A DNA stretch of 43,134 nucleotides from Deltaproteobacteria bacterium. GTDB lineage: Bacteria; Desulfobacterota; Desulfobulbia; Desulfobulbales; Desulfocapsaceae. Under the pieces are notes generated by a model, which was not told the origin of the DNA, did no database searches, and was given only the letters and a program-made list of their open reading frames with translations. Position 1 is the first letter of the stretch. Each line of letters starts with the position of its first letter. Both the position numbers and the translations under genes were made by a program. This document shows, in pieces, positions 1-43,134 of this stretch. Location: positions 1 to 43,134 of the forward strand of contig JAFDME010000002.1 of NCBI GenBank assembly GCA_019306075.1. Reading direction: 5' to 3'.

Positions 1-936
1 CCCTTTATTGCTACTGCCTATGAAGAACTCTGTGAAAGTCAGGGCTCTCGTTATTCCATTATTCCCATCAACTCGTTATGGGCAGAACTGAGGGAGCGGT
101 CCGGCAGGTTTGCTGCTGTAATCCTGCCTTGCCAGACCCATGCGTTTCGCAAGCTGCAGAAACAGGATCCCGGGCTGGCAGCCAAAATAACGGTGGTCAT
201 AGGACTGTTCTGCGGCGGCTCGCTTGAACCAGATCTTACAACCGAAATGTTGATGGTTCGCGGTCTCAAACGTTCCGATATCACTGACTTCCAATTCCGG
301 GGTGGGGATTGGCCGGGGCAGATGCGGGCTGTGCTTAAAGACGGATCTGTGAAGCCGCTCCACTATTCCAATTATAAGGACGGTGCATACAATTACTTCG
401 TATCCCTCTATATGCCGGAACGCTGTCAGACATGTTTCGATGGTTCCAATGAGTTTTCAGATGTGTCAGTCAGCGATGCATGGACCCGTGATGAAAACGG
501 TGAGTACAAATTTAAGGGACATTCCCGCATTCTGGTTCGCACTGAGATCGGTGCTGAGCTGGTGCAAACTGCCGCTGAAGCAGACGATGTGATTATCCAT
601 GATGTGACGAAGGATCCCAGTTATAAAACGCATAAAATGCAGACACGTCGAAAGGGATCCCTCGTGCCGGTTCGTGTGGCTCGGTGGAAGAAGGGAGGAC
701 GAAAGGTACCTGACTATGATCGTCAGATACCGAGTGATGTTACAAGGAAAGAGCGAATCACGGAATGGCTGTCATCCTCCATGTTGCGTGCCGGAAAATT
801 TAAGCCTTTTCGTATCATTTTCATGGGATTTCTTACCTCAAAATTTGCTATCCCTCTGATTAAAATCCGGGTTTTTCTAAAGAAAAGAAAGTATCAGAAA
901 CGCCGGGTAGCAAAGATAAAATCTGGGCTTTCCTGA
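1..936 (+). CDS. Coenzyme F420 hydrogenase/dehydrogenase beta-subunit (FrhB)-like protein of a polysaccharide cluster, 5' truncated by window edge
   Basis: Frame 1 is open from base 1 (PFIATAYEELCESQGSRYSIIPINSLWAELRERSGRFAAVILPCQTHAFRKLQ...) into listed ORF 193-936. Contains LPCQ and GLFCGG motifs and a Cys-containing CQTCFDGSNEFSDVSVSDAW segment typical of the FrhB C-terminal family. Confidence 0.8.
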   Translation, partial: PFIATAYEELCESQGSRYSIIPINSLWAELRERSGRFAAVILPCQTHAFRKLQKQDPGLAAKITVVIGLFCGGSLEPDLTTEMLMVRGLKRSDITDFQFRGGDWPGQMRAVLKDGSVKPLHYSNYKDGAYNYFVSLYMPERCQTCFDGSNEFSDVSVSDAWTRDENGEYKFKGHSRILVRTEIGAELVQTAAEADDVIIHDVTKDPSYKTHKMQTRRKGSLVPVRVARWKKGGRKVPDYDRQIPSDVTRKERITEWLSSSMLRAGKFKPFRIIFMGFLTSKFAIPLIKIRVFLKKRKYQKRRVAKIKSGLS

Positions 937-971
937 TGTTCTGGACAGGCACCAGTTAAGGATAGAGTACG

Positions 972-1994
972 ATGAATGAAAAGCTGTGTCAGATACCAGC
1001 AGGAACATCGGTGCTGGTCACCGGTGCTACCGGTTTTACCGGTATTGAGCTGACCAAAAAACTGCTGGATGCCGGTCTGAAAGTGAGCGCACTCGCGAGG
1101 AATTCTTCCAACCTGTCACCCCTTGACGGTCTCGATATCCAGTGGTTTCGTGGTGATGTTTTTGATGAATCTGCTATTGAAAAAGCGGTGAAGGGGCAGG
1201 AATATGTCTTTCATGTTGCCGCTGCTTTCCGGGATGCCGAAAGCAGTAAAAAAGATTATTGGAACGTCCATGTGAAAAGTACTCAGCTTATAGTCGGCGA
1301 GGTTTTGAAAAATCCTAATTTTAAGAGATATGTACATGTATCAACTGTCGGAGTACACGGACATATAGCAAATCCTCCGGCAAATGAAGAGTATCCCTGC
1401 AGTCCGGGAGATGATTATCAAAAGACAAAACTCGAAGCGGAGCAGTGGCTGAATGAATCTGCTGCTGAAAAAGGATTATCCTACACCATCATCAGGCCCG
1501 CGGCGATTTATGGACCAGGTGACAGACGTCTGCTGAAACTTTTTAAAATGGCGCTTAAACCCTACTTTCTGCTGCCGGGAAAGGGCAGGTGCATGTATCA
1601 TCTGGTGCATGTGGACGACCTGACGAATACATTTATTGTAGCTGCGACCCATCCGGGTGCCCGGGGGGAAACCTTTATCAGCGGCAGCAGTGAATCAATA
1701 GCTATTGTTGATATCGGCAGAACAGTTGCAGAGCATTTCAATAAAAAATTTAAAGTAATGCGTCTTCCTATAGGCCCGCTTTTTCTCGCGGGTGATATTT
1801 GTGAGGCTATTTGCAAACCTTTTAAGATTGCGCCTCCCATCTATCGTCGCCGGGTGGCTTTCTTTTCAAAAGATCGAAGCTTTGATGTCACTAAGATGCG
1901 GGATGTTCTCGGCTATAGCCCGCGTTACAACAACAGGGATGGGATTATTCAGACTGCAGACTGGTATGCGGAAAAAGGCTGGTTGAAACCGTAG
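972..1994 (+). CDS. NAD-dependent epimerase/dehydratase (extended SDR family)
   Basis: TGATGFTGIEL glycine-rich Rossmann motif; YQKTKLEAE YxxxK catalytic motif; RPAAIYGPGD. Confidence 0.9.
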   Translation: MNEKLCQIPAGTSVLVTGATGFTGIELTKKLLDAGLKVSALARNSSNLSPLDGLDIQWFRGDVFDESAIEKAVKGQEYVFHVAAAFRDAESSKKDYWNVHVKSTQLIVGEVLKNPNFKRYVHVSTVGVHGHIANPPANEEYPCSPGDDYQKTKLEAEQWLNESAAEKGLSYTIIRPAAIYGPGDRRLLKLFKMALKPYFLLPGKGRCMYHLVHVDDLTNTFIVAATHPGARGETFISGSSESIAIVDIGRTVAEHFNKKFKVMRLPIGPLFLAGDICEAICKPFKIAPPIYRRRVAFFSKDRSFDVTKMRDVLGYSPRYNNRDGIIQTADWYAEKGWLKP

Positions 1995-2104
1995 AACATC
2001 TCTCTGGTCCCCGACGACGGAGCTTTCATTGCAGTGAAATGGTATCCCCGCTGTGAACCACATTTCAAGGATGTCAGGCAGCTCCATAAAAGACAGGAAT
2101 ATTT

Positions 2105-3280
2105 ATGAAAACTATTACAGTCCTTGGCAACAACTCCGGCCGTAATGCCGGTGATAATGCAATACTTGGGAATCTATTGCATGATTTTTCTCTCAAACGA
2201 TCTGATATTATTTTTAAAATACCGACCCTCAGCACTTCTTTCATCAGCAAGAGTTTTGGCCATTTTTCCGTTAAACCTGTTGGTATGATGCCGTGGAATA
2301 TCGCTTTTAAAAATCTTGGCTGGCCCCTCTACAGAGCCATGACCAAAACTGATATGGTGCTGGTGACTGACAATATTTTATTTGATCGTAAATTCAATAA
2401 TCCATTTGTTAATAATCTAAAATCCATTGCTCTCTTTGCTCCTTTCTGCAAGAAGAAGAATATTCCCATAGTGTTATATAATGCCTCCGTTGGGCCAATA
2501 GACCTTGAGGCAGGAAAAAAGGCTCTTCAGAGAGTTATTGAGAGTTCACCTCTGGTAATTACACGGGATATTCAGACGAAAAACCTTCTTAAAGATCTCG
2601 ATCTCAAATATCCCGAAGTTGTTGTTCACGCCGATTGTGCCTTGAATACGGAAGTACCGTCAGAGCGGCGTCTTGATGAAATTATCTCCAGGGAAAATCT
2701 GTTTACTAATCCAAAGGGTACTATTGGCCTGAATGTTAATGCTTATATTGATAACTGGAGCGGGGGAGGGGGCTTAAACAGAGAGAATTTCTGTAAAATA
2801 ATCGGTGGTACTGCAGATGCTCTTATTGAGAAGCTTGATGTGGATATTCTCTTTACCGTAAGTCAGATTATGGATATGGGGGTTACCCGGGAATGTGTAC
2901 AACAGAGTCGCTATCAGTCGAGGATTAAAGTCGTCGGGAATTGTGATTATACATTCCAGGAATTAACCGGCATACTGAGCAGGGTCGATGTACACGCGGG
3001 TTTGCGCACACATACGTTGATATTCTGTGCAGCCGTTGGTACGCCCCCCATCTCTATAAATGCCTACCCTAAAAGTGCCGGGTTTTTGCGGACAGTGGGT
3101 ATGGGTGACTGGACAATCGATTTTGAAGATCTTTCGGTGGAGAGCCTGACAGCACTGATGAGCAGGGCATGGCATGAGAGAGAGGGTTTGACCGCAGCCA
3201 TGGAGCCTGTTGTCAAACGTGAAAAAGAGAAATCGAGAGAGAGTGTTACACTGGTAAGCAATATACTGGATTCAATATAA
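2105..3280 (+). CDS. Polysaccharide pyruvyl transferase family protein
   Basis: N-terminal GNNSGRNAGDNAILGNLL and C-terminal VDVHAGLRTHTLIFCAAVGTPPISI resemble the PS_pyruv_trans family; adjacent to an FrhB-like gene as is common in exopolysaccharide clusters. Confidence 0.85.
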   Translation: MKTITVLGNNSGRNAGDNAILGNLLHDFSLKRSDIIFKIPTLSTSFISKSFGHFSVKPVGMMPWNIAFKNLGWPLYRAMTKTDMVLVTDNILFDRKFNNPFVNNLKSIALFAPFCKKKNIPIVLYNASVGPIDLEAGKKALQRVIESSPLVITRDIQTKNLLKDLDLKYPEVVVHADCALNTEVPSERRLDEIISRENLFTNPKGTIGLNVNAYIDNWSGGGGLNRENFCKIIGGTADALIEKLDVDILFTVSQIMDMGVTRECVQQSRYQSRIKVVGNCDYTFQELTGILSRVDVHAGLRTHTLIFCAAVGTPPISINAYPKSAGFLRTVGMGDWTIDFEDLSVESLTALMSRAWHEREGLTAAMEPVVKREKEKSRESVTLVSNILDSI

Positions 3281-3492
3281 TGGTATTGCCGGTCAGCTCT
3301 GTATTTCTGTAATTTTTTTAATCATCATATCCCATCACGATTCAGTCCCGTATCACTTGACGGCGTGCCGCTGTTTCAGTGGTATATCCGTCATATAACT
3401 TCAAAGCATATCTTCCGGGTCCCGTTTTTCATATACCGCAATGGAGCATTGAACGGCAACACTTTGAACAGTCTCGCTGTTTGGGAGGATAT

Positions 3493-4965
3493 TCAAGGTG
3501 TTTTTCGTTGTTTGTAAATCTGGTAAATCGGTGGAACCAGCAGCAGGAGGATGATTGCCCACAGAGCGACAGCCTGGGGGCGATTAAAAAAGATGGCATA
3601 GCTGCCATGTCCCATAATCAGCGCTTGAGCAAAGCCGGTTTCGGCAATGGGGCCGAGAATCAGTCCAAGAATCAAAGCTCCAAGGGAAAATCCGGTTTTT
3701 TGCAGCAGAATTGCTGCCAGACCACAGAGCAGTGCGATAAAGATATCAAGGATACTGTTGTTCATCGCATAGGATCCAAGTACCGAAAACAGACATACCA
3801 CAGGAATCAGCAACGCTGTCGGGGTGAGAGAGATTCTGGCAAAGTAGGGGGCCATGAATAATCCCAGCAGCAGAAAAACGATATTGGCAATAAAGAGTGA
3901 CATGATAAATGCGTAAGTCATAACGCCATACTTAGTGAAAAGCTCGGGACCCGGGATCAAGCCATGAACCAGCAATCCACCGAGCAGAGCTGCTGCAACA
4001 CTGTTACCGGGAATACCCAGGGTAAGAGTTGGCACCAGTGAACCTCCTACGCAGCCGTTGTTACCGGCTTCAGCGGCGGCAATCCCTTCCGGATTTCCTT
4101 TGCCGAACAGTTCAGGATGTTTTGAACGACGTCGGGCTATATTGTAGGACATAAAAGCGGCGATGGTTGCCCCCTCACCGGGGAGAATCCCGATGATGGT
4201 CCCCACCAGCGAACCAAGAACGATCGGTTTATGAATCCCCTTTGGCAGAGGTTCCCGTTTGATTTTGGTAATGGTACTGGTGTCGGTGATGATACTTTTT
4301 GTGCCGGTCAGTTCAAGCATTTGAGAAATGGAGAACATTCCAATCAGTGCAGGCATAAAGGCAATCCCGTCAAATAAATCGGTTAACCCCGCAGTGTAAC
4401 GCAGCATGCCTGACATGGGGTCGGTGCCGACAACGGCCATAATCAGCCCGATAAGGCCGGAAATAATTGCTTTGACCAGGCGGTTTTCATCGTCTGCCAT
4501 GGAAACGATTCCAGCCAGACCGAGAATTGCCAGGAGAAAGTATTCAGGCGGACCGAAAGTCAAAGCAAAAATCGCTAGAACCGGTGCAACAAGCAACAGG
4601 ACCAAGGCTGAAAACATACCGCCTGTGAAGCTGGCAATAACTGAAACTTTCAGGGCCAGTCCGCCGTGCCCTTTCTGGGTCATCGGGTACCCCTCCAGCG
4701 CTGTCGCTACGGCGGCAGGCGTCCCCGGGGTACGCAACAAAATTGCCGGAATCGACCCACCGTACATGGCACCACAGTAGACCCCCCCCATCAGCAGCAG
4801 GCCGGTCAGCGGTTCGAGGGCAAAAGTGACAGGGATCAGCAGGGCAACAGCCATTGTGGCTGTCAGCCCGGGCATGCCCCCGACTATCACTCCGGAGGTG
4901 GTTCCAATAAATACGGCAAACAGTGAAATTGGAGTAAACAGGGCTTGCAGAGCTTGCAAAATCAT
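3493..4965 (-). CDS. tctA: Tripartite tricarboxylate transporter permease, TctA family
   Basis: 490 aa, GGMPGLTATMAVALLIPVTF...YCGAMYGGSIPAILLRTPGTPAAVATALEGYPM motifs of TctA; next to TctB- and TctC-like genes. Confidence 0.95.
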   Translation of the reverse strand: MILQALQALFTPISLFAVFIGTTSGVIVGGMPGLTATMAVALLIPVTFALEPLTGLLLMGGVYCGAMYGGSIPAILLRTPGTPAAVATALEGYPMTQKGHGGLALKVSVIASFTGGMFSALVLLLVAPVLAIFALTFGPPEYFLLAILGLAGIVSMADDENRLVKAIISGLIGLIMAVVGTDPMSGMLRYTAGLTDLFDGIAFMPALIGMFSISQMLELTGTKSIITDTSTITKIKREPLPKGIHKPIVLGSLVGTIIGILPGEGATIAAFMSYNIARRRSKHPELFGKGNPEGIAAAEAGNNGCVGGSLVPTLTLGIPGNSVAAALLGGLLVHGLIPGPELFTKYGVMTYAFIMSLFIANIVFLLLGLFMAPYFARISLTPTALLIPVVCLFSVLGSYAMNNSILDIFIALLCGLAAILLQKTGFSLGALILGLILGPIAETGFAQALIMGHGSYAIFFNRPQAVALWAIILLLLVPPIYQIYKQRKTP

Positions 4966-4994
4966 AAGCAGACCTTATATCCCTTTGTGGGGTG

Positions 4995-5447
4995 TTAAAA
5001 CAGAGAACCTTCCGGAAGAGGAACTTCAAGTAGTTTAGCGAAAACCAAATAGATAAACAGGAGCACACCTGCTGATGTCAGACAGATGGATAACGGTTTT
5101 TTTGCTCCCAGCAGCAGCATCGCCAGAGGGAGAAATAATGCTGATGCAAGGTAAAATCCAAGGTATGAAAGTGATATTGAATAGAGCAGCAGCAGGAAGA
5201 ATAATCCCCAGAAACGCATTGGAACTGTAGCAATTGTCATTTTTTCGCTTTCTTCCTGGCCACGGTTCTTAAACCAGAGAAACAACTCCAGGCTACAAAA
5301 AAATGCCAGAGCCGTCCCCAGAAAACGAACATAAAGTGCAGTAGATCCCTGAACCGAATCCGGGTAACTTGCCGTGCTGCGGTAAAGCAGCACAGCAAGA
5401 ATCAGGTAGCCAGTGAGGATAAATAACTCAGCAAACCGTTTTGTCAT
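4995..5447 (-). CDS. tctB: Tripartite tricarboxylate transporter small subunit, TctB family
   Basis: 150 aa with four hydrophobic segments, located between TctC and TctA genes. Confidence 0.85.
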   Translation of the reverse strand: MTKRFAELFILTGYLILAVLLYRSTASYPDSVQGSTALYVRFLGTALAFFCSLELFLWFKNRGQEESEKMTIATVPMRFWGLFFLLLLYSISLSYLGFYLASALFLPLAMLLLGAKKPLSICLTSAGVLLFIYLVFAKLLEVPLPEGSLF

Positions 5448-5453
5448 GATTAA

Positions 5454-6395
5454 TTACCAGGGGTTCATGTCATAGAATTTTTGTGTTTCGGCCTGGAGTT
5501 TGGTGAGGTAATCCAGGTACTCGGGGCCAGTCATCGGCAGACGGAACAGCACAGCCTTATCGCAGGCTGCAGCAAAATCAGGGTCTTTATTGACCTTGGA
5601 AACAAGATCATCAAGTTTGGCGAGAATCTTTTTGTCAACCTTGGCGGGGGCCACAAAACCACGGGTTGCTGTCATACTGACAGGATATCCCTGCTCGGCA
5701 GCTGTCTTGACATCAGGAAGAATGTCAGAACGCTTATCGGCTAGAATTGCAATAATCCTGGCCGTGCCTGCTTTGTGCTGCCCCTGTAGCTGTGACAGGT
5801 TCATAAAACTGGCATCGATATGGCCACCAAGGATCATCGCTTTCTGCTCGGTCGAACCTTTAGTTGGCATCAGGTTAAAGGTGACGCCAGTCTGCTGCTC
5901 GAATTTTTTGGCAGCCACAAAGTCGTCAGAACCGATACCGTTTACAGCGGCAGTCAAGCTTTTGGCTTTGGCAGCAGCCATAAACTCTTTCAGATTTTTT
6001 ATCGGACTCTCTGCGGGGACTCCGATAATTAATGGATCCTGCATGGAATTCCCGATGATATGGAAGCTGTCAAGAGTGTAGCGGGCTCGCTTTGAGACAA
6101 CATGAGCAACCACTTGAGTTGTGAAAACCATTCCAATAGTATAGCCATTGGGCTTGGCACGGGCGATCTCTTCAAAGCCTTTTTGTCCCCCTGAACCACC
6201 GGTATTTTTGATGACAAATTCAGCATTTGGCCAATACTTTTTGGCAGATTTAATAAATAGGCGGGCGGTTGTGTCGGTGGATCCACCCGCTTTGGAGGGA
6301 ACAATAATTTTAATCGGTTTTTCGGGATACGCAGCCAGAGAAGAGATTGGGATGATCAGGGCTGCAACAATAGCCAGCATAAGAAATTTACGCAT
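5454..6395 (-). CDS. tctC: Tripartite tricarboxylate transporter substrate-binding protein, TctC/Bug family
   Basis: Signal peptide; YPEKPIKIIVPSKAGGSTDTTARLF motif typical of Bug/TctC receptors. Confidence 0.95.
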   Translation of the reverse strand: MRKFLMLAIVAALIIPISSLAAYPEKPIKIIVPSKAGGSTDTTARLFIKSAKKYWPNAEFVIKNTGGSGGQKGFEEIARAKPNGYTIGMVFTTQVVAHVVSKRARYTLDSFHIIGNSMQDPLIIGVPAESPIKNLKEFMAAAKAKSLTAAVNGIGSDDFVAAKKFEQQTGVTFNLMPTKGSTEQKAMILGGHIDASFMNLSQLQGQHKAGTARIIAILADKRSDILPDVKTAAEQGYPVSMTATRGFVAPAKVDKKILAKLDDLVSKVNKDPDFAAACDKAVLFRLPMTGPEYLDYLTKLQAETQKFYDMNPW

Positions 6396-6440
6396 TTTTG
6401 CCTCCAGATAAAGAGTTAATCTTTTTCAGTGATGTGAAAA

Positions 6441-6839
6441 TTATTTCACAAAGTTTACGGTTGTATCTGCCAAATTCTCGTAGTCCTGATTGGCAACATC
6501 TATTCTGTAACTCCCCTCTTTGATAATCTTTTTCTTGACCAGCCGCCCGTAAGCCCAGGTTGTTTTCCACGCCCCTGTCGCATCGGCAACGGGAGCAGGC
6601 TTAACAGATCCACTGAGGTCACTCCTGATGCCATCTGTGGAGTTGAACAGCAATATAACAACGGAACCGGGCTCAAAACCGGAACCACTGATCTCCACGG
6701 TCCCTTTTTTATCCAGTTTGGTTGGTCCGGCAGCAGAAACCTTATAATCCTTTGCCTCTGCGCTGGTGGCTATGCCGGCATAACCGACAACGAGCGCCCC
6801 CATCACAAGAAAAACAAAAATGGCTGCAAAACGTTTCAT
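6441..6839 (-). CDS. Small secreted protein, Ig/IPT-like, unknown function
   Basis: Signal peptide (MKRFAAIFVFLVMGALVVGYAGIATSAEA) followed by a beta-rich region with GSGFEPGSVVILLF; immediately upstream of tctC on the same strand. Confidence 0.6.
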   Translation of the reverse strand: MKRFAAIFVFLVMGALVVGYAGIATSAEAKDYKVSAAGPTKLDKKGTVEISGSGFEPGSVVILLFNSTDGIRSDLSGSVKPAPVADATGAWKTTWAYGRLVKKKIIKEGSYRIDVANQDYENLADTTVNFVK

Positions 6840-6966
6840 CAGTTTTCTCCCTTATTTGATTTTACGGTTAAGTCCTCTTCCGTACAGGAAATTCCGAACG
6901 GAACAGTTTTGGTTCAGTCATACAAAACAGCAAAGAGCATGAAATGCTTTAACGAATGTTATGTCT

Positions 6967-7108
6967 AGGAGCTTGTCGAGAATATATTTCTCCCCACCTC
7001 TCCGTTATTTTCGAAAAAATAATGCTCGTAATATCACATATATGACTGTGCTTATTTTTCCCAAAAGCCTCGATTTGAGAATAAATGCTTATTCTCGGAC
7101 AAGCTCCT
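6967..7108. repeat. 142 bp element with terminal inverted repeats plus an internal hairpin (MITE-like)
   Basis: aggagcttgtcgagaata (6967-6984) versus tattctcggacaagctcct (7090-7108): inverted repeat with one indel. Internal perfect hairpin gagaataa-atgc-ttattctc at 7077-7096. Confidence 0.6.
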
Positions 7109-7346
7109 GGTGCATATCAAGGAACATGCAAGGGAGTTAAGGGATTATAAAATAATAACATGGCTGATCATGAACAAGCTGAGAGGATTGAATAATTCCA
7201 TTCACCATGAAATTCATCTCGCTCAATTCCTTGGCCTCATTCTCAGCAAATAATCTCCTGAGTTTTTCATTTAAGGCCCACTCAATATTTGATTACCGTT
7301 CTCGAATTTCCTTTTCAGTTTCCGTTCCATCGTACTAACACAAATG

Positions 7347-7456
7347 AAACTAACCCGACAAGTCAGAAATTTTTTTAGTATGACTGGATAAGTACCAAGA
7401 GTAGTATATAAGTAGTATATAAACACTTAATTTCAAAATACACCCCTGAGTGGAGG
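7347..7456 (+). repeat. Dispersed intergenic repeat, copy 1 (5' part)
   Basis: aaactaacccgacaagtcagaaatttttttagta...ctggataagtacc...cttaatttcaaaatacacccctgag; aligns with the copies at 13404, 16500, 19769 and 33849. Ends at the RBS of the 7462 gene. Confidence 0.75.
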
Positions 7457-7461
7457 ATAGT

Positions 7462-9222
7462 ATGAAAGAAAAAAGATCTATCATTACAGCAATCGTTGTT
7501 GTCATGATAACAGTTTCTTCTGTCTGGTACGCACAACGACCTGTTGCGCCGAAGCAGGCCTCCTGGGGTGATATCATTACCGAATCCAGAGCAGGCGGTT
7601 ATCAGATTATCTCAACAGATGAGTTGGCTGACCTGTATCACGATTCCTCCAGGCCTCAAGTATTGATAGATACGCGCCAGGACTGGGAATATCGGACCGG
7701 CCACATGGAAAGTGCCGTCAATTTTCCCATGGAGCCAACCTGGTGGTCTCGTTGGCGAAAGGCCAGGACTCTTGAGGACTTTTTAGGCCCGGACAAAGAA
7801 CAGTTACTGGTTTTTTACTGAGCAGGCTTGACATGAGTCAGAAGTGACTCTGCGGCCCGTGTGGCCGTATCGCTTGGTTATAAAAATGTTTATCGCGACC
7901 CTTATGGTTATCCAAAGTGGCAGGAAGAAGGACTGCCGACCAACAGCTCGCCAGCGGGATTAACCGCATCTTCTGAGATAGAAGCCTCAATACCATCGAG
8001 CCAATCTTTTCATGGTTGGGGGATGCTCTGGACCCTTTTGGGTATTTTCGCCGGTGGTCTGGCCTTGAATTTGACGCCTTGTGTTTATCCTATGATTCCC
8101 ATCACTGTTTCGTTTTTCGGTGGACGTGCAGGCCAGGGAAAGCCAAACCAGATGAAACTGGTCATTCATGGGTTTTGCTACCTCATGGGCCTGGTCCTGA
8201 CCAATTCAATTTTAGGCGTTGTCGCTGCACTCACAGGTGGTTTGATGGGAGCCATATTGCAGAGCCCCATCGTGTTAACCATAATAGCTGCCGTCCTTGT
8301 TCTATTCGCCGCCAGTCTCTTTGGGCTCTGGGAGCTCCGGCTGCCAGGTTCTCTAAATCAGATGGCCGGGAAATCGTATACAGGGTACTTCGGAAGTCTG
8401 TTCATGGGACTTACCCTGGGGATAGTTGCTGCTCCATGTATAGGACCGTTTGTTCTTGGCCTGCTCACCTGGGTCGCAAGTGTGGGAGATCCATGGCTCG
8501 GGTTTCTGGTATTCTCCACCCTGAGTCTGGGTTTAGGTTTTCCTCTGTTTCTATTGGCAATTTTTTCCGGTCAGCTGCAACACCTGCCCCGAGCTGGTGG
8601 TTGGATGATATGGGTGCGTAAACTGATGGGGTGGGTTTTGATGGGTATGGCCATTTATTTTATCAGACCGATTCTACCCGAATTCCTTAAAAATATGTTG
8701 CCTGTCGGGGTTGTACTGGCTGCCGGACTGCATTTAGGCTGGATTGATAAAAGTGAAGCGAATTTGAAACTTTTCCCATGGATTAAGGCAATTGCCGGTA
8801 TTACTTGTTTAGCAGTTGCATCCATGTGGATCACTACATGGGCCATCAGGGGGCCGGGGGTTAAATGGCATAATTACACTGAACAAATTCTTCAACAGGC
8901 CGTAACCCAGAAAAAACCTGTAATCATCGATTTCTATGCCGATTGGTGTGCACCTTGTCGTGAATTTGATGATATTGTGTTTCACCACCCGGATGTGGTC
9001 AGACAGGCAGGCGAAAAATTCACTATGATCAAAGTTGACGTGACGAAAGGAGGCAATCCTTTCCATGAACAACTGTTAAAGCAATACAGAGTAAAAGGTG
9101 TGCCCACCATCGTATTTCTTGACACACAAGGAGAGGAGCTCTCAGATTTACGTATGGTTGACTTTGCACCACCTAATAAATTTCTGATTTATATGAGCAA
9201 TATCAGCAAAAATACGCCATAG
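7462..9222 (+). CDS. Predicted double-selenocysteine fusion protein: rhodanese-like domain + DsbD/CcdA transmembrane domain + C-terminal thioredoxin domain (TGA at 7819-7821 and 7834-7836 read as Sec)
   Basis: ORFs 7450-7821 and 7861-9222 share frame 1; the intervening codons are tac TGA gca ggc ttg aca TGA gtc aga agt gac tct gcg gcc cgt. Reading TGA as Sec gives LLVFYUAGLTUVRSDSAARVAVSLGYKNVYRDPYGYPKWQEEGLPT, a continuous rhodanese active-site loop. Downstream LNLTPCVYPMIP and VAAPCIGP (DsbD/CcdA) and YADWCAPCREFDD (thioredoxin CxxC). RBS ggagg at 7452-7456 points to ATG 7462. Confidence 0.85.
7835..7850 (+). promoter_or_regulatory. Candidate bacterial SECIS stem-loop for the first UGA (7819)
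   Basis: GAGTCA-GAAG-TGACTC: perfect 6 bp stem starting 13 nt after the UGA; also overlaps the second UGA. Confidence 0.45.
7851..7869 (+). promoter_or_regulatory. Candidate bacterial SECIS stem-loop for the second UGA (7834)
   Basis: TGCGGCC-CGTGT-GGCCGTA: 7 bp stem including one G-U pair, loop contains GU, begins 14 nt after the UGA. Confidence 0.5.
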
Positions 9223-9259
9223 TTATTTTTTGATTTTCACTTTTTTTACGGAGATTATT

Positions 9260-9577
9260 ATGCTTAAGGTCCATTTTTTTCTGAACGAACCAAATGGCAG
9301 GCCCTGAAAACATTTTCAACAATTGATGCCCAGGCTGGGCAAGAAATATCAGATTGAAATCCAGGTCACTTCAAAACCCAACGCTGAATATGAAACCGAT
9401 GAGTATTTTGCGCTCGATCTCCCCGTGGCTCCAGCTGTAATGGTTGCTGAAGAGATAGTTGTGGAAGGAACCGATATATCTGATTATGAGATTGAGAGTT
9501 GTATATGCCGCCATTTGGATTTACCCGAACCTGAGCAAAAGAAAGGAGGCATGTTCAGCCGTCTTTTGAGAAAATGA
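9260..9577 (+). CDS. Predicted small thioredoxin-fold selenoprotein (TGA at 9305-9307 read as Sec)
   Basis: ATG 9260 with upstream cggag RBS is in frame with ORF 9323-9577; only the TGA at 9305 interrupts. Readthrough gives MLKVHFFLNEPNGRPUKHFQQLMPRLGKKYQIEIQVTSKPNAEYETDEYFALDLPVAPAVMVAEEIVVEGTDISDYEIESCICRHL..., with thioredoxin-like order (beta1, active-site loop ending in U, alpha1, beta2, VAPAVMV cis-Pro-like strand). Confidence 0.75.
9327..9341 (+). promoter_or_regulatory. Candidate bacterial SECIS stem-loop for the UGA at 9305
   Basis: TGCCCA-GGC-TGGGCA: perfect 6 bp stem starting 19 nt after the UGA. Confidence 0.45.
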
Positions 9578-9725
9578 ATTGACCCGGCACCATGGCACAT
9601 GGTTTATACTCCTCCCGTTTTTCAGGGTATTCCCGCAATTGTCAGAAGTTGTGCCGTCGCAAAAATCTGACCATGTAGGTTGTCTCTTTGCCCTGTATTA
9701 TCTCGGGTAACTGTTGCAGGAACAG

Positions 9726-11594
9726 TTACACAATTTTGGGTAACTGCATTAATCCAACAAAAATAAAGGAGTAGACTGATAACAGAAACATGGTTGTAAT
9801 CAGTAAATTATAGATTGCCTCCCCCCGCATCAACTGCCGGGCATGATAGAGTACCATACAGAACATGGGAACAGCTGGGAGCAGATATCTTCCCTGGGTC
9901 TGGTAATCCGTGGTCCAGGAGTGATATAAAGATGCACCAATAAGGGCACTTGAGCAGCAAATGAAAAATGCGAACAGGGTATTACCGGCAATTCCTCCCC
10001 TGAGAACCATAGTGATGCCCACGAGTAGAAAAAGAGCAATAGCCACAGGACGGAGAGTATTATAGTACGAATCCCCTCCATTTACAGTAAAATACCCATA
10101 TGCGCCAAAAGTGCTGCGGTATGTTCTTTCAAACCAGTTGTCGGTAATAACTATCTCCTTTAAAGTGTACCCCTTTGCTTTACGATATAAAAAAGGATTC
10201 TTTTCTTCCAGAGGGGTGGATGGCTTATACTCGAAATCAGCTAACTGCTCTCTAATGTGAGCTTTCTTTGCCGCAAGGTCCATTCCGTTAACGGCGTAGT
10301 TTGCTCCTATTCTGAGTCCCGCAAGGATCAGTCCCGCACATATGACAATGGCAGCCCTTCTGCAGTATTGGCGTCGTAATTCCGGTTTTATCTGAAAAAG
10401 AATTTTCCACGCCAGGTAGCCCGCAATAAAGAGTATGAAAAATAGATAATTCTTTTTCAGAAGAAAGAGAGATGCTGTCAGAGAACCGAGAAAAAGAAAT
10501 GGTAAAAACTGTCTTTTAGGTGAAATATCCAGAAGATATGAGTTCAGTATTGAATGGGGTAAAATAAACTGACATGCCACAATAAAGGCAACTGCCAGCG
10601 CAAAAGCATCAGAATTGCAGTAACTGAACGTGTACCAGATTTGCGGAGAAATAAGCAAAGGTACTGCTATTGTTCTAGCTCCCGGGCTATACAGGGTGTA
10701 GAGGAGAAGCAGGCCAAAAAGAAGCACATTGAACATGCGCAGACTGAGATATCTCGGAAGGTGGAGTGGCTGGAGGAGGCTGGCCAGTTTCCCTGTGAAA
10801 AAATAGGAGATCTCATGACCGTTTAAGCGTGATACGCCATACACTGAATAGGTGTGAGAAATGGCAGGGTCGTCTACTTCAGGAGGCAGGTAATTACTTT
10901 CGTAGTACTCCGCCGCATTAAGGTGAACATATTCATCAGGATGTATCTTCCCTGCCGTCATTGAAGCCATCACCACGATCAAAGCGAAGACAGTGAGAAA
11001 AAAAAGAGGTACAAATTTTTCTTCCTGACGAAAAGAGCTGGTAGTTGAGAAAAAGAGAAACACAACGGAAAAAATTGCGATAATACGTGTAAACAGCAGC
11101 CAGATATGGGAAGGCGTTTTCTGCAGATTCAACTTCAGTTCCAGTTGTGGATCGTTCCCGGTTGCAAGAATATGCAAACCATTTGACTTCCATCGCAGAG
11201 AACCAATATGGAAAAGAGGGCTCAACTGTTTGAAGTCACTCTTCGTTGTAATTTTAATAGGTTGCAGGCTATTTTGAGAGATTTTTAATGTTTTTAGCAC
11301 CACCTCCCCCTCAAACATATGGGGATCAATGCGCAGACTTCTCATTTTTCTGAGGTCGGTCAGGTAAAAACTATATCGCTGTTTCTCAGGTGTCAGCCGA
11401 ACTCTCGCCCTTTCCCATTTGCTGTAACCTTTGCCATTTTCCGCCCAGTAGATATTGAACCACGTTTTTTGCTGGACTTTAATTTCAAGCTCAACAAATG
11501 CTCTGTTTTCAAAATAGTGGAAGTAGAGGAATGAAAGCAGGAAACCCAGCAGCAGAGGGAATTTCCATTTTATACATAAATTGAGAACATTCAT
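9726..11594 (-). CDS. Polytopic membrane protein, glycosyltransferase-C/DUF2142-like
   Basis: 622 aa with many TM segments; HPDEYVHLNAAEYYE near the end of the first luminal region; SWTTDYQTQGRYLLPAVPMF near the C-terminus. Confidence 0.6.
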   Translation of the reverse strand: MNVLNLCIKWKFPLLLGFLLSFLYFHYFENRAFVELEIKVQQKTWFNIYWAENGKGYSKWERARVRLTPEKQRYSFYLTDLRKMRSLRIDPHMFEGEVVLKTLKISQNSLQPIKITTKSDFKQLSPLFHIGSLRWKSNGLHILATGNDPQLELKLNLQKTPSHIWLLFTRIIAIFSVVFLFFSTTSSFRQEEKFVPLFFLTVFALIVVMASMTAGKIHPDEYVHLNAAEYYESNYLPPEVDDPAISHTYSVYGVSRLNGHEISYFFTGKLASLLQPLHLPRYLSLRMFNVLLFGLLLLYTLYSPGARTIAVPLLISPQIWYTFSYCNSDAFALAVAFIVACQFILPHSILNSYLLDISPKRQFLPFLFLGSLTASLFLLKKNYLFFILFIAGYLAWKILFQIKPELRRQYCRRAAIVICAGLILAGLRIGANYAVNGMDLAAKKAHIREQLADFEYKPSTPLEEKNPFLYRKAKGYTLKEIVITDNWFERTYRSTFGAYGYFTVNGGDSYYNTLRPVAIALFLLVGITMVLRGGIAGNTLFAFFICCSSALIGASLYHSWTTDYQTQGRYLLPAVPMFCMVLYHARQLMRGEAIYNLLITTMFLLSVYSFIFVGLMQLPKIV

Positions 11595-11665
11595 TATTCA
11601 CCAAAGGATTTCAAGAGCAGAAAAGTGCAGCAGAGTAGAGCACATACCCTTAACCTTGACAGCTT

Positions 11666-13282
11666 CTACATCAGGTCGGAAAAGAAATCATTTCCCTTAT
11701 CATCCGTCAGAATAAATGCAGGGAAATTGACTACTTCTATTTTCCATACAGCCTCCATACCGAGTTCTGGATAGTCAATGCATTCAACCTTTTTAATATT
11801 TTCCTCAGCGAGAATTGCTGCCGGCCCGCCTATCGAACCAAGGTAGAAGCCGCCATGATTTTTGCAGGCATCCGTGACCTGTTGTGAGCGGTTTCCTTTG
11901 GCAATCATAATCATCGAACCACCCCGGGACTGGAGCAGATCAACATAGCTGTCCATGCGGCCGGCGGTAGTCGGACCAAAGGAGCCTGATGGTTTCCCCG
12001 GCGGAGTCTTTGCCGGTCCGGCATAATAGATGGGATGTTTCTGCAGATATTGAGGCAGCGGTTTGCCTTCATCGAGTAATTCTTTAAACCTGGCATGGGC
12101 AATATCACGGCCGACAATAATTGTACCGCTGAGCAGCAGGGAGGTTCCAACCGGATGTTTGGTCAATTCCGCCAGCAGATCTTTCATCGGTCTGTTAAGA
12201 TCGATCTGTACCCCCTGACTACTCTGCTTCCGATACGAATCAGGGATCAACTTTCCGGGGTTGCTGTCGAGGGCTTCAACCCAGAGGCCACTGCTGTCGA
12301 TTTTAGCCTTTATATTTCTGTCGGCTGAGCAGGAGACGCCCATGCCAACGGGACAGGAAGCGCCATGTCTCGGCAATCTGATGATTCGCACATCATGGGT
12401 AAAATATTTGCCGCCAAATTGCGCACCGATACCAAGTTTTTCGGCTGCAGACTGGATCTTGTTTTCAAGGTCTATATCGCGAAAGGCACGGCCATGCTCA
12501 TTGCCTTCAGTGGGCAGTCCGTCCAGATATTTGACGGACGCCAGCTTAACGGTTTTCAGGTTGGCTTCTGCGCTTGTTCCCCCGATGACAAAGGCCAGGT
12601 GGTAAGGCGGGCAGGCAGCCGTTCCGAGAGTCTTCATCTTCTCTATTAAAAAATTTCCCAGGGTCTCCGGATTGAGCAATGCCTTGGTCTCCTGGTAGAG
12701 ATAGGTCTTGTTGGCACTGCCGCCGCCTTTGGCAATAAACAAAAAATTATATTCTGATCCTTCAACGGCATAGAGATCAATCTGTGCCGGCAGGTTGGTG
12801 CCGGTGTTCTTCTCGGTATACATATCAAGTGCAACGGTCTGGGAGTAGCGCAGGTTTTCTTCTCTATATGTTTTAAAAACTCCCTCGGAGAGTGCCTTGG
12901 CGTCATTATCCCCCGTCCATACGTTCTGGCCTTTCTTCCCCATGATAATTGCTGTTCCAGTGTCCTGACAGAGGGGAAGTTCAAATCCCGATGATACTTC
13001 AGCATTTTTTAAAAAGGCAAGTGCGACACCCTTTTCGTTGGCTGAACTTCCCGGGTCATCGAGAATTTTCGCGACCTGTCTGTTATGCTCCGGGCGCAGC
13101 ATAAAGGACAGGTCCCGCATGGCTGAGTTGGCAAGAGCCGTCAGTCCGGAAGGATCAACTTTCAGCATATCCTGTCCGTGGAATTGCTCAACAGTGACAA
13201 ATTTTTCGGAACCGTTGATTTTCCTGTATTCTGTTTTGTCGTCGGCCAGCGGGAAAGGGGGTTGGTAAGTGAAGTCAGCCAT
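11666..13282 (-). CDS. Fumarate hydratase class I (Fe-S, single-chain type)
   Basis: 538 aa; [78 protein letters not shown]. Confidence 0.95.
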
Positions 13283-13403
13283 AATTGCTCCTGTTTCATT
13301 ATGAGAGGTGGATCTTTTGCCGGTATTCTACCTCATGATATTGAAAAGACCATGGTTTTTAGTGCCTTACTCGATAAAAGCTGTATTAAAAAACAAGAAA
13401 ATA

Positions 13404-13521
13404 TTAGGAACTTCTGTAAGAAAAAACAAGAAACTGGAAAAGGTTGCTTAAAATTATATACTTGAATTTGCTTCAATGGCACTTTTCCAGGCATTTTAAA
13501 ATTCCGATTTATTCGGGTTAA
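13404..13521 (-). repeat. Dispersed intergenic repeat, copy 5 (divergent)
   Basis: Minus strand: TAACCCGAATAAATCGGAATTTTAAAATGCCTGGAAAAGTGCCATTGAAGCAAATTCAAGTATATAATTTTAAGC...CAGTTTCTTGTTTTTTCTTACAGAAGTTCCTAAT; aligns with the copies at 19769 and 33849. Confidence 0.6.
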
Positions 13522-13563
13522 TGGATTATTTCGGTTCTCCAGATGCTATTTGTGTCGCTGTGG

Positions 13564-14511
13564 TTACAACGGGTTTCTTTTTATGCGTTGAATCAGACTC
13601 ACTGCTGCCAGAAGAGCAGCGCCGGCCAATATTCCTGCTATCGCATTTATCAGCATGGGAGTGAGCCGTGCGAGAAGAGGGCCGACCAGGGTTAGGCTCT
13701 TTACAATCAGGGTCGCCTGATGCACGTAGTTATGGGAGCCGGGTATGCCGTGCAGCAGAATTCCACCTCCAACAAGAAACATCGCTGCGGTGCCAACCAC
13801 GGACAGTGTTTTCATCAGATAAGGTGCAAAAACCAGAATTCCCCTTCCCAGGCCGCGTTTTATTTTCCCCCAGCTGTTATTTGTTTTTGATCTGAGTAGT
13901 GCCAGACCACCGTCATCCAGCTTTACAATGCCTGCAACCAGACCATATACACCGGCAGTCATGGTCAGGGCTATAATTGAGACGACTACAGCCTGGCTGG
14001 TGAATGGGGCGTCCTTGACTGTACCCAGGGCGATCACAATTATTTCTGAAGAGAGAACGAAGTCCGTGCGGATTGCTCCCTGTATTTTTTTCCTTTCCAG
14101 GGCCACCAGATCTGTATCCGGATCACTGACAGCTTTGAGCATGTCGTCGTGGTGCGCTTTATCCTCGGATTCATGGTGCAAAAATATGTGTGCGATTTTT
14201 TCAAAACCCTCGTAACATAAATATCCGCCGCCAACCATCAGCAGAGGTGTAATCAGCCAGGGAATAAATGCGGAAATGGCCAGTGCTCCGGGTACCAGGA
14301 TCAGTTTGTTTTTAAATGAACCTTTAGCCACTGCCCAGACTACGGGTAATTCACGCTCAGCACTGACACCTGATACCTGTTCTGCGTTCAGGGCCAGATC
14401 ATCACCCAGTACACCGGCGGTTTTCTTGGCTGCTACTTTGGTCATAACCGAGACATCGTCAAGGATCGTTGCAATGTCATCGATCAGGGCTATGAGACTG
14501 GTTCCTGCCAT
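13564..14511 (-). CDS. DUF808 family (YedI-like) inner-membrane protein
   Basis: MAGTSLIALIDDIATILDDVSVMTKVAAKKTAGVLGDDLALNAEQVSG is characteristic of DUF808. ATG at 14511 preferred over the upstream start listed at 14529. Confidence 0.9.
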   Translation of the reverse strand: MAGTSLIALIDDIATILDDVSVMTKVAAKKTAGVLGDDLALNAEQVSGVSAERELPVVWAVAKGSFKNKLILVPGALAISAFIPWLITPLLMVGGGYLCYEGFEKIAHIFLHHESEDKAHHDDMLKAVSDPDTDLVALERKKIQGAIRTDFVLSSEIIVIALGTVKDAPFTSQAVVVSIIALTMTAGVYGLVAGIVKLDDGGLALLRSKTNNSWGKIKRGLGRGILVFAPYLMKTLSVVGTAAMFLVGGGILLHGIPGSHNYVHQATLIVKSLTLVGPLLARLTPMLINAIAGILAGAALLAAVSLIQRIKRNPL

Positions 14512-14541
14512 TGTATACTCCCTGGGCAAGCTGCTGCGGTT

Positions 14542-15465
14542 CTAATGCTGCTGCCCCATGCGTTTCTCCAGTTCTTCCCTGGAAAATGTATAGACCTGGG
14601 TGCCGTTGCATTCAACAGCAAAAGAGGCACAGGCACTTCCCAGTCTGCCGCAGGTTTCCATATCTTTGCCCTGTATCATACCACAGACAAATCCTCCTCT
14701 GTATGCATCTCCCGCACCCGTGGGATCGACAACCTGTCTCGCTTTATAAGTTGGGATTTTAATTTTTCCATCGCTGCTGAAAATTGTTGAGCCTGTTTCC
14801 CCATAAGTGATAATTGTGGCTGCAGTTCGACGCATGAGATCATCTTTATTCAGGCCGGTTTTCTCGAGAATCAGGTTGAATTCATAGTCGTTTACAATCA
14901 GCATCCTGCAGCCGGTGATAGCTTCAACCAGATCTGTGGTCTTCAGCATAGGCAGGGACTGGCCCGGATCAAAAATATATTCTATCCCTTTTCGTTTGCA
15001 TTCCCGCGGGTAACTGATCATGTCATCAAGGTTCCCCGGGGAGATAAGAAGAAGGGTCTTTCCGGGATCAAGCTTTGTGAAATCCAGCTTTGACGAGTAT
15101 TTCATCGCACCGGGATTAAACCCGGTAATCTGATTGTTTGTCTGATCTGTGGTAATATAGGCACCGGCTGTAAGCTCATCGGCAATGAGTTTGATTCCTT
15201 CCCTGTTGATATTATTTCTATCAAGCCAGTCAAAATATTTATGGTTGTCACTGCCGATTGTTGCTGACACTGCTGCCGTTTCACCCATCAGGTTCATGGC
15301 GTAGGCGATATTACCTGCTGTTCCGCCGTAGTTCTCTGTAACACCGTTTACCTGGAAGCACACATTGAGGTTATGAATTTTATCGGGAAGAATATGGTCG
15401 GAGAATTTCTCTGAAAAATTCATGATTCTGTCGTAGGCCAGTGAACCGGATATAATGACGTTCAT
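14542..15465 (-). CDS. PfkB-family carbohydrate/adenosine kinase-like protein
   Basis: GGTAGNIAYAMNLMGE near the N-terminus and VVDPTGAGDAYRGGFVCGM anion-hole signature. Confidence 0.92.
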   Translation of the reverse strand: MNVIISGSLAYDRIMNFSEKFSDHILPDKIHNLNVCFQVNGVTENYGGTAGNIAYAMNLMGETAAVSATIGSDNHKYFDWLDRNNINREGIKLIADELTAGAYITTDQTNNQITGFNPGAMKYSSKLDFTKLDPGKTLLLISPGNLDDMISYPRECKRKGIEYIFDPGQSLPMLKTTDLVEAITGCRMLIVNDYEFNLILEKTGLNKDDLMRRTAATIITYGETGSTIFSSDGKIKIPTYKARQVVDPTGAGDAYRGGFVCGMIQGKDMETCGRLGSACASFAVECNGTQVYTFSREELEKRMGQQH

Positions 15466-15559
15466 AAGAGCAACCTTTGGTTAAATTTTTATCACACCGT
15501 GCCAACATTGTTTCGGTGGTGCGGGAATTATACATGAGTTCAGCCTTTTTGAAAATATT

Positions 15560-16477
15560 TCATGAGTCTTTTCGGGAGTGCGGTGAGACCGGAATATTTG
15601 CGAGATAGACTGCTGTAATGACAACGGCCCCTCCTGCAAATTGTATGGGAGTGAGTTGTTCACCGAGGATTAACCATGCTCCACCTGCTGTGATTAATGG
15701 AATAGCGTTAAGGCAGACGGCTGCCTGGGTCGCAGGAATCTTTGTCAGAGCATAATTATAGCAGAGGAAGGCTCCTATGGTGGAAAAAATGGTGAGAGCG
15801 ATTACAGCGCTGTATGCATTCGCAGTGACTGTGCTCCACTGGATTTTGGGCATGGTAAAGAGAAATGCAGGGAAAAAGAGAATCGCACCGAAGATAATCT
15901 GCATGGCGGTGATCTGGACCGGGGAAAAAGTTTTCCCCAGGGAGCGGATCATGATCATATAAATTGAGGCGGAAAAGACTGCGCCCAGAACAAAGAGATC
16001 CCCGGATAATTCTCCTCCGGGACCGGATGGAGTCCTTCCTCCGAAGACCAGAAGTGTCACTCCGAAGATGGACAGGATGATGCCTGCAATATTTATTATT
16101 TTAATGCGTTCTTTCAGAAAAATGGCGGAGAGGAAAAGGACAACAATGGGGATGGTGGCAATTATAAGGGAAACTTTGGTTGCAGAACTGTATTGCAGTC
16201 CAACTGTTTCAAAGCTGAAGTAAAGTCCCGGCTGGAAAATTGCGATAAAAAGCAGGGGCTTGAGATTTTTCCAGGTGAGGGTGGGGATGCCTGTCCGCAT
16301 GAGCAGGAAAATGAAGAAAATCGAAGCCCCTGCGAAGCGAAAAAAAATAAGGCAGAAAGGCGGAAAGTTCTCCAGGGCAATTTTTGTTGCTATAAAAGAG
16401 AATCCCCAGAAAATTACGGCCAGGGTCAGGGCTGTATATGTGTATAATGTTTGTTTATCAGTCATTTTTTGTTCCAC
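15560..16477 (-). CDS. EamA/DMT-superfamily transporter
   Basis: 305 aa with about ten TM segments; typical EamA repeat features (FWGFSFIATKIAL, SSATKVSLIIATIPIVVLFLSAIFLKERI). Confidence 0.9.
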   Translation of the reverse strand: MEQKMTDKQTLYTYTALTLAVIFWGFSFIATKIALENFPPFCLIFFRFAGASIFFIFLLMRTGIPTLTWKNLKPLLFIAIFQPGLYFSFETVGLQYSSATKVSLIIATIPIVVLFLSAIFLKERIKIINIAGIILSIFGVTLLVFGGRTPSGPGGELSGDLFVLGAVFSASIYMIMIRSLGKTFSPVQITAMQIIFGAILFFPAFLFTMPKIQWSTVTANAYSAVIALTIFSTIGAFLCYNYALTKIPATQAAVCLNAIPLITAGGAWLILGEQLTPIQFAGGAVVITAVYLANIPVSPHSRKDS

Positions 16478-16499
16478 ACTGCAGGCGAACTCGACTCAG

Positions 16500-16638
16500 T
16501 GATTCGGAAAACTTTCAGTCTCGCTGGATAAGTACCATGGTGCTATCACAGGCATATAATTTCAAAATACACTCCTCAATTTCACGGAGTCTACGCTTAC
16601 CTGTTTTTTATAATAGAAGTTTGCCCGTAAGGTACTAA
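16500..16638 (+). repeat. Dispersed intergenic repeat, copy 2
   Basis: ctggataagtaccatggt...catataatttcaaaatacactcctcaatttc...tgttttttataatagaagtttgcccgtaaggtactaac. Confidence 0.75.
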
Positions 16639-17034
16639 CCTATTGGTTGAGATAAGGCTACCTGGAAAAATTGCTTTTACGGCGGGAATTGGTGTTATGT
16701 TTTAAAATTTATCTTCCGGCAAGCGAGACAGGGGATTCTGAGGTTTATCGAGGATGGCTGATCGCAATTTTCCTTGAGTTTTGCCTGGTAGTTTGTTACG
16801 CACCAGAGGCTTGCTGTCCGATTTTTGCTCTCCTGCTGCATTTTTATGGCTCCGGACAGGAAAGACTGTTGTTCAACTTGTGTAGCTGTGTTATTTAATA
16901 TTCTGCTTCTCTCTTTCGGGGAAGTTTTGCAGGTGGACTGTTTTGAGTGAGTTTTTTCGGGACAGGATGAGTGGTTGTGTTTTTATGAGGTTGTTGGAAC
17001 CTCTTTTATTGAACTTATGAAACAGGAGATGAGG

Positions 17035-17838
17035 ATGAAAAAACTTTCGTTGCTGCTGGTTGCTGCATTGACGGCATTGGCTTTTACTGCAGGATCTGTT
17101 TATGCGATTGATACTCTTGCTGAGATCCAGAAGCGGGGTGTTTTGAGAGTTGGAACGGAGCCCGGATACATGCCTTTTGAGCTGACAAATCAGAAAGGAG
17201 AGATTATCGGTTTTGATATTGATATGGCAAAGCGTATGGCTAAGGCAATGGGCGTTAAGCTGGAGCTGGTTTCTACTGCCTGGGATGGTATTATCCCCGC
17301 CCTGATGACCGGAAAGTTTGACATTATCATGTCAGGCATGACGCTCACACAGCAGAGGAATATAACAATCAATTTTGCTCAGCCTTACATTATGATCGGT
17401 CAATCCATTCTGCTGAAGAAGGAGCTTGCAGGGGACGTAAGATCATATAAAGATCTGAATGATCCCAAATATACTGTGGCTTCCAAGCTTGGAACAACTG
17501 GAGAGCAGGCCACCAAGCGATCAATTCCTAAAGCAAAATATATCTCATATGAAACCGAGCAGGAAGGTGTTATTGAGCTTGTAAACGGTAAAATTGATGC
17601 TTTTATTTATGACCTGCCTTTCAATGCAATCGCATTTTCTCAGAAAGGTCAGGGCAAAATGGTTCATCTTGATCAGCCTTTCACCAGAGAACCCCTTGCA
17701 TGGGCTGTACGAAAATCTGACCCTGATTTTCTTAACTGGCTGGACAACTTTATGAGCCAGGTCAAGTATGATGGTGTGTATGAAAAAATATATAACAAAT
17801 GGTTCAAGGATGATGCCTGGTTGAAGGAACTTCAGTAA
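17035..17838 (+). CDS. Polar amino-acid ABC transporter substrate-binding protein (family 3)
   Basis: Signal peptide; LAEIQKRGVLRVGTEPGYMPFELTNQKGEIIGFDIDMAKRMAKAMGVKLELV. ATG 17035 preceded by aggagatgagg RBS. Confidence 0.93.
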   Translation: MKKLSLLLVAALTALAFTAGSVYAIDTLAEIQKRGVLRVGTEPGYMPFELTNQKGEIIGFDIDMAKRMAKAMGVKLELVSTAWDGIIPALMTGKFDIIMSGMTLTQQRNITINFAQPYIMIGQSILLKKELAGDVRSYKDLNDPKYTVASKLGTTGEQATKRSIPKAKYISYETEQEGVIELVNGKIDAFIYDLPFNAIAFSQKGQGKMVHLDQPFTREPLAWAVRKSDPDFLNWLDNFMSQVKYDGVYEKIYNKWFKDDAWLKELQ

Positions 17839-17861
17839 ACGATTGTACCGCAGATGCATAT

Positions 17862-17886
17862 CCTGATCCCGGTAAACGGGATCAGG
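17862..17886 (+). other. Perfect 10 bp hairpin, intra-operon
   Basis: CCTGATCCCG-GTAAA-CGGGATCAGG between the binding-protein and permease genes; no U-tract follows. Confidence 0.75.
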
Positions 17887-17895
17887 ACCTCCCAT

Positions 17896-17955
17896 AATAA
17901 CTTTCCACAGGTTTTCCAGCGGTTGTCAGAGCGGGGTGGCAGGTGGAAAGTTATT
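17896..17955 (+). other. Second intra-operon inverted repeat, 13 bp arms with 34 nt loop
   Basis: AATAACTTTCCAC (17896-17908) and GTGGAAAGTTATT (17943-17955). Confidence 0.7.
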
Positions 17956-18005
17956 CAAGAAAGCTGTTTTACCGTTTTGTCATTACATCATAAGGAAAAA
18001 CTGAT

Positions 18006-18965
18006 TTGAATACCGCAGAAAGAGTGTGGCCCTGGAAAGTGCTGTTGGCTTTTATCCTGATTCTGACTGCAGCCGGTACCTGGGGAGCAGTGAAGAAGAT
18101 TGATTACCACTGGCGGTGGTACAGGGTGCCCCAATATTTTTTCTACCATGCCGAGGATGCGCAGAAAATTCCGTTTGATGGCACTGTCTCAACGATTGTC
18201 ACAGACGGCAAAATGGCAACGGTCACTCTTACCTCTGAAGACTCACAGGTGGTCACTGAAAAAGTGGAAACGGAAAGCCTCAAGGTCTCTGAAGGCGAAA
18301 GTCTTTTCGAAGGAGATACGGTGGGCTTTGTATCCCAGTGGCGCCTGGGGCCGCTTATGAATGGTCTCTGGACAACCATGTGGCTGTCGGCAATCGCCAG
18401 TGTCTTTGCACTGATCCTTGGCCTCGTTGCCGGACTTGCCAAAGTGTCGAAAAATTATACACTCCGCGGTCTTGCCATGATTTATGTTGAGTGTATTCGG
18501 GGAACGCCTCTTCTGGTTCAGATCTTTATAGCCTATTTTTTCCTGGGCACGGTTTTTAATCTGAGTCGAAATGTTTGTGGTGTTGGTGCGTTGGCACTCT
18601 TTGCCGGGGCTTATGTTGCAGAAATTGTTCGTGCCGGTATCCAGGCAATACCTCCAGGGCAGACCGAGGCTGCGAGATCGCTGGGGATGACAATGCCTCA
18701 GACGATGATGGATATTATTCTGCCCCAGGCGTTTAAGAAGATTTTACCACCGCTTTCAGGTCAGTTTATCAGCCTGATAAAAGATTCATCACTAGTCTCT
18801 GTAATTGCAATTACAGATTTAACTAAATCAGGGCGTGAGATCATCACTTCAACCTTTGCCACTTTTGAAGTCTGGCTGGTGGTTGCTGCCATGTATCTGC
18901 TGGTAACTTCACTACTTTCACAGATTGTTTTCTATATGGAACGGAGGCTCGCGGTAAGTGATTAA
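18006..18965 (+). CDS. Amino-acid ABC transporter permease
   Basis: HisM/GlnP-type [28 protein letters not shown]...[22 protein letters not shown] and [30 protein letters not shown]. Confidence 0.93.
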
Positions 18966-19692
18966 AGCAAAAAATGTAGTTAAGCTTTTTCATGGGCATG
19001 GCACCACTGTTCGCGCAGTGGATGGTGTCTCCACAGAAGTTGACAGGGGTGAGGTTGTTGTTGTTATTGGTCCATCAGGATCTGGAAAGTCAACGTTCCT
19101 GCGCTGCATTAATGGCCTGGAAGTGTTCAGCGAGGGGCATATTATTATTGATGGCGTGGATCTTGCGGATAAGAAAACCAATATCAACAAGGTTCGTATG
19201 GAAGTTGGTATGGTTTTTCAGCAGTTCAACCTTTTTCCTCATAGAACGGTTCTGGAAAACCTGACACTGGCACAGCGTCGGGTGCGGAAACGCAGTAAGA
19301 AGGTTGCAGAAGAAAAGGCGCATGCCCTGTTGGAAAAAGTTGGTATCCCCGAAAAGGCAAGGGAGTATCCATCCCGTCTTTCCGGGGGGCAGCAGCAGCG
19401 TGTTGCTATTGCAAGGGCTCTTGCGATGGAGCCGAAGGTGATGTTGTTTGATGAACCGACTTCTGCCCTTGATCCCGAGATGGTTGGAGAGGTTCTCGAT
19501 GTTATGAAACAACTTGCCGGTGAGGGAATGACCATGGTTGTTGTTACTCACGAGATGGGATTTGCCCGGGAAGTTGCAGATAGAGTACTTTTTATGGATG
19601 AGGGGAAAATTGTTGAAGTGGGAACGCCTGAACATTTCTTCACCGAGCCGCGTGAGGATAGAACGAAACTCTTTTTAAAGCAGGTTCTCTAG
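18958..19692 (+). CDS. Amino-acid ABC transporter ATP-binding protein
   Basis: GPSGSGKST Walker [16 protein letters not shown] signature, [14 protein letters not shown] Walker B. GTG start overlaps the upstream stop. Confidence 0.95.
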
Positions 19693-19768
19693 AGCATAAA
19701 AAATTTTTGATAAATTTGCAGGGAGATTATCAGAAGTTTGAGATGGTTTGATGGTAGACATTAAATTT

Positions 19769-19902
19769 TACTAACCCGAATAAAGCGGAATTTCAAATTG
19801 CTTGGATAAGTACCTTGGTAGTATAAATAGTTATATAATTTCAAAATACTTTACTCAAATTATTGTTTTTTATTATAGTTTTTCAGGAGTAAGGTACTAA
19901 TT
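19769..19902 (+). repeat. Dispersed intergenic repeat, copy 3
   Basis: ctaacccgaataaagcggaatttcaaattgcttggataagtaccttggta...tatataatttcaaaatac...attgttttttattatagtttttcaggagtaaggtactaat. Confidence 0.8.
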
Positions 19903-19922
19903 AGAACCGGGAGGTTGGGCTG

Positions 19923-20981
19923 ATGCGATTGCTGAAAATAATGGGTATGATAATGTTAAGCCTTGGTTTCTGTGCTGCCAGTTTGGCGGCGAAGGAATTA
20001 AAGGTTGGTTTTGTTTATGTCTCCCCCATTGGGGATGCCGGCTACTCCTATGCACATGATGTCGGCCGTCAGGCCGTGGAGGCAATGGACGGGGTGACTA
20101 CTTCCTATGTGGAATCAGTTCCCGAAGGAGCTGATTCTGAGCGGGTCATCCTTAATATGGCGCGTAAGGGTTACGATGTTATCTTTGCCACCAGTTTTGG
20201 TTTTATGGATCCTATGCTCAAGGTGGCAAAACAATTTCCCAAAATAGCTTTTCTGCACTGTTCCGGTTTTAAAATGGCAGAAAATATGAGTAATTACTTT
20301 GGTCGTATGTATCAGGCTCGTTATCTCTCAGGCATTGTCGCCGGCAGTATGACCAAATCAAAGGTGATCGGCTATGTCGCCGCCTTTCCTATTCCTGAAG
20401 TTATCAGAGGCATTAATGCCTTTACCCTTGGTGTGCAGTCGGTGAATCCCGAGGCTACTGTCAGGGTGGTGTGGACTAAAACATGGTATGATCCGGCTAC
20501 TGAAAAAGAGGCGGCAAAATCGCTGCTCGATGTTGGTGCAGACGTTATTGCCCAGCATCAGGATTCTCCGGGGCCTCAGGAAGCAGCACAGGAAAAGGGA
20601 GTATATTCAATAGGGTACAACTCTGACATGTCTTCTTTTGCGCCCAAAGCACATTTGACCGCACCTGTCTGGAACTGGGGACCTTATTATGTGAAAGTGG
20701 TCGAGCAGGTGAAAAACGGCACATGGAAGGCAGAATCCGCCTGGCCCGGCCTGAAAGAGGGTATTGTCGGACTCTCCCCGTTTGGCCCGATGGTTCCTCA
20801 GGCTGTTCAGGATAAAGTGAATAAGGCAAAGGCGAATATCATTGGTGGTAAAAAGGTTTTTTCAGGGCTGGTAAAAGACCAGAAGGGCAATGTTAAAATT
20901 GCGGCAGGTGCTGCGGCAACAGACGAAGAACTTCTTGGCATGACCTGGTTTGTTAATGGAGTTGTCGGTACCACCCAGTAG
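19923..20981 (+). CDS. BMP-family ABC transporter substrate-binding protein
   Basis: KELKVGFVYVSPIGDAGYSYAHDVGRQAVEAM...VIFATSFGFMDPMLKVAKQFPKIAFLHCSG...; matches the BMP/PnrA-like family. Confidence 0.93.
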   Translation: MRLLKIMGMIMLSLGFCAASLAAKELKVGFVYVSPIGDAGYSYAHDVGRQAVEAMDGVTTSYVESVPEGADSERVILNMARKGYDVIFATSFGFMDPMLKVAKQFPKIAFLHCSGFKMAENMSNYFGRMYQARYLSGIVAGSMTKSKVIGYVAAFPIPEVIRGINAFTLGVQSVNPEATVRVVWTKTWYDPATEKEAAKSLLDVGADVIAQHQDSPGPQEAAQEKGVYSIGYNSDMSSFAPKAHLTAPVWNWGPYYVKVVEQVKNGTWKAESAWPGLKEGIVGLSPFGPMVPQAVQDKVNKAKANIIGGKKVFSGLVKDQKGNVKIAAGAAATDEELLGMTWFVNGVVGTTQ

Positions 20982-20985
20982 CCTG

Positions 20986-22050
20986 ATGTTACATTTTCGG
21001 ATAACCAAAAGGCAGGAACCTCTGGGCGCAGGCGGATCCTGCCTTGTTTTATTATCAGCGCTGTTTCTCTCTCTGCTGCTCAGCGGCTTCCTGTTGTTTC
21101 TTCGTGGTACTCCTCCTGTTGATGGCCTTTTAACTCTTTTTCAGGGAGCTTTCGGAACAAAATGGGCCATTGAGGACAGCATCCTGAAAGCTATCCCCAT
21201 TTTTCTCTGCAGTCTTGGGGTAGCTGTTGCCTTTCGGTTGCAGATCTGGAACATTGGGGCCGAAGGACAATTTGCCCTTGGGGCAATCGGTGCAACCTGG
21301 ATTGCCCTTACCTTTCCCGACTGGCCCAAAGCCGCTCTCCTTCCTGCCATGATTGTCGCTGCGACAGTTGCAGGTGGAGCCTGGGGGATGATTCCGGCTA
21401 TTTTGAGGCAGCGTTTTAAAACCAATGAGATCATTGTCACCCTGATGATGAACTATATCGCCATTCTTTTTCTTCAATACCTGGTATACGGGATCTGGAA
21501 AGATCCAACCAGTTTCGGTTTTCCGATGACACCGGAATTTTCCGAGAACGCAATTGTTGGGAAGATTGGTACAACATCTATCAATTGGGGTCTGGCACAT
21601 TGTCTGGTTCTGGGAATCCTTGTCTGGGGGTTTTTTAAATATACCCGGCTCGGTTTTGAGCTTAAGGCATGTGGAGATAATGTGAGGGCTGCCAGATATG
21701 CAGGACTGCCCTATGACAGGCTTGTTGTCCTGGTAATGGTTCTGAGCGGTGCCCTTGCCGGATGGGCAGGTTTTCTTGAAGCATCTGCCACGGTCAACCG
21801 ACTGCAGCCAAGTATAATTGTTGGATACGGCTATACTGCGATTGTTGTCGCCTGGCTTGCCCGTCTTCACCCGCTGAGTATAGGTATTGCTTCGTTTCTG
21901 CTTGCCGGACTCCGGGTGGGGGTTGAAAACCTGCAGCTTGATCTTCAGGTACCTGCAGCGTTTGGCGGTATTATTGAGGGTTTGATCCTGCTTACTGTTC
22001 TGGCTGGAGGGCTTTTTACTCACTACCGTATTGTGCGGGGGAAAACGTGA
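20986..22050 (+). CDS. BMP-associated ABC transporter permease (first)
   Basis: IWNIGAEGQFALGAIGATWIAL and RFKTNEIIVTLMMNYIAILFLQYL motifs. ATG 20986 preferred over the TTG listed at 20950 because it avoids overlap with the binding-protein CDS. Confidence 0.92.
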   Translation: MLHFRITKRQEPLGAGGSCLVLLSALFLSLLLSGFLLFLRGTPPVDGLLTLFQGAFGTKWAIEDSILKAIPIFLCSLGVAVAFRLQIWNIGAEGQFALGAIGATWIALTFPDWPKAALLPAMIVAATVAGGAWGMIPAILRQRFKTNEIIVTLMMNYIAILFLQYLVYGIWKDPTSFGFPMTPEFSENAIVGKIGTTSINWGLAHCLVLGILVWGFFKYTRLGFELKACGDNVRAARYAGLPYDRLVVLVMVLSGALAGWAGFLEASATVNRLQPSIIVGYGYTAIVVAWLARLHPLSIGIASFLLAGLRVGVENLQLDLQVPAAFGGIIEGLILLTVLAGGLFTHYRIVRGKT

Positions 22051-22970
22051 TGGAGATTGCGATTATTATTCCGCTGCTGGCAGCTGCTGTGCAATCCGGG
22101 ACACCGATACTTTATGCCACTCTCGGAGAGATTTTCACCGAAAAATCAGGAGTATTGAATTTGGGAGTAGAAGGTGCGATGATTATCGGCGCTCTTGCCG
22201 GGTTCATCGTTTCCAGGTATACAGGGAGCCCTGCTCTTGGTTTTCTTATGGCAGGATTTGCTGGAGCCCTGGCTACCTCCATACATGGTGTCGTCTGCCT
22301 CTGGTTCAGGGGGAATCAGGTCGTATCCGGGCTTGCCCTGACTATTCTTGGTGCGGGACTCGCAAATTATCTCGGGACTTCCTATGTAGGGATTTCAGCA
22401 CCCGGCTTCAAAACAATGGCCGTACCCCTGCTGTCATCAATTCCGGTCCTGGGCCCGATCTTTTTTAATCAGGATATTCTTGTCTATATCAGTTATTTTA
22501 TTCCCCCGGCCATGTATATATTTTTCACCTCCAGCCGCTTTGGCCTTGGATTGCGGGCGGCGGGAGAATATCCTGCAGCGGCTACAGCTGCCGGGTTGAA
22601 TGTCGCTGCCTATCGCTGGTTTGGCATTATGGTGGGGGGATTTTTTATGGGACTGGGGGGAGCATATCTCTCTCTTGCCTATACCCATCTATGGACAACA
22701 AATCTGACCGGAGGGCGGGGATGGATTGCTGTCGCCCTTGTTATCTTTGCCTTCTGGCGACCCGGACGGGCTGTGCTGGGTGCGTACCTTTTTGGAGGAA
22801 TTATGGCATTGCAGCTGCGGCTCCAGGCTTTAGGTACACAGCTGCCGTCATCAATTCTTCTTATGCTGCCTTATGCGCTGACGGTATTTGTCCTGGTCAT
22901 CTCCTCCTGGAGAAAGAAAACCAGTGAGGAACCTGCGGCTCTGGGGGTTAATCTTGAACCCGTCGATTAG
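22047..22970 (+). CDS. BMP-associated ABC transporter permease (second)
   Basis: TPILYATLGEIFTEKSGVLNLGVEGAMIIGALAGF; overlaps the first permease stop by 4 nt. Confidence 0.93.
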   Translation: MMEIAIIIPLLAAAVQSGTPILYATLGEIFTEKSGVLNLGVEGAMIIGALAGFIVSRYTGSPALGFLMAGFAGALATSIHGVVCLWFRGNQVVSGLALTILGAGLANYLGTSYVGISAPGFKTMAVPLLSSIPVLGPIFFNQDILVYISYFIPPAMYIFFTSSRFGLGLRAAGEYPAAATAAGLNVAAYRWFGIMVGGFFMGLGGAYLSLAYTHLWTTNLTGGRGWIAVALVIFAFWRPGRAVLGAYLFGGIMALQLRLQALGTQLPSSILLMLPYALTVFVLVISSWRKKTSEEPAALGVNLEPVD

Positions 22971-23113
22971 CGCCAACAGAAGCAGCATCAGTAAGCAGGA
23001 ATTATTTAGAGAGAGGTATAAATGCCCGCAAAGGTTCATACAGAAAAATCTGTCCTGTCCCCCAGAGACACCCAATTACAGTACGTCATACTGATGGTCG
23101 GAATTGAGAGGAT

Positions 23114-24613
23114 ATGAGGATGGAGAATCAATTACCCCTGATACGGCTCGAGAACATTTCCAAATCTTTTGGCAGGGTGCAGGCCAATAAGGATGTGACT
23201 CTTGAGATTATGAAGGGGGAGATTCTTGCTCTTTTAGGTGAAAACGGGGCAGGGAAGTCTACCCTTATGTCTATTCTGGCGGGTCAGCTGGTGCCGGATA
23301 CAGGAACTATCTATCTGGGTAACAAGCCGGTACAGCTGACTACAACTGATAAGGCGATTGCTGCCGGTATCGGTATGGTTTACCAGCATTTTAAGCTGGT
23401 GAATGCAATGACAGTTGCTGAGAATGTCTTTCTCGGTCAAAAGGGTGGTTTCTGGCTGAATAAACAGAAGATGTGCCGGACGGTTGAGCAGCTCGCGGGT
23501 CAGTATGGCATGACGGTTGACCCCCGGGCCAGAATACATGATCTCTCCATGGGAGAGAGACAGCAGGTTGAGATACTTAAACTTCTCCATCGTAAAAGTA
23601 CTGTTTTGATTTTTGATGAGCCGACGGCTGTACTTACCCCCAGTGAGGCAGATAATCTGTTTGACACCATGAAAATCATGGTTGCCAAGGGAAAGGGCAT
23701 TGTTTTTATCAGTCATAAACTGGAAGAGGTGATGGCAGCTGCTGACAATATTGCCATATTGAGACGAGGTGAAATTGTTGACAGAGTGGCCGCGGCAGAT
23801 GTCTCCTCCACGGCTGAACTTGCGGAGAGGATGGTAGGACGTGAAGTGCTTCTGCAGGTGGATAAGAGAGTTGTTGAGCCTCATCAGTCTGTGCTGAAAG
23901 TGGAGGAACTTTCCGGGCAGCAGATGAAAGAGATTAATCTGGAGGTGCGCCAGGGAGAGATTCTTGCTCTCGTTGGTGTCGCCGGTAACGGTCAGAAACC
24001 TCTGGTGGAGGCAATCTGTGGGCTCAGCAAACCTCTTCCCGGTACGGTTACCTTGCTTGGTATGGAATGGCGGAAGTTTTTTAAAAAAGGTGGTTGGAAG
24101 AATACACTTTCGTATATCCCGGAGGACAGGCAGGGGCTGGCGACTTGTCAGGGGCTCGATTTATTAGACAATTTTTTGCTTACTACAAGAGGAGGGTTTT
24201 CCCGGGGACCCTGGCTGAAGAGGGAAGAGGCAAGAGAAAAGGCAAACCTTCTGCTGGAGGAATTCGATATTCGCCCGCCTGACTTGACAGCTTTTGCCTG
24301 GCAACTTTCAGGAGGTAATCTCCAGAAGATGGTTCTTGCCCGTGAGTTTTACCGTAAACCCCGGTTGATTGTAGCAGAACAGCCTACACAGGGACTGGAT
24401 ATTGCTGCCACTGAAGATGTCTGGAATCTCCTGTTGCAGGCAAGGAATCGGGCGGGGATTCTTCTGGTAACAGGGGATCTGAATGAAGCCTTTGCTCTTT
24501 CCGACAGGATAGGTGTGATGTACAACGGCAGAATAGTTGACACCTTTCGTACTGATAACAAGGAAAAGGTGGAGCAGATTCCGCAGATGATGGCAGGACT
24601 GGCAATTTCCTGA
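23114..24613 (+). CDS. ABC transporter ATP-binding protein, duplicated ATPase (BMP/nucleoside or sugar type)
   Basis: 499 aa; first half GENGAGKSTLMSIL, LSMGERQQVEILK, LIFDEPTAVLTPSE; second half LSGGNLQKMVLARE. Confidence 0.93.
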   Translation: MRMENQLPLIRLENISKSFGRVQANKDVTLEIMKGEILALLGENGAGKSTLMSILAGQLVPDTGTIYLGNKPVQLTTTDKAIAAGIGMVYQHFKLVNAMTVAENVFLGQKGGFWLNKQKMCRTVEQLAGQYGMTVDPRARIHDLSMGERQQVEILKLLHRKSTVLIFDEPTAVLTPSEADNLFDTMKIMVAKGKGIVFISHKLEEVMAAADNIAILRRGEIVDRVAAADVSSTAELAERMVGREVLLQVDKRVVEPHQSVLKVEELSGQQMKEINLEVRQGEILALVGVAGNGQKPLVEAICGLSKPLPGTVTLLGMEWRKFFKKGGWKNTLSYIPEDRQGLATCQGLDLLDNFLLTTRGGFSRGPWLKREEAREKANLLLEEFDIRPPDLTAFAWQLSGGNLQKMVLAREFYRKPRLIVAEQPTQGLDIAATEDVWNLLLQARNRAGILLVTGDLNEAFALSDRIGVMYNGRIVDTFRTDNKEKVEQIPQMMAGLAIS

Positions 24614-24665
24614 ACCGCGAGTGTTCACAGCAGAATTTAATTTATTTTCAGGGGAGCATACCGAT

Positions 24666-26168
24666 ATGAACAGTCTTCATAATTTGACCTTTTTTGATAT
24701 CTATGAAAAACATGCACTCTACAGAGGTGGTTCCCAGGCTATTCACTGGGATGGTGGTAATATCAGTTACAGTGATCTCTTCCTGCAGACTGCAAAACTT
24801 GCCGCTGGCCTTGCCGGGCTGAATCTTCCTCCCGGCAGCAGAGTAGCAGTTCTCTGTAAAAATCATCCCGCCTTTTTTCATCTGTTTGGGGCGGCATCAG
24901 CTCTGAACCTTGTTCTTGTCCTTATTAACAGACGGTTGAGTGAGGAGGAGATATCCTATATTGTTGAAGATACAACACCCGCCATAATAATCTGTGATCA
25001 GGAAAAGGCGGCCCATGCAGAGACACTGAAAGAATCATTTTCTTTTCTGCAGTACTGTTATGTGATTGATGGTAGTGGGGATGATTTTGTAGATCTGTAT
25101 GGCGGCTCTCCCCTTGAAAGCTCTGTGCCATGTCGTCCGTCAGATCCATTTATCATAATTCATACTGCTGCAATGCTGGGTAAGCCGAGGGGGGCTGTAC
25201 TCAGTCAGGAGAATATTATCCTGGCCAATCTGCAGATCAATAGCGCGTATGGGATAGATGATTCCAAAGGTTACCTGAATATTCTGCCGCTGTTCCATAT
25301 CATGGGGGTAAATCTTGGTCTGGGAACCCTGCAGGCCGGCGGTAAAAATGTAATAATGGAAAAGTTTGATCCACAAAAAGCTCTGCAGCTTATTGAAAGG
25401 GAAAAAATCTCCCTTTTTGGATCCTTTCCGCCCATAGTGGCAAATCTTCTGGAGGCTTTTGAGAAAGGTGACTTTGATCTCTCAAGTCTGGAAATTGTGG
25501 CCGGGCTTGAGATGCCTGATACTGCGAAGAAATGGGAGGAATTGACCGGGTCCAAATTTTGGACCATGTATGGCCAGACAGAAACATCAGGCCTCATCAC
25601 CTTCAGTGAATATTTTGCCAGAAGCGGATCAGCCGGTGCGGTTTCGCCTCTTGCAAATCTTAAAATAGTTGATGATGTTGATAATGCGCTGCCCGAGGGG
25701 CAGACAGGTGAAATAGTTCTCCGGGGTCCACTGGTTTTTCAGGGATATTGGAACGGGAAAGAATTGAATGAGTACACTTTTCGCGGGGGATGGCATCATA
25801 CAGGAGATCTTGGGATGATCGACTCCGAAGGGTTCCTGTTTTTTAAAGGTCGAAAAGCCGAGAAGGAATTGATAAAGCCCGGGGGAGAGAACGTATTTCC
25901 TGCGGAAGTCGAAAAAGCTGTACTTGGGCATCCTGCTGTGCAAGAGGTTTGCGTTTTCGGAGTTCCCGACCCCAAATTTGGTGAGGGAATAAAGGCTGTC
26001 TGTTCTCTGCATTCAGGCAGAACCCTGACGAAGGAAGAGCTGATATCCTTCTGCGGTTCACTTATCGCCGGATATAAGAAACCCCGATATGTGGAATTTA
26101 TAGACGAGTTACCCAGGAGGGAAGATGGTGCAATAGACCGTGAGAAGATAAAACTCGATTACCCCTGA
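24666..26168 (+). CDS. AMP-forming acyl-adenylate synthetase/acyl-CoA ligase-like protein with divergent A3 motif
   Basis: MYGQTETSG, YWNGKELNEYTFRGGWHHTGDLGMIDSEGFLFFKGRKAEKELIKPGGENVFPAEVE core motifs. The usual TSGTTGxPKG is replaced by IIHTAAMLGKPRGAVLS. ATG 24666 has an upstream aggggag RBS. Confidence 0.88.
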   Translation: MNSLHNLTFFDIYEKHALYRGGSQAIHWDGGNISYSDLFLQTAKLAAGLAGLNLPPGSRVAVLCKNHPAFFHLFGAASALNLVLVLINRRLSEEEISYIVEDTTPAIIICDQEKAAHAETLKESFSFLQYCYVIDGSGDDFVDLYGGSPLESSVPCRPSDPFIIIHTAAMLGKPRGAVLSQENIILANLQINSAYGIDDSKGYLNILPLFHIMGVNLGLGTLQAGGKNVIMEKFDPQKALQLIEREKISLFGSFPPIVANLLEAFEKGDFDLSSLEIVAGLEMPDTAKKWEELTGSKFWTMYGQTETSGLITFSEYFARSGSAGAVSPLANLKIVDDVDNALPEGQTGEIVLRGPLVFQGYWNGKELNEYTFRGGWHHTGDLGMIDSEGFLFFKGRKAEKELIKPGGENVFPAEVEKAVLGHPAVQEVCVFGVPDPKFGEGIKAVCSLHSGRTLTKEELISFCGSLIAGYKKPRYVEFIDELPRREDGAIDREKIKLDYP

Positions 26169-26182
26169 GATGGAGTTATTTG

Positions 26183-26205
26183 CAGGGCGGCTAAATCCCG
26201 CCCTG
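26183..26205. terminator. Hairpin between convergent genes (possible shared terminator)
   Basis: CAGGGCGG-ctaaatc-CCGCCCTG between the 26168 (+) and 26254 (-) stops; T-rich downstream sequence on the + strand. Confidence 0.55.
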
Positions 26206-26253
26206 AAGAGTGTTGTTGTTTTGCCTTTATTGCTTGAAATTACGATGTCACTC

Positions 26254-26646
26254 TTACTTAACCGTAGTGACAGGACAGGGAGCCTTGAGGATAATGTATC
26301 GTGAGGTGGACCCGAGAAGTATTTTTTCCACTCTGGATCTCTTCTTTATACCGAGGAAAATGTGGTCAATTTTATTTTCTTCAGCAAATTGAACAAGGTC
26401 TTCGCCTGAGGAAAGTCCTCTGACACTTTGTGTGGCATCACATTGGAGACCCGCTTCCTCCATCATCTGTTTGGCAAAAATGAGACCCTCCTCCGCTTTC
26501 CGTATTGCAGATGCCTTTTCCGATGTCCCGCCTTCCATTGAAGTGACGATATAAACAAAAGCGTTATATGTTTTTGCATAGTCCCTGGCCAGAGACAGTG
26601 CCTTATTACCCACCTTTCCACCATTGTACCCAACTAATATCTTCAT
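26254..26646 (-). CDS. Universal stress protein, UspA family
   Basis: MKILVGYNGGKVGNKALSLARDYAK; C-terminal GSTSRYIILKAPCPVTTVK. Confidence 0.92.
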   Translation of the reverse strand: MKILVGYNGGKVGNKALSLARDYAKTYNAFVYIVTSMEGGTSEKASAIRKAEEGLIFAKQMMEEAGLQCDATQSVRGLSSGEDLVQFAEENKIDHIFLGIKKRSRVEKILLGSTSRYIILKAPCPVTTVK

Positions 26647-26668
26647 AATAGACTCCTGATCCCGCAGT

Positions 26669-27475
26669 TTACATCCAGCGTTTACGCCGTTTATATGATT
26701 TTACGTCCTTAAAGGACTTCCTGCCGCCCCCTTTAGTGATTCCCATATAAAATTCCTTTACATCAGGATTGTTCTGCAAATCTTCAGATGTACCTTCCAG
26801 AACAATTTTACCGGATTCCATGATATAGGCATAATCAGCAATTGCCAGGGCAACTTTGGCATTCTGCTCAACAACCAGTATTGTAGTATCAAGTTCCCTA
26901 TTAATCAATTTTATATTATCAAAAATTTCTTTCACCAGGATAGGGGCAAGACCAAGAGAAGGCTCATCAAGCATCAACATTTTTGGTGCGGCCATTAATG
27001 CTCTGGCAATGGCGATCATCTGCTGCTCTCCTCCGGAGCTGTAGCCCGCCATTCTGTTGCTTACCTTTGAAAGCCTCGGGAAATGTTTATACATCATTTC
27101 ATTATCTTTACGGATTGTTTTTGACCCATCTTTCCTGGTAATTGAGCCTACAAGGATATTCTCATTCACTGTCAGGTGTTTAAATACACGTCTTCCCTCA
27201 GGCACCATAACCGAACCCAGTTTCACAATATCTGTGCCATTCAGGTTGGTTGTGTCTGTACCGTCAAATTCAATATATCCTTCCTTGATGGCTCCGTTTT
27301 CAGGCTTGAGAAGTCCACTGATGGCTCTTAACGTGGTTGTTTTTCCAGCTCCGTTGGTTCCAAGAAGGGCGACAATACCTCCCTTGGGAACAGAGAGACT
27401 GACACCACGCAGCACCTGAATGATGTCATTATAGACAACCTCGATATTGTTGACTTCAAGCAGATTGTTTTCCAT
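26669..27475 (-). CDS. livF: Branched-chain amino-acid-type ABC transporter ATP-binding protein, LivF
   Basis: LLEVNNIEVVYNDIIQVLRGVSLSVPKGGIVALLGTNGAGKTTTLRAISG; SLGLAPILVKEIF. Confidence 0.93.
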   Translation of the reverse strand: MENNLLEVNNIEVVYNDIIQVLRGVSLSVPKGGIVALLGTNGAGKTTTLRAISGLLKPENGAIKEGYIEFDGTDTTNLNGTDIVKLGSVMVPEGRRVFKHLTVNENILVGSITRKDGSKTIRKDNEMMYKHFPRLSKVSNRMAGYSSGGEQQMIAIARALMAAPKMLMLDEPSLGLAPILVKEIFDNIKLINRELDTTILVVEQNAKVALAIADYAYIMESGKIVLEGTSEDLQNNPDVKEFYMGITKGGGRKSFKDVKSYKRRKRWM

Positions 27476-27586
27476 ATGTGTTTTTATTCCCGGTTAAGAG
27501 CTATCCCTATCATTCCAGGGTGTTGGGCTGATCTGAAGGTAAAAGCTATAAGCATCGTAAAATCAGACTGTTATGGTGTAATGCAA

Positions 27587-27628
27587 CTTACCGGAAAAAG
27601 GATCTTTGCAGATCAGTTTTCCGGCAAG
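27587..27628 (-). other. Intra-operon imperfect hairpin between livK and livF
   Basis: cttaccggaaaa...ttttccggcaag, with internal gatc...gatc pairing. Confidence 0.6.
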
Positions 27629-27657
27629 TCAGGGTTTTACCCGGTTAAAAGCTAATA

Positions 27658-28890
27658 TTACTTGATTTTTTTCATGAATTCAGACTGAATAGGCTCACCG
27701 ACTTTCTTGAACATACCGTCCTGGACACTGTATATCTGCAGCATATCAACACCGGCGCGGTCAGTTTTAGAGTAGGTTACCGGTCCTATGGTCGTATAGG
27801 GCTGGTAAGCATTTTTGCCATTCATCTTATTTAAAGTATTATAGAGATTCTCTTTAGTTATCTCAAGACCGGCATCTTTTGTTCTTTTGATGGCTTCTGT
27901 TGTCACCTGGGCGACCATGATTCCTGCTGCATAGTTATGGGAATTTGCAGCCTTATCGTCACGACCGTATTTTTTGGCCAGTGCCAGTTGCTTGGTGGTA
28001 CCGTCATTCTTTTCTGAGGTCAGGTTGAACGAACAGGACCATACAAATCCTTTACAGGCATCCCCTGCAAGGGCAATGAGGTCATTTCCACCTGTGTAAT
28101 GAACACCCAGAAAGGTCAGTTTTCCTTCTTCACCATAAGAACTCGCTGTCAGGCCAAGACGCGAGGAGTCTTTCAGCATTGTAGCAACAGGTGACTGAAC
28201 CGTGTGGCAGAGGACATACTGGACACCCTTGCTCATCAGTCTCTTTAACATGGCTGAGTTATCAAGATCTTTCCCATGCTCAACCACTTCAACGATTTCC
28301 ATATTCAAACCAGCGGCAACCGCTTTTTTCGCATCTTCAACAGGGCCGCGGCCAAAGGCGGAGGGGTGAATAAACATGGCAACTTTGGCTTTCCCTTTTC
28401 CTTTGTGATTTTTAACAACGAATTCAGAAAGGGCTACCAGTTGTTCAGAATACGAGGCAACCGGCAGGAAGATATAATTTGAGTCATCAAGATTGCCGGC
28501 ATGATAGGAAGCGGGAAGGACCGGAATTTTCTCCTCTTCAAAATCCCTCTTTAAGCCAAGGGTGGAACCGGTTGAATAGTTGAGATACATGACAATACCG
28601 TCGTCAATATACTCTTCAAAGTTCCTCTTTGTGATAGCAGTTTTGTACTGATCATCTCTGATGGTACAGTCAATTGTGTCATCACCCAGCACTTTTGTCT
28701 CGTTGACAAATTTAAAATAATCCTCGGTGCCCTTGGCATAGGGATTGCCGGCATCAGAGGTAGGACCGGTGATGGCAAGAGACATGCCAATTTTGTAAGC
28801 CTTGCCTGCTGCATTTGCAGTGACTGTGAACGCAAAGGCGACGGATAAAACCAGTAATGCATTCAAAAATAAGATTGTTCTGCTTTTCAT
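27658..28890 (-). CDS. Branched-chain amino-acid-type ABC transporter substrate-binding protein
   Basis: Signal peptide; YKIGMSLAITGPTSDAGNPYAKGTEDYFKFVNE; periplasmic-binding fold typical of LivK-like receptors. Confidence 0.92.
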   Translation of the reverse strand: MKSRTILFLNALLVLSVAFAFTVTANAAGKAYKIGMSLAITGPTSDAGNPYAKGTEDYFKFVNETKVLGDDTIDCTIRDDQYKTAITKRNFEEYIDDGIVMYLNYSTGSTLGLKRDFEEEKIPVLPASYHAGNLDDSNYIFLPVASYSEQLVALSEFVVKNHKGKGKAKVAMFIHPSAFGRGPVEDAKKAVAAGLNMEIVEVVEHGKDLDNSAMLKRLMSKGVQYVLCHTVQSPVATMLKDSSRLGLTASSYGEEGKLTFLGVHYTGGNDLIALAGDACKGFVWSCSFNLTSEKNDGTTKQLALAKKYGRDDKAANSHNYAAGIMVAQVTTEAIKRTKDAGLEITKENLYNTLNKMNGKNAYQPYTTIGPVTYSKTDRAGVDMLQIYSVQDGMFKKVGEPIQSEFMKKIK

Positions 28891-28946
28891 GTTTCTACTC
28901 CTCCTGAGTTTTGAATTAGCTACAGATTCCCCGCCAGCCGGGGAGA

Positions 28947-28997
28947 AGTGCCCTCTTCAGATTTTTCCCGCAAGAACGGGAAAAGTGATAAGGCACT
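28947..28997 (-). other. Nested stem-loop in the livM-livK spacer
   Basis: Outer agtgcc/ggcact (28947-28952 / 28992-28997) and inner ttttcccg-caagaa-cgggaaaa (28963-28984). Confidence 0.6.
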
Positions 28998-29065
28998 CTT
29001 AAGTAACTGTTTAGCAGCATCCCATATATGCATGATCAGACTGCCTTTACTCCGATAAACAATGA

Positions 29066-30160
29066 TCAGTACCGGAATGGCCACATTTTGGTATATGATT
29101 TGGTGATTCGCCACCAGTTGGCGATTCCTCTCGGTTCAAACATTAAAAAGAGTACTATAACAAGACCAAAGGTGAAAGGCTTCAGTGCTGTCGCCAGATT
29201 CATGCCGGAAGGCATATACTGGCCGACAACTTCAGCAAGACTGCCCACTTTAAGGTCGAGAAAATTGATTGCAACCGGGCCCCAGAACGATCCGTTCAGG
29301 GTCCCCAGTCCACCGACAATTGCCATTGCCAGATAGGAAATGGACTCATGGAGGGTGAAAGATTCAAAGCCGACGCCCCGGTAGAGGTAGGCGTGCAGAG
29401 CGCCTGCAACGCCGGCAAAAAAACCTGATAAGGCGAAAGCATACACCTTCGTGAGACCGGGATTCATTCCCATGGCGTCTGCTGCTCTGTCATTATCCCT
29501 GACAGCGATGAGGCTTCTGCCGTATCTGGTTTTCATCAGGTTCCTGATACCGAATCCAAGCAGGACCACAGTGGTTAGAATGACAAAATACCAGAACAGA
29601 TAATGATCTTTCCTTCCGACTTTTCCGGTGACCCAGAAAACTCTGCCGACGAAAATAGTCTGGCCCTGGTTGAAAAATGACATGAAGTTGATGACCCATT
29701 GGAAAATCATCTGAAATGAGAGGGTGGCAATGGCAAGATAGAGGTGCTTTAATCTGAGAGCAGGCAGGCCGACAATAGCTCCAAACAAGGCCCCCATGAA
29801 GCCGCTGATAATGATCAGTAATGGCCAGAAATGGGTGACAATAATATGTGAGTCACCCATCGTCCGGCAAAAAGATGCCACTGTATAGGCGCCGATGCCG
29901 ACAAAGGCTGCATGGCCTATTGATATAAGTCCGGCGAATCCGGTGACAAGGTTCAGACCCATGACTGCAACAATGGCGATGAGAATATTATCAATCACCA
30001 GCATCGATTTGTTGCTCAAGTGAAAGAGCAGGGGCCAGCTGAAGAGAACAACCAGGAAAAAGGTGAAAATTGATTGGTCCAGGTTGGTAAGAAATGTTCT
30101 CTGTTCCTGCTTGTAGGTTGTAAAAAAGTTTCCTGTTGCTAACCATTTATTTGCTGACAT
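29066..30160 (-). CDS. livM: Branched-chain amino-acid-type ABC transporter permease, LivM
   Basis: NLVTGFAGLISIGHAAFVGIGAY and RTRYGRSLIAVRDND-like segment (MKTRYGRSLIAVRDNDRAADAMGMN). Confidence 0.94.
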   Translation of the reverse strand: MSANKWLATGNFFTTYKQEQRTFLTNLDQSIFTFFLVVLFSWPLLFHLSNKSMLVIDNILIAIVAVMGLNLVTGFAGLISIGHAAFVGIGAYTVASFCRTMGDSHIIVTHFWPLLIIISGFMGALFGAIVGLPALRLKHLYLAIATLSFQMIFQWVINFMSFFNQGQTIFVGRVFWVTGKVGRKDHYLFWYFVILTTVVLLGFGIRNLMKTRYGRSLIAVRDNDRAADAMGMNPGLTKVYAFALSGFFAGVAGALHAYLYRGVGFESFTLHESISYLAMAIVGGLGTLNGSFWGPVAINFLDLKVGSLAEVVGQYMPSGMNLATALKPFTFGLVIVLFLMFEPRGIANWWRITKSYTKMWPFRY

Positions 30161-30163
30161 AAA

Positions 30164-31057
30164 TTACACTCGCTCAATTTCATGAATTCCAAATAATCCA
30201 TGGGGTTTAAATAAAAGAATAATAACCAGAACAATGTAGGGCATAACATCACCAGTCCCATTTAAACCCCAGTTCCCGTCCAGGTAACCACTGGCAAACT
30301 GCTGGATAAGCCCCATAATGATGCCGGCAACAACCGCGCCGAGGATTGAATCAAGGCCACCCAGGATAACCACGGGGAAAACCACTATGCCAAAAGAGTG
30401 CAGGGTATCAAAATTCAACCCTGTAATATTGCCGATGATACATCCTGCCGCAGCAGCAGATAGTCCTGCGGTTGCCCAGGCGAGGCCAAATACCTTCGGA
30501 ACGGAGATACCAACCGACATGGCACCGAACTGATCATCAGAAACAGCCCTCATGGATATACCGACTGTTGACTTTTTAAAGAACCAGGAGAACCCTCCGA
30601 TCAAAAGAAAGGTGATGATAACTCCGACAAGCTGTGTCCAGGAGATGGAAACTCCGCCAACGGTGAGAGGGTTCTGGGGAAGAAATGCGGGAAATGAGTA
30701 ATTCTCGGTGCCGAAAGGGGTCAGGTAAATCAAGCCGTCAATAATTGAACCAAGTCCTATGGTCACCATGATCACTGATATTATGGGCTCCCCGATCAGC
30801 CGTCGCAGAAATATTTTCTCAACACTCATTGCAAGAAAAAAGGTGATGAGCATGCTGGCAAGAAAAGAGAAAAAAATTGGAATTCCCACTGTCACGGTAA
30901 GGAAATAGGTGATAAATGCCCCTGCCGCGATTATCTGTCCATGGGCAAAGTTTGCCACACGGCTCGACTTATAGACCAGGACCAGCCCCAGGGCCGCCAA
31001 CGCATAGATTGACCCTACCACTATCCCGCTTACTACGATTTGGAAAAAATAGCTCAT
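30164..31057 (-). CDS. livH: Branched-chain amino-acid-type ABC transporter permease, LivH
   Basis: VVSGIVVGSIYALAALGLVLVYKSSRVANFAHGQIIAAGAF. Confidence 0.94.
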   Translation of the reverse strand: MSYFFQIVVSGIVVGSIYALAALGLVLVYKSSRVANFAHGQIIAAGAFITYFLTVTVGIPIFFSFLASMLITFFLAMSVEKIFLRRLIGEPIISVIMVTIGLGSIIDGLIYLTPFGTENYSFPAFLPQNPLTVGGVSISWTQLVGVIITFLLIGGFSWFFKKSTVGISMRAVSDDQFGAMSVGISVPKVFGLAWATAGLSAAAAGCIIGNITGLNFDTLHSFGIVVFPVVILGGLDSILGAVVAGIIMGLIQQFASGYLDGNWGLNGTGDVMPYIVLVIILLFKPHGLFGIHEIERV

Positions 31058-32982
31058 CAGACACCTTCCACTGTATAAAAATGAATACTTGCCTCAACCG
31101 TTGTTGACTGCCCGTCCTGATATTGAAAGGAGGCCTCAATGTCTTTTTTGTCAACAGATTCATCGTAGAGTGCCTCGTACAGGTTTTGATACCTTTCCTG
31201 CACAAATTTACGGCGAATTTTCCCGGTTTTTGTTAACTCTCCGTCATCTACATCAAGTAGTTTATAGAGAAGCGCAAAACGCTTAATCTTGAAATGCTCT
31301 TTTTCCGCCCGCGTATTAATTTCCTCTATCTGCTCCATCACAAGGGAGGCAACCTCAGGCTTGCCGGAGAGATCCATGTAGGTCGTGTAGGAAATTCCTC
31401 TGTCCTCCGCCCATTTGCCCACAACAACAGGATCGATATTGATCAGGCAGGAAACAAAATCTTCTTTGTCGCCAAAGATAATTGCCTCCTTAATATAGGG
31501 ACTGAACTTGAGGGAGTTTTCAAGGAACATGGGCGAAAACATCTCTCCACTGTTATTGTGCATCACATCAGAAAGACGATCGATGACTACAAGGTGGCCA
31601 TGTTCATCTATAAATCCTGCGTCTCCGGAGTGGAGCCATCCCCCTTCAAGGGCTTCCGCTGTTTTTTCTGGAAGGTCATAATATCCGGGGGATACGGATG
31701 CTGATTTTGACAGAATTTCTCCGTCTTCGGCTATTTTACACTCAGTGCCTGGCAATGGTTTGCCTACTGTCTCCGGTCTTACATCCCCGTCACGATGCAT
31801 ATAGGCAATACCTGTGATTTCGGTTTGTCCATAAATCTGTTTCAGATTAACCCCTATTGCCTGGTAAAAGGTGAAAAGTTCCGGCCCAAGGGCCGCACCC
31901 CCTGTATAGGCACGTCTCAGGCGCAGCAGACCCATCTGGTTGATAAGGGGGCGGATTATCATCTGGGTACCCAGCCATGATTTGATTCTCAGGCCGGTGG
32001 GCATTGTTTTTCCGATCATTCTGTATTCAGCAGATTTCAAGCCGATCTTTATGAAATAATTATAGAAAAGTTTGTTAAGCCAGTAGGACTGGTCTATTTT
32101 AAGCCAGATTTCAGAGCGGAGGGTTTCGTAAATCCTGGGAGCACCAAACATGAAATGAGGGCCGATTTCCTTTAGATCCGACATTGCTGTTTCGACAGAT
32201 TCGGGAAAATTGATGGTGATCCCTGTGGCCATGGCAATCCCGAACGAGTTCATCTGTTCTCCAATCCAGGCAAATGGGAGAAAGGATACATATTCGTCGG
32301 TGGGTTCCAGAGGATCTACCTCGGTAATTTTCACTCCCATATTAATATAATTTTTATGGGTCATCATGGTGCCCTTGGGTAGTCCGGTTGTACCTGATGT
32401 GAGACAAAGGTGACAGACATCATCAGGCTTTCCCAGGTCTACAAGGGATTCAAAGAGAGCGGGATTCTTTTTTCGCTCTGTTTCTCCAAGTTTATACAGA
32501 TCATTGATATCGATAAACCAGTCATCTGACATGTACTCCCTCATTCCCCTGGGATCTTCAAAGATGACTTTTTTAACGTTGGGTATCTGGTCCCGCACAT
32601 CAAGAACCTTGTCCACCTGTTCCTGGTTATCGCAAAAAACAACACTTATTTTGAGATATTGAAGGATCTGGGCAATTTCATCCGGCATACTGGTCTGATA
32701 TATCCCGGCAGAAATTGCTCCGAGACAGTGACCACCAATAGCGACAAACAGCAGCTCCGGGATATTATCACTGATAATCGCAAAAGTGTCATTTTTGCCA
32801 AGTCCAATCGCCCTGAGTCCCAGGGCAGTTTTTCTCACATAGTCGTAATAATCTTCCCAGCTGTATGTGTTCCAGATCCCAAAATCCTTTTCTCTTAATG
32901 CAGGTCGTTTGGGTGTGGAGTTAACACGCCAGCGAAGCAATTGAGGGATAGAGTATTCAAGCAGGTGGTCATTTGTACCCAT
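31057..32982 (-). CDS. AMP-dependent long-chain acyl-CoA synthetase-type ligase
   Basis: 641 aa; LTSGTTGLPKGTMMTHKN, QIYGQTEITGIAY, GWLHSGDAGFIDEHGHLVVIDRLSDVM. Confidence 0.94.
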   Translation of the reverse strand: MGTNDHLLEYSIPQLLRWRVNSTPKRPALREKDFGIWNTYSWEDYYDYVRKTALGLRAIGLGKNDTFAIISDNIPELLFVAIGGHCLGAISAGIYQTSMPDEIAQILQYLKISVVFCDNQEQVDKVLDVRDQIPNVKKVIFEDPRGMREYMSDDWFIDINDLYKLGETERKKNPALFESLVDLGKPDDVCHLCLTSGTTGLPKGTMMTHKNYINMGVKITEVDPLEPTDEYVSFLPFAWIGEQMNSFGIAMATGITINFPESVETAMSDLKEIGPHFMFGAPRIYETLRSEIWLKIDQSYWLNKLFYNYFIKIGLKSAEYRMIGKTMPTGLRIKSWLGTQMIIRPLINQMGLLRLRRAYTGGAALGPELFTFYQAIGVNLKQIYGQTEITGIAYMHRDGDVRPETVGKPLPGTECKIAEDGEILSKSASVSPGYYDLPEKTAEALEGGWLHSGDAGFIDEHGHLVVIDRLSDVMHNNSGEMFSPMFLENSLKFSPYIKEAIIFGDKEDFVSCLINIDPVVVGKWAEDRGISYTTYMDLSGKPEVASLVMEQIEEINTRAEKEHFKIKRFALLYKLLDVDDGELTKTGKIRRKFVQERYQNLYEALYDESVDKKDIEASFQYQDGQSTTVEASIHFYTVEGV

Positions 32983-33086
32983 TTCTATTAGTCCCTTAAT
33001 AATTATCTGTTTCTTATGACAAGATATTTGTATTTAAATATAAAATGCTGAAAGCACCCTGAAGGAGCCTGTCCGGTCTGTCGGGT

Positions 33087-33848
33087 CTATTCTTCTCCGA
33101 TATATGCTTCAATTACTTTGGGATTGCTGGCCACTTCCTCCGGTGTTCCCGAACCGATAAGCTGACCAAAATCAAGGACATAGATCCTGTCGGAAATGTC
33201 CATAACAACACCCAGATCATGCTCTACGAGCACTACTGTAATATACCGCTCTTTCTGAATATCGAGAATAAAGCGAACAATGTCTTCTTTTTCCTCCTGG
33301 TTCATACCGGCCATGGGCTCATCCAGCAGCAGGATGTCTGGAGCCAGGGTCAGCGCGCGAGCCACCTCAACTTTTTTCTGGACACCATAACTTAAATTAC
33401 CCACAAGACTGTTGCGGTAAGGCTCCAGTTCCATGAAATCAATGATGCTTTCCACATAACCCCTGTTTTCAGCTTCAACTCTGGAGGCTTTGCCAAAAAA
33501 GAAGACAGCGTGCAGGAAGCTGTAGTTCAGGTTCTGATGACGGGCCAGGAGCAGGTTGTCAAGAACTGAAAGACCGGAAAAAAGCTCAAGATTCTGAAAT
33601 GCCCTGGCAATTCCCATACTTGATACCTGGTGGGGAGAGGAATGGGTCAGTTTCTTATCTTTGTAATAAATCTCACCCTGAGTCGGGTGGTAAAATCCGG
33701 AGATACAGTTGAGCATGCTGGTTTTTCCGGCACCATTTGGGCCTATGATCGAGGTGATAAGACCAGGCTCAATCTCCATGTTTACGTTGGAAAGAGCCTT
33801 CAGCCCGCCAAAAGAAAGGGTAACGTCTGAAACATTTAATTGTGCCAT
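33087..33848 (-). CDS. livG: Branched-chain amino-acid-type ABC transporter ATP-binding protein, LivG
   Basis: VSDVTLSFGGLKALSNVNMEIEPGLITSIIGPNGAGKTSMLNCISGFYHPTQGEI. Confidence 0.94.
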   Translation of the reverse strand: MAQLNVSDVTLSFGGLKALSNVNMEIEPGLITSIIGPNGAGKTSMLNCISGFYHPTQGEIYYKDKKLTHSSPHQVSSMGIARAFQNLELFSGLSVLDNLLLARHQNLNYSFLHAVFFFGKASRVEAENRGYVESIIDFMELEPYRNSLVGNLSYGVQKKVEVARALTLAPDILLLDEPMAGMNQEEKEDIVRFILDIQKERYITVVLVEHDLGVVMDISDRIYVLDFGQLIGSGTPEEVASNPKVIEAYIGEE

Positions 33849-33982
33849 ATTAGTACCTTACTCCAGAAATTATGTAACAGAAAACAAGAAACTCAGGAGT
33901 GTATTTTGAAATTATGTGCTTATGTATTGACCATGGTACTTATCCAGTGTACTAAAAAATTTCCGACTTGTCGGGTCAGTTT
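33849..33982 (-). repeat. Dispersed intergenic repeat, copy 4
   Basis: Minus strand: AAACTGACCCGACAAGTCGGAAATTTTTTAGTACACTGGATAAGTACCATGGTCAATACATAAGCACATAATTTCAAAATACACTCCTGAGTTTCTTGTTTTCTGTTACATAATTTCTGGAGTAAGGTACTAAT, directly abutting the livG ATG. Confidence 0.85.
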
Positions 33983-34158
33983 AAAAATTAAATGAAATTA
34001 TTAAGTAAAAGAACAATAAACCAAATTTGTTTTATCCTGCCATTTTTTATAATACACACTTTGTGGGGTTGTGATTGCGCAAATACTATTGGGTACCTTG
34101 CAGGAAGATCCTGCAGCCGGGAGTCCAGCATTTGCAGGAATCTATTTCTGGCATATTG

Positions 34159-36108
34159 TTAGCTGTTCAGTTCCGGAATATCAGCAAAAAAATCAAGTAT
34201 CTCAGGGTTCTTCAGAGCGTCTCTGTTTTTCACTTCACGCCCGTGAATCATTTTTTTGACAGCGAGTTCAACCTTTTTCATATTCAGAGTATATGGAATA
34301 TCAGGGGTCTCAATTATTTTAGCAGGGACGTGCCGAGGAGAGGCATTGTTTCGTATATTCTTTTTGATTCTCTCTTTTAACTCACCAGTCAGAGTGAAAT
34401 CCTGCTTCATTTTGACAAATAGAATAACCCGGGTATCGTTGTTCCATTCCTGGCCGACTACAACACTGTCTTCAATTTCCTCCATTTTTTCCATAAGCCG
34501 GTATATTTCGGCTGTGCCTATTCTGACCCCTCCTGGGTTGAGGGTGGCGTCGGACCGTCCATACATGACCACACCGCCCCTTTTGGTGATTTCAATAAAA
34601 TCACCGTGGGTCCAGATTCCGGGATACTCCTCAAAGTAGGCCGAATGATACTTCTTCCCGTCCTGGTCGTCCCAGAAGTAGATTGGCATGGAAGGAAAGG
34701 GTGCTGTGCAGACCAGTTCTCCCTGCTCACCGACAACCGGTTTACCGCTATGGTCATAGGCAAACACGTTCATACCCAACCCGAGACACTGGAGTTCTCC
34801 TGAGTAGACGGGACCCATGGGGTTGCCAAGAGCAAAGCATCCGTTGAGGTCAGAACCTCCGGATATGGAGGCCAGCTGCATGTCCTCTTTAATATCGGTG
34901 TAGATAAATTCAAAATCTTCCTCTGAAAGAGGAGAACCGGTGGAGAGCAGAGCCTTTATTGGCTGCAGATCAAACTGTTTTCCAGGTTTTACCCCTGCGT
35001 TTTTCAGGGCAGCAATATAGCCTGCACTTGTGCCGAACACTGTAATTTTTTCATCCTGGGCCATCTGCCACAGAGTTTCCGGCTTCGGATGGAATGGATT
35101 TCCATCGTAGAGAACGAGGGTTGCTCCTGTAGCAAGGGAACTGGTCAGCCAGTTCCACATCATCCAGCCGCAGGTAGTAAAATAGAATATGGTATCGTCC
35201 TTTTTCAGGTCGGTGTGAAACACCAGCTCCTTCAGGTGATGGATAAGGACTCCGCCTGCGCTCTGCACCATGCATTTAGGCAGCCCGGTAGTGCCGGAGG
35301 AGTACATGATATAGAGGGGATGCTCGAAAGGGAGCTGGGCGAACTCAATCTCTGTTGCCTTTTCCTGTTTGAAGTCCTGGAAAAGAACAGCGTTGGGCAG
35401 GGCTGAGATATCGGGTTCTTGGTCTGTGTACGGTATTGCAATAACTTTTTCGATGGATGGAATTTCTTTGATTATTTCTCCAATTCTGGCAAGACTGTCG
35501 ATGGGTCTGCCTTTGAAGAAGTAACCGTCTGCAGTAAAGAGTACTCTGGGTTTTGTCTGTCCGAATCTGTCCAGAACACCTTTAATACCAAAATCAGGAG
35601 AGCAGGAAGACCAGACTGCGCCAAGACTTGTCGCAGCCAGCATTGCAATGATAGATTCCGGCATGTTAGGCATGAACCCGACGACCCTGTCGCCGGCAAC
35701 AATACCCATCTCTTTCAGTGATGCGGCAACCTGTGCGGTTGCCGCATAGAGCTCTTTATAGGTGAGTGTCCGCCTGACGCTGTCTTCTCCCCGGAAGATC
35801 AATGCTGTCTCATCATTTCTAAACCGCAGGAGATTCTCAGCAAAGTTAAGTCGGCTGTTCGAGAACCAGTGTGCACCGGGCATTTTAGCAGGGTCATCCA
35901 CCACCTTGTCATAAGGTAGTGATGCTTTTATATCAACAAAATCCCATGTCTCAGCCCAGAAATTTTCCAGGTTATCAACGGACCACTGATGGAGCGCTCC
36001 ATAGTCAGTGAGACGGGTAGCATATTTTTCGTTGATCTTCTGCATGAACCTGTACATATTGGAACTTTTTATTCGCTGTTCCGTCGGTTGCCACAATAAT
36101 TTCGACAT
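34159..36108 (-). CDS. Acetoacetyl-CoA synthetase (acetoacetate-CoA ligase)
   Basis: 649 aa; LTDYGALHQWSVDNLENFWAETWDFVDIKAS...MPGAHWFSNSRLNFAENLLRFRNDETALIFRGED; MYSSGTTGLPKCMVQSAGGVLIHHLKE; typical AACS. Confidence 0.93.
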   Translation of the reverse strand: MSKLLWQPTEQRIKSSNMYRFMQKINEKYATRLTDYGALHQWSVDNLENFWAETWDFVDIKASLPYDKVVDDPAKMPGAHWFSNSRLNFAENLLRFRNDETALIFRGEDSVRRTLTYKELYAATAQVAASLKEMGIVAGDRVVGFMPNMPESIIAMLAATSLGAVWSSCSPDFGIKGVLDRFGQTKPRVLFTADGYFFKGRPIDSLARIGEIIKEIPSIEKVIAIPYTDQEPDISALPNAVLFQDFKQEKATEIEFAQLPFEHPLYIMYSSGTTGLPKCMVQSAGGVLIHHLKELVFHTDLKKDDTIFYFTTCGWMMWNWLTSSLATGATLVLYDGNPFHPKPETLWQMAQDEKITVFGTSAGYIAALKNAGVKPGKQFDLQPIKALLSTGSPLSEEDFEFIYTDIKEDMQLASISGGSDLNGCFALGNPMGPVYSGELQCLGLGMNVFAYDHSGKPVVGEQGELVCTAPFPSMPIYFWDDQDGKKYHSAYFEEYPGIWTHGDFIEITKRGGVVMYGRSDATLNPGGVRIGTAEIYRLMEKMEEIEDSVVVGQEWNNDTRVILFVKMKQDFTLTGELKERIKKNIRNNASPRHVPAKIIETPDIPYTLNMKKVELAVKKMIHGREVKNRDALKNPEILDFFADIPELNS

Positions 36109-36165
36109 TGCCTTCCTCTTTATCTGTTACCGTCAGAGAAAAAATGTACTCTCATTTTTGTCAAA

Positions 36166-36756
36166 TTAAAAACCGAAACCTTCCGGCAACTGTTCTGCAG
36201 TTGTTCCTTCCTCTACCCACGCCAGATCCAGAATTGTATAGGTAGGCCCGGTTGTTTTAAAAATGGGGACGACTCTCATACCGAACCTGGGAGTACCGAC
36301 CACCAGATAACTCATTAAAATGGTGGAAACGCCGTCGAATTCAATGTTGATAAATTTGATTGGCTTATCCAGCAGATTAAATGCCCCGGATCGTGCACAT
36401 TCCATGAAGGTATGTACCGTGGCACTTTTTTTTGCCACATCCGTCAGGTCGATCACACTCATCTTTGAGAGGCAGTCGGGACAACAGATGCGAAACGGGA
36501 TATATACTGATCCTGTAGTTCCACATTCCGCATTGTCACAACGGGTTGCCAGCAATTTTCCCTTGCTGAGAGACTCGAAGAATATTGCCTCTCCTCCGTA
36601 GGAGTGAATATAGGTCATTGCTCTGGGATTGGTTACACCCAACAGTTTCCAGTCATCATCCGCATTGCGGATGGGCATATTTGGAGTCAGGTGATGGAAA
36701 TCACCTTTAAGCTTGTACTGATTGTTTTTCACGAATACCTGGCCGAACATACTCAT
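36166..36756 (-). CDS. DUF35/OB-fold Zn-ribbon acyl-CoA-binding protein
   Basis: Zn-ribbon cysteines (CDNAECGTTGSVYIPFRICCPDC) followed by an OB-fold-like region; adjacent to a thiolase as is typical for DUF35 partners. Confidence 0.85.
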   Translation of the reverse strand: MSMFGQVFVKNNQYKLKGDFHHLTPNMPIRNADDDWKLLGVTNPRAMTYIHSYGGEAIFFESLSKGKLLATRCDNAECGTTGSVYIPFRICCPDCLSKMSVIDLTDVAKKSATVHTFMECARSGAFNLLDKPIKFINIEFDGVSTILMSYLVVGTPRFGMRVVPIFKTTGPTYTILDLAWVEEGTTAEQLPEGFGF

Positions 36757-36799
36757 AATATTTCTCCCTGTAACAATTCTGGTTGATCTGCGGTCTGGC

Positions 36800-36827
36800 C
36801 TGAAGATTGTCAGGTGACAATCTTCAG
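36800..36827 (-). other. Perfect 12 bp hairpin between the thiolase and DUF35 genes
   Basis: CTGAAGATTGTC-AGGT-GACAATCTTCAG; no T-tract on the minus strand. Confidence 0.75.
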
Positions 36828-36852
36828 ACAGCAGCCTATCTCCCTTTATTAC

Positions 36853-38289
36853 TTACGCGTCTTTTTTGATCAGATGATCAGGGTCCATAAGGATAGTCGA
36901 TGTTACATGGGATCCGACACCGGCATGGCTGATTGCCAATCCTCTTTTGGCTCCCTTCACCTGAAGATTGGTCCAGTCTTTTGGCTTTTCCCGGTCAAAT
37001 TTCTTCCAGAGGTTTTCATCTCCATGGAGCTCTTCCCATCTGTCCCAGAGATGAGTCGCAACTTCAAATGTCTGCATAATTCCTGTGGCGCCAACGGCGT
37101 GCATGCAGCCGATCAACCCTCCTGAAAGGTTTGAAGGCAGTTTTCCAGGTTCTCCGGTATGGGGGTTGGTATGGTAGCAGTCACCGGATTCAACGTAGGT
37201 TCGTCCTTCTCCATAGGGTCGTATACCGATATCCTCATATGTCTGGACATCGCTGATGGTGAAGGCATCATGAAGTTCGACCACGTCAAGATCTTCAGTC
37301 GGGTCGGTGATTCCCGCCATGCCGTAACCGTAATAAGTTGCAATTCGGGCAGCGAGGAAACCGGTAAAACCGGGGTATCTGTCTCCACCGGGAAAGCGCT
37401 CACCAAGGTCTTTGTACTGGTCGGGGGTCTCATTCGGCAGCAACGGAATTTCCATGTCAAGTCGGTCTGCGGGGCGAAGGGTGTGTGATCCGGCAGCAGA
37501 CCATATGCGCAACGGTTTATTTTTTGAGTTCCTGGTCAGTTTGACGGCTGTATCTTCATCACAGAGTATTGTACAGGCGGCTCCGACGCTCATGAGACAG
37601 CAGTCAAGTGCTCTCAGTGGATATGCTACAACCGGTGAGTTCAGAACATCGTCAACGGTAATATCCATAGGAGATTGAGCGAAGGGGTTAAATCTTGCGT
37701 ATCCATGATGTTTGACGGCAATCTCCGCCAGGGTCCTTCTGAACGACTCTTCTGATTTTCCGAAAATCTGCCAGTAGCGCTGGGCCATAACCGCATAGTA
37801 GCCAGTATAGATGTGACCCAGGGGTGCTTCCCAGTCCTTGTCGGCAGCACAGGATATAAGGAAGTTGCCTTCATCTGTAGGTACCTCGTCCATCCGCTCC
37901 CATCCCATTGCCAGAACACAGTCAGAGTACCCTGAAGCCACTGCTTTTACTCCTTCCCAGATAGTGGAACCACCTGTTGCGCCACCTGTCTTCACGCCGA
38001 CGTTTCCAAGGGGATCCAGTCCCAGTCGGTCATGAATTACAGATTCGCCGAGGAGCTGATCACCAAAATGATCGGCAAAGTGGCCGTAATAGCAACTATG
38101 AATATAGGACTTGAGCTCAGCTGGAGATATATCAAGCAATTCTGCAGCCATGACAAAGGAATCAATGCAAAGTTCCTCTGTTCTTTTATCAGGGAATGCT
38201 CTGTCAAACTTTGACTGTCCCGCCGTTACAAGATAAACAGGTCTCTGCAATCTCGGGATTTTCAACTGTTGTTGGCTAAATGTAATCAT
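36853..38289 (-). CDS. Thiolase/SCPx-type acetyl-CoA acetyltransferase family protein
   Basis: GVKTGGATGGSTIWEGVKAVASGYSDCVLAMGWERM; DVVELHDAFTISDVQTYEDIG; NLSGGLIGCMHAVGATGIMQTFE. Confidence 0.88.
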   Translation of the reverse strand: MITFSQQQLKIPRLQRPVYLVTAGQSKFDRAFPDKRTEELCIDSFVMAAELLDISPAELKSYIHSCYYGHFADHFGDQLLGESVIHDRLGLDPLGNVGVKTGGATGGSTIWEGVKAVASGYSDCVLAMGWERMDEVPTDEGNFLISCAADKDWEAPLGHIYTGYYAVMAQRYWQIFGKSEESFRRTLAEIAVKHHGYARFNPFAQSPMDITVDDVLNSPVVAYPLRALDCCLMSVGAACTILCDEDTAVKLTRNSKNKPLRIWSAAGSHTLRPADRLDMEIPLLPNETPDQYKDLGERFPGGDRYPGFTGFLAARIATYYGYGMAGITDPTEDLDVVELHDAFTISDVQTYEDIGIRPYGEGRTYVESGDCYHTNPHTGEPGKLPSNLSGGLIGCMHAVGATGIMQTFEVATHLWDRWEELHGDENLWKKFDREKPKDWTNLQVKGAKRGLAISHAGVGSHVTSTILMDPDHLIKKDA

Positions 38290-38386
38290 ACTGTTCCCTC
38301 TTGTTAAAATTTTATATGAAAGTCATCTGTTCCTGACTGCATGGCTTTCATACCGTGTTATGAAATGCATTTTACAGGTGTCAACG

Positions 38387-38929
38387 TTAAACCGTTCCCA
38401 CCCACAGCACGAAACTTCGCTCTGTGCTGCTGTTAGTTATTTTCTGACTCTCCGGTTTCGACCAGAAGTGTGCTGCATCACCTTCAACCATATGAAAGGT
38501 TTCATCGCGTAAAGCCAGGTCAATGGAACCTTTTAGTACGCAGAGCACCTCCTGTCCCTTCTTTATATTTTTCCTTGCAGGAATTGAACGACCCGGCTCA
38601 ATCACCAGGATGGAGGAGTCTATGACGGTTCTGTAGTCAGGTGGAAAGAATCGCCGGGTGACAAAACCTATATGTGACAGATCAATGTCATCCCATTCCG
38701 ACTTTTTGATAAGTACCGCACTTTTTTGCCTGCTCATGCGGGAGAGAAGTTCTCCGGCGTCAACACCAATGGCCGAACAGATCCTCATGAGAGTGTCCAC
38801 TGAGGGAGAGTTTACATCATTCTCTACCTGGCTGAGAAATCCTTCGGAAACAGATGCCCTCTCTGCGACCTTTTTAAGGGTCAGATTCCGATCCTTCCGG
38901 TGTTTTCTTATTACAGTCCCTATATGCAT
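38387..38929 (-). CDS. XRE-family transcriptional regulator with C-terminal cupin domain (1)
   Basis: N-terminal HTH (IRKHRKDRNLTLKKVAERASVSEGFLSQVENDVNSPSVDTLMRI) and cupin-like C-terminus (EVLCVLKGSIDLALRDETFHMVEGDAAHFWS). Confidence 0.92.
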   Translation of the reverse strand: MHIGTVIRKHRKDRNLTLKKVAERASVSEGFLSQVENDVNSPSVDTLMRICSAIGVDAGELLSRMSRQKSAVLIKKSEWDDIDLSHIGFVTRRFFPPDYRTVIDSSILVIEPGRSIPARKNIKKGQEVLCVLKGSIDLALRDETFHMVEGDAAHFWSKPESQKITNSSTERSFVLWVGTV

Positions 38930-38949
38930 GGTGCGAGGCTACTCTTCTG

Positions 38950-39034
38950 TTAAGATTTCACATAAGTTAAGACTTAATCTATATTAAACCTTAACATGAA
39001 ATCAACATTAAAATGGAAAGCCGGCGATTTTTTT
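38950..39034 (-). promoter_or_regulatory. Promoter/operator module A, upstream of XRE-cupin regulator 1
   Basis: Near-identical to 41152-41235. Minus strand: GCCGGC...TTGATT-N16-TATAGAT then the palindromic TTAAG-T-CTTAA. Confidence 0.65.
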
Positions 39035-39193
39035 TGGGGAAAGTGTCTTTATCCCAAAAAGCTTCTGTGTTCACAGGCGGTTGTCTGCAGTTTTGCGAAG
39101 GTGTGGTCAGTTTCGGACAGGGCCTGATCTGTTGATATTGCCGATCCGATCATCATAACGTTTATTTCCCAAGGCATTACCATAGACTGAAAG

Positions 39194-39859
39194 TTATTTT
39201 CCATAGAGGACAGCAAGGATACGCGTTTGTCCTTCTTTGGAGGCAATAAGATGTGGAGTTGTGGACAGATAGTAAACACTGTCACCTGGATTTAGTTCGT
39301 AAAGATCGTCTCCGATTTTAAACAGGGCAGTGCCGTTTAAAACAAAAATAAACTCCTCTCCATCGTGGACGGACATTTCGCCATCTCTGTTTTCCTCAAG
39401 CTGGACGATGAAGGACTCCATATGCCTGCCCTTGACATCAGGAGCAAGTGTTTTGTAGCGATAGAGTGGTTTGCCATCTTTCTGTGATGTGGATCGAAGC
39501 ACCTTTTTTTGCTCACCATGTCTCGTTATCGAGTAAAGGCAGTTGCCTTCACCCGATAAAATCCTGCCAAAAGCACTGTCAAGGGCTTTTGAAAGTTTCA
39601 TCACCGTTCCAAGCTGGGGTTTCAGGGTGCCATTTTCTATATTTAAAAGTCTCTTTGATGAAAAGCCGGTCATTTTTGACAGCTCCTCAATTGAAACGTT
39701 TTTTTCTTCCCTTAATTTCTGAATTCGCTTCCCGACTTCTTCAATATTTTTTTCTTCCTGTTGGCTTATTTCGCCGGTAAGATCTTCAAAAAAATCTACA
39801 TTATCATATGGTTGTTTGTCTTCAGGGATCATGTCATCTCCTTGAGGAATATTTTTCAT
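39194..39859 (-). CDS. XRE-family transcriptional regulator with C-terminal cupin domain (2)
   Basis: HTH (IQKLREEKNVSIEELSKMTGFSSKRLLNIENGTLKPQLGTVMKL) and cupin (DGEEFIFVLNGTALFKIGDDLYELNPGDSVYYLSTTPH). Confidence 0.92.
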   Translation of the reverse strand: MKNIPQGDDMIPEDKQPYDNVDFFEDLTGEISQQEEKNIEEVGKRIQKLREEKNVSIEELSKMTGFSSKRLLNIENGTLKPQLGTVMKLSKALDSAFGRILSGEGNCLYSITRHGEQKKVLRSTSQKDGKPLYRYKTLAPDVKGRHMESFIVQLEENRDGEMSVHDGEEFIFVLNGTALFKIGDDLYELNPGDSVYYLSTTPHLIASKEGQTRILAVLYGK

Positions 39860-39906
39860 ATGAAAGTTCCCCCGTGAGCAGTGGCGGCGGGGCTTTCATT
39901 TTTTCA

Positions 39907-41055
39907 TCAGCAGCCTATGTGGCGTGAGATTACCAGTCTCTGGATTTCTGATGTTCCTTCACCTATATCAAGCAGCTTCTGGTCACGGTAGAAACGTTCC
40001 ACATCATATTCCTTCATAAGTCCGTATCCACCATGGATCTGCACCGCATGGTTGGCAACACGTCCCATCAGTTCCGAGCAGTAGAGTTTGCCCATTGCAG
40101 CTTCTTTTTCATAGGGTCTGCCTTCACTTTTAAGCCAGCAGGCCTTGTAAAGAAGGTTTCTTGCACACTCAATTTCGATGGCACAATCGGCAAGTTTAAA
40201 GGCAATGGCCTGGAATTTACTGATGGGCTGGCCAAACTGTTTTCTCTCTTTTGCATATTTCAGGGCTTGCTCGTAGGCGCCCTGCGCTCCGCCAAGGCCC
40301 ATTGCTCCAATGGAAAGTCTTCCTCCATCAAGAGTTTTCAGCATCTGGTGAAAACCGTCCCCTCTGCTTCCCAGTAAATTTTCCTTTGGAACACGAACAT
40401 TGTCAAAATAGAGTTCAGCTGTATTTGATGCTCGCCACATCATCTTCTTATGCATTGAAATAGCTTTGAATCCTTTCGTTCCGCTCTCAACGATGAAACA
40501 GGAATATTCAGGTTTACCATTCTCCTTTGTTCCTGTAATCGCCTGGACGGTAACACCGAGTGTCATCTCACAGGAGGCGTTGGTGATGAATATTTTCGAT
40601 CCGTTGATAACCCAGTCATCACCATCTTTCTTTGCTGTGGTCTTGCTCCCGCCCGCATCTGATCCCGCTGTCGGTTCAGTCAATCCAAATCCCCAGAGAT
40701 AGTTGCCACTGCACAATTTCGGCAGATATTTTTGCTTCTGCTCTTTGGTGCCAAAATAGTAGAGTGGGCCGATGCCAAGTGAATTACCCGCGGCAACTGT
40801 TGCTGCCTGGGAGCCGTCCACCCTTGCGAGTTCTTCAACGGCGATAATGTATGAGATATAATCCATCCCCTGGCCTTCATACTCGTCCGAGACAAACATG
40901 CCGAAGAGACCGATTTCTCCCATTTTTTTTGTGATATCAACAGAAAACTCTTCCCTCTCGTCAAGCTCGGTGGCGACAGGTGCAATTTCCTTTTTGGCAA
41001 ATTTTCTGACTTCTTTTTGAATCATTTTCTGTTCTTTTGATAGATCGAAGTTCAA
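39907..41055 (-). CDS. Acyl-CoA dehydrogenase
   Basis: MNFDLSKEQKMIQKEVRKFAKKEIAPVA; GFGLTEPTAGSDAGG; AVQIHGGYGLMKEYDVERFYRDQKLLDIGEGTSEIQRLVISR. Confidence 0.96.
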   Translation of the reverse strand: MNFDLSKEQKMIQKEVRKFAKKEIAPVATELDEREEFSVDITKKMGEIGLFGMFVSDEYEGQGMDYISYIIAVEELARVDGSQAATVAAGNSLGIGPLYYFGTKEQKQKYLPKLCSGNYLWGFGLTEPTAGSDAGGSKTTAKKDGDDWVINGSKIFITNASCEMTLGVTVQAITGTKENGKPEYSCFIVESGTKGFKAISMHKKMMWRASNTAELYFDNVRVPKENLLGSRGDGFHQMLKTLDGGRLSIGAMGLGGAQGAYEQALKYAKERKQFGQPISKFQAIAFKLADCAIEIECARNLLYKACWLKSEGRPYEKEAAMGKLYCSELMGRVANHAVQIHGGYGLMKEYDVERFYRDQKLLDIGEGTSEIQRLVISRHIGC

Positions 41056-41151
41056 AATAATCTCCTTTTCTTTTCATGTTAAAAAACAGGCCATGTCAGA
41101 GAGTGTGTTTCAGTACGCCTGGCACGAGTTTTATTTCCGGGGACTTTTCTA

Positions 41152-41235
41152 TTAAGATTTTATATAAGTTAAGACTTAATCTATATTAGACTCCAATAAT
41201 AAAGCAACATTTAAATGACTGCCGGCGTTTTTTTT
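41152..41235 (-). promoter_or_regulatory. Promoter/operator module B, upstream of the acyl-CoA dehydrogenase gene
   Basis: TTAAGATTTTATATAAGTTAAGACTTAATCTATATTAGA...GCCGGCGTTTTTTTT. The first 39 nt differ from module A at only three positions. Minus strand has TTGCTT-N16-TATAGAT. Confidence 0.65.
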
Positions 41236-41377
41236 GTTCTGACCAGTAAATTTTGGATAAATCAGAGGATAGAGCGGAGGGGTGGGTTTACATTGTTTTC
41301 ACTCCAGAGGTGGGGTGGTCTGGAGGAGTGGAGGTGAGAGAATTGAGTTTCTGATTTGCAGGCAGTGTCCACCTCAG

Positions 41378-42205
41378 TTATTCTGGGCTCAATTTTTGGC
41401 CATCAACCATTTTCCGGCGGCGCAGATGGATAGGCTTCTTTTCGCGCTTACGTTCCAGCCAGTTCTGGTAGAGGTCCACTGAAAACATCAGCAGAAGAAT
41501 AAAAATAACAATCCACTGCGGAATGTAGGGGAATGGGCTGGAGTTGACCAGCAGGTGTGCCACATGTCCTCCCTCGAGGATCAGGATAAAGCCGATCAGG
41601 AGCAGGACAAAAAGTCCAAGAATTTCAAAATCCGGGTTTTCATTCATATAGTCCGAAATAGTACCGGCAAAAAAGAGCATAATGCCGACAGATATCACCA
41701 CCGATCCGACCATGACCAGAAAAATATCAGTCATTCCCACAACTGTAAGAATGGAGTCCACTGAAAAGAGCAGGTTCATACTGACGATAATAAAGAGAAC
41801 CTGGTAAAAATTTGCAGCGGATTTTACCTCCTCTTCAACTCCCTTTGATTTTTGCCGCAACTCTTTTATACCTTTCCAGATAAGGAAGAGTCCTCCAGTG
41901 AAAAGCACCACGGCCTTGCCGCTGAGCGCTCCGACAACTGTTATGTTGAAGGGTAGAGTGAGATCCATATGGTAAAAGACACCGGTTGCATATTTAAGAA
42001 CAAGGCTGACCATGGCCAGGAGAATAATGCGAAAAAGCATGGCAATAATCAGCCCAAGATTTACAGCTTTTTTCCGCTGGTGTGCAGGCAGTTTATTGGC
42101 AAGAATAGTGATAATTATCAGGTTATCTGCTCCCAGGGCGATCTGGATGAGGGTTACAGAGAACAGATTTAACCAGAAAACGGTATGGAAAAAGATATCA
42201 AACAT
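41378..42205 (-). CDS. TerC-family integral membrane protein
   Basis: LIQIALGADNLIIITILANKLPAHQRKKAVNLGLIIAMLFRI and SVDSILTVVGMTD motifs. Confidence 0.93.
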   Translation of the reverse strand: MFDIFFHTVFWLNLFSVTLIQIALGADNLIIITILANKLPAHQRKKAVNLGLIIAMLFRIILLAMVSLVLKYATGVFYHMDLTLPFNITVVGALSGKAVVLFTGGLFLIWKGIKELRQKSKGVEEEVKSAANFYQVLFIIVSMNLLFSVDSILTVVGMTDIFLVMVGSVVISVGIMLFFAGTISDYMNENPDFEILGLFVLLLIGFILILEGGHVAHLLVNSSPFPYIPQWIVIFILLLMFSVDLYQNWLERKREKKPIHLRRRKMVDGQKLSPE

Positions 42206-42364
42206 ATTCCACTCAGTTTCTTCAGCATTTCAGGAATTCTTTCGAAATCTACGCATATCTTCTGTTTCTAAAGAAAGAATTGTGTGAGGGGCCTGTCCTG
42301 TCCGGCGTGGGGCGATGACGCAACCATCCGGCGGTCTCGCCATGAATCCCGGCAACAGTCGGGG

Positions 42365-42395
42365 GATCAGATGACCGTGCTGCGGTCATCTGATC
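42365..42395 (-). terminator. Perfect 12 bp hairpin downstream of malate dehydrogenase
   Basis: GATCAGATGACC-gtgctgc-GGTCATCTGATC, 21 nt past the stop codon; lacks a clear U-tract, so it may be a 3'-end stabiliser and not an intrinsic terminator. Confidence 0.5.
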
Positions 42396-42416
42396 GGTTT
42401 CACAGTAAAAACATTT

Positions 42417-43134
42417 TCACAGCAGTTCTGCGACGGCCTCTCTCTCGGAGAGCAGCTCTTCTTCCGTAGCGGAGATCATTTTACGGGCGAAATCACTGAT
42501 CTCAAGACCGGTGACCTCTTTCCATTCACCATTTTCACAGGTGATTGGCAGGGCAAACATAAGATCCTGATCTATGCCATAGCTGTTGCCACCGCTGAAT
42601 ACACCCATACTGACCCAGCCGCCATCAGATCCAAGCGCCCAGCTTCTCATATGATCGATAGCGGCAGAGGCGGCAGAAGCTGCACTGGATGCTCCCCTGG
42701 CCTTGATGATGGCTGCTCCTCGCTGCTGCACCGTGGGGATGAAATTATTTACGTACCAGTCATTATCGACCGCTTCCGTGACCGGTTTGCCATCTACAAT
42801 TGCATGGCTGATATCGGGAAACTGGGTGGCGGAATGATTCCCCCAGACAACCATTTTCTCGACTCTGGTACTGTGGCTGCCGGTTTTATCGGCGATTTGT
42901 GAGAGAGAGCGGTTATGGTCAAGGCGCATCATTGAGGTGAAGTTCCGGGGGTTAAGATCCGGTGCATTTTTCATTGCTATAAAGGCATTGGTGTTGGCCG
43001 GATTACCGACAACCAGCACCTTCACATCACGGATGGCCTTATCGTTAAGAGCCTTCCCCTGGACGGTGAAGATTGCTCCGTTCTCTTTGAGAAGATCTGC
43101 CCTCTCCATGCCTGGTCCACGGGGTTTTGAACCG
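42417..43134 (-). CDS. mdh: Malate dehydrogenase (MDH type 2), N-terminus truncated by window edge
   Basis: Frame continues to the window end as [31 protein letters not shown]...[49 protein letters not shown]. Confidence 0.93.

What the first reader, a model, noticed from the sequence alone, without database searches (positions are those of the whole stretch)
38950..41235. Duplicated promoter/operator module upstream of an XRE-cupin regulator and the acyl-CoA dehydrogenase
Seen directly: 38950-39034 and 41152-41235 align almost without gaps. 36 of the first 39 nt are identical (TTAAGATTTyAyATAAGTTAAGACTTAATCTATATTArA), followed by a shared GCCGGC and T8 tract. On the coding strand both have TTG(A/C)TT-N16-TATAGAT, a sigma70-like promoter, with the palindrome TTAAG-T-CTTAA placed at or just after the -10. 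Inference: one of the two adjacent XRE-cupin regulators autoregulates and controls the dehydrogenase through this operator, defining a local regulon for the acyl-CoA degradation cluster.
Basis: partly seen in the sequence, partly recalled or inferred. Interest (0 to 1): 0.62.

Follow-up and report, generated by a model that had tools for sequence, protein, structure and literature searches.

The report
Duplicated operator-promoter of an XRE-cupin repressor
Two nearly identical control regions in front of a regulator gene and a nearby acyl-CoA dehydrogenase gene are very likely binding sites of that same regulator (the 180-residue XRE-cupin protein), a self-regulating metabolic switch of a known kind whose linkage to the dehydrogenase recurs across sulfate reducers and spirochaetes.

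Summary
In detail: 38950-39034 and 41152-41235 are two copies of one promoter module (36/39 identical core; E 1.7e-19; only two copies in the genome assembly). The inference is supported and sharpened. The regulator is the 180-aa XRE-cupin protein (XC180, 38387-38929), not its 221-aa neighbour (XC221). XC180 orthologues (at least 66% identical) in 21 of 60 genomes of the family all carry the operator core over their own -10 region; 19 of those 21 genomes, against 1 of the 39 without the gene, give a hit in the motif scans. Two genus members that keep dehydrogenase-XC221 but lack XC180 also lack the operator. The operator is more than one palindrome: it is a three-unit array with a 17-bp period (unit roughly AATATTAACTAATRGTA), recovered from 61 non-redundant upstream regions in Desulfobacterota and Spirochaetes (lag-17 autocorrelation z = 13.6). 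The dehydrogenase is tied to XC180 in three layouts: same operon, divergent from a shared operator, or, as here, a separate unit with a duplicated promoter. Most likely mechanism: promoter occlusion by XC180, relieved by an unknown cupin ligand. It works like the local XRE-cupin repressors of Pseudomonas. Binding, repression and ligand remain untested.

The parts
38387..38929 (-). XC180, XRE (HTH_3) plus cupin regulator, 180 aa; proposed owner of the operators
   Evidence: Pfam HTH_3 7.5e-12, Cupin_2 3.1e-5; AlphaFold model: five N-terminal helices plus a C-terminal beta-barrel, best PDB match 1Y9Q, an HTH_3-family regulator; orthologues in Desulfobacterota and Spirochaetes
38942..38992 (-). 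Operator array before XC180: three 17-bp units 38992-38976, 38975-38959, 38958-38942
   Evidence: PWM from 60 XC180 upstream regions, period 17
38978..39005 (-). Promoter of XC180: -35 TTGATT 39005-39000, N16, -10 TATAGA 38983-38978
   Evidence: sequence; TTGAC-N16/17-TATA-like layout at the same place in most orthologues
41144..41194 (-). Operator array before the acyl-CoA dehydrogenase: units 41194-41178 (weak), 41177-41161, 41160-41144
   Evidence: 43/51 identical to the XC180 array; orthologous in three sister genomes
41180..41207 (-). Promoter of the dehydrogenase unit: -35 TTGCTT 41207-41202 (TTGATT in three sister species), -10 TATAGA 41185-41180
39907..41055 (-). Short-chain-type acyl-CoA dehydrogenase; TTG start 41055 preceded by AGGAG, start region conserved in five relatives
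   Evidence: Pfam Acyl-CoA_dh_1 2.8e-52; PDB relatives include butyryl/short-chain acyl-CoA dehydrogenases; start conservation
39194..39859 (-). XC221, second XRE-cupin protein, 47 bases downstream of the dehydrogenase; probable co-target
   Evidence: Pfam HTH_19, Cupin_2; paired with the dehydrogenase in six genomes of the genus and in L192
36853..38289 (-). Thiolase (NCBIfam PRK06365 family), downstream of XC180, probable target
   Evidence: 697 bits vs cut-off 695; follows XC180 in many orthologous loci
36166..36756 (-). Small protein usually following the thiolase; weak zinc-ribbon (ChsH2-like) match
34159..36108 (-). Acetoacetate--CoA ligase, probable target in the same unit
   Evidence: TIGR01217 921.7 bits vs cut-off 520.9

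Best explanation
The two modules are paralogous copies of one sigma70-type promoter carrying a three-unit, 17-bp-period operator for the XRE-cupin regulator XC180. XC180 dimers bind the array, cover the -10/start region and block RNA polymerase at two promoters: its own (XC180, thiolase, small protein, acetoacetate-CoA ligase) and that of the dehydrogenase-XC221 unit. A metabolite bound by the cupin domain would release it. Shown by sequence: the modules, the array, its conservation with XC180, and the recurrent XC180-dehydrogenase linkage. Inferred: binding, repression, the ligand, operon boundaries.
For: Operator core over the -10 region of XC180 in all 21 family orthologues. A 51-bp profile passes leave-one-out (p<=0.01 against shuffles) in 53 of 60 non-redundant upstream regions. 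Lag-17 autocorrelation z 13.6, lag-34 z 6.9. Of 60 family genomes, motif-scan hits in 19/21 with XC180 versus 1/39 without, counting the 11-bp genus variant; 14/21 versus 1/39 with one pattern at <=2 mismatches, Fisher p 9e-8. In four genus members the sites found are essentially these two promoters. G003 and G004 keep dehydrogenase (84%) and XC221 (58%) but have no detected XC180 orthologue and no operator. Dehydrogenase orthologues lie downstream of XC180 on the same strand in Spirochaetes and Desulfarculales-type genomes, and divergent from XC180 over a shared operator in L181 and L192. Precedent: Pseudomonas XRE-cupin proteins are local repressors bound at core promoters next to their own genes (PMC7901475).
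Against: No binding or expression data. Assemblies of G003 and G004 are incomplete (87% and 72%), so their lack of XC180 could be an assembly gap. The first unit of the dehydrogenase array is degenerate and its full-array score is modest (8.0 bits, against 19.9 for XC180). Related genomes are not independent observations, so the Fisher p value overstates significance. A few distant XC180 loci (L160, L164, L167, L169, L175) show no clear array. Activation instead of repression cannot be excluded from position alone.
Confidence: 0.84

Rival explanations
1. XC221, encoded directly behind the dehydrogenase, is the protein that binds both operators.
For: It is an XRE-cupin protein adjacent to both sites and is paired with the dehydrogenase in six genomes of the genus.
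Against: G003 and G004 have dehydrogenase-XC221 without operators. Most family genomes with XC180 and its operator have no close XC221 orthologue, only 35-41% homologues or none.
Confidence: 0.06
2. Both regulators bind the array, competing or forming mixed complexes, with XC221 tuning XC180 by feedback.
For: XC221 would be made from the XC180-controlled dehydrogenase unit and sits beside the XC180 promoter; feedback by paralogues is plausible (inference from the layout).
Against: The array is conserved where XC221 orthologues are absent; the two proteins share only about 22% identity.
Confidence: 0.06
3. The duplication is a mobile or dispersed repeat without a regulatory role.
For: Two copies 2.2 kb apart in one genome; the window does hold an unrelated dispersed repeat.
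Against: Only two copies genome-wide; same positions in four species, with orthologous copies generally more alike than the two copies within a genome; the array recurs at XC180 genes in other families and another phylum.
Confidence: 0.02
4. XC180 activates rather than represses these promoters.
For: Position alone does not prove repression; the -35 boxes here are weaker than in most orthologues.
Against: Units lie on and downstream of the -10 box, where bound protein normally blocks polymerase; all tested Pseudomonas XRE-cupin proteins inhibit.
Confidence: 0.1

Closest known systems
Local XRE-cupin repressors of Pseudomonas (PsdR, ErfA, PauR, PA1884 and others; PMC7901475)
   Same: XRE DNA-binding domain plus cupin sensor; sites in core promoters next to the regulator's own gene; for most members one or two targets in metabolism; palindromic recognition.
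   Different: Here the operator is a three-unit array with a conserved 17-bp period overlapping the -10/start region, the second promoter is a duplicate of the first, and targets are acyl-CoA, acetoacetate and thiolase genes in anaerobes. That paper reports different palindromic consensus sequences for three members.
PuuR (NCBIfam NF007408)
   Same: Best named NCBIfam match of XC180; same domain architecture (PuuR's architecture from general knowledge).
   Different: Scores 42.1 bits against a cut-off of 211, so XC180 is not PuuR; its neighbours are not putrescine genes.
1Y9Q, HTH_3-family regulator of Vibrio cholerae (structure only)
   Same: Top fold match to the XC180 model (Foldseek E 9.4e-10).
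   Different: 16% identity; domain arrangement not superposable as a whole (TM 0.37).

Membership tests
XRE-cupin local transcription inhibitors (PMC7901475) | N-terminal XRE/Cro-type HTH | tested here: met
   Pfam HTH_3 45.5 bits vs cut-off 23; aligned with DdrO 6jq1 at 1.2 A over 63 columns
XRE-cupin local transcription inhibitors (PMC7901475) | C-terminal cupin sensor | tested here: met
   Cupin_2 24.1 bits, just under Pfam's cut-off of 27.2, but the model has a beta-barrel and Foldseek finds cupins
[quoted passage not shown]
   Predicted sites overlap the -10/start region of XC180 and of the dehydrogenase 2 kb away; binding itself not measured
XRE-cupin local transcription inhibitors (PMC7901475) | Palindromic recognition sequence | tested here: met
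   Dyad correlation 0.93 and 0.86 at centres 17 bp apart in the profile
XRE-cupin local transcription inhibitors (PMC7901475) | Represses its targets | not testable with these tools
   Needs expression or in vitro transcription
XRE-cupin local transcription inhibitors (PMC7901475) | Released by a pathway metabolite bound in the cupin domain | not testable with these tools
   Ligand unknown; stated as the current model in the paper
PuuR equivalog | Scores above the curated NCBIfam cut-off | tested here: not met
   42.1 bits vs 211

The most novel reading that the evidence does not exclude
XC180 founds a widespread subfamily of XRE-cupin regulators in Desulfobacterota and Spirochaetes that binds cooperatively, as adjacent dimers, along a phased 17-bp array instead of a single palindrome, and whose promoter-operator can be copied to recruit a neighbouring gene set as gene order changes.
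Probability: 0.4. Interest if true: 0.52.

Novelty: new member of a known kind. Interest (0 to 1): 0.42.

Why it matters
It gives a specific regulator, a defined operator and a small target list for acyl-CoA/acetoacetate catabolism in uncultured sulfate reducers, where few regulons are known experimentally. It also offers a clear natural case of a regulatory link kept across three gene orders, once by duplicating the promoter. The predicted array makes cooperativity of XRE-cupin binding directly testable.

Tried and rejected
GCCGGC as a functional part: absent at both modules in three sister species. Larger own-genome regulon: three patterns and one BLAST search found no convincing third site in the own genome or in the sister genomes that have both sites. 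Recent duplication within this genome: the two copies are 76% alike, while each copy is 80-82% alike to its best counterpart in another species, so the duplication appears older than the species (weakly resolved). Simple inversion of an ancestral divergent arrangement as the source of the two copies: it would give inverted repeats, but the copies are direct repeats. Stem-loop between dehydrogenase and XC221: not more stable than shuffles (z -1.06). Paper searches for a described tandem-array XRE-cupin operator or for this regulon found none.

Full report
OBSERVATION. The two stretches are real and at the stated coordinates. Alignment gives 36/39 identical bases in the core and a near-ungapped match over about 95 columns. 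In the whole assembly (3.07 Mb, 307 contigs, about 85% complete) the second copy is the only significant match (E 1.7e-19; next 0.14). TTAAGNCTTAA occurs in the window only at these two sites.

SURROUNDINGS. All genes concerned run on the minus strand: acyl-CoA dehydrogenase (39907-41055, TTG start with AGGAG, conserved), XC221 (39194-39859), XC180 (38387-38929), a thiolase, a small protein, acetoacetate-CoA ligase, then a branched-chain-type ABC transporter and an acyl-CoA ligase. Close relatives in the genome collection are Desulfobulbaceae metagenome-assembled genomes.

WHICH REGULATOR. XC180 has orthologues (at least 66% identity) in 21 of 60 family genomes. All 21 carry a TTAA-N2/3-TTAA-type core (a few with one changed base) just downstream of or overlapping a TATA-like -10, mostly with a TTGAC-like -35, before XC180. 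A pattern from the family core hits, at two or fewer mismatches, 14 of 21 genomes with XC180 and 1 of 39 without (p 9e-8, uncorrected for shared ancestry). Adding the genus variant gives 19/21 versus 1/39. In the four genus members with both units, the sites found are those before XC180 and before the dehydrogenase. G003 and G004 retain dehydrogenase and XC221 but lack a detected XC180 orthologue and the operator. This assigns the operator to XC180; incompleteness of those two assemblies is the main caveat.

WHAT THE OPERATOR IS. Upstream regions of 61 non-redundant orthologues from Desulfobacterota and Spirochaetes show self-similarity at lag 17 (z 13.6) and 34 (z 6.9); no other lag exceeds z 7.3. 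A 51-column profile, not constrained to repeat, correlates with itself at 0.81 (lag 17) and 0.70 (lag 34) and at most 0.30 elsewhere in the range tested; it was seeded from three family operators. Leave-one-out detection succeeds in 53/60 at p<=0.01. Dyad centres also recur every 17 columns. In this genus and a few others the junction core is 11 bp (TTAAGNCTTAA); elsewhere it is 10 bp (TTAATATTAA).

EVOLUTION OF THE LINK. The dehydrogenase's close relatives (63-78% identity) are found downstream of XC180 in the same strand order in spirochaetes and several deltaproteobacterial genomes (L162, L168, L176, L179, L185, L186 and others), and divergently transcribed from XC180 across about 150 bp that hold the operator in L181 and L192; in L192 an XC221 orthologue follows it. 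In the window's genus the dehydrogenase-XC221 unit has its own copy of the XC180 promoter. In other genera a second operator copy precedes a two-thiolase operon instead (L047, L056, L059, L061). Module identities suggest the duplication predates the four species, though the resolution is weak.

MECHANISM. Units lie on and just downstream of the -10 box, so bound XC180 should occlude polymerase. XRE-cupin proteins of Pseudomonas are local inhibitors acting at core promoters next to their genes, thought to leave DNA on binding a pathway metabolite (PMC7901475). By analogy XC180 is an autorepressor that also represses the dehydrogenase-XC221 unit. The ligand is unknown; acetoacetate-CoA ligase, thiolases, the dehydrogenase and, in L192, a biotin-dependent acyl-CoA carboxylase point to short or branched acyl-CoA or acetoacetate catabolism (inference).

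STANDING. A well-conserved, previously unnamed (in the sources searched) member of a known kind of regulator, with an operator layout that may be a variant. All functional steps remain to be tested at the bench.

Noticed in passing
window 33895-33947 (+) and 16524-16576 (-): A dispersed repeat of about 53 bp (AGGAGTGTATTTTGAAATTAT...ACCATGGTACTTATCCAG) with at least 40 copies in this assembly and 5 to 41 matches in five of six other genus members, none in G006. Unrelated to the XC180 operator; could be a REP/MITE-like element or a widespread regulatory element.
   Followed up: partly
L080 and L081, just upstream of the dehydrogenase start (G003, G004): Both genomes lacking XC180 have an inverted repeat CCAAAT-N4-ATTTGG next to the ribosome-binding site of the dehydrogenase; possibly the operator of XC221 or a leader hairpin.
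   Followed up: no
L178, L180, L182, L188, L194, L195, L197 upstream of XC180: A second conserved near-palindrome, (TG)TCAATAATTAATTGACA, next to the XC180 promoter in one subgroup, suggesting another regulator there.
   Followed up: no
window 39860-39906 (-): Possible stem-loop between dehydrogenase and XC221; -15.1 kcal/mol, but not better than shuffles.
   Followed up: yes
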